From the NCBI RefSeq assembly GCF_003841485.1, contig NZ_REFY01000001.1, positions 248,001-312,000 on the forward strand: a stretch of 64,000 bases of DNA, given 5' to 3'. This stretch comes from Natrarchaeobius halalkaliphilus (GTDB lineage Archaea; Halobacteriota; Halobacteria; Halobacteriales; Natrialbaceae). This document shows positions 1-64,000 of this stretch, piece after piece; position 1 is the stretch's first letter, and each line of letters begins with the position of its first letter. The notes below the pieces were generated by a model. It was not told where the DNA came from. It saw only the letters and a program-made list of their open reading frames with translations, and searched no databases. The position numbers and the translations under genes were made by a program.

Positions 1-1
1 C

Positions 2-1015
2 GAGCCCGGTATCAACTTCGTTCCGCCGTTCGTCTCGAACACCTATCGCTTCGACATGCGAACCCAGACGTTGGACGTTCCCCGTCAGGAAGCGATCACG
101 CGGGACAACTCCCCGGTCACGGCCGATGCCGTCGTCTACATCAAAGTGATGGACGCAAAGAAGGCGTTTCTCGAGGTCGACGACTACAAGAAGGCGACCT
201 CGAACCTCGCTCAGACCACCCTCCGTGCCGTCCTGGGCGACATGGAACTCGACGACACGCTGAACAAGCGCCAGGAGATCAACGCGAAGATCCGACACGA
301 ACTCGACGAACCCACCGACGAGTGGGGAATTCGCGTCGAGAGCGTCGAAGTGCGCGAGGTCAACCCATCCAAGGACGTCCAGCGCGCGATGGAACAACAG
401 ACCTCCGCCGAGCGGAAACGCCGCGCGATGATCCTCGAGGCACAGGGAGAACGCCGTAGCGCCGTCGAGAAGGCGGAGGGTGACAAACAGAGTGAGATCA
501 TCCGCGCACAGGGTGAAAAACAGAGCCAGATTCTCGAGGCACAGGGTGACTCCATTTCGACCGTCCTGCGCGCTCGCTCGGCCGAATCGATGGGCGAACG
601 CGCGGTCATCGACAAGGGGATGGACGCGCTGACCGAGATCGGCCAGAGCGAGTCGACGACGTTCGTACTCCCACAGGAGCTGTCCTCGATGATCGGCCGC
701 TACGGTAAGCACCTCTCGGGAAGCGACGTCAAAGACGGCGACGACAAACTCGACAGTCTGGACTTCAACGAGGAGACTCGCGAACTGATCGGACTCGACG
801 ACATTTCCGAGATCATCGGTGAGATCGATCAGGAAGCGGATATGGACGTCGAAGCGATGGAACAGGAAGCCCAGGCGATCAAAGAGGGGAAAGATCCGTC
901 GACGATCTCTGATCCCGAAGACGTTATCGAGGAGATGGATCAGGACTTCCAGGAACAGACCGACGGCGGTATCGACGACCGCGGTGACGCCGAGGACACG
1001 ACGACGAACAACTGA
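2..1015 (+). CDS. SPFH/band-7 (stomatin-like) protein, 5' end outside window
   Basis: The frame is open from base 2, so the N-terminus, with the membrane anchor expected in this family, lies upstream. What remains is the rear of a band-7 domain (VPRQEAITRDNSPVTADAVV, then a conserved region around GIRVESVEVREV). A long Ala/Glu/Gln/Lys helix with repeated AQGE/EGDKQ units follows and is typical of stomatin/HflK coiled-coil oligomerisation. The last 110 residues are very acidic. Such proteins form membrane microdomain scaffolds and often influence proteases or channels. Family assignment is firm; the partner is unknown. Confidence 0.9.
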   Translation, partial: EPGINFVPPFVSNTYRFDMRTQTLDVPRQEAITRDNSPVTADAVVYIKVMDAKKAFLEVDDYKKATSNLAQTTLRAVLGDMELDDTLNKRQEINAKIRHELDEPTDEWGIRVESVEVREVNPSKDVQRAMEQQTSAERKRRAMILEAQGERRSAVEKAEGDKQSEIIRAQGEKQSQILEAQGDSISTVLRARSAESMGERAVIDKGMDALTEIGQSESTTFVLPQELSSMIGRYGKHLSGSDVKDGDDKLDSLDFNEETRELIGLDDISEIIGEIDQEADMDVEAMEQEAQAIKEGKDPSTISDPEDVIEEMDQDFQEQTDGGIDDRGDAEDTTTNN

Positions 1016-1125
1016 CGCGGCGTCTCCCCGGTTCCGGCGTTCAATTATTGAGACAGTCCAGTTGCAATGAAGGAGGCAGAGCGAAACCTGTTTTACCGGT
1101 CGGCTCGTCTTGCCAGTAGGTAGTT

Positions 1126-1743
1126 ATGACATCGCCGGACGGGGTCGACGACGACAAACGAGCGACCCTGCGTCGATTCGCTGCGGTCGGGGCTGCGGCT
1201 CCAATCGCGGGTTTCTCCGAATCGGCATCCGCGGAAACGGGCGAAAGCGACGCCCGAGACGCGATCGCCGGCTATCTCTCGACCACACCTGGCGCGCACT
1301 TTTCGAAGATCCGTGACGACCTCCAGCTCGGAACCGGTGAAACCCAGCATCACCTTCGACGACTCGAGGAGCTCGACGCCATCGAACACTACAGCGACGG
1401 AGATTACAAACGGTTCGTCCCGACCGGTCGGTTCGACGAGTTCGAACGGCAGGCACTCGGCTATCTGCGACGCGATACGCCGCGTGGAATGCTGGTGACG
1501 CTGCTGTCGAATCCGGATGCGACGGCAGGGGACCTCGCCGGGGCCCTCGACGTCTCGGCTCCGACCGTCAGTAAGTACGCAAGCGAACTCGAGGACGCCG
1601 GCTTGCTCTCTCGGGAGGACGGATACGCGGTCGAACAGCCCGAAACCGTCCTGTTACTCGTTGTCCGCCACGCCGATTCCTTCGGCGATCGCGCGGTCGA
1701 ACTCGCCCAGAACGCGGACGAGTTTCTCGAGTACGACGGCTGA
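1126..1743 (+). CDS. Double winged-helix regulator with a signal-like N-terminus
   Basis: A 205-residue protein. Residues about 45-110 form one winged helix (PGAHFSKIRDDLQLGTGETQ, a helix-turn-helix of the kind that reads short palindromes). Residues 120-190 form a second MarR/ArsR-like winged helix (AGDLAGALDVSAPTVSKYAS). The first 40 residues look like a Tat-type signal or anchor: a twin Arg in TLRRFAAVGAAAPIAG followed by SASAE. That is odd for a DNA-binding protein. It ends at the base before the stop of the convergent DHH gene. The role as a transcription regulator is inferred from the fold; the target is unknown. Confidence 0.75.
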   Translation: MTSPDGVDDDKRATLRRFAAVGAAAPIAGFSESASAETGESDARDAIAGYLSTTPGAHFSKIRDDLQLGTGETQHHLRRLEELDAIEHYSDGDYKRFVPTGRFDEFERQALGYLRRDTPRGMLVTLLSNPDATAGDLAGALDVSAPTVSKYASELEDAGLLSREDGYAVEQPETVLLLVVRHADSFGDRAVELAQNADEFLEYDG

Positions 1744-2958
1744 TCAGTCGGAGCCGTCTTCGACGACCTCACGGAACGCATCGAGGATGACCCGTTTCGT
1801 CACGGCACCGCGGGAGGTCCAGTGAGTCGCGTAGTCGAGCATGTCGTCGTAGATATCGGGTTTGCAGCCCGCCGCCTTCGGATGGCCGCCGCCGTTTACC
1901 CTGTCGGCAACCTCGTGACAGCGGTCGAATTCGTCGGTCCCGCGGATCGAGGCCGATCCCGCGGGTTTGACGACGACCGACGCGTCAGCTCCGTTCTCGC
2001 GCATCGCCTCCGCGACCTCGTTCTGTGAGCACCGGCCGTAGGTGATACCGACGGTGTACTCTCCGATTTCTCGGAGTTCGCTCCGGGCGACCGCACGGTC
2101 GATCAGCGCCTCTTTTTCCACTCGGCGCTCCGTGATGTACGACTGGACCCATTCTGGCAGGTCGGCGCCGTGCTCGCGGACGACTTCCACGTACTCTCCG
2201 GGATCCGTCCAGTAGGCGTAATCCGCCAGGTCGTCGCTTCGTGGGTCCTCGCGCAGCCAGAGGTCGTGATCGCGCGTCACCGCAGCCAGCTCCTCGTAGA
2301 TCGGATCGAACTCATACTCGAGCGACCGGTAGACGACGTCTGCGCTGCACTCTTCGTCCGAGTCACCGACGACGAGGTCGACGCCGGCCTCGCGAACGGC
2401 GTCGGCAACGTCGTCATCCCACTGGTGGTGGTCGTACCAGGCGACGCCGGAAGCCGTCTCGAGCGCTGCTTGGAGCTCGTCTTCGACGTACTCGTACCGA
2501 TCCGGACAGAGATCGCAGACGTAGATGTCGATTCCCCGGTCGCCGTATTCGCCGACGCGAGCCAGCGCGTCCTCGACGTCGTGGGGGCTTGCGGGAACGA
2601 GCGCAACGCCGTGTGGCGTCGGCTCGAGTTCCGCAAGCGGTGCCTCGGACTCTCCGGTCTGGGCCGTAGCGGTTTCGTCTTCGTCACTCTCTACCTCCCG
2701 ATCGCTATCGGACTCGTCGACGTCGGGCTGTGGAACCCGCTGGACGTCGTCGTAGTACTCTCGAAGCAACGCGACGCAGGCCAATCCGTCGGCGTCCGGA
2801 TCCGCGATCACGGCGACGTCGGTCCCCTCGAGCGCCGCTTCAGTTCGTTCCTCCTCGAGGTCGTCCTCGAGCGTGTCGGGAAGGAAGAACCCGGTCCCCG
2901 GAAGAACGGACTTGCGAGCGATCGGCAACTCGCCGCTGTCGATGAGATCGTCGTACAT
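1744..2958 (-). CDS. DHH-family phosphoesterase (DHH-DHHA1)
   Basis: A 404-residue protein of the DHH superfamily (RecJ / nano-RNase / cyclic-dinucleotide phosphodiesterase fold). Visible motifs are DPDADG near residue 53 (metal-binding motif I), an Asp-rich VCDLCPD segment, the signature YDHH near residue 175, and the DHHA1 motif GGGHPKAAG near residue 355, which binds the substrate tail. An acidic low-complexity insert near residues 80-110 is typical of halophiles. Substrate is unknown; single-stranded nucleic acid or oligonucleotides are likely. It converges on the winged-helix gene with no gap between stop codons. Confidence 0.88.
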   Translation of the reverse strand: MYDDLIDSGELPIARKSVLPGTGFFLPDTLEDDLEEERTEAALEGTDVAVIADPDADGLACVALLREYYDDVQRVPQPDVDESDSDREVESDEDETATAQTGESEAPLAELEPTPHGVALVPASPHDVEDALARVGEYGDRGIDIYVCDLCPDRYEYVEDELQAALETASGVAWYDHHQWDDDVADAVREAGVDLVVGDSDEECSADVVYRSLEYEFDPIYEELAAVTRDHDLWLREDPRSDDLADYAYWTDPGEYVEVVREHGADLPEWVQSYITERRVEKEALIDRAVARSELREIGEYTVGITYGRCSQNEVAEAMRENGADASVVVKPAGSASIRGTDEFDRCHEVADRVNGGGHPKAAGCKPDIYDDMLDYATHWTSRGAVTKRVILDAFREVVEDGSD

Positions 2959-3109
2959 ACCTCTTCTGTGGGATGGCGAGGGAAGTAATCGCCGGTCTCG
3001 GGCGTCGAACTGGTCGTCGTGACCGGTGAGGGCTCTCCGGTCAGCCGTCGGTGATCGATCCGGAACCGGAAAGAATCGGGTCGAAAGGGACGCGAATGCC
3101 GCCGAGAGA

Positions 3110-3565
3110 TCAGGCGTCTGCCGTCGATTCGGTCCTCTGTGACGGCTCGAGCTGTCGAACCGTCAGTACCGGGACGGGTGAGGTTCTGACGATCCGTTCG
3201 GCAACGCTTCCGAGCAGGAGTCGGTTTTCGCCGTGGCGACCGCGGGTACCGGTGGCGACGAGGTCGGCGTCGATCCCCCGAGCGTACTCGCATATTTCGG
3301 CGGCGGGTCTGCCCTCGCGGACCGCGGTCGTCACGTCGCCGCCGGATCGGCTCTCGACGGTCGCAAGCGCGGCGTCGGCGTGGGTCTCGAGGGCCGCACG
3401 GAGTTCGTCTCGGAGCTGTTCGGGCGAGGCGTCGACTTCGCCGGCGTCGACGACCGAGAGCGCGTGAACGTCGGCGTCGAACCGACGCGCTAGATCGAGC
3501 GAGACGTCGACGGCTCGCTTGACGCTCTCGGAGCCGTCCGTCGCGACTACGACCGTATCGAACAT
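3110..3565 (-). CDS. Universal stress protein (UspA family, ATP-binding type)
   Basis: A 151-residue single Usp domain starting with the usual beta strand FDTVVVATDGS. The nucleotide-binding signature G-2x-G-9x-G-S is present (GTRGRHGENRLLLGS, about residues 110-124), so this copy probably binds ATP. A short disordered acidic/Gln-rich tail follows the VPVLTV end of the domain. A second Usp gene is transcribed divergently about 100 bp away, so the two may share a promoter region. Function is general stress tolerance by family; nothing more specific is visible. Confidence 0.93.
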   Translation of the reverse strand: MFDTVVVATDGSESVKRAVDVSLDLARRFDADVHALSVVDAGEVDASPEQLRDELRAALETHADAALATVESRSGGDVTTAVREGRPAAEICEYARGIDADLVATGTRGRHGENRLLLGSVAERIVRTSPVPVLTVRQLEPSQRTESTADA

Positions 3566-3664
3566 GGTGAGCAGTTACGGGTGGAACGGCTTAAACACCT
3601 CCGGTGACTCCGCGGGGCCTCACGGCGGGGGAGGATTTTTTGTGTCGGCCGACGCAGTGGACCC

Positions 3665-4126
3665 ATGGATGACCGCGAGCCGTTCTCCGTTGATACCGTC
3701 CTCGCGCCGGTCGACGGGAGCGAGGAGTCCGCAACCGCCGTCGAGTACGCGATCTCCGTCGCCGAGCGTTACGACGCGTCCGTCCACGCGCTCTACGTGC
3801 TCGGTCGCGGTGTGGTCCGAGGAATGGATGCTGGCACGGTCGAAGAGGACATGATCGCAGAAAACACGCAGGGATTCTTCGAGAACGTCAGTACCGTCGC
3901 GGATGCCGCCGGCGTCACGCTCTCGACGTCCGTCGACGACGGCTTCTCCCAGAGCCGCAAAACGCGCCATCCCGGCAACGTCGTCCTCGACACTGCCGAT
4001 GAGATCGATGCCGATTTCGTCGTCCTCCCTCGAGAGCCCGTCACGGATACCGCCGCGGCCGAAGTCCTCGAAAAGGCGGCCGAATACGTTCTCTCGTACG
4101 CGAGCCAGCCCGTCCTCTCGGTGTGA
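3665..4126 (+). CDS. Universal stress protein (UspA family, degenerate nucleotide site)
   Basis: A 153-residue Usp domain beginning DTVLAPVDGSEES and ending SQPVLSV. The region where the ATP loop should be reads LPREPVTDTAAAEV, without the G-2x-G-9x-G(S/T) pattern, so this copy probably does not bind ATP in the standard way. It is divergent from the ATP-type Usp gene upstream and is followed by a convergent GNAT gene 20 bp away. The pairing suggests a heteromeric or specialised stress role, which is only inference. Confidence 0.88.
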   Translation: MDDREPFSVDTVLAPVDGSEESATAVEYAISVAERYDASVHALYVLGRGVVRGMDAGTVEEDMIAENTQGFFENVSTVADAAGVTLSTSVDDGFSQSRKTRHPGNVVLDTADEIDADFVVLPREPVTDTAAAEVLEKAAEYVLSYASQPVLSV

Positions 4127-4146
4127 AGTCGTCGCCGCCGATATCG

Positions 4147-4734
4147 TTATCGGTTCCGTTCGCCGCCCGCTTCGAGCAGGATCGCCATTTCCTGTTCGAA
4201 GCTTTCGGTCCCGGTCGAATCGAATCCGACGCGTTCGTAAAGGGCGATCGCCGGCTGGTTCCACCGCTCGACGGTCAGCCACACCCGTTCGATTCCAACG
4301 TCGGCCGCGTGTCCGAGCAGATGTTCGAGTAGCTCCGTACCGATCCCGGCCCGCTGGTACTCCTGAAGGACGAAAATGGCGAGTTCCCACTCGGCGTCGC
4401 CGGCGTCGTCGAGCGACGGCGGATCGTCGACGTCGGGGACGAGCATCGCGTGACCGATGACGTCGTCTCCGTGGGTGGCGACGACGTTGACGCTGCGGTC
4501 GGTGATTCCCTCGAGCCAGCTCCTGATCCGCGTTTCGCCCGTCGGCGGGATTCCCTGCGCTCGATCGGTCGGATCGAACCGGACGTACATGTCGACGATG
4601 TCGTCGAGGGCTCCGTTCGTCATCGACTCCGGTGCCCGTATCTCGATCGATCGGCCGTCACGATCCTCGAACGCCGTGTCTGGCGACGGGAACGGACCGG
4701 CTGGTTCGTCCGGATACGTTCGCTCGTTCGACAT
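4147..4734 (-). CDS. GNAT-family N-acetyltransferase
   Basis: A 195-residue protein. The acetyl-CoA binding motif A is clear: FVLQEYQRAGIGTELLEHLL (Q/R-x-x-G-x-G/A) near residues 125-145. The C-terminal motif B region WNQPAIALYERVGFDSTG follows near residues 165-180. The substrate is unknown; the fold fits amine or protein N-acetylation. The gene starts two bases after the stop of the upstream Usp-like gene on the same strand, so the two are almost certainly co-transcribed. Confidence 0.9.
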   Translation of the reverse strand: MSNERTYPDEPAGPFPSPDTAFEDRDGRSIEIRAPESMTNGALDDIVDMYVRFDPTDRAQGIPPTGETRIRSWLEGITDRSVNVVATHGDDVIGHAMLVPDVDDPPSLDDAGDAEWELAIFVLQEYQRAGIGTELLEHLLGHAADVGIERVWLTVERWNQPAIALYERVGFDSTGTESFEQEMAILLEAGGERNR

Positions 4735-4736
4735 CG

Positions 4737-5105
4737 TTATCGCACCAGTTTGACCGTTGTCGGCGCGTTCAACAGGACGAACTCGGTGATCGAGCCGAGC
4801 TGAATCTTGCCCATCGGACTCAGCGTGCCGCCGCCGATCACGAGCTGACCGTACTCGCCTTGCTCTGCGTAGTCGACGAGAGAGCTTCCCGGATCACCCT
4901 CGAGTCTGACGATCTCCGCGTCGACGTCTGCATCTCCGAGGAGCGCCTCGGCCAGCTCGTACGTCTCCTCCTGAGATCGTTTCGTATCCGGTTTCTCGAG
5001 GACGGCGACGGTCAGGTCGTCACCGACCGCTTCCGTTCGTTCGATCGTTCGACGGAGGGTCTTGTCCGATTCGTCGCTGCCGCCGAGACCCACTAGAACG
5101 TTCAT
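4737..5105 (-). CDS. Short universal-stress-like protein
   Basis: A 122-residue protein with the Usp alpha/beta pattern: start MNVLVGLGGSDES, a central segment GQLVIGGGTLSPMGK, and an end VLLNAPTTVKLVR. The loop GGGTLSPMGKIQLGSITE resembles the Usp nucleotide-binding loop with altered spacing. It is about 20-30 residues shorter than a typical Usp. It leads a two-gene transcription unit with the GNAT gene (2-bp gap). Confidence 0.85.
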   Translation of the reverse strand: MNVLVGLGGSDESDKTLRRTIERTEAVGDDLTVAVLEKPDTKRSQEETYELAEALLGDADVDAEIVRLEGDPGSSLVDYAEQGEYGQLVIGGGTLSPMGKIQLGSITEFVLLNAPTTVKLVR

Positions 5106-5218
5106 ACCCCCACTGTGTGCCGACGGACGAAAATCGTTGTGCCGGGTGGACTCGACCTCACGGTCCCGTCGGAGCGATGACGACGCTGTTAAGAGCGTGT
5201 GGCGACTACGGTTGCGGA

Positions 5219-6673
5219 ATGAGTGATGCGGCGCTCGATGTCGTCGAGTTTCTGCTCACGACGAGCGTGTATTCGGACGACAGGACGTTAGACGAGAACG
5301 ATCTGCCACCGGCGTTTCGCCGGGTGTTCTGGACCGGGGGCGACGGTGAGGACGGAACCGGCGACGAGACCGGCGGAACGGGCACGTATTCCGGGATCAG
5401 TCGACCGCTGTCCGCGACGAACAGTACGGCCCGCCAGGCGACGGGCGTCGATCAGCCCTGGGAGGCCGTCTCAGAGTTGATGTTCACCGAACGCGACGAG
5501 TTCTCGGGAACGATCACGCTCGCCCAGGAGGAGATGGCAGAGCAGTGGTTCGTCGAGCGGGTCGACGAGGACCGATTGCTCGAGAACCCGACGCTCGCAA
5601 AGCACTTCGAGTCGGATCCGGACGCCGAGTTCGACGTCGAGGTCAGCCACGAGGAGGCACGCTCGCGGAACCGCCCAATCCAGGCCGACCGCGTCTGGAT
5701 CGACGGGCTGCTCGAGGAGTACTTCGACGAGGACGACGACGAGGACATGCTCGATCTCGTGGACGTTCGAGCTCCCGAAGAGGTCGATATCACGCTCGAC
5801 GATCTCGTCCTCACCGAGGGCCAGGAGTCGGAGATCGACAAGATCTCGAAAGCGATCGAACACCGCGATTACCTCGCACGGATCGGGCTGCGCGAGATCG
5901 GAAAGCTGCTGTTCGTCGGTCCGCCGGGGACCGGCAAAACCTCGACGGCACAGGCCCTGGCCAGGGACATGGATCTCCCGTTCGTCGAGGTCAAACTCTC
6001 GATGATTACCTCCCAGTACCTCGGAGAGACCGCAAAGAACGTCGACAAGACGTTCGAGGTCGCAAAACGACTCTCGCCGTGTATCCTCTTTATCGACGAG
6101 TTCGACTTCGTCGCAAAGACCCGCCGCAGCGACGAACACGCCGCGCTCAAGCGCGCAGTCAACACGCTGCTCAAGAGCATCGACAACATCTCGTTGATCG
6201 AAGACGACGTGCTCTTGATCGGTGCGACCAACCATCCCGACCAGCTCGACGACGCGGCCTGGCGGCGCTTCGACGAGATTATCAACTTCCCCAAACCCGA
6301 CTACGGCATGCGGGCGGACATCCTCCGCGTCATCACCCGAACGATGGATATCCAGGAGTTCGACCCACAGCTTATCGCAGAAATAACCGAGGGACTGACC
6401 GGCAGCGACCTCCGGATGGTCCTCCGGGAGGCCGTCCTCGAGGCCCTGACCGAAGACCGGACGACGCTGACTCAGGAAGATCTTCTGAACGCCGTCGAGG
6501 AGTTCGAAGAGCGTGATAGCTTGAAGAACATGGACATGATCGAGGGCGATCACGACGCGCTCGTCGCGGGCGGCGATCTCGGGAAGGCCAGCGACGGCGG
6601 TCACGACCACGACCACAGCCACGGCGGTCACGACCACGACCACAGCCACGACGGTCACGACCACGACCACTGA
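5219..6673 (+). CDS. AAA-family ATPase with His-rich C-terminal tail
   Basis: A 484-residue protein. The AAA module has Walker A GPPGTGKTS near residue 235, Walker B CILFIDEFDF near residue 288, sensor/second-region motifs GATNHPDQ and WRRFDE, and a C-terminal AAA lid. It resembles proteasome-ATPase or FtsH-type AAA modules but has a different N-terminal domain (residues 1-200, rich in acid). The last 24 residues are three near-identical HDHD-type repeats and may bind divalent metal. The ATG at 5219 is chosen over one 102 bp upstream because a TATA-like TGTTAAGA lies about 29 nt before it, as for a leaderless mRNA. The substrate is unknown. Confidence 0.88.
   Translation: MSDAALDVVEFLLTTSVYSDDRTLDENDLPPAFRRVFWTGGDGEDGTGDETGGTGTYSGISRPLSATNSTARQATGVDQPWEAVSELMFTERDEFSGTITLAQEEMAEQWFVERVDEDRLLENPTLAKHFESDPDAEFDVEVSHEEARSRNRPIQADRVWIDGLLEEYFDEDDDEDMLDLVDVRAPEEVDITLDDLVLTEGQESEIDKISKAIEHRDYLARIGLREIGKLLFVGPPGTGKTSTAQALARDMDLPFVEVKLSMITSQYLGETAKNVDKTFEVAKRLSPCILFIDEFDFVAKTRRSDEHAALKRAVNTLLKSIDNISLIEDDVLLIGATNHPDQLDDAAWRRFDEIINFPKPDYGMRADILRVITRTMDIQEFDPQLIAEITEGLTGSDLRMVLREAVLEALTEDRTTLTQEDLLNAVEEFEERDSLKNMDMIEGDHDALVAGGDLGKASDGGHDHDHSHGGHDHDHSHDGHDHDH
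6598..6670 (+). repeat. Tandem repeat encoding the His/Asp tail
   Basis: Three direct copies of a roughly 24-27-bp unit rich in GGTCACGACCACGACCAC lie at the 3' end of the AAA ATPase gene and encode G-H-D-H-D-H-S-H-type units. Copy number could vary by slippage. Confidence 0.85.
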
Positions 6674-6967
6674 GAACGCCGTCTTTCAGCGCTCGTCCGA
6701 GACCGTTCGTACTCGGTTCTCGAGGGCGGCGTTCGCGAGGGATCTGGGGGAGACACTGATCACTCCGAGGACGGACGAAACCGATTGAGGTGGGAACGGC
6801 CGACACCGGCCCGCGTGAGGAAACATCCTTTATACACCGGTCACCAACGTGGGGACAATGATCGACGGATCCCGACGAACGACTCGCCCAGTTCGGGTTG
6901 GTGAACGGATGCGAGAAGACGATAACGAGAGCCGTCCCGTCGACTCGCCCTCGAGCGCACCGTACCG

Positions 6968-7792
6968 ATGCGCGTAACGCTCCTCGGCACCGGTGACACG
7001 ACCGGGACGCCGACCGTGGGCTGTGACTGTGAGACCTGCGAGCAAGCGCGCGAGCGCGGTCTCGAGCGCACCCGTTTTTCGGTCCACGTCGAGAACGAAC
7101 GGACCGACGAGTCGCTGTTGATCGATTTCAGCCCCGACTTTCGGTACCAGTTCCTCCGGGACGAGGTTTCGCTCCCGGACGCGGCCGTCGTTACCCACAT
7201 TCACTTCGATCACCTCGATGGGCTCGGCAACGTCTTTCGACTCCTCGACTCGCTCGAGGTCTACGCGGCCAACGAGACGGATTCGGTCACCGGAGAGAGC
7301 GTCGCAGAGACGATCGAATCCAAGTACGACTATCTCGACGCGGTCACGGTTCGACCGACGACTCCACACGAATCCGTCCGCGTGTGCGGGTTCGACCTCA
7401 CGCTGGTTCCCGTCGAACACCCGCCGTTCGTCTGCTACGGCGTCGCAATCGAGGACCCGATGACCGGAACAAAGCTCTCGTTGACCGGCGACACGAGCTT
7501 TGGCATCTCCGACCGATCGCGGGCGGTTCTTGCCGACCCCGACCTGTTGCTCGCTGATGCGATCGTTCCGGCCTCGCTCTGTGAGTATCACCCCCTCGGT
7601 GGACGACACGTCGACGATGACGACGTTCCTCGAACGTTCGGAACGAAACACATGACGCGGGAGGGCGCGCTTGGACTCGCCGACGAACTGAACGCTTCTG
7701 AGACCCGACTGGTTCACCTGGCACACTTCTATCCGGCAGACGAAGCGTTCGACGAGCCACTGGCGATCGACGGCGAAACCTACGTTCTCTGA
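6968..7792 (+). CDS. MBL-fold metallo-hydrolase, PhnP-like
   Basis: A 274-residue metallo-beta-lactamase-fold enzyme. The main metal site motif THIHFDHLDG is near residue 77, and further ligands lie in GDTSFG and HLAHFYP near the C-terminus. Near residue 20 the sequence GCDCETC matches the extra zinc-binding Cys cluster of PhnP (phosphoribosyl cyclic phosphodiesterase) and its relatives, so phosphodiester hydrolysis is likely. It lies 5 bp upstream of the RNA 3'-phosphate cyclase gene on the same strand, which suggests a joint role with cyclic phosphate ends. That link is inference. Confidence 0.87.
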   Translation: MRVTLLGTGDTTGTPTVGCDCETCEQARERGLERTRFSVHVENERTDESLLIDFSPDFRYQFLRDEVSLPDAAVVTHIHFDHLDGLGNVFRLLDSLEVYAANETDSVTGESVAETIESKYDYLDAVTVRPTTPHESVRVCGFDLTLVPVEHPPFVCYGVAIEDPMTGTKLSLTGDTSFGISDRSRAVLADPDLLLADAIVPASLCEYHPLGGRHVDDDDVPRTFGTKHMTREGALGLADELNASETRLVHLAHFYPADEAFDEPLAIDGETYVL

Positions 7793-7797
7793 TCCCC

Positions 7798-8940
7798 ATG
7801 ACACCCGTCCACCGACTCGATGGATCGAACGCAGGCGGGCAGTTCCTTCGAACGGCACTCGGCCTCTCGGTCGTCCGAAACGAGTCCATCCGCATCGAAA
7901 ACGTCCGTGGCGATCGTTCGACGCCCGGTCTTCGTCACCAGCACCTGGCCGTCCTCGAGACGATCGCGGAGATCTGTGACGCCGACGTGTCGGGTGATGG
8001 GGTCGGCTCGGAGACGATCGAGTTCGATCCCGACCTTCCGACCAACGGGCGTCGTGGCGGCCGAAGCGATCGTTCCAGTCCCCGACGTACCGACCGACGA
8101 GGGAGCCTCGACGGCGGCGACTACGCCGTCGATATCGGAACCGCTGGCAGCATCACGCTGCTGTTCGACGCGCTCGTTCCGCTCGCGAGCGTCCTCGAGT
8201 CGCCGCTCTCGGTGACGGTATCGGGCGGAACGGACGTAAAGTGGTCGCCCCCGATCGACTACACACGGTACGTGAAACTGCCGCTCCTCCGAACGTTCGG
8301 TCTTTCCGTGGCCTGTGAGGTCGACCGTCGGGGGTTCTATCCCGACGGCGGCGGACGCGCAACGCTTCACCTCGGGCCGTCTCGATTCGATCGAATCGAA
8401 CTGCTCGAGCGCGGTCCGCTCGAAGGAATTCGCCTCTATTCGACCGAAGCGGCGACGCTTTCCGACCGCGACGTGGCACATCGACAGGCGGAGGGTGCGC
8501 TCGAACGACTCGAGTCGAATCTCGGAGCGGCGGTCGACGCCGATCGCGACGGCGACGGATCGGTCCTCGAGCCGATCGAACGCCGTGAGACGACCGCGGG
8601 GAGTGACTGTCCGGGAACCGCGATCGTGCTCCGACTCGACTACGCGACCGGGGCCGTCGGATTCGGCGCCCTCGGAGAGAGAGGAACGCCGGCCGAACGC
8701 GTCGGAGAACTCGCCGCGGATGCGGCCCTCCGACACCTCACGGGGGCCGCACCGGTCGACCGACACCTGGCCGATCAGCTACTGGTCGTGCTCGCGATCG
8801 CCGGCGGACGGATTCGCATCCCTTCGGGTACCGACCACGTCAAAGCCAGTTGCGATCTGCTCGAGGCCGTTGGTGGGGCCGTCGAGCGCGAACAGGACGG
8901 GCGCGGGACGGTCGTCTCGGTCACACCACTCGACGGCTGA
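7798..8940 (+). CDS. rtcA: RNA 3'-terminal phosphate cyclase
   Basis: A 380-residue enzyme that converts RNA 3'-phosphate ends to 2',3'-cyclic phosphates with ATP. Family motifs are visible: DGSNAGGQFLRTAL near residue 9, IGTAGSITLLFDAL near 120, the catalytic-region motif RRGFYPDGGG near 180, and a C-terminal segment with VDRHLADQL. An Arg/Ser-rich insert of about 20 residues near residue 85 (GRRGGRSDRSSPRRT) is unusual for a halophilic protein. It probably forms a transcription unit with the PhnP-like gene (5-bp gap). Confidence 0.93.
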   Translation: MTPVHRLDGSNAGGQFLRTALGLSVVRNESIRIENVRGDRSTPGLRHQHLAVLETIAEICDADVSGDGVGSETIEFDPDLPTNGRRGGRSDRSSPRRTDRRGSLDGGDYAVDIGTAGSITLLFDALVPLASVLESPLSVTVSGGTDVKWSPPIDYTRYVKLPLLRTFGLSVACEVDRRGFYPDGGGRATLHLGPSRFDRIELLERGPLEGIRLYSTEAATLSDRDVAHRQAEGALERLESNLGAAVDADRDGDGSVLEPIERRETTAGSDCPGTAIVLRLDYATGAVGFGALGERGTPAERVGELAADAALRHLTGAAPVDRHLADQLLVVLAIAGGRIRIPSGTDHVKASCDLLEAVGGAVEREQDGRGTVVSVTPLDG

Positions 8941-9005
8941 GTTCCGTTTTCACGCCTATTGATTGCATTGCGAACCGGAGTAATCCAATGCCCGATAAAT
9001 GACAT

Positions 9006-9015
9006 AACTTATATC
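9006..9015 (+). promoter_or_regulatory. TATA-type promoter of the KDG kinase unit
   Basis: An AACTTATATC box lies in an otherwise AT-poor region. Its centre is about 27 nt before an ATG at 9038, the spacing at which haloarchaeal transcripts begin. The mRNA would therefore start at or next to that ATG. Confidence 0.6.
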
Positions 9016-9037
9016 ACTTCCACCCGACGGTTCACCC

Positions 9038-9085
9038 ATGGGTACGTCGAATTCGATCGATGAGGAACGGAGGGGCGGCGTGTGA
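9038..9085 (+). other. Leaderless 15-codon mini-ORF overlapping kdgK start
   Basis: ATG at 9038 opens a frame of 15 sense codons (MGTSNSIDEERRGGV) ending in TGA at 9083-9085. The stop overlaps the GTG start of the kinase as GTGA. The ATG lies where transcription should begin. A GGAGG stretch inside the mini-ORF at about 9070 is positioned to serve the kinase start. The layout suggests translational coupling or a leader peptide. It could also be chance. Confidence 0.45.
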
Positions 9086-10035
9086 GCGACCTCGTCACCT
9101 TCGGTGAAACGATGCTCCGACTCTCTCCGCCCGGGAGCGAGCGCCTCGAGACGACGAGCGAGTTCGAGGTCTGTGCCGGCGGCGCAGAGAGCAACGTCGC
9201 GATCGCGGCGAACAGGCTCGGGACGCCGTCGACCTGGCTCTCGAAGGTTCCCGAGACGCCACTCGGCCAGCACGTGGTCGGCTCGCTTCGACGACACGGT
9301 ATCGAGACGGACGTCGTCTGGAGCCACCGCGGACGCCAGGGAACCTACTACATGGAACGGGCCGGCGACCCCCGCGGATCGCAGGTCATCTACGATCGCG
9401 AGAACACCGCCTTTGCGACCGCGGAGGCTCGAGAGTTTGACATCGACCGAATCCAGAACGCTCGCGTGTTCTTTACGACCGGGATCACGCCCGCGCTCTC
9501 CTCGACGCTTCGAGAGACCACCGCGAGCATGCTCAAAGCCGCTCGGAACGGGGGAACGACGACGGCGTTCGACTTCAACTACCGGGGCAAGCTCTGGGAA
9601 CCGGAGCAAGCGGAGGAGACGCTAACGAAGCTCTTTCCGGGAATCGACGTGCTGGTGATCGCCGCTCGAGACGCGAGAACCGTCCTCGGCTTCGAGGGCG
9701 ATCCGCGACAGCTCGCACACAAACTGGGCTCGCAGTACGAGTTCCAGACCGTCGTCGTCACGCGGGGCTCCGACGGTGCAGTCGGCTGGCACGATAGCGT
9801 GGTTCACGAACAGGACGCCTACGACACCGACACCGTCTCCGAGATCGGAACCGGCGATGCGTTCACCGGCGCGTTCATCGCGAGTCGGCTCGATGGCGAC
9901 GACGTTCCCACTGCGCTCGAGAACGCCGCGGCCGCGGCAGCACTCAAACGAACGATTCCCGGCGACGTCGCGCTCATCACCGACGAAGAAGTCGAGGCGG
10001 TCGTTTCCGAGGGCGGCGACGACCTCTCTCGGTGA
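9082..10035 (+). CDS. kdgK: 2-keto-3-deoxygluconate kinase (PfkB family)
   Basis: A 317-residue PfkB/ribokinase-family sugar kinase. The N-terminal signature (CAGGAESNVAIAANRLG, residues about 32-48) and the C-terminal signature with catalytic Asp (IGTGDAFTGAF near residue 255) are both present. The sequence pattern (FGETMLRLSPP at the start, FDFNYRGKLW in the middle) is that of haloarchaeal KDG kinases of the semi-phosphorylative Entner-Doudoroff pathway. KdgK makes 2-keto-3-deoxy-6-phosphogluconate. The GTG start has a good Shine-Dalgarno sequence about 10 nt upstream and overlaps the end of a mini-ORF. Confidence 0.88.
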   Translation: MSDLVTFGETMLRLSPPGSERLETTSEFEVCAGGAESNVAIAANRLGTPSTWLSKVPETPLGQHVVGSLRRHGIETDVVWSHRGRQGTYYMERAGDPRGSQVIYDRENTAFATAEAREFDIDRIQNARVFFTTGITPALSSTLRETTASMLKAARNGGTTTAFDFNYRGKLWEPEQAEETLTKLFPGIDVLVIAARDARTVLGFEGDPRQLAHKLGSQYEFQTVVVTRGSDGAVGWHDSVVHEQDAYDTDTVSEIGTGDAFTGAFIASRLDGDDVPTALENAAAAAALKRTIPGDVALITDEEVEAVVSEGGDDLSR

Positions 10036-10087
10036 CCATCGACGGTACTCGGGTAGCCCATCGACGGCGTTCGAGAACTGTGCCGAT

Positions 10088-11362
10088 CTACTCGAGGGCG
10101 GCGCGAACCTCATCGACGGTCGCGTCGAATCCTCCGCCCTGTGCGAGCCGGTCCGAACCGCCACCGCCGCCGCCGACGGCCGCCGTCAGTTCCGAGAGGA
10201 CGTCCGTCGCGGCCCGCCCGCCGTTCGAACCGACGACGGCGAACGGTTCCTCCGCGTTGCCGACGGCGACGACGACTCGAGCGCTCGTCGCTGTCCGATC
10301 AGTCTCGTCGTCAATCCAGTCCCGAACGGCGTCGCTCACGAGGTCGACGGAGACGTCACCGACCGTGGCGACGAGCCATCGTTCCCCGTCGCAGTCGATC
10401 GATTCGCCTCGCAGAAGGCGTTCGGTAACGAGCTCCCGTTCTCTCGTTCGAAGTCGGTCCGCAAGCGCGTCGCGCTCGTCACTGATGCGTTCGAGTTCGG
10501 CGGAGACGTCACCGATCGAGGTTCCGAGCGTTCGCTTTGCACCGAAAACGGCCCGCTTTTCGGTCGTACGGCGGTCGATCGCACGCGGACCGACGGCGAG
10601 TTCGATCCGCGTCAGTCCGTCGCCGGGGTTCGACCGTCCGAGGACCGTCACCGGGCCGATCTCTCGAGTGTTGCGAACGTGTGTTCCGCCGCAGGCGGCG
10701 ACATCCCAGGGCTCACTCGAGCGTCCACCGCCGAGAGATGGCTGTAATCGCGTGCCGGTGGCGTTTCGTTCGTCGTCGCCGCCGATCGTGACGAGACGGA
10801 CCTGCCCGTTTTCGAAGGCGCTCGTTTCGGTCGCCTCGTTGAACGCGACGTCCTCGCGTTCTCGAGCCTGAGAGGCGGAAACGGTATCCCAGGAGACGGA
10901 GCGTGACTCCCAGACCGTCCGGTTTGCCGATTCGTTCAGTTCGATCAGCATCTCGTCGTCGATCGGCGTACTCGTCTCCAGATCGACCCGAACGCGCTCC
11001 TCGTCGATATCGAAGCCGCCGTATCCGAGATCCTCGAGCAGTCGCCTCCCGGCACCGTAGAGTACGTGGCTGGCCGTGTGAGCGCGCATGCAGTACATCC
11101 GAAACGTCCAGTCGACCGAACAGAGGACGCGATGACCGGTCTTGAACGAGGGGTCCTCAGCCAGGACGTGAACCGGTTCGCCGTCGACGATCCGAACGTC
11201 CGCGACCTCGATATCGCCGATCGTTCCGCGATCGGCCGGCTGACCGCCGCTTTCGCCGTAGAAGTAACTGCGCTCGAGCCAGACGTGGCGTCCGTCGATT
11301 CCCGACACCGCCGTTTCGAATCGTGTGGCGTACGGTTCCGCCGCCGCCAGTTGCCCACTCAT
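10088..11362 (-). CDS. Alanyl-tRNA editing protein AlaX-L with DHHA1 domain
   Basis: A 424-residue protein that hydrolyses mischarged tRNA-Ala (Ser or Gly attached). It lacks the catalytic synthetase part. The editing site zinc ligands are seen in HTASHVL (residues about 95-101) and CGGTHV (about 200-205). A coiled-coil region near residues 260-300 leads to a DHHA1-type C-terminal domain containing GGGGGGSDRLAQGGG. ATG 11362 is preferred over an in-frame GTG 9 bp upstream because GGAG sits about 8 nt before it. Confidence 0.9.
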   Translation of the reverse strand: MSGQLAAAEPYATRFETAVSGIDGRHVWLERSYFYGESGGQPADRGTIGDIEVADVRIVDGEPVHVLAEDPSFKTGHRVLCSVDWTFRMYCMRAHTASHVLYGAGRRLLEDLGYGGFDIDEERVRVDLETSTPIDDEMLIELNESANRTVWESRSVSWDTVSASQAREREDVAFNEATETSAFENGQVRLVTIGGDDERNATGTRLQPSLGGGRSSEPWDVAACGGTHVRNTREIGPVTVLGRSNPGDGLTRIELAVGPRAIDRRTTEKRAVFGAKRTLGTSIGDVSAELERISDERDALADRLRTRERELVTERLLRGESIDCDGERWLVATVGDVSVDLVSDAVRDWIDDETDRTATSARVVVAVGNAEEPFAVVGSNGGRAATDVLSELTAAVGGGGGGSDRLAQGGGFDATVDEVRAALE

Positions 11363-11420
11363 CGGTTGCACTCCGTCGTCCGATACTAAAAGTCTGCTCG
11401 CCGGTTGGTTGGCGCTCGCG

Positions 11421-11933
11421 TCACTCGGAAAGCGAGACGTCGAGTCGATCCTCGAGGGCCTCGATCACGCCGCCACCGATGCCTGCCTGGGTCGCCCGAC
11501 CCTGTTCGACTGCCAGCAGTTCCTGCTCCCGGAGTCCGAGTTCGTCGGCCAGCTCTTCGCGCTGGAGGCCGGCTTCCTGTCGGGCGTCGACGACGCGCTC
11601 GCCGTACTCGGAGACGAGATACGGAAGCGGATCGTCGTCGTAATTCGTCCCGTCTTGTTCCCAGTGTTCGGAGTCGCCGTCCCAGACCGGGTTCGCCTTC
11701 GCGACGTTTCGTGCCGCTTTCTGTTTTCGACTCGGGCCGTCGGTCGACGATCCCGACGAGTCGCGGTCACTCCGTTCCCGATCTGCCGTATCGTCGTGAG
11801 GTGCACAGCCGGGACAGACCTCGAGTTCGGCACCGGCGACCGACGCAAGCCGGAGCGAATCGCTTTCGGCACCGCAGAGCTCACAGTTCGTTCCACCGCC
11901 ACCGGAGGACGAACCCGTCGAGTACTTTGCCAT
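11421..11933 (-). CDS. Multiprotein bridging factor 1 (MBF1) homologue
   Basis: A 170-residue protein in the usual archaeal MBF1 layout. An N-terminal zinc ribbon (CELC ... CPGC, residues about 17-42) is followed by a charged linker and then an Xre-type helix-turn-helix (residues about 105-165; ARQEAGLQREELADELGLRE). MBF1 is thought to bridge TBP and regulators or to bind ribosomes in archaea. Start at MAKYSTG is chosen because this matches family N-termini; an ATG 24 bp upstream adds a basic, unlikely extension. Confidence 0.93.
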   Translation of the reverse strand: MAKYSTGSSSGGGGTNCELCGAESDSLRLASVAGAELEVCPGCAPHDDTADRERSDRDSSGSSTDGPSRKQKAARNVAKANPVWDGDSEHWEQDGTNYDDDPLPYLVSEYGERVVDARQEAGLQREELADELGLREQELLAVEQGRATQAGIGGGVIEALEDRLDVSLSE

Positions 11934-12021
11934 GGTAGTACTTCGCAACTTGCGCATTTCAAATCACCGTTTGGCGAATTGCGTGCGACCTCGACGCAGA
12001 GACCGGCTCAAAGGAAAGGGC

Positions 12022-12030
12022 TTTTATAAT
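12022..12030 (+). promoter_or_regulatory. TATA box of the tRNA-Leu gene
   Basis: TTTTATAAT lies about 40 bp before the mature tRNA. Transcription would start near 12050 and give a short 5' leader removed by RNase P. Confidence 0.6.
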
Positions 12031-12067
12031 CACGCTGGATACGGTTGAGTGCAGAAAGAGACCGCGA

Positions 12068-12152
<85 letters not shown>

Positions 12153-12370
12153 TCGCACAGGTGGTTTCGTCCACCGTAAGCGAGGCGGTGTATCCGCCGA
12201 GCACGACGATGCAGGTGATCTCCCTTCGCGGACATCACCCACGCATAATCCTACTGAAACTATCTCCCGGAGCCACGCTGCTGTCCCGCCGGAGTCCGCC
12301 GGTGGACGAGCGACACTCCCGAACGCCACCCGACAGTAACCGCTTTCCCGCTCGACTCGAATCACGACGT

Positions 12371-12937
12371 ATGGAGTACGTTTCTCGAGAACGCGTTCGG
12401 CCGCTTACACTGGTCCTGAGCGTCGTTTCACTGGCGGTCGTTTTCGCCGCCGCGGGTGGACGGGTCCCCGCGTCAGCGGTCCCCGGCGCTCCGCAGTGGG
12501 TTCTCGATCTGATTCCACACGTCAACGTCGCCATCAGCGCCGCGGCGATCGGAACGATCATCTACGGCTGGCGCGCGATCCGGCGCGGGGCCGTCGACAG
12601 ACACCGCGTCTCGATGCTCGTCTCGTTCGGGCTGTTCGGGACATTCCTCACGCTGTATCTCTACCGGCTGATCGCGACCGGCGGTCCACAGCCCTTTCCC
12701 GGCCCGGACCTGCTCTACCAGTTCGTCTACGTGCCGGTGCTGGCGGTTCACATTCTCCTCGCAGTTGCGTGTATTCCGGTCCTCTACTACGCGCTCTTGC
12801 TCGCGGCCGCGTATCCGATAGCGGAACTCCCCCGGACCAGTCACGCCAGGTTCGGACGGATCGCCGCGAGCCTGTGGCTGATCTCGTTTTCGCTCGGAAT
12901 CGTCGTTTATCTCCTGTTACACGTCAGTTACGCGTAG
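12371..12937 (+). CDS. DUF420 membrane protein
   Basis: A 188-residue integral membrane protein with about five or six hydrophobic helices and short loops. The family (DUF420, related to YozB/CtaM) is associated with haem-copper oxidase assembly or cytochrome systems. Conserved-looking His residues lie in HVNVAIS, DRHRVSM, VHILLAV and HARFGRIA. Start at MEYVSRERVRP is chosen because the upstream extension is soluble and basic. It converges on the glutaredoxin gene with a 10-bp overlap. Confidence 0.82.
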   Translation: MEYVSRERVRPLTLVLSVVSLAVVFAAAGGRVPASAVPGAPQWVLDLIPHVNVAISAAAIGTIIYGWRAIRRGAVDRHRVSMLVSFGLFGTFLTLYLYRLIATGGPQPFPGPDLLYQFVYVPVLAVHILLAVACIPVLYYALLLAAAYPIAELPRTSHARFGRIAASLWLISFSLGIVVYLLLHVSYA

Positions 12938-13173
12938 GTTTCCTCGAGGTAGTCGACGATGTCGTCGCTTTCGTTCATGCCGACGATATCGTTGGCCTCG
13001 TCCGTGATGACGGGGACGCCGGTCTGGCCACTCACTGCTTCGACTTCGGTGCGCTCGTCGTGCGATCTCGGAACCTCGATGACGTCGTACTCGAGGCCGA
13101 GGTCGTCGAGTTTCGATCGAACTTTCGCGCAGTACGGACAGCCGGGCAGGTTGTACATGGTGATGTCTGCCAT
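12928..13173 (-). CDS. Glutaredoxin-like protein
   Basis: An 81-residue thioredoxin-fold protein with the redox motif CPYC at residues 12-15, the cis-Pro segment GVPVITD, and a C-terminal helix DDIVDYLEETY. It probably reduces disulfides using gamma-glutamylcysteine or thioredoxin reductase electrons. Haloarchaea use the gamma-Glu-Cys thiol instead of glutathione. Start at MADITMYN gives the standard length. Confidence 0.92.
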   Translation of the reverse strand: MADITMYNLPGCPYCAKVRSKLDDLGLEYDVIEVPRSHDERTEVEAVSGQTGVPVITDEANDIVGMNESDDIVDYLEETYA

Positions 13174-13274
13174 ACCAGGTGTAGAGGCTTGTACCGTAAG
13201 AGAACAACGGTTGCCAACGGGCGTGCCGGAATCGTGGTCGTGACCGAACCCGGGATCGAAAACGCAGCCGCCTT

Positions 13275-14732
13275 CTAGAACGCGATGATCCCCGCTTCGG
13301 CCGCGAAGTAGACGATAAAGTAGACGACGAACGTGATCGCGAGCGTCCACTGACCGAGCGAAACGTCGCGTCCGTCACCGATGGCCGTTTTGATCAGCGG
13401 GTAGCTGATGATGCCGGCCGCGATCCCGTTCGCGATCGAGGCGGTCAACGGCATGATCGTGATGGTCAGGCCACTCGAGATGAGCCAGACTGGGTCGTCC
13501 CAGTCGATGTCGGCGACGCCCTGGAGCATGATGATTCCGACGACGACGAGCGCCAGGTAGGTCGCGTAGTGTGGGATCGTTTGGACGAGCGGAACGGTAA
13601 ACAGTGCGAGGAAGAAAAAGGCGGCCACGACGAGCGCGGTGAAACCGGTTCGGCCGCCTTCTTCGATTCCCGTGGAGGACTCGATGTACGTCGTCACCGT
13701 CGAGGTTCCGATCATGGATCCGACCGTCGTCCCGACTGCGTCCGCCATGAGCGGCCTGTCGATGTCAGGCAGGTCCCCGTCCTCGTCGAGAAAGCCCCCG
13801 AACTGAGAGACGCCGATGAGCGTCCCGGCCGTGTCGAAGAAGTCGACGAAGAAGAACGTAAAGACGACCAGGGCGAAGACGAGTGGTTCGTCGGCGATCA
13901 TTCCGAGTCCCTCGACGAAGCCCCAGAACAGCGGTGTGATGTCGTACTGGACGGACATGAGCAACGAGACGATTCCCTCGTTTGTCACGTCGTCGTACGC
14001 GCCGTCGGGCGTGAGAACGCCGGGCTGGACGAGGCCAGCGAGCGTCAGGAGCCAGCCCGCAGCGGCGGTCGTCAGGATGCCGATGACGATCGATCCGTTG
14101 ATGCCGCGCGCATAGAGGAAGAACGTAAACGCCAGTCCGATCACCGAGAGCGTGGCGATCGGGCTCTGAAGGGCGTTGCCCATCTCGATGAGCGTCCCCG
14201 AGGGGAACCCGTCGGCGTCGACGTACGGGACCACCAGTTCCATCTCCTGCAGCCCGAGAAAGAGCAGGAAGATACCGATACCGGCCCCGACGGAGAACTT
14301 CACCGGCTCCGGGAAGAGTTCGATGATGTACTTCCGTGCGCCGACGGCGGTGAGAGCGATGAAGATGATACCCTCGACGAACACCGCAGCGAGTGCGAGT
14401 TCCCACGGAACTCCGAGGACGATGACGACCGTGAACGCAAAGAACGCGTTCAGTCCCATCCCCGGCGCGAGGCCGAACGGACGGTTCGCGTGGAAGGCCA
14501 TCACCGCCGTTCCGACGATCGACGCCAGAATAGTGACGATCGCGAGCATCTGGAACACCTCGCCCTGATCGTAGCCCTCGATGACGATCGCCTCGCTCAG
14601 AATCGCCGGGTTGACGACGATGATGTACGCCATCGCCAGAAACGTCGTTACTCCTGCGAGCGTTTCGGTTCGGTAGTCGGTTTCGTGTTCGTCGAAACCG
14701 AAAAACTCCGCGATTGTATCTGTTGCCCCCAT
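13275..14732 (-). CDS. NCS2-family purine permease (AzgA-like)
   Basis: A 485-residue transporter with 12 or more hydrophobic segments. The AzgA-type features are visible: N-terminal TETLAGVTTFLAMAYIIVVN, GMGLNAFFAF, and FVDFFDTAGTLIGVS, which lines the substrate site in this family. By homology it is a proton symporter for adenine, guanine or hypoxanthine. An A/T-rich promoter with TATATC and TTTAAA elements lies 15-37 bp before the start. The gene stands alone, divergent from trkA. Confidence 0.9.
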   Translation of the reverse strand: MGATDTIAEFFGFDEHETDYRTETLAGVTTFLAMAYIIVVNPAILSEAIVIEGYDQGEVFQMLAIVTILASIVGTAVMAFHANRPFGLAPGMGLNAFFAFTVVIVLGVPWELALAAVFVEGIIFIALTAVGARKYIIELFPEPVKFSVGAGIGIFLLFLGLQEMELVVPYVDADGFPSGTLIEMGNALQSPIATLSVIGLAFTFFLYARGINGSIVIGILTTAAAGWLLTLAGLVQPGVLTPDGAYDDVTNEGIVSLLMSVQYDITPLFWGFVEGLGMIADEPLVFALVVFTFFFVDFFDTAGTLIGVSQFGGFLDEDGDLPDIDRPLMADAVGTTVGSMIGTSTVTTYIESSTGIEEGGRTGFTALVVAAFFFLALFTVPLVQTIPHYATYLALVVVGIIMLQGVADIDWDDPVWLISSGLTITIMPLTASIANGIAAGIISYPLIKTAIGDGRDVSLGQWTLAITFVVYFIVYFAAEAGIIAF

Positions 14733-14895
14733 GTTGGACGTTCAAGCATAGATATAGGTACTGTTTAAATGTTCCCGTCTCTCCATCCGACAGTATGTCC
14801 ACGGGTGTGCATAGATAGTGCTCGCGACGGGACCGAAATAGTGCCACCGACCCTCGGACGAACGTATTTTACTCCGGAGTGCGTATCCATTCCCC

Positions 14896-15558
14896 ATGAA
14901 GTTTGTTATCGTGGGGTACGGTCGGGTCGGGTCGCGAACGGCACGCATTCTGGTCGAAGAGGGACACGAGCCCGTCGTCGTCGACGCCGACACCGACCGT
15001 CTCAAGCGCGCCGAGGAGGCGGGGTTCGTCGTCGTTCAGGGAAACGGCGCAGACGAAGACGTACTGGTCGATGCCGGTATCGACACGGCCGATGCGGTCG
15101 GGGCGTTCACGCCCGATCTCAACGTCAACTTCGCGGCCTGTATGGTGGGCAAGCACCACGGCTGTCGGACGGTCATGCGGATCGACGAAGACTACCGCGA
15201 GGATATCTACGCGAAGTACGCAGAGGACGTCGACGAGATTATCTATCCCGAACGACTGGGTGCTGCCGGGGCGAAAACGGCGATGCTCGGCGGCGACTTC
15301 AACGTCGTCACCGATATCGCGGCGAACCTCCAGTTGACCGTTATCGAGATTCGCGAGGACTCACCGGCCGTGGGAAAACGAGTGAGCGAACTCGAGCTTC
15401 CGGACTCGAGTCGAATCTACGCCCACGGTCGCGAACGCGAATCGCTGACGATTCCGATCCCCGGAACCGAACTCGAGGCCGGCGACGAGGTCGCGATCAT
15501 CACCGAGTCGGATCGAATCAACGAGATCCGCGCGACGCTGCTTCCAGCGAGCGCCTGA
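14896..15558 (+). CDS. TrkA-type potassium channel/transporter regulatory subunit
   Basis: A 220-residue protein. The TrkA-N (RCK) Rossmann domain starts with VIVGYGRVGSRTA (GxGxxG, residues about 5-17) and has an acidic ribose-binding residue in VVVDADTD. A TrkA-C domain occupies residues about 135-218 (SPAVGKRVSELELPDSSRI, LEAGDEVAIITES). It gates K+ uptake through NAD(H) or ATP binding. No TrkH pore gene is adjacent. A TATTTTACT box centred about 27 nt before the ATG indicates a leaderless transcript. Confidence 0.92.
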   Translation: MKFVIVGYGRVGSRTARILVEEGHEPVVVDADTDRLKRAEEAGFVVVQGNGADEDVLVDAGIDTADAVGAFTPDLNVNFAACMVGKHHGCRTVMRIDEDYREDIYAKYAEDVDEIIYPERLGAAGAKTAMLGGDFNVVTDIAANLQLTVIEIREDSPAVGKRVSELELPDSSRIYAHGRERESLTIPIPGTELEAGDEVAIITESDRINEIRATLLPASA

Positions 15559-15803
15559 GACGGACCGATCTCGGTGAGATCTGGCTGTTGACACTCGATC
15601 AGCAGGATCGGATATCGGAACGAACCACCCAGCTGCCGAGCGACTCGGCGGGGTGGTCGGTCGTTCCTGCGGTTTGTGTTCGCTGACGCGGCGGCAAACG
15701 GCGCGCAGGGGGATGGGGGTAAAGTAAGTGCGCGCCGATTTTTCCGAGACACTACGTTCCTATAAAACCGCGTCAGACGAGCGAATGACGTCGCCAGAGA
15801 CGG

Positions 15804-16868
15804 CTACTCGTTCCCGTCGGGACGGAAAACGAGGACGTTCTGGTGGACCATCGACGGGACGAACGAGAACGGGTAGCCGTAGACGTGGAGGTCCTTGGTC
15901 GGATCGTACCAGACGAGAGTCGCCGCGAGTGTGACCGGTGCCGCCGACTCGATCGCTCGTGCCAGATCGGCAGAGAGGAACTCGTAGGACTGCTCGCGGT
16001 ACATGTCTCCGATAAAGACGACGAGGTGGCCACCCGGCGCGACCGCATCGGTGAACCGCTCGAACTTCTCGGCCATGTCCGCGAGCCACTCGGCTTTCGT
16101 CTGTCTCTCCCCTGTCGAATCGATAGCCGAGTCCCTACCGTCCTCGTCCGCCGAGTCCGCATCGTCCTCGTCGAACGATCCGAGCTTGCTCGCCCGCGTC
16201 GCCCGTTCGTTTCGCGTCTGCTCGAGTTCGTCCATGTGCCAGTAGGGGACGTCGGTCAACAGAAGGTCGATCGAGTCGTCGGGAACGTCCTCGATCAGGT
16301 CGGCGCAGTCGCCGTGGCGCATCTCCTGGCCGGCAAGCGGCGGATCTCCGCGCTCGGCGCGCGCTTCGTTTTCGCGCTCCAGGACCGTCTCGTAGATGTC
16401 GATCCAGCGTTCGGTTCGCTCGAAGCCGATCGCCTCGCGACGGCCGGTCCCCTCGTGTTCACAGAAGCTCGCGCCGAGGAGCGTTCCACCGACGCCCGCG
16501 AACGGATCGAGGACGGCGTCTCCCGCCTTGCTGAACCTGCCGATCAGCGTCGCACAAAGTCGCGGGGGTTTCTGGCCGCCGTGTTCGCTTCGGAGGTCGT
16601 GTTGGACGGCGGGCGGGTAGCCCTCCGCGATCACCGACTTGGTCGCGTACTTCCACTCCTTTCCGGTGAGGTCGTTGATCCGGTTTCGTTCGTCGTAGAT
16701 TCCGCGTCCCTCGACGTAGCGCTGGTGGTCTGCGAGCTCGTCGGTGTCGATCAGTTCGCCGTCTTCGACGGGCAAGGACTCGTCTCGCGCCCGTTCGGCA
16801 TCGAACCCGCCGTCGTCGTCCGTGAACAGTCGACCCTGGCGATGGCGCTCCCCGTCGTCGCTCGTCAT
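15804..16868 (-). CDS. Orphan DNA methyltransferase (N4/N6 type)
   Basis: A 354-residue enzyme. SAM-binding motif I is LDPFAGVGGTL (residues 120-130). The catalytic motif is LLTDVPYW (203-210), related to DPPY/SPPY of amino-methyltransferases. The segment NRINDLTGKEWKYATKSVI near residue 62 is typical of this DNA-methylase family. Motif I precedes the catalytic motif, and an acidic insert at about 220-255 may replace a target-recognition domain. No restriction endonuclease is adjacent. Start at MTSDDGE is preferred over one 51 bp upstream. Either epigenetic DNA methylation or RNA methylation is possible. Confidence 0.8.
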   Translation of the reverse strand: MTSDDGERHRQGRLFTDDDGGFDAERARDESLPVEDGELIDTDELADHQRYVEGRGIYDERNRINDLTGKEWKYATKSVIAEGYPPAVQHDLRSEHGGQKPPRLCATLIGRFSKAGDAVLDPFAGVGGTLLGASFCEHEGTGRREAIGFERTERWIDIYETVLERENEARAERGDPPLAGQEMRHGDCADLIEDVPDDSIDLLLTDVPYWHMDELEQTRNERATRASKLGSFDEDDADSADEDGRDSAIDSTGERQTKAEWLADMAEKFERFTDAVAPGGHLVVFIGDMYREQSYEFLSADLARAIESAAPVTLAATLVWYDPTKDLHVYGYPFSFVPSMVHQNVLVFRPDGNE

Positions 16869-17007
16869 CGTTTCCGAGTGGACGTCGGACCTGCATAAAT
16901 GCGCGTGTCTCGAGGCCACCGACCGAGATCGGAGCCACCGGCCGCGTTCGTCGCGGTGACACGACCGTTAGCGCGGTCATTTGTACCCGGCGGTACATAG
17001 GACACGC

Positions 17008-18024
17008 ATGAACATGCTCGTCGACGGCGAGTGGCAGACCGACGCGTACGAATCGACAGACGGCGACGGCTCGTTCGAGCGAGGCGAAACGACGTTTCGC
17101 GATCGGATCCGCGACGATCCCGACGCCGAGTTCCAGCCCGAGGCCGGTCGGTACCACCTCTACGTCTCCTATGCCTGTCCGTGGGCACACCGAACGCTTC
17201 TGGTACGAGCACTTACGGGACTCGAGGACGCCATCTCCGTCTCGGTCGTCGATCCGTACCGCGGCGAGGACGGCTGGCAGTTCACGCCGGACAAAGCGGG
17301 CTGCACTCGCGATCACGTTCACGGTGCCGACTATCTGCGGGAACTGTACGTGCGGGCGGATCCGGACGTGACCTGTCGGGTGACGGTTCCCGTCCTCTGG
17401 GACAAACGCGAGGGGACGATCGTCAACAACGAATCGAAAGAGATCATGCGAATGCTCGATACCGAGTTCGAGGGCGTTCCCGCGGGCGAAGACTCGTCGG
17501 CCGACCTCTATCCCGACGGCTATCGCGAGGAGGTCGACCGGATCATCGAGGAGATCTACGATCCGATCAACAACGGCGTCTACCGGGCTGGGTTCGCAAC
17601 CGAACAGGAGCCGTACGACGAGGCGGTCGACACCCTCTTCGACGCCCTCGATCACTGGAACGACGTCCTGGCGGAGCAGCGCTATCTCGCCGGCGACAGA
17701 CTGACCGAAGCCGACATCGCGATGTTCACGACGCTCGTGCGGTTCGACACGGTCTATCACACCCACTTCATGTGTAACGTCCAATACATCCGCGAGTACG
17801 ACAACCTCTGGCCGTATCTCCGGGATCTGTACCAGACCCCTGGCGTTGCCGGGACGGTGAATCTGTCCCACATCAAAGAGCACTACTACACGACTCACCC
17901 GGACGTCAACCCGAGCCGGATCGTCGCCCGCGGACCGGATCTCGCGTTCGACGCGCCTCACGATCGAGACGAACTCCCCGGTAGCCCGCCGGCGGCACTA
18001 GCTCGTTCGGGTGCCAACGAGTAG
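17008..18024 (+). CDS. Glutathionyl-hydroquinone-reductase-like GST
   Basis: A 338-residue protein of the Ecm4/YqjG family. The catalytic motif CPWA lies in YVSYACPWAHRTLLVRAL near residue 53, where Cys reduces glutathionyl-type quinone adducts. The C-terminal helical GST domain (DHWNDVLAEQRYLAGDRLTEADIAMF) follows. Because haloarchaea contain gamma-glutamylcysteine, the thiol partner is probably that. The start at MNMLVDGEW matches family N-termini. A GCS2-type ligase gene lies about 4 kb downstream, but no operon links them. Confidence 0.88.
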   Translation: MNMLVDGEWQTDAYESTDGDGSFERGETTFRDRIRDDPDAEFQPEAGRYHLYVSYACPWAHRTLLVRALTGLEDAISVSVVDPYRGEDGWQFTPDKAGCTRDHVHGADYLRELYVRADPDVTCRVTVPVLWDKREGTIVNNESKEIMRMLDTEFEGVPAGEDSSADLYPDGYREEVDRIIEEIYDPINNGVYRAGFATEQEPYDEAVDTLFDALDHWNDVLAEQRYLAGDRLTEADIAMFTTLVRFDTVYHTHFMCNVQYIREYDNLWPYLRDLYQTPGVAGTVNLSHIKEHYYTTHPDVNPSRIVARGPDLAFDAPHDRDELPGSPPAALARSGANE

Positions 18025-18388
18025 TCGAAACGTCTCCGAAGGGAGTTCGATACGACCGTGAACGGAGTTCTGGAGACGACCACTCTCGAGAGCGGGCGGC
18101 TCGATGGACGAACGGCCCCGGAAGCGGTCGCGATCGGGAGATAAGGTACAAAACCGAGCGTAAACGAGCGAAAACGTGCACGCCGATTCATAGGGAGTAG
18201 CAACGCAACTCGTAGTTTTGTTTCATTCCCCTAGTAGTTGAGAGATAGGATCTGATGAATACAAAGAGCGAATGCAGCACGAGATCCAGCTCGATTTGGT
18301 AGGCGATAACCGCCCAGTACAGAGAACAAATCCAGCAGACGATTGGTCTGTAACTAGCCAGATAGACTAAACGAACCAGTCAGTGGAT
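18025..18388. other. Gene-free stretch opening the AT-rich accessory region
   Basis: I see no gene, RNA or clear repeat here. Composition changes from GC-rich to AT-rich near 18190. This is the left edge of a region to about 26.6 kb whose codon use and base composition differ from the neighbouring core genes. Confidence 0.6.
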
Positions 18389-18643
18389 TCACTCACCTAC
18401 CGTTGTTTCGACCGAAATAGAGTCATCAGAAAAAACACAGACTTCGAAATTATTATAGTTGAAAATGATCTTTCCAACTGTCTTGCCGTCGGTGAAGAGA
18501 TTCTCTAGTGCGTCGGGATCTATGACTTCATACAAAGGAGGAGTGAGTTCAAGGGGATCCGTTCCTTCCGCTTCGGCGATTGCCTCAACCACTGTCTGAC
18601 TGACACAGTTCTCATCAGCTACGTCGGTCTGAATCAAGCTCAC
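18389..18643 (-). CDS. HalOD1 output-domain protein
   Basis: An 84-residue stand-alone HalOD1 domain: VVEAIAEAEGTDPLELTPPL at residues 18-37, then EVIDPDALENLF and GKIIFNYNNFEVCV. HalOD1 is a haloarchaeal signalling output domain usually found alone or fused to receivers; its biochemical role is unknown. A GTTTAAAC box about 25 bp upstream of the ATG suggests a leaderless transcript. AT-rich codons distinguish it from the core genes. Confidence 0.88.
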   Translation of the reverse strand: MSLIQTDVADENCVSQTVVEAIAEAEGTDPLELTPPLYEVIDPDALENLFTDGKTVGKIIFNYNNFEVCVFSDDSISVETTVGE

Positions 18644-18721
18644 AGATCCAATAGGCTATTGTCCTGTTTAAACATGTCGGCAATTAGATGTTAACCAGCA
18701 GTACTTAAACCGGTCTGGGAA

Positions 18722-19210
18722 TCAGACACCGTCATCCTCATCTGTGAATTCTTGACCAAAGTGATTGTACGGTTGAGCTTGCTCTTGTTTCATTATCTCG
18801 ACGCTTTCTATATCGACACCTCGCGAATCCAGTTCTATAAGGCTCTCCTCTATGTCATCTTGGCTGTGCCCGATCAGTTCTAACGACAGGTTCGCATTGT
18901 TTGATAATAATTCTCGTACGCTCACGACACCGGATATTTCCATGATTTCATCTACTCGTTCTTCTCTCTCTGGTATAGGAACTGTCGCAGTTACAAGCAA
19001 ATGATGGCCGAGTCCGGCTTTCGTATAGTCAACAATTGTATGATACCCCTTGATAACGCCCTGTTCTTCAAGCCTGTCGATCCGATTGGTGACTGTGCTA
19101 GAGGAGACACCGACCTGTTCGCCGATATCGGCAACTGTTCGTTTCCGGGCGTCCTGCTGAAGCAGGTAGATGATTCCTTTGTCTACATTATCGATTTCAT
19201 CGGGAGCCAT
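18722..19210 (-). CDS. Lrp/AsnC-family transcription regulator
   Basis: A 162-residue regulator. The N-terminal helix-turn-helix (KRTVADIGEQVGVSSSTVTN, residues about 22-41) is followed by a RAM/Lrp ligand-binding domain (HHLLVTATVPIPEREERVDE, residues about 70-145). Start at MAPDEIDNVDK is the standard Lrp N-terminus. A perfect 6+6 inverted repeat lies 43-58 bp upstream and may be its own operator. The effector, usually an amino acid, is unknown. Confidence 0.9.
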   Translation of the reverse strand: MAPDEIDNVDKGIIYLLQQDARKRTVADIGEQVGVSSSTVTNRIDRLEEQGVIKGYHTIVDYTKAGLGHHLLVTATVPIPEREERVDEIMEISGVVSVRELLSNNANLSLELIGHSQDDIEESLIELDSRGVDIESVEIMKQEQAQPYNHFGQEFTDEDDGV

Positions 19211-19252
19211 AGTTACCGTTAGAAGGCGAGCCAAAAGACGCTTTTCCGCGTG

Positions 19253-19268
19253 ATCAACAGACGTTGAT
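19253..19268. promoter_or_regulatory. Inverted repeat, possible Lrp operator
   Basis: ATCAAC-AGAC-GTTGAT is a perfect 6-bp inverted repeat with a 4-bp spacer, about 43-58 bp before the Lrp-family start codon. Position and shape fit an autoregulatory site. Confidence 0.4.
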
Positions 19269-19606
19269 TCCGCCTGATATTGTTATTTGAATTCTGTCTG
19301 TCTCACCAAATGCATCTGAGACAGGATATAAACAGCTAGTTCGAAGTGTAGTGAGTGCTGGTTCCGTACGGAGCGCATGGAATCAAGGTCGATGGCGTGC
19401 TGACTACATCTCTGTATCTCGCACGAGTTTCTGGAAGGAAACAAATAGATCAACATCTACCCCGTTACGTCCTTCGCCTGTACTTACCGGCGAATCAATA
19501 GTCCGCTAATAGGGAGATTCGGGACAGTGAACGTACACTCCACGTGCGAACTGACCGCGTGGTTCCTCCCAGCTACAGATAATGTCCGATGAGTCGTGCT
19601 GACTCG
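19269..19606. other. Gene-free stretch left of the IS110 element
   Basis: No coding sequence is supported. The 9-mer GTGCTGACT occurs at 19397-19405 and again at 19596-19604 directly before the left inverted repeat of the element; a third copy lies inside the element at 19693-19701. Confidence 0.55.
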
Positions 19607-19620
19607 ATGGAAATTCTGCT
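19607..19620 (+). repeat. Left inverted repeat of the IS110 element
   Basis: The 14-bp sequence ATGGAAATTCTGCT is exactly the reverse complement of 21120-21133. Confidence 0.85.
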
Positions 19621-19824
19621 ATATCCCATGAGAGCGTGAAACAAGTATGGGACGCAAGAGACCGAGCTGTATTCCGTGCCCGAGAGCACGTGGTGCTGAC
19701 TGGTCCGAGTGCGTAGGAAGCCGAGTCCTGGGCAGTACAGCCCGACTGCCGCTCCTGGCGGCAGTCGGGAAAGCCCGTATAGGTGAATCTCTGTTTCACG
19801 CACCGGCGTTCCAAGGTGAGTCCA
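19621..19824 (+). ncRNA. Candidate bridge (guide) RNA region of the IS110 element
   Basis: This is a non-coding left end before the transposase. It contains a 12-bp hairpin (CCCGACTGCCGC at 19741-19752 with its complement at 19758-19769) and a smaller AGCAC/GTGCT hairpin at 19685-19697. GTGCTGACT (19693-19701) repeats the sequence just left of the element. ATAGGTGAAT (19779-19788) repeats the sequence at and beyond the right end (21132-21141). IS110-family elements are known to encode guide RNAs in a non-coding end, with loops matching target and donor DNA. Transcription here is inferred, not shown. Confidence 0.45.
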
Positions 19825-20930
19825 ATGTTCATTGGAATCGACGTACACAAGCGGTACTCACAAATCGCAGTATTGGACAGAAACGGTGAGATCGTCGAAG
19901 AGGTTCGCGTCGAAAACGCGAACCTCGACGACTTCGCCCAGCAGTACGCTGGGTCCAAAGCCGCGCTTGAAGCGACCAGCAATTACTACCACATCCATGA
20001 TACTCTTTCAGAGTATCTGGATGTGACCGTCGCCAATCCAGGCGAATTAAAGCTGATCTCCGACTCGGATAAGAAAACCGACCGCGTCGACGCAAAACAA
20101 CTCGCTCGGATGGTTCGGTTAGGATCGATTCCTGAAAGCTACGTTCCGACCGACGAGGTTCGACAAGCCCGCGCACTTAATGGATTAGCTAAGTCCTGGG
20201 AATAGTTCTACTCCACCTGCCGACAGCTGGTTCCTGTAGTGGTACTATCTCGGACAGCTGTTCCCAATACTTCTCTCGATCATTAGTGCGCGGGCGACAG
20301 AAGCTCGTCGAGAACAGGACCGAGTACGCGAACAAGATCCATGGCTTGTTGAGTGATCACGGGATCACTCAGGAGGTGAAACCACTGAGTGTGGAGGGAC
20401 GAGAGTTCCTGGCGGAACTCTCGCTCCCGGCACCATGGGATGCGTTGCTGGAGTCGTATCTAGGGCTCATTCAGACGCTCACTGAACAGATTGAGTCGTT
20501 GGAAGCAGAGATTGAGGAGCGGGCTGGGTCTCTGAAGGAGACCCAGCTCCTGATGACGATTCCTGGTGTGAGTTACTTTACGGCGTTGACGATTTACGCG
20601 GAGTTGGGAGAGATCAACCGGTTTGACCGGGACAAGGAGGTCGTAAGTTACGTTGGATTGAACCCGATAATCCGCGAGTCTGGCGACTCGCGGTTTGAGG
20701 GGAGCATCTCGAAGCGAGGGTCAGGACGAGTCCGGTGGCTGCTTGTTCAAGCGTCGTACTCAGCGGTACATACGTGCGAAGACGAGTACCTTAGCCGGTT
20801 CTACAACCGGTTAGCTCAAAAGAAGAGCTCGAAAACAGCGATTGTCGCAACCGCCCGGAAGTTGCTGGTTTCAATGTATCACATGCTGGACCGTGAGGAG
20901 GTGTACGATCCACCAGGGGTGAGTGCCTGA
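19825..20930 (+). pseudogene. IS110-family transposase, disrupted by a 107-bp insertion
   Basis: The N-terminal RuvC-like DEDD domain is clear (FIGIDVHKRYSQIAVLD at the start, LEATSNYYHIHDTL, then DKKTDRVDAKQLARM). The C-terminal transposase_20 domain has PGVSYFTALTIYAELGEI and VSYVGLNPIIRESG. The N-terminal frame ends at 20203-20205; the C-terminal part resumes in another frame at 20286. Removing 20178-20284 (107 bp) restores one 332-residue frame reading RQARALVRGRQKLVE, the normal family sequence. The original gene was therefore intact and is now inactivated. Start ATG 19825 follows AAGGTGAG. Confidence 0.92.
20178..20284. mobile_element. 107-bp MITE-like insertion within the transposase
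   Basis: The insert splits the palindromic host sequence CCCGCGCACTAGTGCGCGGG at its centre. Its ends are imperfect inverted repeats (TAATGGAT.. and ..ATCATT). It contains two copies of a CAGCTG-centred palindrome (in CGACAGCTGGTTCC and GGACAGCTGTTCC), the palindrome TTAGCTAA near its left end, and an internal TGGGAA/TTCCCA pair. No clear target duplication is visible. It is too short to code. It may be a non-autonomous element that prefers palindromes, perhaps of the IS200/IS605 type. Confidence 0.7.
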
Positions 20931-21032
20931 GCGCCGCCGGGGCGGCGCTCATTGGCCGGCTGGTGGTAATGTTAGCAACTACTATCGCTAACAAGAAGTC
21001 TCCCGCCTGATGGCTGTTTCAGTAGCCATCAG
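20928..21032 (+). other. Three hairpins in the right end of the IS110 element
   Basis: An 11-bp stem TGAGCGCCGCC/GGCGGCGCTCA (20928-20951) includes the transposase stop codon. A 7-bp stem TGTTAGC/GCTAACA with a 10-nt loop lies at 20970-20993. A 9-bp stem CTGATGGCT/AGCCATCAG with an 8-nt loop lies at 21007-21032. The first could act as a terminator. The series could instead be the guide RNA if the element follows the IS1111 layout (RNA downstream of the gene). Confidence 0.6.
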
Positions 21033-21119
21033 TTCGCCGGTTGTCGATTCTACGCTCGAAAACTACAGCAATTCCTCGTCGCCCGAAGAATTATCTTGGC
21101 AAGCGTGGTTTGGTCAGTC

Positions 21120-21133
21120 AGCAGAATTTCCAT
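21120..21133 (-). repeat. Right inverted repeat of the IS110 element
   Basis: AGCAGAATTTCCAT is the exact reverse complement of 19607-19620. Confidence 0.85.
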
Positions 21134-21736
21134 AGGTGAATACATAGCGCGAGTTTTGCACGAGATTGGGTCCGGTTAGTGAAGGTAGTAGCCGCTTAGG
21201 ACAGGCGGACATTACCGTTACATCCGCGAGCGAACGGAGCGAGCGGGTCAAGAAATTCCTCGAAACCGCGCTGAAGCCAATAATACGTGTCGGTGGTGGG
21301 GCGGCCGCCGAGCGAGAGGGTGGTGCATACGATCTCCCCGATAGATGCAGGCACCGTCGTTTTCCGAATAAGACGGGTAGCGGCCGTGAGGAAAATCATG
21401 AGTGAAACACCAACCGACACCGGAACGGACCCCGACGCGGGGTCGGCCCGAAAAAGCGAGACGCTGAACACGGATGTGGATTGGTGTCGATCGTAACCTC
21501 CCCTCGAAGACGGCGTACTCGTCGATGAGCGCTACCGATAGCGATCTGCCGGTCGAAGCGAGACTGCGGTGAACCGACCGTTTTCTCGGCATACCAGAGT
21601 TTATCCCACACAGTTTGGCGGTCACGTCATTACGTTCAGGCGGCTAGAGCGGGACACGTTGGCCACCGAAAGCCGGATCGGATCCGCGTCGGTGCGCTCT
21701 GAAGCGAACTCGATCTGCGATACCCCCCCATCCACC
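21134..21736. other. Mostly non-coding stretch with one tiny ORF
   Basis: Nothing with clear homology is visible in these 600 bases. An ATG frame of 32 codons at 21398-21496 (start MSETPTDTGTDPDAG, acidic, halophile-like) is preceded by GTGAGGAAAATC and might be a real small protein or the N-terminal stub of a lost gene. The segment may be debris between the IS element and the ligase gene. Confidence 0.4.
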
Positions 21737-22849
21737 ATGCAACTTAGCCTTGAACTCGAATACTGGACCGTCGATGAGACGGGCACGCTCACGTCCGCAT
21801 CGCCGGTGCTCGACCGAATCGACGATCTCCACGCCGAGAGTGCTGATCCCATGCTCGAAGTCGTCACCGATCCCTGTGACGACGTGCCCGAACTCCGAGC
21901 GGAGGTCACCCACAGATTACAGGAGGCGATCGAGGTCGGGCGGGAAGAGGGATGCCGACTTGTACCGCTTAGTACACCACTTCATTCAGGCTCGATCAGC
22001 ACGAGCGACGGTCCCCGAACGCGGATTCAGCGTCAGGTCCTCGGTGAGAAATTCAACGATGCAATCCACTGTGCCGGCACGCACATGCACATCGATCGGA
22101 TCGATGGGGCTGAAACTGACCAGTTGAACCTGATGACTGCACTGGATCCGGCGTTTGCACTCGTTGCGAGCTCCACATTCCACCAGGGCCATCGCGTGGC
22201 TACTTGTGCACGATCCCACGTCTACCGCCGGACGTGTTACGGCGATCACCCTTGGCTCGGCCGGTTATGGCCCTACGTTGAGGACATCGACGAGTGGTAC
22301 AATCGAATCGATGTCACGTTCGATCGCTTCCGTCAACGGGCGTTGGCTCAGGGGGTCGAACCCTCGGCATTCGACGAACACTTCACGCCGGAAGACTCGA
22401 TCTGGGCACCGATTCGATTACGCGAGAAGTACGACACGATCGAATGGCGATCGCTCGACGTGGCGTTGCCGAGTCAGGTTCTGCAACTCACCAAAGACGT
22501 CCGAGACATCTTGGCCCTTGTCGAGAATCGTCACGTCGAGATTGGATCGCGCCCCGGTGTCACGGCCTCAACCGTGACGGTGCCAGCGTTCGATCGGCTA
22601 CAAGAGCACGTGAGTTCAGCCATAGACCAGGGACTCGAAGCGTCCACGATCGAACGATACCTGGAAACGATGGGATTCGATACAACCACCTATCGCCCCA
22701 TCTCGGCGGAACTCGTCGACAAACCACCCATGGATCGACAGCGAGCACAGTGGCTTCGACTCCGGTACGCCGACCGTCTCGAACGGGACGTCAAAACCCT
22801 CATCGATGAACGCTCTCCGATGCGGACGCCAGTGACACAATCGGTGTGA
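21737..22849 (+). CDS. GCS2-type carboxylate-amine ligase (glutamate-cysteine-ligase-like)
   Basis: A 370-residue member of the GCS2 family, which includes YbdK and haloarchaeal gamma-glutamylcysteine synthetases. Visible family features are LSLELEYWTVDETG at the start, CAGTHMHIDRI near residue 115 (GTHxH ligand/active region), and TIEWRSLDVALPSQ near residue 235. It probably joins Glu to an amine such as Cys using ATP. Gamma-Glu-Cys is the main haloarchaeal thiol, but the exact substrate is not proven. ATG 21737 is chosen because the upstream in-frame extension shows no family sequence. Confidence 0.8.
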   Translation: MQLSLELEYWTVDETGTLTSASPVLDRIDDLHAESADPMLEVVTDPCDDVPELRAEVTHRLQEAIEVGREEGCRLVPLSTPLHSGSISTSDGPRTRIQRQVLGEKFNDAIHCAGTHMHIDRIDGAETDQLNLMTALDPAFALVASSTFHQGHRVATCARSHVYRRTCYGDHPWLGRLWPYVEDIDEWYNRIDVTFDRFRQRALAQGVEPSAFDEHFTPEDSIWAPIRLREKYDTIEWRSLDVALPSQVLQLTKDVRDILALVENRHVEIGSRPGVTASTVTVPAFDRLQEHVSSAIDQGLEASTIERYLETMGFDTTTYRPISAELVDKPPMDRQRAQWLRLRYADRLERDVKTLIDERSPMRTPVTQSV

Positions 22850-22922
22850 CTGTCAGAATCTCGTATAGACTACAGAGACGTTCCATATTTCTTGACATCG
22901 AACACGGTGGGTGTGGCGACTG

Positions 22923-23004
22923 ATACGGTCTACTGTAAGTCGTTACCGGAGCGACCGCGAGCAGTCCTGCGGTCGCTCCGGTAAAAAATCACAGCAAACC
23001 GTAT
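22923..23004. repeat. 82-bp palindromic repeat, full copy A
   Basis: The sequence runs from ATACGGTCTACTGTAA to its near complement ending ACAGCAAACCGTAT, with an inner stem TTACCGGAGCGACCGC / GCGGTCGCTCCGGTAA. It shares length and arms with copy B at 30410-30491. It sits 73 bp after the ligase gene and forms the 3' end of the aspartoacylase-like remnant. Confidence 0.85.
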
Positions 23005-23412
23005 GAAACGTCGGTGTTTCCAGACGCCGACATCATCACTTCGGTGCTCGGACGAGGAGTCGGTGATTACCTCCGTGTCCCAGTTGTCACTCTTTTCCGT
23101 TTCTCTGCTCTCTTCGGATTCGCTGTCGGTATCGAGCGTCGATTCGACGATATCTTCGCTCGTCTCACCCATCCAGTGGAACGTTCGCTGAGCCCGGAAG
23201 CCGATCTCCTCAAACGCCGACTCGGCCGCGTCGCGTTCGTCGTCGGACAGTTCAACTAAATGGATCAGCGGTCGGCCGGGCAGAACTCGAGGATTCGCCG
23301 AAATACCGACCAGCAGTCCCGTGAATGGTGTCTCAATGACGTGGTTTTCCGCCCCGAAGTGATCCGAAATTACGCATATTCGTTCTCCCTCGTCGACGAC
23401 TGGGTGGGGACC
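22930..23412 (-). pseudogene. C-terminal remnant of an aspartoacylase/succinylglutamate-desuccinylase-family gene
   Basis: The minus strand is open from a TAG at 23413-23415 to a TAG at 22930. It encodes the typical C-terminal beta domain of this family: RICVISDHFGAENHVIETPF, GLLVGISANPRVLPGR, PLIHLVEL. The N-terminal zinc-binding half is absent. After an acidic tail, the frame runs into palindromic repeat copy A, so the original C-terminus was also altered. No start codon with a plausible ribosome site is visible. An intact relative starts 110 bp away on the other strand. Confidence 0.75.
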
Positions 23413-23522
23413 CTACGTCATCTCCACCAGTAGAATTCTGGTTATGCCAGCGTACGCTCGCAGAGCCAGAATACGCCGGCGAACCTCTCATCAAAATCCA
23501 TCGCTTCAGTCACAGCAATACC

Positions 23523-24374
23523 ATGGAGACTAACTTCGGCCCACTCGACGTAACTCTTCGGGGGCCAGGAGAGCCAGAGGTCGTGGTTGTCGCCGGGGTC
23601 CACGGAGACGAGCTGAGTGGCATTCGCGCGGTGCGCCGACTGCGCGAGATCGACCTCGACCTCCAGCGAGGTGTTGCGTTCGTCCTCGCCAATCCAGCCG
23701 CGATCGAAGCCGGCGAACGCTACCTCGACTCGGACCTCAATCGCGTATTCCCAGGCGACCCGGACGGCGACCGAGAAGAACGGATCGCCGCCCGACTCTG
23801 CGAGTTCGTCGAGGGTCGGACGTCACTCTCACTGCACGGTACTGAGGCCGATCCCACGCCGTTTGCGCTTATACACAGTGCACAGGAAAGAGAGTTCGAA
23901 CTTGCCTCGGAGCTGCCCGTCCCACACATCGTCGATCACTGGGGAGTCAACGAGCGCACGATCACGACCTGTGGCTTCACCGTCGAGATTGAACTTACCT
24001 CGACGGATTCCGAGGAAGCGACGGAAGCTGCCCAACACCAGACCCGCGCATTCCTCCAGCGGGTTGACGCACTCCCTGGTGAGCCACCCGATGCCGATCC
24101 GGACTATTTTCACATGGACAAGCCGATTCCGAAGCCCGATGGGGACTCGTACGAGTTGCACGTTGAGAACTTCGAACACGTTCCGGAGGGAACCGTCTAC
24201 GCGACAGTTGACGGGGACGATCTGACTGCCGATGAGTCGTTTTGGCCGATAATAATGTCCGCTGAGGGTTCCGAGGATATTTTCGGCTATCAGGGACGCA
24301 AAATCGGCGAGTCGATCGAAGAAGTGAAAGAGACGTGGATCAATTCGGACAGAGAACCGCGGAACGCAGAGTAG
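23523..24374 (+). CDS. Succinylglutamate desuccinylase/aspartoacylase-family zinc hydrolase
   Basis: A 283-residue M14-like metallo-hydrolase. Zinc-site motif GVHGDE lies near residue 25. DLNRVFPG near residue 73 is the Asp-Leu-Asn-Arg substrate-binding motif, and the third zinc ligand is in LSLHGTE near residue 105. A second beta domain occupies about 185-280 (MDKPIPKPDG, VPEGTVYATVDGDDLTADE). It removes an acyl group from an amino acid or related amide; the exact substrate is unknown. A family remnant lies just upstream on the opposite strand. Confidence 0.9.
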   Translation: METNFGPLDVTLRGPGEPEVVVVAGVHGDELSGIRAVRRLREIDLDLQRGVAFVLANPAAIEAGERYLDSDLNRVFPGDPDGDREERIAARLCEFVEGRTSLSLHGTEADPTPFALIHSAQEREFELASELPVPHIVDHWGVNERTITTCGFTVEIELTSTDSEEATEAAQHQTRAFLQRVDALPGEPPDADPDYFHMDKPIPKPDGDSYELHVENFEHVPEGTVYATVDGDDLTADESFWPIIMSAEGSEDIFGYQGRKIGESIEEVKETWINSDREPRNAE

Positions 24375-24584
24375 CGGTGGCGAATCAACGAAGAGCGCGA
24401 CGAAATAGCATTCTGGGTCAGTGATCTAAATGGAGCACCCACAACACCCGATGCACTCATAGCGTTTTCAGAATTCGCTGCACAGAAGTTCGCGAATGTG
24501 GCACAGACTGAGGGCGATCTGCGAGGATCAGTGATCGCTAAGTACAGGCGAGCGGATAAACGATTTGAGGAAGTTCATCCATAG
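24375..24584 (+). pseudogene. Open frame without start, unknown family
   Basis: Directly after the TAG stop of the desuccinylase-like gene, the same frame stays open for 69 codons to a TAG at 24582. The encoded text looks like real protein (WRINEERDEIAFWVSDLNG..., ending RRADKRFEEVHP). No start codon with a ribosome site is seen, so it is probably the tail of a lost gene. I do not recognise the family. Confidence 0.4.
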
Positions 24585-24625
24585 GGCCAAACAATATTAT
24601 GATAGAAGAAGGAGGAGTTCCCTCT

Positions 24626-24811
24626 ATGTCTGATGGAGAGCGACAAAGGACAATTGCTAAATGTCGTTCTTGCAGTTCCGCCTATGCTGTTGACGTATGG
24701 GATGACGGGACGATTCGGCCCATTGGAAGAACAAACTGTGATTGTGGATTAAATGATTTCGAGATTATAGGCGATTCTTCTGATACTATTGCCCTATATG
24801 GGGGAAATTGA
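24626..24811 (+). CDS. Small zinc-ribbon protein
   Basis: A 61-residue protein with CRSC near residue 15 and CDC near residue 41, probably a single zinc knuckle. A GGAGGAG Shine-Dalgarno sequence about 10 nt before the ATG at 24626 supports this start rather than the ATG at 24599. Codon use is AT-rich. Similar small CxxC proteins are abundant and mostly uncharacterised in haloarchaea. Confidence 0.65.
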   Translation: MSDGERQRTIAKCRSCSSAYAVDVWDDGTIRPIGRTNCDCGLNDFEIIGDSSDTIALYGGN

Positions 24812-25060
24812 TTGAGTACTCAGTACGCACGTCGTGAGCGGATGGTTCACCGATCCCAGTATGAAACAAACGATGCCTCTATGCTGCATCCATCCTCTAC
24901 GTCGGTCACACCGATTCTGTCAGAACTTCGTCATTTCCCATGAGTGTTGTTGCATAGAGCGCGCATTTTCCAGCTTCGTTATCTTACGAACAAAACAACT
25001 CGCGGTCGTACTGCTCAGACCATCCTGTTATCTTTTGCCATGGTGGATCGTAGGGATACC

Positions 25061-25933
25061 ATGAACGACGTATCCGTGATCGGTTGTGGCGGGATTGGCA
25101 CCGCATTCGTCGAGACACTTGCGGGCGAGGGTGTGAACGTGATCGCCTGGAACCGGACGAGAGAAAAGGCGGAGGCACTGGCGGGTAAGCAGGTGGAGGT
25201 GGCCGACAGTCCGGGGGATGCACTCGAAGCAAGTCGTACCACGCTGTGTTGTGTGAGTGACCATCCAACGATGATGGATATCCTGGAAGATGCATCGGAT
25301 CGGATCGATGGTACAACCATCATCGGCGTCTCGTTCGCCACACCCGAGCAGGCGACGGAGGCGAATGCCTTCATGCAAGACTTCGATGGACACTACCTCG
25401 ACATGGCCGTTCTCGCCTACCCGCGACTCGTCGGGACGGATACTGGCCACTTCTTTATCGCTGGCGATTCCCGAGCATACGAGGCCGCCCGGTCGATCCT
25501 CGATCATCTCGGAACCGTCACCTATATCGATGGCCCACCCGGATCCGCCTTCCTGCGTGAATCCGTCGTCTTTCTCCCGTTTCTCCCGATGGCCGTCTCG
25601 ATGGTACAGAGCGCTCACATAGCAGAGGCCATGGACATCCCGTTAGCGTGGGTTGGTGAGCGGTTCCGCGCACTGTATCCCGCGTTCATCGACATTACCT
25701 TCGAGACGATCCAATCGGGAATGGACCCCGCAGATCCGGCCAATGTCGATGCATCCGTCCAAGTCTGGTCGGCAGGCGCCGAGGAGTACGCTTGCTTTCT
25801 CGACGAGATGGGGCTCGATACCGGTATGTACGAGGCGTTACACCGCCTCTTCGAGGCTGGTGTGGCAGACGGACGCGGTGATCACGACTGGGTGTCTGTA
25901 ACCGAACTCCGCGCAGATCAGCCAAGCAGTTAA
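25061..25933 (+). CDS. Imine-reductase-like / beta-hydroxyacid-dehydrogenase-family oxidoreductase
   Basis: A 290-residue NAD(P)-dependent enzyme. The N-terminal Rossmann fold starts SVIGCGGIGTAFVETL (GxGxxG), followed by AWNRTREKAEAL, whose Arg after the second strand fits NADPH. The helical C-terminal domain (residues about 165-290, ending GVADGRGDHDWVSVTEL) resembles imine reductases and reductive aminases more than 3-hydroxyisobutyrate dehydrogenase. An alternative in-frame ATG lies at 25040. The neighbours are accessory genes; no pathway partner is visible. Confidence 0.85.
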   Translation: MNDVSVIGCGGIGTAFVETLAGEGVNVIAWNRTREKAEALAGKQVEVADSPGDALEASRTTLCCVSDHPTMMDILEDASDRIDGTTIIGVSFATPEQATEANAFMQDFDGHYLDMAVLAYPRLVGTDTGHFFIAGDSRAYEAARSILDHLGTVTYIDGPPGSAFLRESVVFLPFLPMAVSMVQSAHIAEAMDIPLAWVGERFRALYPAFIDITFETIQSGMDPADPANVDASVQVWSAGAEEYACFLDEMGLDTGMYEALHRLFEAGVADGRGDHDWVSVTELRADQPSS

Positions 25934-26182
25934 TGTTGGAAAATAGTTATGATCACGTGCGGATGGGCCACCAGTGATTCAGTCAGCTACTCCTGGTACT
26001 CTCTGAATGGTCTGAATTCAACCTCTGAGTGTTGTACTCCGAGTTCAACATATCCGTGATCTGCCACACCGTAAAGTATGAGAACCGACGCTAATCCCTA
26101 TCAAAAGCGGGCAACGTCGAGGTCGTCTTCGCGCAGAAAGGGCCGATTTCGTCTCTGTACAGGCTGTACGAAGCCGATTCGC

Positions 26183-26404
26183 TCAGGATCCGTTCGGTTG
26201 TCGCTCGCTCGCCGTCCGCCAGGTTTCGAACTGCGATTCGATCACCTCGTCCTCCCCGAAAATCTTCCAGAGTATCAACGCGAGAACGACGACCGGGAGC
26301 ACCGGAAGCAACATCAGTGCGAGAACGATCGCCATAACCCACCCGAACGCCGACATCTGGAGGTTCGGACCGTATCCCGTCGACTGGGAGACACCCGTAG
26401 ACAT
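26183..26404 (-). CDS. Small membrane protein
   Basis: A 73-residue protein with one strong hydrophobic segment (FGWVMAIVLALMLLPVLPVV, residues about 20-40, continuing VLALILW) and a charged C-terminal tail. It resembles small haloarchaeal one- or two-helix proteins of unknown role. The first 18 residues, rich in Ser/Gly, precede the membrane helix. Confidence 0.65.
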   Translation of the reverse strand: MSTGVSQSTGYGPNLQMSAFGWVMAIVLALMLLPVLPVVVLALILWKIFGEDEVIESQFETWRTASERQPNGS

Positions 26405-26520
26405 ACGAGACCAAACGACCGTCCGGATATTCGGTCTTTCGGTCTCGAGTTCGCCGTGAGAGCCACGTCTCCGAAGCGGCCAGCATTACATCCGACGAGC
26501 CGTTCCGGGTCGATCGCGTC

Positions 26521-26557
26521 ATACGGTCTGCTGTAACGGTTTACCGGAGCAACCGCA
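26521..26557. repeat. Palindromic repeat, half copy C
   Basis: ATACGGTCTGCTGTAACGG followed by TTTACCGGAGCAACCGC matches the left arm of copies A and B. The right arm is missing. The break coincides with the truncation of a PIN-toxin gene on the opposite strand. Confidence 0.8.
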
Positions 26558-26615
26558 GGACGAGTCGCCCGACCCACGCGAGTGGAATCAGCACAGAGGA
26601 ATCGACGACGACCAT
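26541..26615 (-). pseudogene. PIN-domain (VapC-like) toxin, truncated after about 20 codons
   Basis: The reading frame starts at ATG 26615, overlapping the stop of the antitoxin gene as TAATG. It encodes MVVVDSSVLIPLAWVGRL, the N-terminus of a PIN ribonuclease with the first catalytic Asp in VDSS. After about 20 codons the sequence enters palindromic repeat copy C and stops at 26541. The remaining catalytic residues are gone, so no toxin can be made. Confidence 0.78.
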
Positions 26616-26908
26616 TAGATGCGATCGAAATCGCGTTCGAGGTCGTCCGTCGTGTACCCGACGTCGATCCCTTCTTCGGTGGCGAGGGTCAACATCTCGA
26701 CGTACGAGACGTCTGCCAGCTCCGCTGCCTTCCGCAGCGTGATGCGGTGATCACGGAGCTGGTCGAGTGCCCGCTCCGTGCGCCAGTCGGAGAGTCCCTG
26801 TCGGATCAATCGACGAAGCACCTCCGGCAGATCAGCACTCAACTCCGCCTCGAGTTCGGCGAGGGCCTCCTCGTCGTCCTCCGGAATGCGCGTAGTGACC
26901 GTTTTCAT
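26615..26908 (-). CDS. UPF0175-family antitoxin with ribbon-helix-helix N-terminus
   Basis: A 97-residue protein. Residues 1-40 (VTTRIPEDDEEALAELEAEL) look like a ribbon-helix-helix DNA-binding domain. Residues 50-95 (ITLRKAAELADVSYVEMLTL, EGIDVGYTTDDLERD) are the UPF0175 module that accompanies PIN toxins. The toxin gene downstream, translationally coupled by TAATG, survives only as a stub. Three CGTTACG repeats directly upstream of the start are a likely autoregulatory operator. Confidence 0.85.
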   Translation of the reverse strand: MKTVTTRIPEDDEEALAELEAELSADLPEVLRRLIRQGLSDWRTERALDQLRDHRITLRKAAELADVSYVEMLTLATEEGIDVGYTTDDLERDFDRI

Positions 26909-26930
26909 CGTTACGATTCGTTACGTTACG
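26909..26930. promoter_or_regulatory. CGTTACG iterons, likely antitoxin operator
   Basis: CGTTACG occurs at 26909-26915, 26919-26925 and (overlapping) 26924-26930, adjacent to the antitoxin start codon. Short direct repeats of this kind are typical binding sites of ribbon-helix-helix antitoxins. Confidence 0.5.
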
Positions 26931-27247
26931 CAATAGATGTAACGGGAAATCGTCTCCACTTCGAGTGATAAATCGATGCACCGGGCGGACACTTCGGGCA
27001 AAAACCTACGAGCGGACTCGACCGAGTGCCCCGGGATCGTTCGAAATCGTCGATTTCGTGATTTGGTGGGTGTGTCGCTCTCGCAGAGTCTCCGCTCCCG
27101 CGTAGTGGTGAGGCGCTTGTACAGAGCGCGATGGCTGACCGATACTATCCGATGTGCCTTTCCGGGTCGACGCCGTTCGTTCCGTATGAACGAAGAGTCG
27201 CCCGAGATTCTCGTGTGGCAACCGTCCCCAAATTCAGTGAGATACCC
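26931..27247. other. Intergenic region between divergent genes
   Basis: No gene is supported here. The reading frame upstream of rlmE is open but lacks family sequence. It must contain the promoters of the antitoxin (minus strand) and rlmE (plus strand). Confidence 0.5.
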
Positions 27248-28024
27248 ATGACAGGACGCGACCACTACTACAACAAGGCGAAACAGGAAGGCTACCGGAG
27301 TCGAGCCGCCTACAAGCTCAAACAGCTCGACGATCTCGAGAACGTTCTCTCTCGCGGTGATACCGTCGTCGACCTCGGTGCCGCACCGGGCGGCTGGCTC
27401 GAGGTCGCGGCCGAAGCGGTCGGTACCGAAGGGACCGTCATCGGCGTCGACCTCCAGCGGATCAAGGACTTCGACGATCACGACACCATCGAGACGATCC
27501 GCGGGGATATGACCGAATCCCGGACGCGAGAGCGCGTCATCGACGCCGCCGGCGGTTCCGTCGACGTCGTGATCTCCGACATGGCACCCAACATGTCCGG
27601 CGAGTACTCCCTCGATCAGGCGCGATCGCTGTACCTCGCTCGCCAGGCGTTCGAGACGGCACTCGAGTTGCTCGACAGCGACGGGGACTTCGTCGTGAAG
27701 GTGTTCGAGGGAGCGGACGTCGACGAGTTCCGCGCGGACGTCGGTGACGCGTTCCAGTACGTCCGGGCGACGAGTCCGAAAGCCTCGCGGGACGAATCCT
27801 CCGAGATCTACTTCATCGGCAAGGGCCGACTCACCGCACCCGTGCGCTCGGGTGACGAACTCGAGGTCGAGATCGTCGACGTCGGGGACGAAGGCGACGG
27901 GATCGCCTCCGTCGAGGGCTATCGACTGTTCGTTCCCGGAACCGAAACGGGCGACGTCGTCGACGTTCGCATCGAAGACGTCAAGCCGAACTTCGGCTTC
28001 GCGAACCGACTGAACCGGGAGTAA
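27248..28024 (+). CDS. rlmE: 23S rRNA 2'-O-ribose methyltransferase with TRAM domain
   Basis: A 258-residue FtsJ/RrmJ-family enzyme. SAM motif VVDLGAAPGGW is at residues about 41-51; catalytic K-D-K-E positions are visible near the start (SRAAYKLKQLD), in ISDMAPNMSG, and in DFVVKVFEG. The family methylates U2552 of 23S rRNA. An RNA-binding TRAM domain fills the C-terminus (EVEIVDVGDEGDGIASVEGY to VRIEDVKPNFGFA), as is usual in haloarchaea. Start at MTGRDHYYNKAKQEG matches the family. Confidence 0.95.
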   Translation: MTGRDHYYNKAKQEGYRSRAAYKLKQLDDLENVLSRGDTVVDLGAAPGGWLEVAAEAVGTEGTVIGVDLQRIKDFDDHDTIETIRGDMTESRTRERVIDAAGGSVDVVISDMAPNMSGEYSLDQARSLYLARQAFETALELLDSDGDFVVKVFEGADVDEFRADVGDAFQYVRATSPKASRDESSEIYFIGKGRLTAPVRSGDELEVEIVDVGDEGDGIASVEGYRLFVPGTETGDVVDVRIEDVKPNFGFANRLNRE

Positions 28025-28042
28025 GTCTACGGTTGGTCGGTG

Positions 28043-28219
28043 CTATTCCTCCGTCTCGAGGCGGTCGTGACGCGCGTCGATCTCGTCGAGGATATCGAGG
28101 TTCTTTCGGATCGAAGATCGGATCGCGTCGCTCCGGTTGACGAACTTGCCGTCGTCACCGACGTGTTCATCCAGGTCCTCGAGCAGTTCCTGTGGGATCT
28201 CCACGCTGATTTTGGGCAT
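28043..28219 (-). CDS. Ribbon-helix-helix (CopG-like) regulator
   Basis: A 58-residue protein on the minus strand. The N-terminal beta strand PKISVEIPQELLEDLDEH and the helix pair with FVNRSDAIRSSIRKNL form a CopG/NikR-type ribbon-helix-helix. It is probably a dimeric DNA-binding repressor. No toxin gene is adjacent. It converges on rlmE, whose stop lies 19 bp away. Confidence 0.82.
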   Translation of the reverse strand: MPKISVEIPQELLEDLDEHVGDDGKFVNRSDAIRSSIRKNLDILDEIDARHDRLETEE

Positions 28220-28544
28220 AATTAGGTCACTCTTTGTAGACTATTTTATCTGGGTTGCTCTGTGTCATCCGTACGGATCAACGTATACCAGCGCACTCCC
28301 ATAGTATTCTCGGAAGAATATTCGAGAAGGCCGGAGACGTGGTTTCTACTCACGGTGTCGCCTCTCTGGAGGTTGGCAGCGGCGGGTTCATAAGATATTC
28401 TGCCTGGACGAAACGGGACCAAGCGTTTGGGAGGGTACCAATTTGCGTTTCTCCGCCAGTGATATTCGATTTACCTACGAAAACACCAAAAGTATTATTA
28501 CTTTTCAATGGCAGTAACTGTCTAACGGTGTGCGTCTAGTTACC
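28220..28544. other. Intergenic AT-rich region before the ABC operon
   Basis: No supported gene. The last 60 bases are AT-rich (around AAAAGTATTATTACTTTT, itself nearly palindromic, at about 28485-28505) and probably hold the promoter of the ABC transporter genes. Confidence 0.5.
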
Positions 28545-29495
28545 ATGTCCGTAGTAGTCACAAACGGATTGACGAAAGCATACGGGGACGTAACGGCAAT
28601 TAACGATCTGAACCTCGATATTGACGAAGGTGAGGTGTTCGGGTTTCTCGGACCGAACGGCGCCGGGAAATCCACGACCATCAATGTCCTGCTCGACTTC
28701 GTGACCCCGACAGCCGGGTCTGCAACCATCTTGGGTCACGATACACAGGAGAACACGAGAGAAATCCACCGACGGATCGGTGTCCTCCCGGAGGGATACG
28801 ACCTATACGATCGGTTAACCGGTCGTCGCCATATCCGATTTGCGACAGCGACAAAACAAGCCGACGATGACCCTGCCGAGATCCTCGAACGAGTCGGACT
28901 CGATCCTGAAGATGCTGATAGAGCCGTCGGTGAGTACTCCAAAGGTATGAAACAGCGACTCGCACTTGGAATGGCATTGACCGGATCGCCCGACCTGCTT
29001 ATTCTTGACGAGCCATCTGCTGGGCTCGACCCGAGCGGTATTCAACGGATGCAGGAGATCGTTCGTACCGAAGCCGATCGTGGCACGACGGTCTTCTTCT
29101 CGTCCCACATACTCGGCCAGGTCGAAGCGGTCTGTGACCGTGTGGGCGTTCTCAACCACGGCGAACTCGTCGCCATCGACACCATCGAGGGCCTTCGGGA
29201 GACTTTCGGAAGCGGTGCAACCGTGTCGCTCGAACTGGATTCGGTCCCCGAGAGCGCGGTATCGTCGCTGTCGGACATCGATGGGGTCACGGGGTACGAC
29301 ATCAATGCACAACGTTTGGCGGTCCAATGTGGCGATCCTCGGGCGAAGGCGCGGGCGATCAACCACGTCGAAGGTGCTGGGGCCACAGTACTTGACATCC
29401 ACGTCGAAGAGGCCGGGCTCCACGCTCTCTTCGACGAACTAACCGGGACTGATAGTGCGATTGGTGAACCCGAAGAGGAGGGTGTTATCGCATGA
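28545..29495 (+). CDS. ABC transporter ATP-binding protein
   Basis: A 316-residue ATPase. Walker A is GPNGAGKST (residues about 37-45), the signature motif is YSKGMKQRLALG, Walker B is LLILDEPSAGLDP, and the switch His lies in FFSSHIL. The C-terminal 90 residues form an accessory domain seen in drug/lipid exporters of the DrrA/NatA type. It overlaps the permease gene by ATGA. Together they make an exporter or a Nos-type copper-maturation transporter; the substrate is unknown. Confidence 0.92.
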   Translation: MSVVVTNGLTKAYGDVTAINDLNLDIDEGEVFGFLGPNGAGKSTTINVLLDFVTPTAGSATILGHDTQENTREIHRRIGVLPEGYDLYDRLTGRRHIRFATATKQADDDPAEILERVGLDPEDADRAVGEYSKGMKQRLALGMALTGSPDLLILDEPSAGLDPSGIQRMQEIVRTEADRGTTVFFSSHILGQVEAVCDRVGVLNHGELVAIDTIEGLRETFGSGATVSLELDSVPESAVSSLSDIDGVTGYDINAQRLAVQCGDPRAKARAINHVEGAGATVLDIHVEEAGLHALFDELTGTDSAIGEPEEEGVIA

Positions 29496-30403
29496 GAACA
29501 ATGGCGACCGTCGTTCGGAAGGACTTCAGCGATTCCGTTCGATCTCTGAGTCTCTGGGTGGCTACGCTCCTGCTCGTCGCTGCCGCCTGTGCGGTCTATC
29601 TCTTCGTCTGGGGTGCACAGGACATTGCCGGACCTCGCCTCGAAACGGGAATCTTGTCGATGACGTTCCCCCTTCAGTTCCTGATCGGATTGATCGCGCT
29701 TCTGGTGGGCTTTGGCGCGATCGTCGGCGAACGCACCACCGGCTCGATCAAAATTCTGCTCGGTCTTCCGCCGACACGTCGCGACGTATTCCTCGGAAAG
29801 TTCGTCGGTCGGTTTCTGGTGATCGCCGTCCCGATAGCCGTCACCTTTCTCGCGGTTTCGGTGCTCAGCCTCGTCACCTACGGGGAGGTGCCGATCGCGG
29901 ATTTCGCGCCGCTGCTACTGGGTGCACTCCTGTTGGGTGCCGTCTGGACCAGTATTGCAGTGTCGTTTTCGGCAGTCACCGAGTCCCGAACGCGCGTCAT
30001 CGCAGCCTGTCTCTCGGTCTGGCTCGTCCTCGTCGTGCTGTGGGAGATACTGCTCACGATTCTGTACTACATCGTCGAGGGGACGTTTCCCGAAGCCGCA
30101 GGTCCTGACTTTGTAGCCGAACCAACCTGGGTCTTGGTTCTCCAGCGGCTCAATCCGATCGAAGCCTTTGCGTTTCTCAGCTCCGAGTACGTCGAGCCGA
30201 TGATCCTCCCCGCACTATTCCCGTTCTTCGTCGGGGAGCAACGGTGGGGGGAGTATACGACTGCAGAACGGTACCACGGCCAGGAAGGTGCAACGGAGAT
30301 TCCGTTCTATCTCGAAGGGGAATTCGGAGCCGTCATCCTCCTCGCGTGGATCGTCATTCCGTTAGCAATCGGATACCTCCGGTTTCGCTCAGTGGATCTC
30401 TAA
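29492..30403 (+). CDS. ABC-2-type permease
   Basis: A 303-residue membrane protein with about six hydrophobic segments (first LWVATLLLVAAACAVYLFVW, then the regions around 60-80, 105-125, 145-165, 175-195 and 280-297). The short cytoplasmic motif GERTTGSIKILLGLPPTRRD is typical of NosY/ABC-2 permeases. It is translationally coupled to the ATPase gene (4-bp overlap). A full palindromic repeat (copy B) begins 7 bp after its stop codon. Confidence 0.9.
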   Translation: MRTMATVVRKDFSDSVRSLSLWVATLLLVAAACAVYLFVWGAQDIAGPRLETGILSMTFPLQFLIGLIALLVGFGAIVGERTTGSIKILLGLPPTRRDVFLGKFVGRFLVIAVPIAVTFLAVSVLSLVTYGEVPIADFAPLLLGALLLGAVWTSIAVSFSAVTESRTRVIAACLSVWLVLVVLWEILLTILYYIVEGTFPEAAGPDFVAEPTWVLVLQRLNPIEAFAFLSSEYVEPMILPALFPFFVGEQRWGEYTTAERYHGQEGATEIPFYLEGEFGAVILLAWIVIPLAIGYLRFRSVDL

Positions 30404-30409
30404 CACTTC

Positions 30410-30491
30410 ATACGGATTGCTGTAACGATTTACCGGCACACCCGCGACCCGGGCAGCGGGTGCGCCGGTAACGACTTACAGTAAACCGTAT
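30410..30491. repeat. 82-bp palindromic repeat, full copy B
   Basis: The sequence runs from ATACGGATTGCTGTAACG to TTACAGTAAACCGTAT, with inner stem TTTACCGGCACACCCGC / GCGGGTGCGCCGGTAA around GACCCGGGCA. Length and arms match copy A exactly in size. It lies just after the permease stop and could act as a transcription-stopping hairpin. Confidence 0.88.
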
Positions 30492-30596
30492 CAGAGAGTG
30501 AAGACGCCGTGTCATTTCTATTCCACGCGATTCACCGCCGCGCTTTCGAAACGACCCGTCGCAGTGTCTTTGCAACGACTGAGAGCTGTGCGTTCG

Positions 30597-32933
30597 TCAC
30601 CGACCGAGGAGTCCGTCCTCGAGGGAGGGACCGCCGCCGCTGCCGCCGAACAGCCGTCCGCCGCCGGTGAGAACGTAGAGGACGGCGAGACCGAGAACGT
30701 ACGTCAGCGCGATCGGGAAGGCGAACATCAACATCGTCAAGATTCCCTTCGGGCTGGCGATCGCCGCGATGGCGAAAATGGCGACGACGACGGGTCGCCA
30801 GCCCCTGAGCATGGTTCGGTAGCTGACGATGCCACCGACGTGGAACAGCGCCATCGTGACGACGATGTTAAATAGGAAGCCGATACCGACGGTCGTGAAG
30901 ATGACGAGCCAGAAGAAGCTGCTGATGCGATAGGAGACGACCATCCCGTTGGTGATCGCATCGGAGACGAGGTACGAGATCACTCCCGGCGCGATCCAGA
31001 AGAATCCGAGGTACGTCCCGAACGCGAAGCCGCCGAGCAGCGAGCCACCCCAGACGATGAAGACCCGTCGATCGCCGTAGACCAGTCCGCGCTCTTTCAG
31101 CGCCGGCCAGGCGTAGTACAACACCAGCGGCAAGACGGCGACGATCGCCGCGAGCACGCTCACCTTCACCTCGAAGATCAGCACTTCGACCGGGTGGAGC
31201 GCGATGACGATGTCCATCTGCATGATGAGTTCCTGGAAGGTCAATCCCTCGGGGTCGACGCCGTTTCGGAGTGCGACCTCCGTCAAAATCTCGTCCGGAA
31301 CTCGAGCGAGGAACGTCTCGAGCACTCGGCCGAGTCCGCCGCTGTAGAGCCAGAAGAAGGTTCCGCCCATGACGACCATGAACAGCCCGACGAGACGGAA
31401 CATTTTCGAGGTGAGACTGTTGAGCACGAAGGCGATATCGTAGGCGTAACCGCCGATGTCGTCTTCGGTGGTCTCCTCGTCGGTGAAGGGATCGAGCATG
31501 TCAGCGGCGGTGTTCGTGAGGAGGCCACCCTCGGCGTCGTCCGCCGCCGGTGTCGCTCCTCCGGACGCAGCCTTGCCGCCACTCCCACCGCCGTCACCCG
31601 CATCGTCGTCGGTCTCCGCGGCCGCTTCCTGTAGCGAATCGAACCGGTCGAGGATCGCCTGCGCCTTGTCCCGATCGTCGTCGTACATCGCCGTGCGGGA
31701 GTGATCGAGAGCCGTCTCCTCGTCCATCGCCAGGAACACCGCCGACGGGATATCCTCGACGTCGTCGGCGGTGAGCGTCTCGAAGTCGACGTCGTCGGGG
31801 TCGTCCGCGTGCCGAATGTCGTCCTCTCGCGGATACACCGGGGCCTGGAGGACCGAAATCGTATAGCCGAACAGAACCACGAGGGCGACGCCGATGGCGA
31901 TCACGAGACCGACCGCGACGTCACCGACCAGTCCGTACTCGAGCGCGACGGCCTCGAGCGTACCGCCGTCTTCGGGACGGACGACCGCCGGAACGAGCGG
32001 GTAAACCGACTCCTCGAGGAACGCGAACGCGCCCCGGTTGACGGCGACCGTTCCGGCGATGGCGGCGACGGCCAGTGCCGCGACGAACCGACCGACGAGC
32101 CGCTTGATGTGTTCGGCGCCCGAGTTGTCGGTTTCGGCTGCTCCGCGCCGGCGGACGTTGGTGACGACCTTGGCCAACCCGAGGCTGAAGACGTAGAGAG
32201 CGACCATCGGCATCGCCCACATGATGAGCGTGAACGGGTCCGGCGGGGAAAACAACGCGCCGAAGACGGTGACGCCGACGACGGCGTGGCGCCACTTGTC
32301 CCGGAACGTCTCGTAGGGAACGATCTCGGTGTACGAGAGAACGCCCATGAACAGCGGGAGCTGGGCGGCGAGGCCGAACGACAGCGTCAACAGCGCGATG
32401 AACTCGGTGAACTCGGTGATACCGAAACTCGGTTTGACGCCGGCGTTGACGGCGTTCGATGCGAGGAAATCGAACGCGTAGGGGAAGAAAACCGCGTAGG
32501 CGTAGATGATGCCGACCCAGAACAGGACGAACGAACTCAGGGCGAATCCGGCCAGGTACGTCCGCGAAACCGGAACGACGCTCTTGTATCCGCGGCGTCG
32601 AAGCGCATCCCGGGAGAGATACAACAGGGCCGGAATCGCCACGAGGACGCCCACGAACATCCCGATTTTCGCCTGTAACAGGATGACTTCGAAGGGAGTC
32701 CGCGTGATCAGATCCGTCGAATCAGCAACGTACGGTGCCATCTCGGCTTTCGCCGTCGCCTCGAGGAAGTCCCAGATCCAGATCCGCAGGGCGTAAAAGG
32801 AGCCGATGAAGCCGATCACGAAGACGATAAATACCTTCTGGAGGTGCTCCTGGGCGTTCGAGAGCACCGTTCCGATGGTCTCACGCCCGGCCGCGATGGT
32901 CTGGACGGTATCCTCACCGACGGCAGAACTCAT
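30597..32933 (-). CDS. tatC2: Tandem-fused TatC (TatC2/TatCt)
   Basis: A 778-residue protein with two TatC domains. The first covers residues about 20-260 (signature with FGITEFTEFIALLTLSFGLA and FSPPDPFTL). The second covers about 480-760 (VALRNGVDPEGLTFQELI, IASPKGILTM). About 14 hydrophobic segments are expected, and an acidic, Gly-rich cytoplasmic linker joins the halves. This fused form is specific to haloarchaea, where most secretion runs through Tat. It is divergent from tatC1 with about 150 bp between them. Start at MSSAVGEDT is supported by a TATA-like box about 31 nt upstream. Confidence 0.95.
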   Translation of the reverse strand: MSSAVGEDTVQTIAAGRETIGTVLSNAQEHLQKVFIVFVIGFIGSFYALRIWIWDFLEATAKAEMAPYVADSTDLITRTPFEVILLQAKIGMFVGVLVAIPALLYLSRDALRRRGYKSVVPVSRTYLAGFALSSFVLFWVGIIYAYAVFFPYAFDFLASNAVNAGVKPSFGITEFTEFIALLTLSFGLAAQLPLFMGVLSYTEIVPYETFRDKWRHAVVGVTVFGALFSPPDPFTLIMWAMPMVALYVFSLGLAKVVTNVRRRGAAETDNSGAEHIKRLVGRFVAALAVAAIAGTVAVNRGAFAFLEESVYPLVPAVVRPEDGGTLEAVALEYGLVGDVAVGLVIAIGVALVVLFGYTISVLQAPVYPREDDIRHADDPDDVDFETLTADDVEDIPSAVFLAMDEETALDHSRTAMYDDDRDKAQAILDRFDSLQEAAAETDDDAGDGGGSGGKAASGGATPAADDAEGGLLTNTAADMLDPFTDEETTEDDIGGYAYDIAFVLNSLTSKMFRLVGLFMVVMGGTFFWLYSGGLGRVLETFLARVPDEILTEVALRNGVDPEGLTFQELIMQMDIVIALHPVEVLIFEVKVSVLAAIVAVLPLVLYYAWPALKERGLVYGDRRVFIVWGGSLLGGFAFGTYLGFFWIAPGVISYLVSDAITNGMVVSYRISSFFWLVIFTTVGIGFLFNIVVTMALFHVGGIVSYRTMLRGWRPVVVAIFAIAAIASPKGILTMLMFAFPIALTYVLGLAVLYVLTGGGRLFGGSGGGPSLEDGLLGR

Positions 32934-33051
32934 TTGGTGTCTGTGGCTAACTGACATCCAGTTATCAACCTTTCGAGTACGCACCGATCGGTTCGCGGGC
33001 TGGCGGTCGGAGACCCCTTGTCACTTTCGAGCGGTGCTCGTAAGAAAAAGG

Positions 33052-33058
33052 CCTATAA
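33052..33058 (+). promoter_or_regulatory. TATA box of tatC1
   Basis: CCTATAA is centred about 29 nt before the tatC1 ATG, giving a leaderless transcript. The divergent tatC2 promoter lies within the same 150-bp region. Confidence 0.55.
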
Positions 33059-33084
33059 CCAGTGGCCTATCTATATCTCGATAG

Positions 33085-34071
33085 ATGTCGGAGGAGCCGG
33101 CCGACGAGGGGGACGCCGAGAACCCTGACGCGTCACGCGAGGCCCCCGAAGAGCGCCCGCCATCCGACGAGGAATCGTCATCGGCTTCGACGGACGATCC
33201 GCCGGGATCAGACGACGACGATCCGCCGCTCGAAACGGACGGTGAGGGTGTCGTCGGCAGCGGCCACGATCACGATTCGGGGGAGTCCTCCTATCCCGAA
33301 CCGGAGTACCCCGATCCGGACGAGGACGTCGGCGGGATATCGACGCCGCCGGACGACGAGGAGATGCCGCTCGCGGACCACATCGAAGAGATGATCCTTC
33401 GCCTCGCGGTCGTCTTGCTCGTCGGCTCGGCGGGAACGGCGATCGGCTTGCTGTGGGCCTCACAGGCCATCGAGCACGTCTGGCTCAACGTCTTTCCCTA
33501 CGAGATCGATCAGGTCCCGCCGCCACACGTCTATCACCCGCTCGAGTTGTGGTTGACCCGAATCAAGTTCTCGGCGCTTCTCGGGATCATGCTCGCCCTG
33601 CCGGTGTTCGTCTACCAGTGTTATCTGTTCATGAAGCCGGGGCTCTACCCGAACGAACGGAAATACTACCTCGCAGCGGTACCCACGAGCGTCGTTCTCG
33701 CTTCCGTCGGAATGTTGTTCTCGTACGTTCTCGTGTTACCGGTCCTCTTCGAGTACTTCACGTTTTACGCCGAAGGAAGCGCCGATATCGCCTACGCCCT
33801 CGGAGACACCTTCGATCTGATCATCACGTTGACCGGCTTCCTCGCGATCGTCTTTCAGATTCCGCTGTTCATCATGCTCGCGATCATGATGGGCGTCACG
33901 ACGCGCCGGTGGCTCGCTGAGAAGCGACTCTACTTCTGGGCGGCGTTCGCCGGGCTATCGTTCATGTTCACGATGGATCCGACGATGATGGCTCCCGTCC
34001 TCGTCGCGATCACCATGATCCTGTTGTTCGAGGGAACGCTCCTGATCCTGAAGTGGGTGGGTCGGGAATGA
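33085..34071 (+). CDS. tatC1: TatC (single-domain, TatC1/TatCo)
   Basis: A 328-residue protein. The first 90 residues are disordered and strongly acidic. The TatC domain follows with six membrane helices: start MPLADHIEEMILRLAVVLL (the conserved signal-peptide-recognition face), then FMKPGLYPNERKYY and FGxxFQIP-type sequence FLAIVFQIPLF, and FTMDPTMMAPVL near the end. It recognises twin-Arg signal peptides. It sits divergent to the fused tatC2, the standard haloarchaeal arrangement. Confidence 0.95.
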   Translation: MSEEPADEGDAENPDASREAPEERPPSDEESSSASTDDPPGSDDDDPPLETDGEGVVGSGHDHDSGESSYPEPEYPDPDEDVGGISTPPDDEEMPLADHIEEMILRLAVVLLVGSAGTAIGLLWASQAIEHVWLNVFPYEIDQVPPPHVYHPLELWLTRIKFSALLGIMLALPVFVYQCYLFMKPGLYPNERKYYLAAVPTSVVLASVGMLFSYVLVLPVLFEYFTFYAEGSADIAYALGDTFDLIITLTGFLAIVFQIPLFIMLAIMMGVTTRRWLAEKRLYFWAAFAGLSFMFTMDPTMMAPVLVAITMILLFEGTLLILKWVGRE

Positions 34072-34106
34072 AGAGTTTGCATCAGTAAGCCGAGAAAGAT
34101 GAGTTT

Positions 34107-34463
34107 TCATCGATGATCACGAGTCCGCGTAGCGGCGTACTCGAGCGCGTCTTCGAGCGATCCGGGACCGTCGTAGCTGGCCGCAAAGAGGGTCATGAAC
34201 CGACGGGCTATCTGATCGCACCGGTCCGCCGTCAGAACCGTTCTGATGCGATTCGTCTCGGAAAGCTCGAGTCCGGGGTAGCTCGTGACCGTCAACGAGT
34301 ACCCCGGTCGATCGTCACCGTCGAGCGCCGCTGGTGCGACTTTCACTCGAAGATCCCCCGATTCGTGGATATACGTCCGGTACTGTAGTTCTCGGTCGAC
34401 GTCGGCCGGCGTGTAGCTCCGACACTCGTCGACGGTCCACTCGGGCGGCGCATCGGCGTCCAT
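34107..34463 (-). CDS. Haloarchaeal conserved hypothetical protein
   Basis: A 118-residue soluble acidic protein (MDADAPPEWTVDECRSYTPA...). It appears to be an alpha/beta domain with segments RTYIHESGDLRVKVAPAAL and GYSLTVTSYPGLELSETNR. I recognise it as the type of small protein widespread in haloarchaea but cannot name a function. Start at MDADAPPEW is chosen over an upstream ATG because the extension is basic. Confidence 0.7.
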   Translation of the reverse strand: MDADAPPEWTVDECRSYTPADVDRELQYRTYIHESGDLRVKVAPAALDGDDRPGYSLTVTSYPGLELSETNRIRTVLTADRCDQIARRFMTLFAASYDGPGSLEDALEYAATRTRDHR

Positions 34464-34761
34464 TAGACTTACCTCTCTGCGCAGCGGGTACCACCATGTC
34501 GTCTCGAGCAATATTCCCGGATACCGTCCAGGTACCGGAAAATCGGGTAATTCCCGACCGCTATCGGGACAGTAGAGAGACGAATGCTAGAATGTGTTCG
34601 GAAAAGTTGGACAGTGAGGTGTTTTCGAAGTTCGTCAGTGGAGTACTGGGACGTCCGAGGTCGCAGGCGGATCGCTCGAACGAGACCGGTCATCAAGCCC
34701 AGGTCGTTACCTGCAGCGAGATTAAGTCCCGCTCTGTAGTAGCTGGAAACTCGAGAGAACC

Positions 34762-35328
34762 ATGTCCGTATCCGACCGAGTGCGACGGTTGACGCCGAGC
34801 GAGAGGAGCGACGAACGAACCGACGCCGTCGACGAGTCGCGTCTCGAACACGCCAGTAGAGCGGCGGTCCGCGGACTCCAGGCCGGATTCGTCGCGACGG
34901 TGATCATGACGGCGTTCAGATTGCCGATTTTGCGCTCGTTACCCCCCTCAGCGAACTTCTGGGCGCAGTACGTAAGCGGTGGCGATCCCGAAGACCACCC
35001 CGTCGCGGGCCTGCTGCTACACGTCGTCTACGGAGTACAGGCCGGTGCGATCTTCGGTGCGCTGTTTGCGCTTCAGGACGCCGAACGCTCGATCGAGCCC
35101 GAACAGCGGGGTCTGGTCTGGGGTGGCGTTTACGGGATGGCGCTCTCGGCGTTCGGCTCCCAGATCATGCTCAAAGAAGCACTCGATATCCGCCTCGAAA
35201 ACGACGAGCTCGCGCTCTTTCACGCCGGCCACCTCGTCTACGGGCTCGCACTCGGTGCCTGGGTCGGTTCGCGAACGGAGGGCGTCGACGATCCCGAGAC
35301 GGAGTACGAGTACGACGACGGCAACTAG
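34762..35328 (+). CDS. Four-helix membrane protein of unknown function
   Basis: A 188-residue protein. A charged N-terminus (about 35 residues) is followed by about four hydrophobic segments: VRGLQAGFVATVIMTAFRLP, VAGLLLHVVYGVQAGAIFGA, GLVWGGVYGMALSAFGSQIM and HLVYGLALGAWVG. A short acidic tail ends in EYEYDDGN. Gly-His motifs in helices 2 and 4 recall small YagU/DUF-type membrane proteins. Function is unknown. Confidence 0.75.
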   Translation: MSVSDRVRRLTPSERSDERTDAVDESRLEHASRAAVRGLQAGFVATVIMTAFRLPILRSLPPSANFWAQYVSGGDPEDHPVAGLLLHVVYGVQAGAIFGALFALQDAERSIEPEQRGLVWGGVYGMALSAFGSQIMLKEALDIRLENDELALFHAGHLVYGLALGAWVGSRTEGVDDPETEYEYDDGN

Positions 35329-35472
35329 TTCGATTAGCCGCTCAAACGCGGCCGGTTTTCTGCCAGGATTACTAACGCCGGCCGGTGAGCTACCAATCAT
35401 CACTAGCGGTATTACGAAGGCAGGGTTTCGGTCATAACAAGCCGTAATACCAGCCGGTGACGGCTTTCTGGT

Positions 35473-36264
35473 ATGGATCTGGGACTCGTCGTCGGCGTCG
35501 TCGTTATCGGCCTCGTCCACGGGGTCTTGCCGGATCACGGGTGGCCAATCGCGGCGACGTACGCGCTCAACCGAAACCGACGGTTGCTGTACGGTCTCCT
35601 CGCAGCGGTGATTCTCGGAGCCGGACATCTCATCAGCAGCGTCGCGCTCGTGCTCGCGTACTTCTGGTTCAGCTCCTTCGCTGCGTTCGCTGAGGGTCCC
35701 TGGCTCGGGTACATCGCCGGAACGATTCTGATCGCACTCGGACTCTCCGAGTACCGTCACGGTGGCCACGCACACGGCCATCACGACGGCGAGAAGGGTC
35801 ACGATCACACCCACCACGACGAACACCACGAAGGCACCACCCACGACGGCCACGACCACCACCACGAGGACGGAGGCCATTCCCACGTCCATCACAGCGC
35901 CGAACCGGGCCTCGGCACGCGTGTTCGACGGGCGCTTCCGGGGGGCGGCGGTCACCATCATCTCAGCGAAGAACACGCCGAACGGGGCCTGATGGCCCTC
36001 GGTACGACGGCGCTCCTGCTCGGGTTCGCTCACGAGGAGCCGATTCAGATCCTGGCGATCTGCGTCGGAACGGAGGCCTGTCTCGAGTTGATGGTCGTCT
36101 ACTCGCTCGCCGTCATCGTCGCCATCGTCACGCCGACGTTGCTGTTGATCGCCGGCTACGAACACCACCGGGATCGGATCGAACGGTTCACACCCTATCT
36201 CCCGACGATCACCGCAGTCGTCCTGGTCGGGATGGGGCTCGCATTCATTACCGGACTGATCTGA
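35473..36264 (+). CDS. NicO/RcnA-like nickel-cobalt transporter
   Basis: A 263-residue membrane protein with about six helices. The first helices contain GLVHGVLPDHGWPI, the His-x4-Asp-type motif of Ni/Co transporters. A cytoplasmic loop at residues about 97-165 is packed with His and Asp (GGHAHGHHDG..., HDHTHHDEHHEG) and probably buffers or senses metal. A second metal motif is in LLLGFAHEEPIQI. Direction (export or uptake) cannot be told from sequence; RcnA-like export is more likely. Confidence 0.85.
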   Translation: MDLGLVVGVVVIGLVHGVLPDHGWPIAATYALNRNRRLLYGLLAAVILGAGHLISSVALVLAYFWFSSFAAFAEGPWLGYIAGTILIALGLSEYRHGGHAHGHHDGEKGHDHTHHDEHHEGTTHDGHDHHHEDGGHSHVHHSAEPGLGTRVRRALPGGGGHHHLSEEHAERGLMALGTTALLLGFAHEEPIQILAICVGTEACLELMVVYSLAVIVAIVTPTLLLIAGYEHHRDRIERFTPYLPTITAVVLVGMGLAFITGLI

Positions 36265-36288
36265 GCGCGAGCGAGTGCGCCAGTTCCG

Positions 36289-37292
36289 TCACCGAACGTT
36301 GACGTCAGAAATAACGAATTTCGAACCGCGCGGGTTCCGTTCGGATATCTCGATGGACCATCCGTGTTCCTCGACGACGTCTCGGACGATCGTCAGCCCG
36401 AGTCCGGTTCCGTTCGCCGTCGTCGAGTACCCGCTTTCGAACACCTTCTCGCTCTCGTCGGTTGAGATTCCCGGGCCGTCGTCCGCGACGTAAAAGCCGG
36501 ATTCGTCCTCGAGTTCACCCACGGTGACCGTCACGCCTTCGCCGCCGTGTTCGATCGCGTTTCGGATCAGGTTCTCGAGCAGTTGTCGCAGCCGGCGCGG
36601 ATTCGCATCGATCGACTGCTCGGTCTCGAGAACGAGTCCGGCGTCGGTCGTCGCCACCACGGACCAGCATGCCTCGGTGAGCGTGGCGAGATCGACCGGT
36701 TCCGTCGTTCCGACCTCCTCACCATCCCGTGCGAGAGCCAGAAGAGTGTCGATCAACGACTCCATTCGTTCGTGAGCGTTCGCCACCTCCTCGAAGTGTT
36801 CGGTCGCACCCGTCTCGCGGGCAAGTTCCAGACGGCCCGTCGCGACGTTCAACGGATTGCGCAGATCGTGGCTGACGACGCTCGCGAACTGCTCGAGGCG
36901 TTGATTCTTGCACTGTAGCGCCTGTTCCCGTTCGGCGTCGGATTCGCTGACCCGGTCGACTCGACCCACGTGTACGTGTCATCCGCTTTCCTGTGTCGAA
37001 ACTCGACCGTTTCGACGGTGTCTCCATCACGATCGACGATGGTGTGAAACGCAGCCATCACGCGCTCGCGATCCTCGGGATGAATGTAGTGGATAAGCGC
37101 GTCGCCGATCAGCGTCCGCTGTTCGTACCCGAAGACGCGTTCGATCGACGGGCTTTCGTACCGGATAGTAGCGTCTTCGTCGAGTACGGTGAGGAGGTTC
37201 GTCGAGTGTAACGGGAGTTGCTCGAGCGGAACCGTCGCTCCTGAATCCTCGGATACACGGTGTCCGTCATCCCCACTGCCAGTCACACCCAC
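36289..37292 (-). pseudogene. PAS-histidine kinase broken by a frameshifting deletion
   Basis: Two frames on the minus strand together make one sensor kinase. The first (to about 36905) encodes a PAS domain (IRYESPSIERVFGYEQRTL, DDTYTWVES). The second (36289 to about 36950) encodes the HisKA phospho-acceptor (EQFASVVSHDLRNPLNVATG) and an HATPase (NLIRNAIEHGG, VADDGPGIS, GTGLGLTIV). At the junction the PAS text ...NPTPNG and the linker text ...AEREQAL share the same bases CCGAACGGG in different frames. Roughly 20 codons between them are absent. A sequencing error is an alternative. Confidence 0.72.
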
Positions 37293-37599
37293 ACATTAGC
37301 GGGAGCGTCTATGACTCCTTCGGCTAACGGTCTGGAATCGAAGCAGTATCGGTCCAGTACGAACTATCCGATCGAAACGAAACGCTCGCTCCCGGCTGAA
37401 TTTCAACGCGTTCCCAACCCCATCTATTTTATGCTTATATCCGCCGAAATATTCGGCGCGGAGTGCCTTCTATCTATTTGTCATCTACCAAAGAAAAGGA
37501 GAAGCTCCGGCGGACTCGAGCCTTCGATCAGCCCGTGAGAACACGTCCAGTAGTCTGACTGTGCCAACCTATATGCGCCTATCTCGCATACGGTTAGTC
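37293..37599. other. Intergenic region
   Basis: No gene is supported. A/T-rich patches near 37420-37445 (TATTTTATGCTTATAT) and 37470-37500 probably hold promoter elements. Confidence 0.5.
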
Positions 37600-37761
37600 A
37601 TGCCCAGCGAGGTAGCGACAGCCGATCGATCGCGGTGTCGAAACTGCGGGTTCGAAGCACCGGGCGGCGGCGACGAGTGGATTCGAATCGAGGTTCCGAA
37701 ACTGGGGCGGATGACTCAGTGTCCGAACTGTGAGAGTACGGACGTCATTACGAGCAGGTGA
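37600..37761 (+). CDS. Small CPxC zinc-finger protein
   Basis: A 53-residue protein with CRNC (residues 13-16) and CPNC (about 41-44), spaced as one rubredoxin-type zinc knuckle. Core strands are DEWIRIEVPKLGRMTQ. It belongs to the large haloarchaeal group of small CPxCG-related zinc-finger proteins, some of which regulate growth, biofilm or stress responses. The start at MPSEVATADRS gives the shortest complete domain; an ATG 27 bp upstream is possible. Confidence 0.75.
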   Translation: MPSEVATADRSRCRNCGFEAPGGGDEWIRIEVPKLGRMTQCPNCESTDVITSR

Positions 37762-37847
37762 CTCGTTTCGACGACTAGGATAGCTACCGCGGACGACCGT
37801 CGGTTCCGGCGGACAGACTCTTGGTTCGCTCGCCCGTAGACTCGAGC

Positions 37848-38252
37848 GTGTCGAACCCATCCGAAACGGAACTGCCCACGACCGACGAGGAATGGCGAAC
37901 GCGACTCGACGACGAGGAGTATCGAATCCTTCGCGAATCCGGAACGGAACCGCCCTTCAGCGGCGAGTACGTCGACCACGAAGACGACGGCAGGTACACC
38001 TGCGCCGGCTGCGGTGCCGAACTGTTCGACTCCGAGACGAAATTCGAGTCAGGCTGTGGCTGGCCGAGTTTCTTCGACACCGACGACGACCGCATCGAGA
38101 CGCGAACCGACACCAGCCACGGCATGCGTCGCACCGAAGTCCTCTGTGGGACCTGCGGCGGCCACCTCGGGCACGTCTTCGACGACGGCCCGGAGCCGAC
38201 GGGCAAACGCTACTGCATCAACTCCGTCGCCCTCGAGTTCGACGACGAGTAA
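37848..38252 (+). CDS. msrB: Peptide-methionine (R)-S-oxide reductase
   Basis: A 134-residue MsrB. Zinc ligands are C52/C55 (TCAGC) and C100/C103 ([13 protein letters not shown]). The catalytic Cys is C123 in RYCINSVAL. The GCGWPSF substrate loop is at residues 70-76. It repairs oxidised methionine using thioredoxin-like donors. The GTG start at 37848 ([10 protein letters not shown]) fits the family; an upstream TTG would extend it by nine residues. Confidence 0.95.
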
Positions 38253-38287
38253 CGCAGTAGATCCGAAGTTCTCGGTCGTCTCCCCGA

Positions 38288-38815
38288 TCAACGATCCGCG
38301 TCGGCCAGTAACTCACTCGCCGTCACGAGCGACTCCATCTCGACGCCAGCGTCCTCGACGTTCTCGCGTCCGCCTTCCTCGCGGTCGACGACGACGAGCG
38401 CACGCTCGACGGTCGCACCCGCCTCGCGAAGCGCCTCGACCGCGTCGACCAGACTCGTTCCGGTCGTCACGATATCCTCGAGCACCACGACCTCGTCGCC
38501 GTCCTCGAGTCGTCCCTCGATCAGGTTGCCGGTCCCGTACTCTTTGCGTTGTTTTCGTGCGATGACGTAGGGAACCCCGGCCGCGACGCTCGTCGTCGCA
38601 GCCAGGGGGACGCCGCCGAGGGCGACGCCGCCGAGCGTTTCGTCGTCGACGCGCTGTGCGAAGGCGTCCGCGATCGCCTCGAGACAGCGCGCGTCGGTCT
38701 CGAAGAGGTATTTGTCGACGTAGTACTCGCTGGTGCCGCCGTGGGAGAGTTCGAACTCCCCGAACTTGACGGCCTCCGCCTCGCGGAGCGCGTCGATGAG
38801 TTCCTGGTTGGTCAT
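38288..38815 (-). CDS. pyrE: Orotate phosphoribosyltransferase
   Basis: A 175-residue enzyme converting orotate and PRPP to orotidine monophosphate. The PRPP-binding motif [20 protein letters not shown] is near residues 110-130. [19 protein letters not shown] at residues 19-37 is the orotate side, and the flexible catalytic loop is [13 protein letters not shown]. It is the standard archaeal pyrE used as a selectable marker in haloarchaeal genetics. Start at MTNQELID is typical. Confidence 0.97.
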
Positions 38816-38919
38816 CGCTCGTAGGGGCGTTCCGAACCGAAATAAGCGGTGTGGAACGCCGCCACCAGGGTTCGCCTCGAGTCCGGAGGTTTTTGTTCGG
38901 ATGCGAAGAGAGCTAGGCG

Positions 38920-39882
38920 ATGACTCAGTTGCGTGCCGACGAACCGCACCCGGACGCCCGCGCGGTTCTCGAGGCGTATCACTCGACCAGCGTCCCCCCG
39001 TTCGACGAGATTTCGCCCGCAGAGGCGCGAACGATGATGGACACGATGTACAGTTCCGAGGAGCCGTCGATCGAACTCGAGTCCGTCTCCGAGCGATCGA
39101 TCGACGGGGCACGGGGCGAGGTTCCGGTTCGTATCTACGATTCCGGACAGAACACCGCAGGTTCCAGACCGATCATCCTCTACTTCCACGGCGGGGGCTG
39201 GGTGGTGGGAAGTCTCGACACCCACGACGAGACGTGTCGAAAGCTGGCCGCTGAATCGGGGTACCCCGTCGTAAGCGTCGGGTATCGCCTCGCACCCGAA
39301 CACCCCTTCCCCGAGGGACTGACCGACTGCTATCGGGCACTCGAGTGGCTCGCCGGAGCCGCACCGGAACTCGGTGCGGATCCGGATCGGATCGTTCTGG
39401 CGGGCGACAGCGCCGGCGGTAATCTGGCGGCTGCGACCGCACTCCTCGCACGCGATCGCGACGGCCCATCGGTCGCCTACCAGCTGTTGCTCTATCCGGT
39501 TACGGGCGACGCCTCCGAGACCGACGCCTACGAGGAGAACGCGGATGGGTATCTGCTCACGGCAGACGAGATGGAGTGGTTTCTGAGCCACTACCTCGCT
39601 CGGGACGTAGACGAGGGTAACGTCTACGCGCTGCCACGGCGGGCCGCCGACCTCACCGGTCTTCCCCCAGCGACGGTCCTGACGGCCGGTTTCGATCCGC
39701 TCCGTGACGACGGTGTGGCGTACGCCGACCGTCTCCAGGACGCCGGCGTTCCGGTTACCCTACGAAACTACGACGATCTGATCCACGGCTTCGTCGGCAT
39801 GCTCTCGGAGCCGATGGAGATCGAACGAGCCCACGACGCCGTCGACGACGTCGTCGATGACCTCCGGACGGCACTCGAGTAG
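38920..39882 (+). CDS. Alpha/beta-hydrolase esterase (HSL family)
   Basis: A 320-residue esterase or lipase. The oxyanion-hole motif is HGGGWVVGS (residues about 89-97), and the nucleophile elbow is GDSAGGN near residue 164. The acid residue lies in [10 protein letters not shown] near residue 263. The catalytic His lies in HGFVGM near residue 290. This is the hormone-sensitive-lipase family, active on short acyl esters. It stands alone, divergent from pyrE by about 100 bp. Confidence 0.93.
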
Positions 39883-39930
39883 CGCGATCGTGCCGCGTTC
39901 GTTCTCACAGCGTTCACACGCCGGCCGGGT

Positions 39931-41295
39931 TCACTGCGAGTTCGTCTGACTCTCCGGTGTCGTGACGCGCACTTTCGCGTTCTCGGGGGTCGAGTCATCC
40001 TCGATAACGTGACGATCTGGAAGTTCGGGTTCCGGCTCTCGACCGACCGTAAAGAAGCGCTCGGTCCGCGTGAGCTCCGTCGTCGCCGGACTCGGTTTCG
40101 TGATCTGTTCGAACTCGATCGCGACGCCTTCCGGCTCGTCAGCGATACGCACCGCGGCCAGTTGATATGACGGATAGAAGACCGGCGGTAGGATACCGAT
40201 GATGCCGTCCCGGCGGTGGAGTCGCTTGAGCCACGTCCCGCTGTTGACCAACACGCCGCCGTCGACCGTCCGGATCGTCGGTCGGTGAGTGTGACCGTAA
40301 CAGAAGATCGACGTCTCCGGCTGCTCGTCGAAGACCTCGCGAGCGGCCTCCTCGTACGGCGCTTCGGGGTCGACGGTGAGTTCGGTCTCGAAGACCCCGA
40401 AGCGGTCGATCGTCTTCCTGATATCGCGGCGGATGAAATACAGCGGAATGCCGACGAGCAACAACAGGCCGGCGACGCCGATATTGAGCGCGAGAGCGAA
40501 CCATGCCGCCGTCCCGGCCCTGCCGAACTGACCGAGGAACGTCACGGCCTCGTCGATCGGTATCGACCAGACGCCCACCAGATCGAGCCCGACCACCACC
40601 GCGAGAATCGCGCTGATGTTGAACAGCAACAAAAACGGAAACAGCGAGTACCGCAAGAGCGGGTTCATCTCGCGATAGAAGTACTTCGAAAAGAGCCAGA
40701 CCGGCATCCGTTCGGTCGGCGTCACCGCCTGAACGTCCTTTAACCAGTTGTACCGGCCGCGGTCGGAGAGATGTCCCGCACGGCTCGTAACGAGCGTGTT
40801 GTAGTAGTAGCCAAGCGGCGTCGAGTGGGGGTTTCCCCAGTCTTCGATTCGATTGTTGGAATCGCGCTGGTGTCCGTGCTCGAAGTGAATCGCTTGCCCC
40901 CCGACCGACCGGTTGATGGACTGCTCCGGGACGAGATCGACGTTGTACGCCCCGAACCGTTCGACGTACTCGTCGTACGCCGCGAGCTCGTGATCGTGGT
41001 TCCCCGGCAACAGCGTTATCTGTGTGTTCTCGCCGGTCGCCCGAAGTTGTTCGAACAGCTCAGGATACGTCTCCTCGAGCATCTCGAATTTCTCGATCCC
41101 GTCGACCGTCGTGAACTCCCAGAGCCCGAACGCGTCGCCGTTGATTATCAACTCGGCGTTCTCGTCCGTCGTCTCTAATCCCTCGAGAAAGGCGAGCAAC
41201 TCGTCGAGAAAGTCGACTTCCTCGAGTTGTTCGTCGCCGCCGATGTGAAGGTCACTGATAACGTAGTAGACCCGATCATCGGTTTCTGTGGCCAT
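39931..41295 (-). CDS. Membrane-anchored metallophosphoesterase
   Basis: A 454-residue calcineurin-like phosphoesterase. Metal motifs are ISDLHIGG (residues about 12-19), INGDAFG (about 52-58), LPGNHDHE (about 93-100), HFEHGHQ near 140 and YGHTHRP near 350. Two hydrophobic segments (LFPFLLLFNISAILAVVVGL and WFALALNIGVAGLLLLVGIP, residues about 210-290) sit within the domain as a membrane hairpin. This resembles UDP-diacylglucosamine or related lipid phosphoesterases. Substrate is unknown. Confidence 0.88.
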   Translation of the reverse strand: MATETDDRVYYVISDLHIGGDEQLEEVDFLDELLAFLEGLETTDENAELIINGDAFGLWEFTTVDGIEKFEMLEETYPELFEQLRATGENTQITLLPGNHDHELAAYDEYVERFGAYNVDLVPEQSINRSVGGQAIHFEHGHQRDSNNRIEDWGNPHSTPLGYYYNTLVTSRAGHLSDRGRYNWLKDVQAVTPTERMPVWLFSKYFYREMNPLLRYSLFPFLLLFNISAILAVVVGLDLVGVWSIPIDEAVTFLGQFGRAGTAAWFALALNIGVAGLLLLVGIPLYFIRRDIRKTIDRFGVFETELTVDPEAPYEEAAREVFDEQPETSIFCYGHTHRPTIRTVDGGVLVNSGTWLKRLHRRDGIIGILPPVFYPSYQLAAVRIADEPEGVAIEFEQITKPSPATTELTRTERFFTVGREPEPELPDRHVIEDDSTPENAKVRVTTPESQTNSQ

Positions 41296-41634
41296 CGCCC
41301 GCAACCTCTGGGTCCATCTAAAAAGGTGTTGTGATCAGACTCACGAGCGCTCTCGGTTTCCGGTCACGGCCTCGCGTTGCTCAACGGCTGCGCCTTTCTC
41401 GCGGCTACGCCGCTCGTATTCTCGAGGCTTCGTTCGCGTTGCTCACGGCTTCGCCGCTCGCATTTCTGCGGTTCTCACTCCCTGCGGTCGTTCCGAACCG
41501 CACTACGTTCACTCCGCCTCGCCTTTCTCCACGGGTCGGCTTCGCCTCCCCGTTTCGATACGAGGCTTCGTTTACTCAGCCTCGCCTTGCTCACGGCTGC
41601 GCCGTTCGCGTTCTCGAGGCGTCGCTCACTACGT
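41296..41634. repeat. Degenerate self-similar repeats between two genes
   Basis: About 330 bp of decayed direct repeats built on words such as CTCACGGCT, GCGCCGTTCGCGTT and CTCGAGGCTTCG. A 32-bp block starting CACTACGTTCACTCC is identical at 41501-41532 and 41627-41658; the second copy covers the stop codon and last codons of the rhodanese gene. No gene is supported. The pattern suggests slippage or repeated capture of the gene's 3' end. Confidence 0.8.
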
Positions 41635-42498
41635 TCACTCCGCCTCGCCTTTCTCCACCGGCGCATTAACCAGATTACCCCACTCGGTCCAGGAGCCGTC
41701 GTAGTTGACGGTGTCCTCGTAGCCGAGCAGTTCGTGGAGTGCGAACCAGGCGACCGACGACCGCTCACCGATGCGGCAGTAGGCGACGGTCGTCTCGTCG
41801 CCGGTGATCTCTTCGTCGGCGTACAGCTCCTCGAGTTCGTCGCGGTCCTTGAAAGTGCCGTCGTCGTTCGTGACTGCCGCCCACGAGATGTTCTTCGCAC
41901 CGGGGATGTGGCCGCCGCGCTGGGCGGTCTCCTGCAGTCCCGGCGGGGCGAGGATCTCGCCGCTGAACTCCTCGGGCGAGCGGACGTCGACGAGCGGGAC
42001 GCCACGGTCGATCGCGTTCTCGACGTCCTCGCGGTAGGCGCGGATGTTCTCGCGCGGGCCGGCGGCGTCGTACTCGACCGCAGGGAAGTCGGGGTCGTCG
42101 TCGGTCGTCGGATAGTCGTTCTCGAGCCAGTACTCGCGACCGCCGTCTAACAGGTAGACGTCCTCGTGGCCGTAGTACTTGAGCTGCCAGTACGTGTAGG
42201 CGGCGAACCAGTTCGAGTTGTCGCCGTAGAGGACGATCGTCGAGTCCTCGCTGATTCCGTGGCTGCCGAGTAGTTCCTCGAAGTCGGCCTTCTCGAGAAC
42301 GTCGCGTCGCGTCTGGTCTTGCAGCTGTGTCTCCCAGTTGAACCCGATCGCGCCGGGAGCGTGGGCCTCCTCGTATGCTTCCGTGTCGACGTCGACCTCG
42401 ACCAGCCGGAGGTCGGAGTCGTCGTCTCGGAAGTCCTCGAGTCGGTCTTCGACCCAGTCGGCGGTGACGAGTACGTCGTTGGCGTAGTCAGTTGCCAT
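41635..42498 (-). CDS. Thiosulfate sulfurtransferase (two-domain rhodanese)
   Basis: A 287-residue tandem rhodanese. The inactive N-terminal domain (residues about 5-130) contains LVEVDVDTEAYEEAHAPGAI. The active C-terminal domain has LVDVRSPEEFSG and the catalytic loop AYCRIGERSS near residue 236, where Cys carries the persulfide. It transfers sulfane sulfur to cyanide or thiols. Its last codons lie inside a low-complexity repeat. A second rhodanese gene is divergent 281 bp away. Confidence 0.95.
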   Translation of the reverse strand: MATDYANDVLVTADWVEDRLEDFRDDDSDLRLVEVDVDTEAYEEAHAPGAIGFNWETQLQDQTRRDVLEKADFEELLGSHGISEDSTIVLYGDNSNWFAAYTYWQLKYYGHEDVYLLDGGREYWLENDYPTTDDDPDFPAVEYDAAGPRENIRAYREDVENAIDRGVPLVDVRSPEEFSGEILAPPGLQETAQRGGHIPGAKNISWAAVTNDDGTFKDRDELEELYADEEITGDETTVAYCRIGERSSVAWFALHELLGYEDTVNYDGSWTEWGNLVNAPVEKGEAE

Positions 42499-42779
42499 AC
42501 TCGAGTACACGGGTGGAAGGGTCATAGAACCATCCTAACCGGACAATTCGGACACGGCTCTACCGTCACGGAGATGGTTGCCGCTACCTCGGACGCCCGA
42601 TTCGAGGGAAAATTCGACCGCCGTCCACGTCCGCCGGTTTATACTCCCCCCGGACATCTGCGTTGTCAACGGATTCATAGATCGGCACCGAACGAGCAAA
42701 TATTGCCACAAGCTCGGTACCACGGGGAGACGTGCCGGGAACCGTGCGTTATCACCGCCGGGATGCGTTCGGTCGGTCG

Positions 42780-43574
42780 ATGGACGAATCCGTCGTCGTC
42801 TCACCCGACTGGCTGGCAACGCATCTCGAGGAGCCCCGGATACGCGTCGTCGACGTCAGAGACCCCTGGGAGTACGACGGCATCGGGCACGTTCCCGGGG
42901 CGGTCAGCATTCCGTTCGAGAGCTACCGCGACGAGAGCGATGTCGACCGCGGGACGCTGCCCGGCCCCGACGCGTTCGCGTCGCTGCTCTCGGAGGTCGG
43001 CGTCACCCCTGACGACACGATCGTCGCCTACGACGACACCCACGGTGTCTTCGCCGCCCGATTCGTACTCACGGCCCTCGAGTACGGCCACGACGACGTC
43101 CGCCTGCTCGACGGCGATTACAGCGCCTGGAACCGCGCTCACGAGACGACGACCGACGCCCCCGATCCCGGGTCCGCCGAGTACGGGGCCGATCCGCTTG
43201 CGCGCGAGGAGAGCCCGCTCGTTGGACTCGAGGCGGTCGAGGACGCCCTCGAGCGCGACGCCGTCTTCGTCGACACGCGCGAACGAGGGGAGTTCGAAGA
43301 GGCTCGCTTACCGGGAGCGGTGCGCTTCGACTGGCGTGAGGTGGTCGACGACGAGACGCGACGACTGAAACCCGAGGCCGAACTCGAGGAGCTACTGTCG
43401 GACCACGGAATCACCCGCGGGCGCGAGATCGTCCTCTATTGCAACACCGCTCGCCGGATCAGCCACACGTACGTCGTCCTCCGGGCGCTCGGCTACGAGG
43501 ACGTCGCCTTCTACGAGGGGAGCCTGACGGAGTGGCTGGCGAACGACGGCGAGGTCGAAACTGGAGCCGTCTGA
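42780..43574 (+). CDS. Two-domain rhodanese-like sulfurtransferase
   Basis: A 264-residue protein. The N-terminal rhodanese domain has VVDVRDPWEYDGIGHVPGA, and the C-terminal one has FVDTRERGEFEEARLPGA. The active-site loop is LYCNTARRISH, with Cys present but a loop unlike the CRxGx(R/T) loop of its neighbour, so substrate or acceptor probably differs. The start at MDESVVVSPDW matches the neighbouring paralogue. Divergent arrangement suggests a duplicated sulfur-transfer pair. Confidence 0.9.
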   Translation: MDESVVVSPDWLATHLEEPRIRVVDVRDPWEYDGIGHVPGAVSIPFESYRDESDVDRGTLPGPDAFASLLSEVGVTPDDTIVAYDDTHGVFAARFVLTALEYGHDDVRLLDGDYSAWNRAHETTTDAPDPGSAEYGADPLAREESPLVGLEAVEDALERDAVFVDTRERGEFEEARLPGAVRFDWREVVDDETRRLKPEAELEELLSDHGITRGREIVLYCNTARRISHTYVVLRALGYEDVAFYEGSLTEWLANDGEVETGAV

Positions 43575-43740
43575 TCCGACGCGAGGGGGATTCGTCGTTC
43601 GTCGTGTGCGTCGGATTCCGTCGGTCAGGGCGCGTTTCGGCTGTCGCTTCGCTCGAGGATCGCCGGGTTTCGATGGGTTCGGAACGGAGAACCGGGAAGC
43701 GACGCTCGGCCGCACCGGCACACAGTGACACCAGTCCGTA

Positions 43741-43962
43741 TCAATCCTCTTCCCAGTAGTACAACTCCTCTCTCGGCGCAGCACACGACGGACAGGTCTC
43801 GGGCAGTCTCTCCTCGAGCCGTCCCATCTCGCCGCAGTTCCAGCACCGCCACATGCTGTACCCGCGACCGGCGGAATCGAGCGGCTCGCCGATGGGGATC
43901 TCGGTCTCCTCCTTGTTTCTGAGTTCACTGCGTCCTCGGCGGCGCTCGCGTTCGTAACGCAT
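43741..43962 (-). CDS. Rubredoxin-like zinc-ribbon protein
   Basis: A 73-residue protein. The basic N-terminus is followed by MWRCWNCGEMG (residues about 37-47) and LPETCPSCAAPREELYYWEED, giving two CxxC pairs 15 residues apart. This is a rubredoxin- or rubrerythrin-C-type knuckle that could bind Zn or Fe. It is common as a stand-alone haloarchaeal protein of unknown role. Confidence 0.8.
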   Translation of the reverse strand: MRYERERRRGRSELRNKEETEIPIGEPLDSAGRGYSMWRCWNCGEMGRLEERLPETCPSCAAPREELYYWEED

Positions 43963-44042
43963 AGTGACCTACGTACGACTCGAGTCGTGTTAAATGGTAA
44001 CGATGGACGTTCGGCGTGACTGATGCGGACTACTGTCGCTGC

Positions 44043-44897
44043 TCACGCCGGAGTATAGCGCACCCGCTCGTGGTCCTCGCCAACGACGACGACGAGCGTC
44101 GGCTCCGATCGGGTAACGTCGCAGTCGTCGCCGCGTTCGACGGCGAGCGCGAGTTCGTCCGCATCGACGTCGACGGTGAACTGGGCCGTGAGGTCGGCGC
44201 TGTATGCATCGTTCCCGCCGACGGCCTCCGGCTGCTGGTAGCTCCCTGGGTCGTACCCCACGTGTACGTGTTCGTCGGCGATTTCGTCCGTCCCGACGAC
44301 GCAGCCGCGTACGCCGGGCATATCGAGTGGCCGAGTGAAGACGAACTCGTTCGTCGCGGTGACCGTCCCGAGGTGTCTTTCAACTCGAACCGTGTCGCCG
44401 CCGGAGGCGTCGTCCGGAACGGTCACGGTGACGCGCTCTTCGAGTTCCGCCCCGTACGAGATACCGCCGCCAGCGACGTCAGCACCGACGAAGACGAGGC
44501 TGACGGCGAGCAGCGCGACGACGATCAGGCCCGCGATCCGGAGAGGGACCGCCAACCGGTACTCGCGGACGCCGTAGCCGAGGCCGATGAACAGCGCCGC
44601 CGAGACGGCGAGCACCAGAAAGATACCCGTCTCCCAGAGTTGGTAGCGACTGACGACGTACCACAGGAAGACGGCGTAGGTGATCGCCGCGAGCGCGAAC
44701 GCCACCGGGTCGAGGAGGTCGCGCTCGAGGGCGAGGCCGGCGACGAAGAAGGCGACGAACAGGACGAACAGCAAGGCAGCAGTTACCGTGATCGAGAGCC
44801 CGAACACCACGTCGCGGACGAAGTACAGTAGCGCGCCGAGCGCGAACGCGATGCCGAGCGCGTACAGTACTTTCCCGCCGTCGAGGTCGAGGTTCAT
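44043..44897 (-). CDS. Haloarchaeal membrane protein of unknown function
   Basis: A 284-residue protein. About six hydrophobic helices occupy residues 8-155 (first KVLYALGIAFALGALLYFV, last IAGLIVVALLAVSLVFVGAD). They are followed by an exported or cytoplasmic beta-rich domain (residues about 165-284; VTVTVPDDASGGDTVRVERH, VGYDPGSYQQPEAVGG). I do not recognise a named family. Start at MNLDLDGGK removes a basic upstream extension. Confidence 0.75.
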   Translation of the reverse strand: MNLDLDGGKVLYALGIAFALGALLYFVRDVVFGLSITVTAALLFVLFVAFFVAGLALERDLLDPVAFALAAITYAVFLWYVVSRYQLWETGIFLVLAVSAALFIGLGYGVREYRLAVPLRIAGLIVVALLAVSLVFVGADVAGGGISYGAELEERVTVTVPDDASGGDTVRVERHLGTVTATNEFVFTRPLDMPGVRGCVVGTDEIADEHVHVGYDPGSYQQPEAVGGNDAYSADLTAQFTVDVDADELALAVERGDDCDVTRSEPTLVVVVGEDHERVRYTPA

Positions 44898-45321
44898 GGA
44901 GGGACACCTAGTCGTATCAGCCGTCCGCAATGAATATTGCGCTGTAGGGGGCGGACAACACGTTCTCCCGGTTTCGCTCGAGCGATCGAGGCGAACCACT
45001 GTGGCGTGCGTTCGGTTCGCTCGAGCGCGGCGAGATGGGGTCGGCGTCGCCATCGTGGTCGCCAATATCCTCGAGAAGAAGGCCTCTCTAACAATACTTC
45101 GATAAGCAAAGTAGCTTTGGAAAGGAAAGTAACTTCGATAACCGGACCACGTGCTCGATAGTCGAGGGGCGAAGGCGGGACGTCTCCGATCCGACGACGG
45201 CCGGCTTGGCCGTTCTCACGCGGTCGCCGAGCGGCGTCGACCGTGAGCGAGCGGGTGGGTAGTTGGCGTAAACCGGATCATACTGAAGCCGTTCCGGGTG
45301 TTCCGAATCGACGAGCCTATC
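44898..45321. other. Intergenic region
   Basis: No gene is supported. Two similar AT-rich words, CTTCGATAAGCAAAGTA and AGTAACTTCGATAACCGG, lie at about 45099-45145 and may be promoter or regulator sites for the downstream zinc-ribbon gene. Confidence 0.45.
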
Positions 45322-46350
45322 ATGGTATCACCAGGCAAGCTCCGGGCAGTGAGCAGACTGCAGGACGGAACCCACGACGCGTTCGATCCTGTGATCGACG
45401 AGACCGGGGACGTTAGCTATCCTCCCGTCGAGCATCACCTCGACCAGCGGGACGGAAAGGCGATCGACTTCCTCCGGGCGATGGCCGACCGCGGGGTGCT
45501 GTCGTCCGAATTCGAGTACAAGGTGTACGTCTGTCCGGACTGTTCCGCGGAGGGAATGCAGTATACCACCGGGTGTCCACACTGCGAGTCGGTTCACGCG
45601 ACGCGGGAGGCCGCGGTCGTTCATCCGGTATGCGGCGAAACGCTCGGTACCGATCCGCGTGCCGACGCGGATAACACGGTGGAGGGACAGGACGAAGAGC
45701 GAGCGGACGGACAGGAATCGCTGTACTGTCAGAACTGCGACGAGGAACTCCCCCCTGAAGATCTGAAACGCGACCACCAGTATCGGTGTCACGGATGTAA
45801 TGCTGGGTTCGATTCCCCAACGCACCGACTCTGGTGTTGGGACTGTCGGCACACATGTCCTCCTACGGACGCCCGTGAGCAACCGCTCTATCGATACCGT
45901 CTGACCGCGACCGGAGATCGATGGGTCGTCGAGCAGGTGGACGGGCGTCGATCGCTCGCGGAGACCTTCGAGGCACGCGGATACGAGACGGCCGTCGATA
46001 CGACCGTCCCGACGTCGTCGGGCGACGAACGGTCGGTTCACGTGTACGCGGAAGACGACCTCCTCGACGATCGAATCGTCGCCGGAGTCCACGATTCACC
46101 GACGCCTGCCGACGTGGAACACCTCGTCGAGGCGGCACGCGAAACCGACGCCCGACCGGTTATCCTCTCGACGGACGGGGCGGCGGACGAACGCGCGGCC
46201 GAACTGCTCGACGCGGAGAGCGTAACGGTCGTGCGTGCGACCGGCGGAGAACTCTCCAGAGTACACGGTATCAGCGAGCGGTCTCGGGGGGACAACCGAG
46301 TGCTCGAGTGGCTCGGCTCCTTCGTTCCGTCGTCCGCCTCGAGGCGGTGA
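45322..46350 (+). CDS. TackOD1-like zinc-ribbon output-domain protein
   Basis: A 342-residue protein. The N-terminal part contains AIDFLRAMADRGVLSSEF and two Cys-rich ribbons: VCPDCSAEGMQYTTGCPHC (residues about 65-83), then CQNCDEELP, CHGCNAGF and CWDCRHTCPP (about 138-180). This order matches the thaumarchaeal-type output domain TackOD1. The C-terminal 150 residues form an alpha/beta domain (RPVILSTDGAADERAAELLD) resembling a restriction-like or TIR-like fold only loosely. Probably a signalling output protein. A start 24 bp upstream is possible. Confidence 0.7.
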   Translation: MVSPGKLRAVSRLQDGTHDAFDPVIDETGDVSYPPVEHHLDQRDGKAIDFLRAMADRGVLSSEFEYKVYVCPDCSAEGMQYTTGCPHCESVHATREAAVVHPVCGETLGTDPRADADNTVEGQDEERADGQESLYCQNCDEELPPEDLKRDHQYRCHGCNAGFDSPTHRLWCWDCRHTCPPTDAREQPLYRYRLTATGDRWVVEQVDGRRSLAETFEARGYETAVDTTVPTSSGDERSVHVYAEDDLLDDRIVAGVHDSPTPADVEHLVEAARETDARPVILSTDGAADERAAELLDAESVTVVRATGGELSRVHGISERSRGDNRVLEWLGSFVPSSASRR

Positions 46351-46517
46351 CCGGATCGAACGGTCTGCTGTCCGTTATGCCGGTGAGACCGGCTATCCCC
46401 GCCGGTCCGTCGGCACCGCGACGATGCTCCTGCTCGAGGACGACAGCGGGTAAGGTGGGGGCCGAACCCCGCGTGGAGCCGGCCGAGGGCGACGTGTTGC
46501 GGGAGGACGAGTCGTAG

Positions 46518-47552
46518 CTACGAGTCGGCGCTCTCGTTCCGCCTTCGAACGGCCCTGTACGCGAGTGCCGCCGAGACCGCGACCGCTCCGCCGACGACCG
46601 CCCCGGCGGGGATCGGCGAGCGCTGGACGATCCTGGTGTAGAGGCTCGTCTCAGCGACGTGGCCCTCGTAGTCGCCGCGCTCCTCGAGATCGCCGGCGGC
46701 GTCGTGGAGGCCGTGTTCGTCGCGCGGTCGCGGCGGATCGCCCGTCCGCTGTCGTCTCGAGAAGATCGTCTTCATGAGCGCGTCCATGAGCCGCGGCGCG
46801 TGCTGACCGAGGACGGTGAGCTGCTTTCCGCCGCCGCCGACGGTCACTTCCCGCCGGGGGTGTTCGGCGGCGTGCAGGATCGCCCTGGCTGCGGTTTCGG
46901 GCGCGTAGACGGGCGGCGGAAGCGTCGCCGCCTCGTCCATGTGATTTTTCGCGTGCGTCGGGTACGGTGTGTCGATCGCGCCGGGTTTGACGAGCGTCAC
47001 CGAGACGGGCGCACCCTCGTCCTCGAGTTCCATCCGGAGCGCGTCGGTGAACGCCTTGACCGCGTGTTTCGACGCCGAGTAGCTCCCCTGGAGCATCATC
47101 GCGCGCTCCGAGACGACGCTGCCGACGTTGACGATCGTCCCGCCCCGCTCGCGCAGGTGGTCGGCCGCCTCGAGCGAGCCGTAAAGCAGCCCCCAGACGT
47201 TGGTGTCGAACTGGTCGCGCATCTCCTCGACCGGGACGTCCGCGAGTCTGCCGTAAATGGAGACCGCCGCGCCGTTGATCCACGTGTCGAAGCCGCCGTA
47301 GGACTGGCGAGCCGTCTCCGCGATCTCGCGGACGTCGTCTCTGTTTCGAACGTCGGCCACCACGTACTCCGCGTCGCCGCCGTCGTCCTCGATTTCCGCG
47401 GTCAGTTCCTCCAGTGCGTCCTCGCTACGGGCGGCGAGCACCAGCTTCGCGCCTCGATCCGCGGCCATGCGCGCGGTCGTCAACCCGATCCCCGACGACG
47501 CGCCGGTGACGACGATCACTTGCTCCTCGAGCGGTGTGTGTTCCGTTGTCAT
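46518..47552 (-). CDS. Short-chain dehydrogenase/reductase, membrane-anchored
   Basis: A 344-residue SDR. The cofactor motif is VVTGASSGIGLTTAR (residues about 13-27). The catalytic Ser-Tyr-Lys lies in VNVGSVVSERAMM and GSYSASKHAVKAF. A C-terminal extension of about 100 residues ends with a membrane helix (IPAGAVVGGAVAVSAALAYR) and RRRNES. The substrate is unknown; the extension type is common in haloarchaeal and actinobacterial SDRs. Start at MTTEHTPLEEQ. Confidence 0.9.
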   Translation of the reverse strand: MTTEHTPLEEQVIVVTGASSGIGLTTARMAADRGAKLVLAARSEDALEELTAEIEDDGGDAEYVVADVRNRDDVREIAETARQSYGGFDTWINGAAVSIYGRLADVPVEEMRDQFDTNVWGLLYGSLEAADHLRERGGTIVNVGSVVSERAMMLQGSYSASKHAVKAFTDALRMELEDEGAPVSVTLVKPGAIDTPYPTHAKNHMDEAATLPPPVYAPETAARAILHAAEHPRREVTVGGGGKQLTVLGQHAPRLMDALMKTIFSRRQRTGDPPRPRDEHGLHDAAGDLEERGDYEGHVAETSLYTRIVQRSPIPAGAVVGGAVAVSAALAYRAVRRRNESADS

Positions 47553-47687
47553 GAGCCGTTCTCCGTTCCGGTACCGCACCGACCGGACGCCCGACGCTCG
47601 GGGACGGACGATCTTTTCGCCGTCGCCTGTATGTGCGTGGCGGCGGTCGAAAGGCGGCGAACGGATCGAAGCCGATCGGAACGGTCT

Positions 47688-48033
47688 CTAGACGCCGGTC
47701 TCCGTCTCGAGGATCCCGTCGAGCCAGTCGAACGTTCGCTGGTGGAACACCGCTCGCCCCGCGCCCTCGCAGTGGCCGCCGGTCCCGTCGGCGTCTGCGA
47801 ACTCGACGTACCGCGTGGTCGCCGGAATCGACGCCGCCAGATCGCGAGACTGGACCGCGAGCCGATCGGATTCGTTACCGGCGACGAGCGCGGCGAGCCG
47901 CGACCGACTCGGCCGTCCCGAACCACTCGTCGTACCAGCTGTCGTAGTCGCCGTCTTCGATCCGGTGTACGTCAGTACCGGCGCAACCGCGAACCGTCGG
48001 CGGCTGCTCGGTGAGTCGTTCCAGCAGACCGTC
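47688..48033 (-). pseudogene. C-terminal remnant of an alpha/beta hydrolase, frameshifted
   Basis: The minus strand encodes the C-terminus of an alpha/beta hydrolase. One frame gives LAVQSRDLAASIPATTRYVEFADADG and GHCEGAGRAVFHQRTFDWLDGIL, with the catalytic His in GHCEGAGR. Upstream of about 47897 the matching text (RIEDGDYDSWYDEWFGTAES) lies in another frame. The N-terminal half and nucleophile are missing; the remnant abuts the stop of the flavoprotein gene. It is non-functional. Confidence 0.7.
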
Positions 48034-49509
48034 TCAGCCGCCGACGTCGCGCCAGTCCGGTGCCGTCGAGTACCGGTTCGAAGAAAGTTCGTCGAACGCC
48101 GCGTAGACGACCTCCGAGAGCGCCGGGTGGACGTGGACCGGTTTCGCGACGTCGTCGACGGTGCCGGACCCGCGCTCCATCGCGACCACGACCTCCTGGA
48201 TCAGAATCGACGCCTGCGGGCCGACGACGTGACAGCCCAGGATCTCGCCGTTCGGCGAGGCGAGCACCTTCACGAAGCCGTCGACCTCGAGGACGACCCC
48301 GAGCGGCGCGACGTCGAACGGGACCGTCGTCGACTCGTACTCCCGGTCGGCGTTCTCGAGTTCGTCCTCCGTCTCCCCGACGCTGGCGACCTGCGGCGAG
48401 GTGAAGATCGCGCGGGGCATCGCCTCGTACTCGACCTCGTGGCCGGCGTCCTCGAGGACGTTCGCCGCGACGACGCGGGCCTCGTAATCCGCCGCGTGTT
48501 TGAACGGCTGCTCGCCCAGGACGTCCCCCAGCGCCCAGACGCCGTCACAGGCCGTCTCGAGGATCGAATCGGTCTCGACGTATCCCCGACCGTCGGTCTC
48601 CACGCCCGTCTCCTCGAGATCGAGCGTGTCCGTGTTTGGCCGACGGCCGGTCGCGAGCAGGAGGCGATCCGCCTCGAGGTCGACCGATTCGCCTCGGCCT
48701 TCTCCGTCTGGCGACTCGTCTTCGCCGTCGCCGTTTTCCCCCCGCTCGGCAGTCACGACGACTCCGCCGTCTTCCGCTTCGACCGCCGCCGCCTCGTGGC
48801 CCGCGTAGACGTCGCAGTAGCGCTCGAGTGACTCGGTGACGAATTCGCTGATCGCACCGTCCTCGCGCGGGACGAGGACGTCGCTGCGTCCGATCAGCGA
48901 GACGTCGGCACCTAACGCGCCGAAGAAGTAGCCCAGTTCGGCCCCGATGTAGCCCCCGCCGACGATCACGATCGAGTCCGGTCGCTCGTCCAGGAAGAGC
49001 GCGTCGTCGCTGGTCAGAAAATCGACGGCCCCGAGGCCGTCGATCGGCGGAATCAGCGGGCGACTTCCGACCGCGACGACGACGTGATCGCCCCGGATCG
49101 GGTCCGGGACGTCCCCATCGGTTTCGTCCCCGTTCGAATCGACCGCGAGCGTCCGTTCGTCGACGAACCGCCCCTCGCCGCGGTACAGCGCCACGCCGTC
49201 GGCTTCCTCGAGGCTCCGTTCCTGGCGGGCGGCCCTTTCGTACACCCAGTCGCGGATCGAAGACGTGATCTCGGCGTACGCGACTCCCTCCAGCGCGGCG
49301 TCGAGTCCGATCTCGGGGGCTCGCCGTAGCTCCTCGGCCACGTCCGCGCGGTGGATCAACGCTTTCGAGGGCACACAGCCCCGCGTGATGCAGGCCCCGC
49401 CGAGCGGACCGCGTTCGATCACGGCCGCCTCGAGGCCGCTGTCGGCCGCGGCGGTCGCGACCTGACTACCAGACCCGCCGCCGATCACGACGATATCGTA
49501 CTCCGTCAT
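48034..49509 (-). CDS. Dihydrolipoamide-dehydrogenase-like flavoprotein
   Basis: A 491-residue class I pyridine-nucleotide-disulfide oxidoreductase. FAD motif is VVIGGGSGSQVAT (residues about 6-18). The redox-active pair is in GGACITRGCVPSK (about 37-49). The NAD motif is VIVGGGYIGAELGYFFGALG, and a second FAD motif is DGVWALGDVL. The C-terminal catalytic pair His-Pro/Glu is in HVHPALSEVV. An acidic insert at about 240-265 is halophile-specific. It is not beside 2-oxoacid dehydrogenase genes, so a mercuric-reductase- or thiol-reductase-like role is also possible. Confidence 0.9.
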   Translation of the reverse strand: MTEYDIVVIGGGSGSQVATAAADSGLEAAVIERGPLGGACITRGCVPSKALIHRADVAEELRRAPEIGLDAALEGVAYAEITSSIRDWVYERAARQERSLEEADGVALYRGEGRFVDERTLAVDSNGDETDGDVPDPIRGDHVVVAVGSRPLIPPIDGLGAVDFLTSDDALFLDERPDSIVIVGGGYIGAELGYFFGALGADVSLIGRSDVLVPREDGAISEFVTESLERYCDVYAGHEAAAVEAEDGGVVVTAERGENGDGEDESPDGEGRGESVDLEADRLLLATGRRPNTDTLDLEETGVETDGRGYVETDSILETACDGVWALGDVLGEQPFKHAADYEARVVAANVLEDAGHEVEYEAMPRAIFTSPQVASVGETEDELENADREYESTTVPFDVAPLGVVLEVDGFVKVLASPNGEILGCHVVGPQASILIQEVVVAMERGSGTVDDVAKPVHVHPALSEVVYAAFDELSSNRYSTAPDWRDVGG

Positions 49510-49664
49510 GGATCACGTAACCACGGACGGCGTGGTAAAACGGCCGTGTGCTGTCGCCGGGCGCTCGAGTCGGTCCGACTCGAGGAGTGACACCGACCGA
49601 GTCACAACCGTACGGGTTGCCGTCCCGACCGTCCGGTGGGCTCGGAGACAGGTCGCAATCTCTG

Positions 49665-49728
49665 ATACGATATACTGTCCGTCATTGCCTGCGCACCCAC
49701 GACCCGGGCGGCGGGTGCAGCGGTGGAC
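49665..49728. repeat. Palindromic repeat, diverged copy E (left flank of cassette)
   Basis: ATACGATATACTGTCCG, then GCGCACCCACGACCCGGG and CGGCGGGTG, matches copies A and B with substitutions. Its core CCCGGGCGGCGGG (49703-49715) is repeated exactly at 50976-50988 on the other side of the wHTH/TumE-like cassette. Confidence 0.65.
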
Positions 49729-49837
49729 TCGCTGCACTCCTCCACCGAGATTCGTCTCACACGGTTCGACTCACCGCCGGTACATCGGTACAGCGATCCA
49801 TACGAGCTGGAGGGAGTATAGATTCCACCCAGAGGTG

Positions 49838-49845
49838 TTATATTA
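49838..49845 (+). promoter_or_regulatory. TATA box of the wHTH/TumE-like cassette
   Basis: TTATATTA is centred 25 nt before the ATG at 49867, giving a leaderless transcript and supporting that start over a GTG at 49861. Confidence 0.6.
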
Positions 49846-49866
49846 CTGCAGACCGAACGGGTGAGT

Positions 49867-50457
49867 ATGGTTGACCCTCGGTCGCCCGATCCGTACGACG
49901 ATATCAACGAGGCGGTTAGATCGGAATGGGAGGCGGAGACAACGCCGGCAGAACGGGTCAAGAACGTCATCCGTCACACGTACACCCCAGTGACTGCTGG
50001 AGCGGTTGCGGATGACGCACAAACGACTCCGAAGACCGCACGGAAGCATCTGGAAGCGCTGGCAGAAGACGGGTTCGTCACCACGACGCAGGGAAAACGC
50101 GGCGCAACGCTCTACCGGCGATCAAACGAGTCCCTGGTCACCGAACGCGCCAATAGACTCCTTTCTGAACGTTCGGTTGAAGAACTCACTACTCGCGTTG
50201 CGGAGTTGCAAGAGGAGATACAGGAGTATCGGGAGACACACGGCGTTGATTCGCCCGAGGAACTCGTTGTTCGTCTTGGGAACGAAGCACTCGACAATTC
50301 TGACTCTGATACCCGCGTGGATCGATCTGTGGTAACGGAGTGGCAGACAACTCGTCGGAATTTAGCCTTCGCTACTGCCGCCGTCTCAATTGGAAAGGCA
50401 ACTGATTACATCGCTGAAAGCCGTTCAAACTCGACGCAAGCGGTCAATTCACACTAG
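49867..50457 (+). CDS. Winged-helix DNA-binding protein, probable antitoxin
   Basis: A 196-residue protein. A winged helix-turn-helix spans residues about 30-85 (PVTAGAVADDAQTTPKTARK, then KRGATLYRRS as wing). A predicted coiled coil follows (residues about 100-140; ELTTRVAELQEEIQEYRETHG) and then a Thr/Asn/Ser-rich tail. It stands 3 bp before the TumE-like gene. Gene order and spacing fit an antitoxin-regulator that binds DNA with its N-terminus and the toxin with its C-terminus. That role is inferred. AT-richer codons than the flanking core genes suggest transfer. Confidence 0.78.
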   Translation: MVDPRSPDPYDDINEAVRSEWEAETTPAERVKNVIRHTYTPVTAGAVADDAQTTPKTARKHLEALAEDGFVTTTQGKRGATLYRRSNESLVTERANRLLSERSVEELTTRVAELQEEIQEYRETHGVDSPEELVVRLGNEALDNSDSDTRVDRSVVTEWQTTRRNLAFATAAVSIGKATDYIAESRSNSTQAVNSH

Positions 50458-50460
50458 TTA

Positions 50461-50928
50461 ATGGCGAACAACGATGACGTTTCTCACCGGCTTCGAGGAG
50501 CAATTGACGGCGATGTCCTCTTCACGATTCGTGATGAGTTCCTCCGGCAGGCACCACTAGCGACGGCGACGGTTGACGATATGGTCAGTCCATCAGTACT
50601 GATGGTAGAGCTAACCGCCGGTCTACAGGACGAATCTACTGGTCGATTCGAAACTCAATGGACAATCGAAGGAGACTACAAATTTCACTACACAGAAGAC
50701 GATCTCGATTTTCGGTGGGGTCATCACCCACACGGAGGCGACTACAACGTTCAAGGGGACGCGCATTTTCATCCGCCGCCGAACGCATCAAGCCATCCAA
50801 ACGACATCGAACCATCGTGTTTCACCGTCCACCGCCCGAAGTTAGTCACCAGAGGGGTACTCAAGAACTGGCACGCAGCGTACCACGACGGTCCTGACGA
50901 ACTCAACAGTCCCGAATACACCGGGTGA
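50461..50928 (+). CDS. TumE-like (DUF6516-type) protein, probable toxin
   Basis: A 155-residue protein. Residues 73-107 carry the pattern YKFHY, FRWGHHPH and AHFHPPP, which matches the aromatic/His-rich core of TumE/DUF6516 toxins (YxYHY ... RWDNxPHH ... HHxH). The N-terminal helix (LFTIRDEFLRQ) and C-terminal segment are family-variable. It follows the wHTH gene after 3 bp, so the two form a bicistronic unit. Toxicity and RNA-targeting are inferred from family and context only. Confidence 0.65.
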   Translation: MANNDDVSHRLRGAIDGDVLFTIRDEFLRQAPLATATVDDMVSPSVLMVELTAGLQDESTGRFETQWTIEGDYKFHYTEDDLDFRWGHHPHGGDYNVQGDAHFHPPPNASSHPNDIEPSCFTVHRPKLVTRGVLKNWHAAYHDGPDELNSPEYTG

Positions 50929-50975
50929 CCGCTCGGCAATCTTGATGAGCAGTGAACCGTTCTCTCGAATAGTAT

Positions 50976-51014
50976 CCCGGGCGGCGGGCGCACCGGTACA
51001 GCAATCCGTCTCAG
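50976..51014. repeat. Palindromic repeat, right-half copy F (right flank of cassette)
   Basis: CCCGGGCGGCGGGCGCACC, then GGTACAGCAATCCGTCTCAG, is the right arm of copies A and B. It begins with the 13-bp word also found in copy E. Its last bases include the stop codon of the HicB-like gene on the minus strand. Confidence 0.7.
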
Positions 51015-51232
51015 AGCCAGTCGTCGCCCGTCTCGTCCGCGGTCGCTTCCCTGTACGACTCGACGGCCGCGGCAAGATTCTCGAGGGCCTTCTCCGGCGT
51101 CTGGCCCTGACTCGAGACCTCCGTCACTTCGTCGTCGGCGATGTGGAGGCCGTGATCGTTTTCGTACACCGTGACCTCGGCGTCCTCGAGGGCGGGGTAG
51201 TCGGCGGGATCGACGTCTGCGTCCGAACTCAT
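51011..51232 (-). CDS. HicB-like antitoxin-family protein
   Basis: A 73-residue protein with the HicB partial-RNase-H-type core: VTVYENDHGLHIADDEVTEV, then SSQGQTPEKALENLAAAVESY. The latter matches the conserved HicB segment (s.G.T.eEAl.Nl.eAle.y). No HicA gene is adjacent, and the helix-turn-helix or RHH tail is missing. Similar solitary HicB-like proteins are common in haloarchaea. Its stop codon lies in the edge of palindromic repeat copy F. Confidence 0.8.
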   Translation of the reverse strand: MSSDADVDPADYPALEDAEVTVYENDHGLHIADDEVTEVSSQGQTPEKALENLAAAVESYREATADETGDDWL

Positions 51233-51366
51233 AGGGGTTGGTTGTTCGGGTCGGCTGAAATACCCTCCGACGCCGACGACGAACCGGTCGGTCGCCCGGC
51301 TGGCACGAACGAGACCTGTCGGCAGTAGAAAAAACCTTTAACGCCGTCGTCCCGTAGATCGATCAA

Positions 51367-52752
51367 ATGGTACTCGACGATCTCGGGAGTTCGCTGCGGG
51401 ATACCCTCGACAAACTCCGCGGGAAGTCGCGACTCAGCGAGGAGGACGTCGAGGAGATCGTCAAGGAGATCCAGCGATCGCTGCTCTCCGCCGACGTCGA
51501 CGTCTCGCTCGTGATGGAGTTGTCGGACAGCATCAAAGAGCGCGCGCTCGAAGAGGAGCCCCCCGCCGGCACTCCCGCGCGCGATTTCGTCCTCCGAATC
51601 GTCTACGAGGAACTGGTCGGTCTCATCGGAGAATCGACTGAGTTGCCCCTCGAAGAGCAGACCATCCTCTTGGCGGGGCTGCAGGGATCCGGTAAAACGA
51701 CCTCCGCCGCCAAGATGGCCTGGTGGTTCTCGACGAAGGGGTTACGACCCGCGGTCATCCAGACCGACACCTTCCGGCCCGGCGCCTACGATCAGGCAAA
51801 GGAGATGGCGAGCCGCGCCGAGGTCGACTTCTACGGCAACCCGGACAACGACGATCCGGTCGATATCGCACGCGAGGGGCTCGAGGAGACGAGCGAGGCG
51901 GACGTCCACATCGTGGACACCGCGGGTCGCCACGCGTTAGAGGACGACCTGATCGACGAGATCGAAGAGATCGAAGCCGTCGCCGATCCGGACACCTCGT
52001 TGCTCGTCCTCGACGCGGCGATCGGCCAGGGTGCAAAGGATCAGGCGAAGCAGTTCGACGAGTCCGTCGGCATCGACGGCGTCGTCATCACGAAACTCGA
52101 CGGGACCGCAAAGGGTGGCGGTGCGCTGACGGCGGTCGATCAGACCGATTCCTCGATCGCCTTCCTCGGGACCGGCGAAGAGGTCCAGGACGTCGAGCGC
52201 TTCGAGCCCGACGGCTTCATCTCGCGGCTGCTCGGGATGGGCGACCTCGGTCAACTCGCAGAGCGCGTCGAGCGCGCGATGGCCCAGACCGACATCGAGG
52301 AGGACGACTGGGACCCGGAGGACATGCTGAAGGGGAACTTCACCCTGAACGACATGCAAAAGCAGATGGAGGCGATGAACAACATGGGTCCGCTCGATCA
52401 GGTCATGGATATGATCCCCGGTTTCGGCGGCGGGATCAAAGATCAGTTGCCCGACGACGCGATGGACGTCACGCAGGATCGGATGCAGACGTTCAGCGTC
52501 GTTATGGATTCGATGACGGACGCCGAAAAGGAGTATCCCAAAGCCGTCGGTGCGAGCCAGGTCGAACGCATCGCCCGCGGCTCCGGAACGAGCGAGGACG
52601 ACGTCCGCGAACTGCTCCAGCAGTACAAGATGATGGAAAAGACGATCAAGCAGTTCCAGGGAATGGGCTCCGACCAGGAGATGCAGCGGATGATGAAACA
52701 GATGCAACAGCAAGGCGGTGGCGGCGGAATGGGCGGCATGGGACCGTTCTGA
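51367..52752 (+). CDS. srp54: Signal recognition particle protein SRP54
   Basis: A 461-residue GTPase that binds signal sequences and 7S RNA. The N-domain is helical (residues 1-90). G-domain motifs are [13 protein letters not shown] (about 100-112), [24 protein letters not shown] and [10 protein letters not shown]. The Met-rich M-domain (about 310-461; [24 protein letters not shown]) binds signal peptides and RNA. A TTTAA box about 30 nt before the ATG fits leaderless transcription. Confidence 0.97.
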
Positions 52753-52881
52753 TCGGGTCGGTATCGATTCCGTCCCTGACCGGAAGCCGCGTTCTCCGTT
52801 CGACGACCGTCCTGGCAGGGTGATAGTCGTCGCTTCGCGACTGGATACGTTGAAGTCCCTCGAGTCGCATCCTCGAGTCGA

Positions 52882-53847
52882 ATGAACCGACGACGGTATC
52901 TGGCCGGCTGGGCCGCCGCGCTGGCGGCGTTCGCGGGTTGTCTCGACGGCGACGGGAACGGGGAGGCGAACGTCGACGATCGAACCGGCGAACGGGCGCT
53001 CAGCCGAGGGATCGGCCAGTTGAACGACGCAGCGATCGCGTTGCAGATCGAAGACGAACTGGCGGAGCCCGAGTCCGTCGACTTCGATCCCGACACGCCG
53101 CGGACGCACCTCTCGACTGCGCGCGATCACCTCGAAACCGCCGAAGCTGAACTCGAGGACGAACGAGCCGGCGATATCGACGAGCTTCGGCGCTACGCGA
53201 CGGTGCTCGAGGCGGCAATCGACGTGGCCGGGACGGTCACCGACGAGGCGCTCTTCGAGGAAATCGAGCGCATCGAAACGGCACTCGCGGACGGCGGCGA
53301 CGAGCACGACCGCGAGACCACAACCGAACTCCTCGACGATCGAATCGAAGCGCTCGAGACGGCCGGCGACCGTCTCACCGACGCGAAGGCGGCGATCGAA
53401 GCCATCGACGAGGGCCGATACGAGTCCCTCGAAACCGTCGATCTCACCGACGTCGAGTCGGGCGTCTCGACGCTCGAGGCGGTCGTTATCAGCCAGTCGG
53501 CGCTCGCCTCGGGCTACGACGCGACGCTCGAGGGAGACGACGACCTGGATCGAGGACGAGCGTACGCCGACGACGGCTCACACGGCGATGCCGAAGCCGC
53601 ATTTCTCGACGCGAAAGCGTCGTTCGAAACCGCGACGGAAACGTTCGAAGGCGGCTCGGACGACGCGCCCGACGGGCTCGAGGGCTACTTCGAGACGGCG
53701 CTGTGTCGGAGCAACCACCTGACGGACGCCGCGGCGAACTTCGCGAACGCGTCGGCCGCCGCGGACGACGGCGATGTCGTCGCCGCCGGTCAGTACCGGG
53801 ACGACGCCGAGGACGCCCTCGACGCCGCGGCGTCCTGTGGGGAGTAA
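52882..53847 (+). CDS. Haloarchaeal Tat lipoprotein, helical, unknown function
   Basis: A 321-residue protein. The Tat signal and lipobox are visible: MNRRRYLAGWAAALAAFAGC, with Cys 20 as the lipid-modified residue. The mature part is highly acidic and helical (repeated HLETAEAELEDERAG, RDDAEDALDAAASCG), like a helical-bundle or coiled-coil surface protein. No family function is known. It lies on the cell surface by inference. Confidence 0.85.
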   Translation: MNRRRYLAGWAAALAAFAGCLDGDGNGEANVDDRTGERALSRGIGQLNDAAIALQIEDELAEPESVDFDPDTPRTHLSTARDHLETAEAELEDERAGDIDELRRYATVLEAAIDVAGTVTDEALFEEIERIETALADGGDEHDRETTTELLDDRIEALETAGDRLTDAKAAIEAIDEGRYESLETVDLTDVESGVSTLEAVVISQSALASGYDATLEGDDDLDRGRAYADDGSHGDAEAAFLDAKASFETATETFEGGSDDAPDGLEGYFETALCRSNHLTDAAANFANASAAADDGDVVAAGQYRDDAEDALDAAASCGE

Positions 53848-53872
53848 GTCGAGATCGTAGGTCGTCGTTCTG

Positions 53873-53937
53873 GAGACGAACGCCGATTGCCGGTCTCGAG
53901 ACGAGCGATAACGAGCAGTCTCGAGACGAACGCCGAT
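53873..53937. repeat. Short direct repeats with TCTCGAGA palindromes
   Basis: GAGACGAACGCCGAT occurs at 53873-53887 and 53923-53937, 50 bp apart. Each unit lies beside a TCTCGAGA-type palindrome, with another at about 53943-53950. It lies between convergent genes. Confidence 0.65.
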
Positions 53938-53954
53938 GTGCGTTCTCGAGACGG

Positions 53955-54800
53955 TCAGTGATGATCGCGCGGGGAAGAGTCACCGCCACGATCCTGTACA
54001 CCGTCCGCGACCATCCGTGCGACTCGCGCTCTCGCTCGTCGTTCGACCGAGCGCGCATCGAACACCTCTCGGGCGGTTTCGGCCGCCGCTGGATCGACCT
54101 CGAAGGAGAGCCGAGGGTACTCGACGTCCGTCAGCACGAGCGGCTCCGGCGGGGCGGGCTGGATTCCCTCGTGGCCGGGGAGCGACTCCGGGGCGAACAC
54201 GCGGTCGATCTTTTCCGGTGGGGACTCCCCGGAGCCGACCGCGCTCGCGAGCGAGACGAGCCGACGGACGAGTTCGCGGGCGAAGCCGGACGCGGTCACG
54301 GTCACGACGAGAAAGTCGCCGTCCCGCCTCGACTCGAGCGTCGGTGAGCGCTCGGTGTTCCGATCGTCGGGCGTCAGGTTGTGGACGTCGTGAGGTCCCG
54401 ACAGAGCCTCGCAGGCGGCGGCGAACCGATCGTCGTCGACCGCCGGCGCGTGGAGGTGATACGTGTACTCCCGTCGGCTCGCGTGGTGGGTCGCGTGAAA
54501 GTCGTCGGGGGCGCAGGCAGACGCCCACGAGCGGATAGAACCGGGGAGTTCGCCGTTCAGCGCTCGCGGCGTGAGCCACTCGGGCGACTCGAGTCCGATC
54601 GTCTGGGCGAGCGCGGAGACGCCGGCGTCGGTCCGTCCGGCGGCCGCGTATCCGTCGGGTTTTCTCGCGTCGGATCCGAGGACGCCGAGCGATCGGAGCG
54701 CGTCGAAAATCGCGTTCTCGACGGTTGGGACGTCGGGCTGGCGCTGATAGCCCGCGTATTCGGTGCCGTCGTAGGCGATCCGGAACGCTCGCATCGACAT
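53955..54800 (-). CDS. truA: tRNA pseudouridine synthase TruA
   Basis: A 281-residue enzyme that makes pseudouridine in the tRNA anticodon stem-loop (positions 38-40). The catalytic-Asp motif is AAGRTDAGVSA near residues 53-63. RIAYDGTEYAGYQRQPDVPT at residues 6-25 is the conserved start, and SFLVxxVxxFxRxLVR-type text is present as DFLVVTVTASGFARELVRR near 180. Two ATGs (54800, 54794) are possible starts. Confidence 0.93.
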   Translation of the reverse strand: MSMRAFRIAYDGTEYAGYQRQPDVPTVENAIFDALRSLGVLGSDARKPDGYAAAGRTDAGVSALAQTIGLESPEWLTPRALNGELPGSIRSWASACAPDDFHATHHASRREYTYHLHAPAVDDDRFAAACEALSGPHDVHNLTPDDRNTERSPTLESRRDGDFLVVTVTASGFARELVRRLVSLASAVGSGESPPEKIDRVFAPESLPGHEGIQPAPPEPLVLTDVEYPRLSFEVDPAAAETAREVFDARSVERRARARVARMVADGVQDRGGDSSPRDHH

Positions 54801-54866
54801 TCTCGAGGGGGGCCACCGTGTTAGTCCCGTCGACTGCCGTCGTCGAAGCGGCGAGTCCGCCCCGTC

Positions 54867-54896
54867 ATACGGTCTATTGTAACGATTTACCGGCGC
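54867..54896. repeat. Palindromic repeat, left-half copy D
   Basis: ATACGGTCTATTGTAACGA then TTTACCGGCGC matches the left arm of copies A-C. The right arm is absent. It lies between truA and the sulfatase gene. Confidence 0.75.
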
Positions 54897-54981
54897 GTTC
54901 GACGACGACGACCGACACCGTCAACTCCCTGCACTCTCCGGGCCGGCGGCCTTCCCTCCGTAAAGTGGAGTTGCCCTACCC

Positions 54982-56517
54982 ATGGACTCATCCAGCGGAC
55001 GTGATGTAGAGTCACACGAACCCGTCCGGAACGTCGTTCTGGTCGTTCTCGACACCGCCCGTGCCTCGAGCGTCGATTTGAGCGCCACGACGGACCGACC
55101 GCGAACGCGTTCCGGACCACCCGAGGAGTTGCCGACGCCGACGCTGAACCGTCTCGCAGCGGACGGAACGGCGTTTGAGCACGCCGTCGCGACCGCGCCG
55201 TGGACGCTACCGTCGCACGCGTCGATGTTTACGGGACTGTACCCATCCGAGCACGGGACTCACGGCGACCACACGTACCTCGATCCGACGCTTCGGACGC
55301 TCCCGGAAGCGTTCTCCGATGCCGGGTTTCGAACGATCGGCGTCTCGAACAACACCTGGATCACCGAGGAGTTCGGCTTCGACCAGGGGTTCGACGACCT
55401 CCGGAAGGGGTGGCAGTACCTCCAGTCGGAGGCCGATATGGGGGCCGTCGTCCGCGGCGAGGATATCCGCGAGAAACTCGAGGCGACCCGGAACCGACTG
55501 TTCGACGGCAACCCGGTCGTTAACGCGGCTAACATCCTCTACAGCGAGGTGTTCAAGCCGTCGGGCGACGACGGGGCGGATCGGTCGACGTCCTGGATCG
55601 CGAACTGGCTGGAGAGTCGAAGGGGAGATCGACCCTTCTTCCTGTTCTGTAACTTCATCGAGCCTCACGTCGAGTACGATCCCCCTCGAGCGTACGCCGA
55701 GCGGTTCCTTCCCGACGGTGCGAGCTACGAGGAGGCGACGGCGATCCGACAGGACCCCCGTGCGTTCGACTGCGAGGACTACGAGATTACGGAACGGGAG
55801 TTCGACATGCTCAGGGGGCTCTACCGTGCCGAGCTCGCCTACGTCGATCGACAGGTCGGTCGCCTCCGAAACGCACTCGAGGACGCTGGCGAGTGGGACG
55901 ACACCCTGTTCGTCGTCTGTGGCGACCACGGCGAACACATCGGTGAACACGGGTTTTTCGGTCACCAGTACAACCTCTACGACACGCTGATCCATGTCCC
56001 GCTCGTCCTCCACGGCGGCCCGTTTACGGACGGCGGTCGCCGGGACGATCTCGTCCAGCTGCTCGACCTCCCGGCGACGCTGCTCGAGACGGTCGACGTC
56101 GACGATCCCCAGCTCCGCGAACAGTGGTCGAGTCGGTCGATGCATCCGGCGGCTCGAGACCCGCCACGGGAGGCCGTGTTTGCCGAGTACGTCGCCCCGC
56201 AGCCGTCGATCGATCGACTCGAGGCACGCTTTGGCGAGGTGCCGGACCGCGTCCGCGAGTTCGACCGCCGGCTCCGGGCCGTCCGCACAGCCGAGTACAA
56301 GTACGTTCGCGGCGACGACGGGTTCGAGCGCCTCCACGACGTGGTGGACGATCCGTTCGAGCGAACCGATCTCGCCGCGAACGAGCCCGAACGGGTGCGG
56401 TCACTCCGAGGACGACTGGAGAACCGATTCGAGCCGCTCGAGTCGGCCGGGTCAAACGAGGCGATCGACATGCGCGACGGGACCAAAGAACGGCTCGCGG
56501 ATCTCGGGTATCTGTGA
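54982..56517 (+). CDS. Sulfatase-family hydrolase
   Basis: A 511-residue member of the alkaline phosphatase/sulfatase superfamily. Metal ligand Asp lies in VVLDTARASSVD near residue 24. The nucleophile region TLPSHASMFTG (75-85) has Thr where sulfatases have formylglycine-Cys or Ser. Further metal ligands are in CGDHGEHIGEHG near residue 313. The Thr position suggests it may be a phosphodiesterase/phosphatase or an atypical sulfatase. It stands alone; no anaerobic maturase is nearby. Confidence 0.85.
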   Translation: MDSSSGRDVESHEPVRNVVLVVLDTARASSVDLSATTDRPRTRSGPPEELPTPTLNRLAADGTAFEHAVATAPWTLPSHASMFTGLYPSEHGTHGDHTYLDPTLRTLPEAFSDAGFRTIGVSNNTWITEEFGFDQGFDDLRKGWQYLQSEADMGAVVRGEDIREKLEATRNRLFDGNPVVNAANILYSEVFKPSGDDGADRSTSWIANWLESRRGDRPFFLFCNFIEPHVEYDPPRAYAERFLPDGASYEEATAIRQDPRAFDCEDYEITEREFDMLRGLYRAELAYVDRQVGRLRNALEDAGEWDDTLFVVCGDHGEHIGEHGFFGHQYNLYDTLIHVPLVLHGGPFTDGGRRDDLVQLLDLPATLLETVDVDDPQLREQWSSRSMHPAARDPPREAVFAEYVAPQPSIDRLEARFGEVPDRVREFDRRLRAVRTAEYKYVRGDDGFERLHDVVDDPFERTDLAANEPERVRSLRGRLENRFEPLESAGSNEAIDMRDGTKERLADLGYL

Positions 56518-56623
56518 ACCGACGCGGGCGGCTCGCGTTCAGCGCGTCCGGCGGCGGGTTCCGATTTCAAGCGGAAAGCTGTACACGGACACCGGTTTCC
56601 GTGTTCGATCGAAACCGCCGGCC

Positions 56624-56926
56624 GTGTCCCCCGCACCGTCCGCCTCGACGGACTCGTTTCCGACTCAGGCTCGCTACGACAGCGAGGACGACGAACTGAT
56701 CTTCACGGTCGACGCCTTCCCGGCCGATATCGACGACGTCGCGGTCGCGGTCGGCTCGAGGCGACTCCGAATTCGGATCGGTCCCGGGAGCGAAACCGGC
56801 GGTGTTCGGTACGAGCGAATCGTCACGTCACCGCCACGCCGAACCTTCACCGACGAACGCGAGGCCGTTTACAACAACGGCGTCCTGACCGTCACGGTCG
56901 GGGCCGCCGGTGGACGAGACCGATAG
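56624..56926 (+). CDS. Hsp20/alpha-crystallin-like protein (GTG start)
   Basis: A 100-residue protein in frame from GTG 56624. The beta-sandwich pattern RYDSEDDELIFTVDAF, DDVAVAVGSRRLRIRI, YERIVTSPP and EAVYNNGVLTVTV matches the alpha-crystallin domain of small heat-shock proteins and their haloarchaeal relatives. It lacks a long N-terminal arm. The IxV-type tail is also absent, so oligomer formation may differ. Confidence 0.7.
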   Translation: MSPAPSASTDSFPTQARYDSEDDELIFTVDAFPADIDDVAVAVGSRRLRIRIGPGSETGGVRYERIVTSPPRRTFTDEREAVYNNGVLTVTVGAAGGRDR

Positions 56927-57009
56927 CGCCGACGCGGTTTCGACGGACGCGCTCGCCTGCAGCACGCTTTTGCATACCGGTCCGATACGGACGCTATCGT
57001 TGCTCTGAG

Positions 57010-58287
57010 ATGGCCGATCTCGACTCCACGATCGCTCGTCGCGATAGCCGACGTCAGGACGGATTCGTGCCGTTTTTTCGACGGTACACGAAAACCTGGG
57101 TCCACGCCGTCGCGACTGCCGGACTGACGGCGTTCGGAACGTTGACGTTCGTCCACCGCTGGTTCGTCGCCCTCGCGCTCGCCTCGTACGTCGTCCCGCC
57201 GGCGGTACTCTACGTCCAGCAATCCGGCGACGACGTCGGGAAGGTATCGGACGACACCGCCGAGACTGCCACGGCGGCAAACGAACGCGAGATAAGCGCC
57301 GACGAGTCCGAATCCGACACTCACGACACACGGGACGACGAAACCGACTCCCAGGACGACGAACCAAAGGAAACGGACGGCCCGTCCGTTCGCTGGCGGT
57401 CGGTCGATTTCGACGCGGACGCGACGCTGTTCGACGTCGTCATCACCGAACGCGACGTCGCGTACGCCGTCGGAGCGGGCGGGATCGTCGGTACCGATGG
57501 CGGGACGGAGTCGTGGTCCATCCTTCTCGAGGACGGCCCGAGCGCGAGTGCGAACGACCTGTGGGGCGCGGACGCGACCGACGACGGCGATGCGGTCTGG
57601 GTCGCCGGAAACAGCGGCGCAGTCGGTCGTCTCGACGTCGGTTCGGGTCGTCACACCGACTACACGGCACCGCGAGAGATCACGGATAACATACTCGGAG
57701 TCGCCGCCGGCGGCTCCGCCGGCGAGGAAACCGTCCTGCTCATAACCGGATCCGGTGCGGTTATCCGCGGCCGATATCGCGACGGCGGGCCCGAGTGGAA
57801 CGAGCCGCTGAAACCCGGCGGTGGCTCGAGTCTGAGCGCGGTCGTCCTCGTGGACGGATCGACCGGCTATTGTTGTGACACCAACGACGGCGTCTTCGCG
57901 ACCGACGACGGCGGGGAGTCGTTCACTCGGATCGGCCCCGCGGGGGCGGACGGGACGCTCGAGGGCGTCGCCGCTGATGACCGTCTCGAGCCGATGGTCT
58001 GTGCCGACGACGGCGTCGTCCGCCGCTTCGACGGTTCGACGTGGACTCCGGAACGCGTCGTCGATGGTTCGCTTTCCGGGATCGATCACCGGAACGGACG
58101 AACGGTCGCCTGTGACACGGACGGGGGGATCCACGAGCGGCGTTCCGATGAGCGCTCGAAACCGCCGTCCTGGGAGCACTTCGACACCGACGCGGCCGCG
58201 GTTCTGGCCGTCTCGATCGGTCCCGAGCGATCGGTCGCCGTCGGAGAGGGCGGAACCGTGCTCCGTCGAACCGACTCTCGAGCGTAG
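57010..58287 (+). CDS. Membrane-anchored beta-propeller protein (Ycf48/BNR-like)
   Basis: A 425-residue protein. Two hydrophobic segments near the N-terminus (HAVATAGLTAFGTLTFVHRW, WFVALALASYVVPPAVLYV) anchor it. An acidic linker (residues about 75-125) follows. The remainder has repeated blades: YAVGAGGIVGTDGGTESW, GNSGAVGRLDVG, GVFATDDGGESFTRIGPAG, VAVGEGGTVLRRT. This resembles photosystem-assembly-factor Ycf48 or BNR repeat proteins. Ligand is unknown; the blades are probably outside the cell. Confidence 0.8.
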   Translation: MADLDSTIARRDSRRQDGFVPFFRRYTKTWVHAVATAGLTAFGTLTFVHRWFVALALASYVVPPAVLYVQQSGDDVGKVSDDTAETATAANEREISADESESDTHDTRDDETDSQDDEPKETDGPSVRWRSVDFDADATLFDVVITERDVAYAVGAGGIVGTDGGTESWSILLEDGPSASANDLWGADATDDGDAVWVAGNSGAVGRLDVGSGRHTDYTAPREITDNILGVAAGGSAGEETVLLITGSGAVIRGRYRDGGPEWNEPLKPGGGSSLSAVVLVDGSTGYCCDTNDGVFATDDGGESFTRIGPAGADGTLEGVAADDRLEPMVCADDGVVRRFDGSTWTPERVVDGSLSGIDHRNGRTVACDTDGGIHERRSDERSKPPSWEHFDTDAAAVLAVSIGPERSVAVGEGGTVLRRTDSRA

Positions 58288-58465
58288 CACCACACGTGAT
58301 CTGCGAACGTCGTCTGCGAAGGGACACGCGCGAAGACGCACGGTTCCCGGCGAACCGATGACCGACACGAACCTCCTCCGCGAGTAGCGGCGGGAACGTC
58401 TCGAGAGACGGACCGGTCCCTCGGTGGGCGTAACGACTTAGTTGCCGTGTTTCGATGTCGCAACT

Positions 58466-58951
58466 ATGGTCTCCCGCAGAACGATGCTCGCGATTTCCGG
58501 TCTCGGAATCGTCGCGACGTCGGGCTGTCTCGGTGAGGACGGCGGCGATGGGGAAAGTGGGTCCGACGTGGCGGCCAGAAATCCCGAGGCACCGCTCGTG
58601 ACGACGACGGACGACGGAAACGACGAACTCGTCCTCGCGACGTACGGTGACGTCGTCGAGGTCTCTACCGTCGACTACAACGATCAGCAGGGCCGTTACT
58701 ACGTCCCGATCGGGTTGACCGAGGAGGCGACCGACTCCTTCGTCGACGACCTCGAGTCGATCGGAGCGTTCGACGCGCCGTCGGAACGGGAGCTTGCGAT
58801 TCACGCAGCCGACGAGGTCGTCGATACGCCGGTGATCGGACGGTCACTCGCGGATGCGATGCAGGCGGGCGAGTGGGACGGCTCCCTCCAGATCGGTTCG
58901 GCGGACGAAGGGACGCTGCTTGATCTGCGCTCAGAGCTCGACATCGAGTAG
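58466..58951 (+). CDS. Lipoprotein resembling the SecD P1-head domain
   Basis: A 161-residue protein. Signal and lipobox: MVSRRTMLAISGLGIVATSGC (Tat-like RR, lipid on the Cys). The mature domain pattern YYVPIGLTEEATDSFVDDLE, VVDTPVIGRSLADAMQAGEW and LDLRSELDIE resembles the P1 head of SecD/SecDF. It has no membrane domain of its own. It may be an extracytoplasmic partner of Sec or simply share the fold; this is inference. Confidence 0.7.
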   Translation: MVSRRTMLAISGLGIVATSGCLGEDGGDGESGSDVAARNPEAPLVTTTDDGNDELVLATYGDVVEVSTVDYNDQQGRYYVPIGLTEEATDSFVDDLESIGAFDAPSERELAIHAADEVVDTPVIGRSLADAMQAGEWDGSLQIGSADEGTLLDLRSELDIE

Positions 58952-59025
58952 ATCGCCACGTAGCAGCAAATCGCCTCGCACCGCCTGTGAATCGCCGTCG
59001 CGATTGCCGAGTGCTCGAGCGGCCG

Positions 59026-59412
59026 TTACGTTTCGTCTCCCGTCCGTCTCGCCGGCGGCGTTTTCGAGAGAAACCGTCCGAGCAGGTCGCGGTTGTTGGC
59101 GCTCCACTCGTAACCCCGTTCGCGAAGCCGTTCGTAGTCCTCGAAGTTCCGAAGGAATTCGACGACGTCCGTGACCGGACCGGCGAGACCGGAGTGGACG
59201 AGCGCCGCTTCGATGGACGCGCCACACGAGTGGACCTCACCGTCCGCGAGGAAGTGCGAACAGGAGTCGTACTCGTCGGGCAACCGCTCGCGCAACCCGG
59301 GCGTGAGATCGCTGAATCCGACGATCCGGATCTCGCTTCGGTCGTCGAAGTACTCGGCCCACCAGGTACAGAAGCCGCAGTCGTCGTCGAAGACGAGCGT
59401 CGCATCGGCCAT
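59026..59412 (-). CDS. DCC-family (DUF393) thiol-disulfide protein
   Basis: A 128-residue protein. The motif DDDCGFCTWW near residue 10 is the Asp-x-x-Cys-x-x-Cys signature of the DCC family, and the segment CSHFLADGEVHSCGASIEAAL follows. Family members are thioredoxin-fold proteins proposed to handle disulfides. Start at MADATLVFDD. Confidence 0.88.
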   Translation of the reverse strand: MADATLVFDDDCGFCTWWAEYFDDRSEIRIVGFSDLTPGLRERLPDEYDSCSHFLADGEVHSCGASIEAALVHSGLAGPVTDVVEFLRNFEDYERLRERGYEWSANNRDLLGRFLSKTPPARRTGDET

Positions 59413-59516
59413 ACCGAACACACGTGCTCGCGGTACAAACGCTTGACTCCGAGGGCTCGAGTGAGCGCCTCGTCGCCCGCCAGAACATTATTGATCGCGG
59501 TGGCCAATACGGGAGC

Positions 59517-60773
59517 ATGACCAGTGCGGCCCGGTCGCTCTCGGAACCGGAGGTGCTGGCCCACGCCAAACGGCGGCTGTTTCCGCCGGATGGAACCGAG
59601 ACGGATACCGAACAATCCTCGTACGTGGTCGCGGACACGCAGTTCGCCAAGGAAGAGTGGCTTCCCGGCAGCCCCGTCGATCCCGATATTCGGGCCCGCC
59701 TCGCGCCGTTCAACCACGTCAGGATCGGTGGAGGATATCCCGACCTCGTCGGCGTGGCACGTCTCGAGTCGGATCTGCTCGCCGTCGAACGCCTCGGTGA
59801 GGAACCTCCGTTGATCGCGATCGAAGCGAAGGGGTACGCAAGCGGCGGCGTCGACACCCGCCGCGGGATCGTCCAGGCCTACGACCGGCTTCACGAGGCG
59901 AACGCGGCCTACGTCGCCGCGCCAGCGGACGCCGTTTCCGGCACGGATCGAACGCTCGCTCGAGAGCTGAACGTCGGCGTTCTCGGGGTCGAGCCGACCG
60001 GTGAAGTCGAGGTTCTCGACGTTCCGCGGGTGGTCGGCAACCGTACCACGTCGGAGGCGGCGGCGCTTCGCTTCCAGGCCGGTTCCCAGGGAGTCGCGAA
60101 CGCCTCGTTCGGGCTCAACCACCCGAAGAACTACCTCGGCTATCCGCTGGCTCACGACGCCGACGGCGACACGGCGACGCTACTCACTGAACACCGGGTC
60201 GTCAGCGCGGTCGACGACGCCAGACGCGGAGCCGCCTTTCTCGGATTGATCGAGGACGGTCCGTTCGTCGAACTCACGCCGCTCGGCCGAGAGGTCGTTC
60301 GCTTCGGGAACGCCCGCTGTGGCTCCGCCGAGGCGGCGCTCTCGCAGTTCTCGGAGTGGTATCAGTCGCGGAGACGGTTCGTCGATCTGGCTCCGGCGTG
60401 GGGTCAACTCGCCCGGCGCGTGCTCTTTTCGTATCCCGCGACGGAGTTGCTCGTCACGGAAATCCAGACCATGCACGACGACTGGCAACCCGAGCCCTCG
60501 CTCGTGGAGCTGGTCGAGCACGCACACGAGTTACATCCGACGTTCACCGTGGAGTTGTTCATCCGCAGCGACGAGACCGTTCGCCGCCGCGTCCTCACCG
60601 ACGACGGCTCGCTTCGTCAGTCGGCGCTCGAGGACGGCTCGGTCTATCACTCGCCGACAGTCTTTCAGCTCAAAGCGATGCTGTACCACGCCGGAATCCT
60701 CACCGAGCGAGGACGCGAGCCGCATCGACTCGAGCCGACGGAAGACGTGTGGGCGCTCCGCCAGCCGGTTTGA
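59517..60773 (+). CDS. PD-(D/E)XK-like protein with C-terminal winged-helix-like region
   Basis: A 418-residue protein. The N-terminal 160 residues read like a PD-(D/E)XK nuclease fold: YPDLVGVARLESDL near residue 78, then PPLIAIEAKGYASGG near residue 103, giving D ... E-x-K. A helix with GIVQAYDRLHEANAAYVAAP follows. The rest has a helical, winged-helix-like region (GAAFLGLIEDGPFVELTPLGR). No methyltransferase is adjacent. I recognise no named family; nuclease function is inferred. Confidence 0.7.
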   Translation: MTSAARSLSEPEVLAHAKRRLFPPDGTETDTEQSSYVVADTQFAKEEWLPGSPVDPDIRARLAPFNHVRIGGGYPDLVGVARLESDLLAVERLGEEPPLIAIEAKGYASGGVDTRRGIVQAYDRLHEANAAYVAAPADAVSGTDRTLARELNVGVLGVEPTGEVEVLDVPRVVGNRTTSEAAALRFQAGSQGVANASFGLNHPKNYLGYPLAHDADGDTATLLTEHRVVSAVDDARRGAAFLGLIEDGPFVELTPLGREVVRFGNARCGSAEAALSQFSEWYQSRRRFVDLAPAWGQLARRVLFSYPATELLVTEIQTMHDDWQPEPSLVELVEHAHELHPTFTVELFIRSDETVRRRVLTDDGSLRQSALEDGSVYHSPTVFQLKAMLYHAGILTERGREPHRLEPTEDVWALRQPV

Positions 60774-60799
60774 GACGGCATCAATCGGTTTCAACTGAA

Positions 60800-61756
60800 T
60801 CAGTCGGGACGATCGGCCGCGGGCAACTCGAGTTCCTCGCCGTCAACGAAGACGCGCGGATCGCGGATGATTCCGTCGAGATGCAGGGGGGCCTCCGTCT
60901 CGCCGCCGATACCGGCGTTGTCCCCGATCGCGATGTGGACCGTTCCGGCGGCCTTCTCATCGAGGAGGACCGAGCCGACGAGATCGGTGACGCCGACGTT
61001 CGTCCCGATGCCGAGTTCCGCGAGGTTGTAGGCCGCATCGTCGACGTCCGCCGCAGCGGCCTCGACCTGCTCGCGGATCTCGTCGTCCGAAATCTCGGTT
61101 ACCAGACCATCCTCGACGACGAACTCGAGGGTTTCGTTCTCCAAGAGACCGTGGGGTCGCATCGTCCCGTCGACGACGTACCGCCCGTCCGCGGATTCGG
61201 GACTGACGAACACCTCGCCCGCCGGGAGGTTCGAGAACGAACCCGACTCGCTCACGTCGCCGGTGTCGTCGAACCACTCGCGGTTACCGATCTCGAACGT
61301 GATGTCGGTGCCGCGGTCCGTGGTAACCCGAACCTCGTCGGCTCCGGCGACGCACTCGAGCGTTCGCTCGCACTCCGCGAGGATCCGATCGTAGTCCGCA
61401 TCGAGTCCGGTGACGAACACCGACTCGGTGATGCCGGGAAGCGTCGCGCCGCGGCTACCGCCGTCCGTCGCGTCAGAACGGGCGCGAGTGTGACTCAGGC
61501 TCTTCGTCGTGGGCGCGAGAAAGGCGTCCGAACCGGCGAGAGCGGCTGCGACCGGGGCGGGTGGTTCGCCGCCGTGTTGCTCTCCGGGCGGGTATTTGAC
61601 GAGAGTCGCGTCGTCGGTGATCTCGCTCGCGACGGCGTACAACGCCTCTCCGATCGACTCGCGCTCGTCGTCCGTGACGACGACGCAGGATTCGTCGGTC
61701 TCGAGAGCCAGACACTGCTCGACGGCCGTCTCGGCGGCAGAACGCAGTTCGGACAT
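60800..61756 (-). CDS. M29-like aminopeptidase
   Basis: A 318-residue protein of the thermophilic aminopeptidase (M29) type. The C-terminal metal site is visible: NLAELGIGTNVGVT, LLDEKAAGTVHIAIGDN and PLHLDGIIRDP. The N-terminal 120 residues form a Rossmann-like domain. M29 enzymes are Co/Zn exopeptidases. The gene is 60 bp upstream of pgk on the same strand but not obviously coupled. Confidence 0.88.
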   Translation of the reverse strand: MSELRSAAETAVEQCLALETDESCVVVTDDERESIGEALYAVASEITDDATLVKYPPGEQHGGEPPAPVAAALAGSDAFLAPTTKSLSHTRARSDATDGGSRGATLPGITESVFVTGLDADYDRILAECERTLECVAGADEVRVTTDRGTDITFEIGNREWFDDTGDVSESGSFSNLPAGEVFVSPESADGRYVVDGTMRPHGLLENETLEFVVEDGLVTEISDDEIREQVEAAAADVDDAAYNLAELGIGTNVGVTDLVGSVLLDEKAAGTVHIAIGDNAGIGGETEAPLHLDGIIRDPRVFVDGEELELPAADRPD

Positions 61757-61816
61757 ACGTGTGCCTGCGTCCGTTCGAACGAAAGGTCTTGTCCTCGAAA
61801 CCGGGAGCCGTCGCGA

Positions 61817-63025
61817 TCACCGACGCTCGAGGACGTCGATGCCGACGAGCGAGTCGCCGGTCAGCGCGCGAACGTAGGCACCACCCGCGACCGAGACGTG
61901 CGAGAAGTCCTTCTCCTCGAGATCGTACATTCCGATCGCGCGGGAGGTGTCACCGCCACCGACGACGGAGAAGCAATCGGTTTCAGCGATGGCCGATAGC
62001 ACCGACACGGTGCCATCGGCAAAGCGTTCGTCCTCGAAGACGCCGAGTGCGCCTTTGACGAAGACTGCGTCGGACTCGCGAACGAGATCGGCGTAGCGCC
62101 GTGCGGTCTCGGAACCGACGTCGAGATAGGAGGTCTCTTTCTCGATGTTCTCGACGGCAGCTTCGGTGCGCTCGCCCGCGTCGCTCTCGGCGGCGAGATC
62201 GCTCGCGAGCAGGAGTCGATCGCCGTACTCCGAGCGGACGCGCTCGATGGTCTCGCGATGGTCCGCCCACTGATGGTCGAAGAACTCGGTGCCGTCGACG
62301 TCGTAACCGACGTCGTGGCCGTCAGCACGCAAAAAGAGTTCACCGACGATACCGCCGAGACAGAACCGATCCACGGTGTCGTCGACCTGCTCGATGACCG
62401 GGATGAGGTCCTCGGCTTTCGTTCCGCCGAGTACCATGGTGACGGTGCCGTCGAACTCCCGGTCTCGAATCGCGGAGTTGGCGGTGTACTCCGTTTCCAT
62501 CACGCGACCCGCGTGGGCGTCCATGACGAGCGGAAAGCCGACGAGTGAAGCGTGTGATCGGTGGGCCGCCGAATAGGCGTCGTTGACGTAGGCGTCGAAC
62601 TCGGGCGCGAGCGTCCGGACGAGCTCCGTTTCGGCTTTGACCGCTGGCTCCTCTTCGGGCAGTTCCCCCTCGCACATTCGGCTGTTCTCGAGGAGGAGAA
62701 CGTCGCCCGGTTCGAGGTCACGAATCGCCTCGAGGGCCTCCTCACCGAAGGTGTCGGAAACGAAGGCGACCTCGCGGTCGAGGTGCGCCGAGAGCACGTC
62801 GGCGTGGCTCTCGAGCGAGACGAACGTATCCCGCCCCGGCCGGCCCTGGTGGGCGAGCAGGGCGAGGGCGTGGCCGTCTTCGAGCAGCTCCGAGATCGTC
62901 TCCGCGTGGCGGGCGAACCGGCGGTTGTCCTGTGCGGTTCCGTCCTCGATGGGTGCGTTGACGTCGATGCGAACGAGCAGCCGCTGGGCCGGCTCGAGGT
63001 CGTCGATAGTGGTGAACGTGGGCAT
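61817..63025 (-). CDS. pgk: Phosphoglycerate kinase
   Basis: A 402-residue enzyme of glycolysis/gluconeogenesis (1,3-bisphosphoglycerate + ADP = 3-phosphoglycerate + ATP). The N-domain substrate site includes LLVRIDVNAPIEDG and HQGRPGRD. The nucleotide site is VLGGTKAEDL, with SVVGGGDTSRAIGM near the end. It lies 80 bp after the GAPDH gene on the same strand, so they probably share a transcription unit. Confidence 0.96.
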   Translation of the reverse strand: MPTFTTIDDLEPAQRLLVRIDVNAPIEDGTAQDNRRFARHAETISELLEDGHALALLAHQGRPGRDTFVSLESHADVLSAHLDREVAFVSDTFGEEALEAIRDLEPGDVLLLENSRMCEGELPEEEPAVKAETELVRTLAPEFDAYVNDAYSAAHRSHASLVGFPLVMDAHAGRVMETEYTANSAIRDREFDGTVTMVLGGTKAEDLIPVIEQVDDTVDRFCLGGIVGELFLRADGHDVGYDVDGTEFFDHQWADHRETIERVRSEYGDRLLLASDLAAESDAGERTEAAVENIEKETSYLDVGSETARRYADLVRESDAVFVKGALGVFEDERFADGTVSVLSAIAETDCFSVVGGGDTSRAIGMYDLEEKDFSHVSVAGGAYVRALTGDSLVGIDVLERR

Positions 63026-63104
63026 GCGTAACTGGTGTCGTCGAATGTGCTTAAAGCTGTGAACCGTCTCGGGAAATCCGGTCGATCGTTCTGTGAAAAT
63101 CGAG

Positions 63105-64000
63105 TCAGGGTGCGACCGCTCCCTCGGCGTCGACGCTGTCGGCTTCGGCGGCGACGTAGGTAGCCAGATCGAGCATCCGATTGGAGAAGCCGAACTCGTT
63201 GTCGTACCAGGTGAGGACTTTGACGAGACCGTCCTCAAGGACCATCGAGGACTCGAGGTCGACGTAGGACGAAAACGGCAGGCCGACGATATCGCGGGAG
63301 ACGATCTCGTCGTCGGTGTAGCCGAGCACGCCGGCGAGTTCGTCGTCGGCCGCTTCGCGGATGGCCTCGGCAAGTTCGTCTTCGGTCACGTCGGCCTCGA
63401 GGTCGACGGTGAGGTCCGTAATCGAGCCGTTGGGAACGGGAACGCGGATCGCCATCCCGTCGAGTTTACCCTCGAGCTGGGGGAGGACTTCGGTGGTGGC
63501 GATCGCAGCACCGGTCGACGTCGGGATGATGTTCTCCGCGGCGGCGCGACCGCGACGACGTTTGGCCAGTGGGCCGTCGACGAGGCTTTGCGTGCCGGTG
63601 TAGGCGTGAACCGTCGTGAGCAGCCCGGACTCGATGCCGAACTCGTCGTCCAGGACTTTGACGACCGGCGCGACGGAGTTCGTCGTACAGGACGCATTCG
63701 AGACGACGTCGGCACCGTCGTACTCGTCGTGATTGACACCGTAAACGATCGTCTGGACTTCCTTTTCCCCTTTCGGCGGAGCGGAGATGAGAACCTTGTC
63801 CGCACCGGCCTCGAGGTGCTGGGCGGCGTCATCGTGCGTCCGAAAGAGACCGGTTGCCTCGAACGCGACGTCGACCTCGAGGTCGTCCCAGGGCAACGCG
63901 GCCGGGTCGCGCTCGGAGAGTAACTGGATCTCTCGACCCTGGACGGAGAGGGCGTCGCCGTCGCGCGAAACGTCTTCGAGTCGGCCGTGGACCGAGTCGT
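63105..64000 (-). CDS. gap: Glyceraldehyde-3-phosphate dehydrogenase, 5' end outside window
   Basis: At least 298 residues of a phosphorylating GAPDH. The catalytic Cys lies in SNASCTTNS, and the catalytic His is in HAYTGTQSLVDG. The substrate loop is IPTSTGAAIATTEVLP. FEATGLFRTHDDAAQHLEAG and the C-terminal WYDNEFGFSNRMLDL match bacterial-type GAPDH, not the archaeal class II enzyme. The N-terminal NAD motif lies beyond the window end. It precedes pgk in the same direction. Confidence 0.96.
   Translation of the reverse strand, partial: DSVHGRLEDVSRDGDALSVQGREIQLLSERDPAALPWDDLEVDVAFEATGLFRTHDDAAQHLEAGADKVLISAPPKGEKEVQTIVYGVNHDEYDGADVVSNASCTTNSVAPVVKVLDDEFGIESGLLTTVHAYTGTQSLVDGPLAKRRRGRAAAENIIPTSTGAAIATTEVLPQLEGKLDGMAIRVPVPNGSITDLTVDLEADVTEDELAEAIREAADDELAGVLGYTDDEIVSRDIVGLPFSSYVDLESSMVLEDGLVKVLTWYDNEFGFSNRMLDLATYVAAEADSVDAEGAVAP

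Follow-up and report, generated by a model that had tools for sequence, protein, structure and literature searches.

In Natrarchaeobius halalkaliphilus and all examined relatives from its family, kdgK, the gene of a 2-keto-3-deoxygluconate kinase, is preceded by a mini-ORF that begins at the predicted transcription start site and ends on the start codon of the kinase. We propose that this mini-ORF is very probably a leaderless fore-cistron that serves ribosome delivery, with ribosomes terminating at its end and re-initiating at the kinase, and that it is not a leader peptide with a sensing role. According to our comparison of orthologs, the start, the frame and the overlapping stop of the mini-ORF are under selection, and its peptide is not. 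It would be translation as far as the kinase start that is conserved, rather than any message carried by the peptide.

Architecture of the kdgK locus

The window, a stretch of 64,000 nucleotides from a haloarchaeal genome of 3.5 Mb, carries kdgK on the forward strand (9082-10035). The gene encodes a 2-keto-3-deoxygluconate/galactonate (KDG/KDGal) kinase of the PfkB family (PF00294), a protein of 317 amino acids that begins with MSDLVTFGETMLRL and whose stop codon lies at 10033-10035. Against the NCBIfam equivalog model of the haloarchaeal KDG/KDGal kinase (NF041332) it scored 512.8 bits, with a cut-off of 440, over residues 2-317 of 317. Since residue 2 aligned to position 2 of the profile, the GTG at 9082-9084 is the correct start of the kinase.

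The gene upstream encodes an RNA 3'-terminal phosphate cyclase and occupies 7798-8940; 97 bases lie between its end and the ATG of the mini-ORF. The kdgK promoter contains the TATA element ACTTATA at 9007-9013 (forward strand), identified in the sequence and by a 7-mer search in orthologs. As the element occupies these positions, the ATG at 9038 is found at +31 counted from the first TATA base, and the transcription start of kdgK is predicted from the promoter at about 9038. Read as an open reading frame, the mini-ORF, predicted to be leaderless, spans 9038-9085 of the forward strand. It has 15 codons (the ATG at 9038 and 14 further codons; MGTSNSIDEERRGGV) and ends with a TGA at 9083-9085. 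The Shine-Dalgarno (SD) motif GGAGG lies inside the mini-ORF at 9069-9073 (forward strand), with a spacer of 8 nt to the kinase GTG, and the GTGA at 9082-9085 (forward strand) combines the start codon of the kinase with the stop codon of the mini-ORF in a -4 overlap. An earlier note, made from the letters of the window, had pointed out this GTGA overlap of a 15-codon frame with the kdgK start, the ATG at the TATA-predicted transcription start and the kinase SD sequence within the mini-ORF; all three are indeed present, and the promoter placement recurs in the orthologs described below.

In the interval between the TATA element and the transcription start, bases -18 to -10 (9020-9028 in the window) form an operator-like conserved stretch near CCGTYCGTT. 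Exact copies of this motif were found in 45 of the 125 kdgK promoters of the family; the window's own copy is not exact. The consensus obtained for promoters in general from the genome sample does not contain the motif, though this consensus ends at -18.

Frame, stop and peptide across the family

Our sample consisted of the kinase loci of all 125 family genomes returned by the search. Judged by the named matches, which are Haloterrigena, Natrinema, Halopiger and Natronorubrum, the family is the Natrialbaceae, and the congener G002 carries the kinase locus of a record named Natrarchaeobius chitinivorans. Left out of the family count were the window copy itself (L001), a second row of a genome fetched twice (L129, genome G062) and two paralogs (L006 and L007). 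The latter are diverged second KDG-kinase genes of congeners, with 51-52% identity, that have no mini-ORF and are apparently leaderless.

Promoters were scored with a matrix that is blind to the reading frame; it was initially seeded with kdgK promoters, after which 199 promoters of the window genome served to retrain it. In 125/125 orthologs, the upstream RTG ranked best by this matrix is the beginning of a frame ending on the kinase start; choosing the ATG by its frame led to the same 125 loci. In a simple 7-mer search, the first ATG followed the first TATA base by 30-31 nt in 117 of the 125 orthologs, and for the remaining eight the search picked an incorrect 7-mer or an ATG further upstream. 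The length of the mini-ORF ranges from 11 to 28 codons. The overlap with the kinase is of the -4 type (RTGA) at 117 loci and of the -8 type at eight, and the distance between stop and start is at all 125 loci inside the range reported for haloarchaeal termination-reinitiation (-8 to +6 nt; PMC10666635). No stop codon interrupts the mini-ORF frame at any of the loci; stops are present in the other two frames at 18 and 23 of them. The kinase frame between the two starts is closed at 27 loci and open at 98, and the ATG is never in the kinase frame. Conservation in related genomes, which the earlier note had named as a check, is seen for the frame as well as for the overlap with the kinase start.

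At a single locus such an arrangement could be due to chance: when leaders were shuffled with dinucleotides kept and given a random length, about 29% of the trials yielded a frame ending at +4 or +8, and the kinase locus was therefore compared across its 125 relatives. An open frame by itself is weak proof as well, since 79% of the shuffled leaders in which the frame was kept were also stop-free. Simple counts of loci are inflated by kinship, relatives not being independent, and a count on a tree is the safer figure, though here on a short alignment. For this count we applied unordered parsimony to a tree that was built with FastTree from the first ~130 codons of the kinase and comprised the 125 family members and nine members of another family (f7). 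After the gain of the mini-ORF, its ATG-to-kinase distance changed 34 times, and 30 of these changes are divisible by three (binomial p = 5e-11 versus 1/3). The four non-triplet changes all enter a frame that is stopped at +8, as in GTGAGTGA or GTGCGTGA, and none of them enters the kinase frame. A TGA at kinase bases 6-8 is present at 8/8 loci of the -8 class versus 8/117 loci with a -4 overlap (Fisher 1e-8, uncorrected for kinship). Thus, a lost -4 stop was met each time by a -8 stop.

Judged by these length changes and by the 125/125 orthologs of the frame-blind choice, the arrangement across relatives is far from chance. Chance or shared ancestry without selection, to which the shuffling result and the kinship of the loci would lend themselves, would have to account for 34 separate length changes by parsimony with 30 of them in frame. 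It would also have to account for the fact that the device was lost at none of the 125 family loci although, as a leaderless kinase start is tolerated in other families (see below), it could have been. We therefore attach practically no weight to this explanation.

The peptide behaves differently from the kinase. In 40 disjoint pairs of close relatives, substitutions in the mini-ORF amount to 0.126, 0.151 and 0.145 at codon positions 1, 2 and 3 (p = 0.55), versus 0.061, 0.045 and 0.220 in the kinase of the same pairs. The GC content of the three codon positions is 0.61/0.63/0.68 in the mini-ORFs versus 0.70/0.52/0.86 in the kinase, i.e. the mini-ORFs are without the strong GC3 pattern that genes of haloarchaea show, which is expected of a neutral peptide and equally of non-coding DNA. 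A codon-bias test of the mini-ORFs gave no clear coding signal, and no conserved codon run was found in the mini-ORF peptides of the family orthologs. In-frame indels, compensating stops and a neutral peptide, taken together, show selection on the place of start, frame and stop with the sequence left free, and a frame that is held while its sequence drifts is the signature expected of a ribosome-delivering frame. A free sequence combined with a stop fixed on the kinase start suggests that the mini-ORF may only hand ribosomes to the kinase.

The device in other families and before other genes

Outside the family we analysed 85 kinase loci with the same matrix and a 99% threshold, leaving out five paralog loci (L224-L228). 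The device was detected at 21 of these loci, with 15 junctions at -4, five at -8 and one at -1 (TGATG). At 38 loci the kinase itself is predicted to be leaderless, at 23 nothing exceeded the threshold, and at the remaining three an upstream start opens a frame that ends elsewhere. Put differently, 21 of the 24 upstream ATGs placed by a promoter end on the kinase start. An SD-like motif (4-mer or better) precedes the kinase at 124/125 family loci and at 18/21 device loci elsewhere; before the kinases predicted to be leaderless it is present at 7/38 loci.

By promoter prediction and overlap, the device is not confined to kdgK. We surveyed 464 kb of sequence from the window genome, with the window as a part of it. 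Of the 373 genes called there, 280 had free upstream space. An RTG at the predicted transcription start opens a separate frame before 25 genes; five of these frames end exactly at -4 and 20 do not, and kdgK has the best promoter score among the five. A second case in the window precedes rlmE (27248-28024, forward strand), which encodes a member of the 23S rRNA uridine-2552 methyltransferase family. Its mini-ORF (27186-27251, forward strand; MNEESPEILVWQPSPNSVRYP), predicted to be leaderless by the promoter matrix, overlaps the gene start with ATGA. Before yigZ, a mini-ORF with a GTGA overlap, likewise predicted to be leaderless, is located outside the window at about 348762-348830 of contig C1 (locus L269). 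Among family loci we found the device before rlmE in 16/32 and before yigZ in 22/33 cases; both sets were picked for the presence of the device in the window genome, and these frequencies are not estimates for all genes. Where the best promoter of rlmE and yigZ relatives falls on an upstream ATG, the frame ends at -4 in 38 of 39 cases, the exception being L304. Further predicted-start frames with an RTGA overlap occur at 52820-52885 of the window and at 192730-192774 of contig C1, with downstream starts at 52882 and 192771, respectively. These have a weak promoter score, or the downstream ORF is fragment-like.

We consider the chances to be even that leaderless fore-cistrons are a general way of starting translation in haloarchaea that serves a few per cent of the genes. 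At the same even chances, genes that start tens of bases inside their message would keep a throw-away frame from the 5' AUG, and many SD motifs of first genes in haloarchaea would be parts of hidden frames and not of untranslated leaders.

Mechanism, precedents and meaning

As predicted from the promoter, the kdgK transcript would begin at, or one to two bases from, the AUG of the mini-ORF. Ribosomes would initiate on this AUG by the leaderless route, translate a throw-away frame of 11-28 codons in which the identity of the codons would be irrelevant, and stop at the UGA overlapping the start codon of the kinase. Re-initiation on the kinase GUG or AUG would be aided by the nearby upstream SD motif (GGAGG), as in gene pairs of Haloferax. 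Translation of the mini-ORF and its coupling to the kinase we infer by analogy with the systems discussed below. The reloading of ribosomes at the kinase GTG, which the earlier note had put forward, gains support from the conserved frame, the overlap and the 30 of 34 length changes in triplets.

Three other explanations were weighed. If the mini-ORF region were a plain 5' leader, de novo initiation at the kinase would be due to the SD motif, and the ATG of the mini-ORF would merely serve RNA polymerase as an initiator signal; a good SD motif is almost universal (124/125) and the ATG is located at the expected transcription start, just as one would predict from such a leader. However, neither the conserved frame and overlap, with 30/34 length changes in triplets, nor the compensation by -8 stops nor the lack of any locus with the ATG in the kinase frame would be explained, and for H. 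volcanii it is reported that SD motifs in 5' leaders are inactive de novo (PMC3986360, PMC6728339). We regard a plain leader as improbable. A ribosomal frameshift at the GTGA would turn the mini-ORF into the true N-terminus of the kinase, in keeping with the overlap of the two frames and with a kinase frame that is open back to the mini-ORF ATG at 98/125 loci. This proposal is hardly credible, as the two relative frames (117 vs 8 loci) would require different shifts, the kinase frame is stopped between the two starts at 27/125 loci, the peptide is neutral and the NF041332 profile begins at the GTG.

A regulatory leader peptide or attenuator, in which the peptide or a pausing ribosome would sense a sugar or an amino acid and gate translation of the kinase, comes closest to the earlier note, which had envisaged a leader peptide controlling sugar catabolism. 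The position of the mini-ORF 5' of a sugar-catabolic gene would suit such a role, and cysteine-rich leaderless uORFs have been proposed as attenuators in mycobacteria (PMC4633059). This part of the earlier note found no support, given a peptide that is neutral by codon position in the 40 pairs and whose length is free between 11 and 28 codons without a conserved codon run. A terminator scan of the window at 8900-9200 found none, and the folding of the leader RNA, calculated for the window sequence only, is ordinary (z -0.06 and -1.56). A sigma-70 promoter scan of the same interval also found none, this promoter type not being applicable here. Moreover, the same device precedes the rRNA methyltransferase gene rlmE and yigZ, and as neither of these two genes is related to sugar, it is unlikely that the device senses sugar. 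Altogether, we judge a regulatory peptide to be very improbable, and ribosome delivery by a leaderless fore-cistron is the reading that we favour.

The nearest relatives of the kdgK device are the coupled small ORFs of mycobacteria (Shell et al. 2015, PMC4633059), where 23 of 220 leaderless small ORFs were classified as "coupled" and one example keeps the linkage but not the peptide. The mycobacterial ORFs open with a leaderless RTG at the transcription start, and the kdgK mini-ORF opens at the predicted one. Both have a small-ORF TGA that forms RTGA with the next start (at kdgK, in the window and at 117/125 loci). Both also keep the architecture without the peptide, and ribosome delivery was proposed for the mycobacterial kind too (PMC4633059). 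Unlike the latter (PMC4633059), the kdgK device is archaeal, is present at 125/125 loci of one family and has had its indels counted; it also uses -8 and -1 junctions.

In Haloferax volcanii, 72% of the transcripts are leaderless (PMC4983044), and initiation in 5' leaders was reported not to be driven by SD motifs (PMC3986360). When stops were put into an upstream gene, translation of the overlapping downstream gene fell to near zero, and loss of the SD motif lowered downstream translation in most of seven gene pairs (PMC6728339). The commonest gene overlaps of this species, -4, -1 and -8 (PMC10666635), are the very junction classes of the kdgK device. As in the Haloferax pairs (Huber et al. 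2019, PMC6728339; 2023, PMC10666635), the kdgK device combines these overlaps with an SD motif at the end of the upstream frame. The downstream start of the pairs depends on nearby termination, and the same would apply to kdgK. However, those pairs are ordinary genes, whereas the upstream frame of kdgK consists of 11-28 unselected codons at the 5' end of the message (PMC6728339, PMC10666635).

Short upstream frames as such have been described in this haloarchaeon, too: uORFs of 15-31 amino acids were sought in leaders of 150-250 nt and found in 16/97 (Babski et al. 2016, PMC4983044), and leaders of this length are the only ones for which our search brought up work on haloarchaeal uORFs. In the accessible text of that study no gene overlap is tied to them, and leaders as short as that of kdgK were outside its search (PMC4983044). 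A leaderless bicistronic design in Corynebacterium glutamicum also combines a leaderless promoter, a fore-cistron and an SD motif, and translation of the fore-cistron was required for full output. This design is engineered and bacterial, whereas the kdgK arrangement is natural and archaeal (PMC10367133). One review lists the delivery of ribosomes by short ORFs among the purposes that have been proposed for coupling (PMC12548453). Another, on initiation in archaea, refers to the studies of Haloferax gene pairs, with no such mini-ORFs in its accessible text (PMC7531240).

We found no description of a leaderless coupled mini-ORF in archaea in the full-text literature that we searched; closed-access work could hold one. 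Neither did our literature search yield a useful published study of a regulator or the promoter of haloarchaeal kdgK, and the gene is not mentioned in the accessible part of a paper on TrmB (PMC10817205). What would be new here is an archaeal device that a whole family has retained at a single gene, with its frame-preserving indels counted and its compensating stops.

If our interpretation is correct, the kdgK mini-ORF would be a clear natural case in archaea of a frame that selection keeps only because it is read. It would help to explain why haloarchaea retain SD motifs that fail de novo. Some of the short "untranslated leaders" of haloarchaea would in fact be translated, which would bear on the annotation of gene starts, on catalogues of small proteins and on the design of expression vectors.
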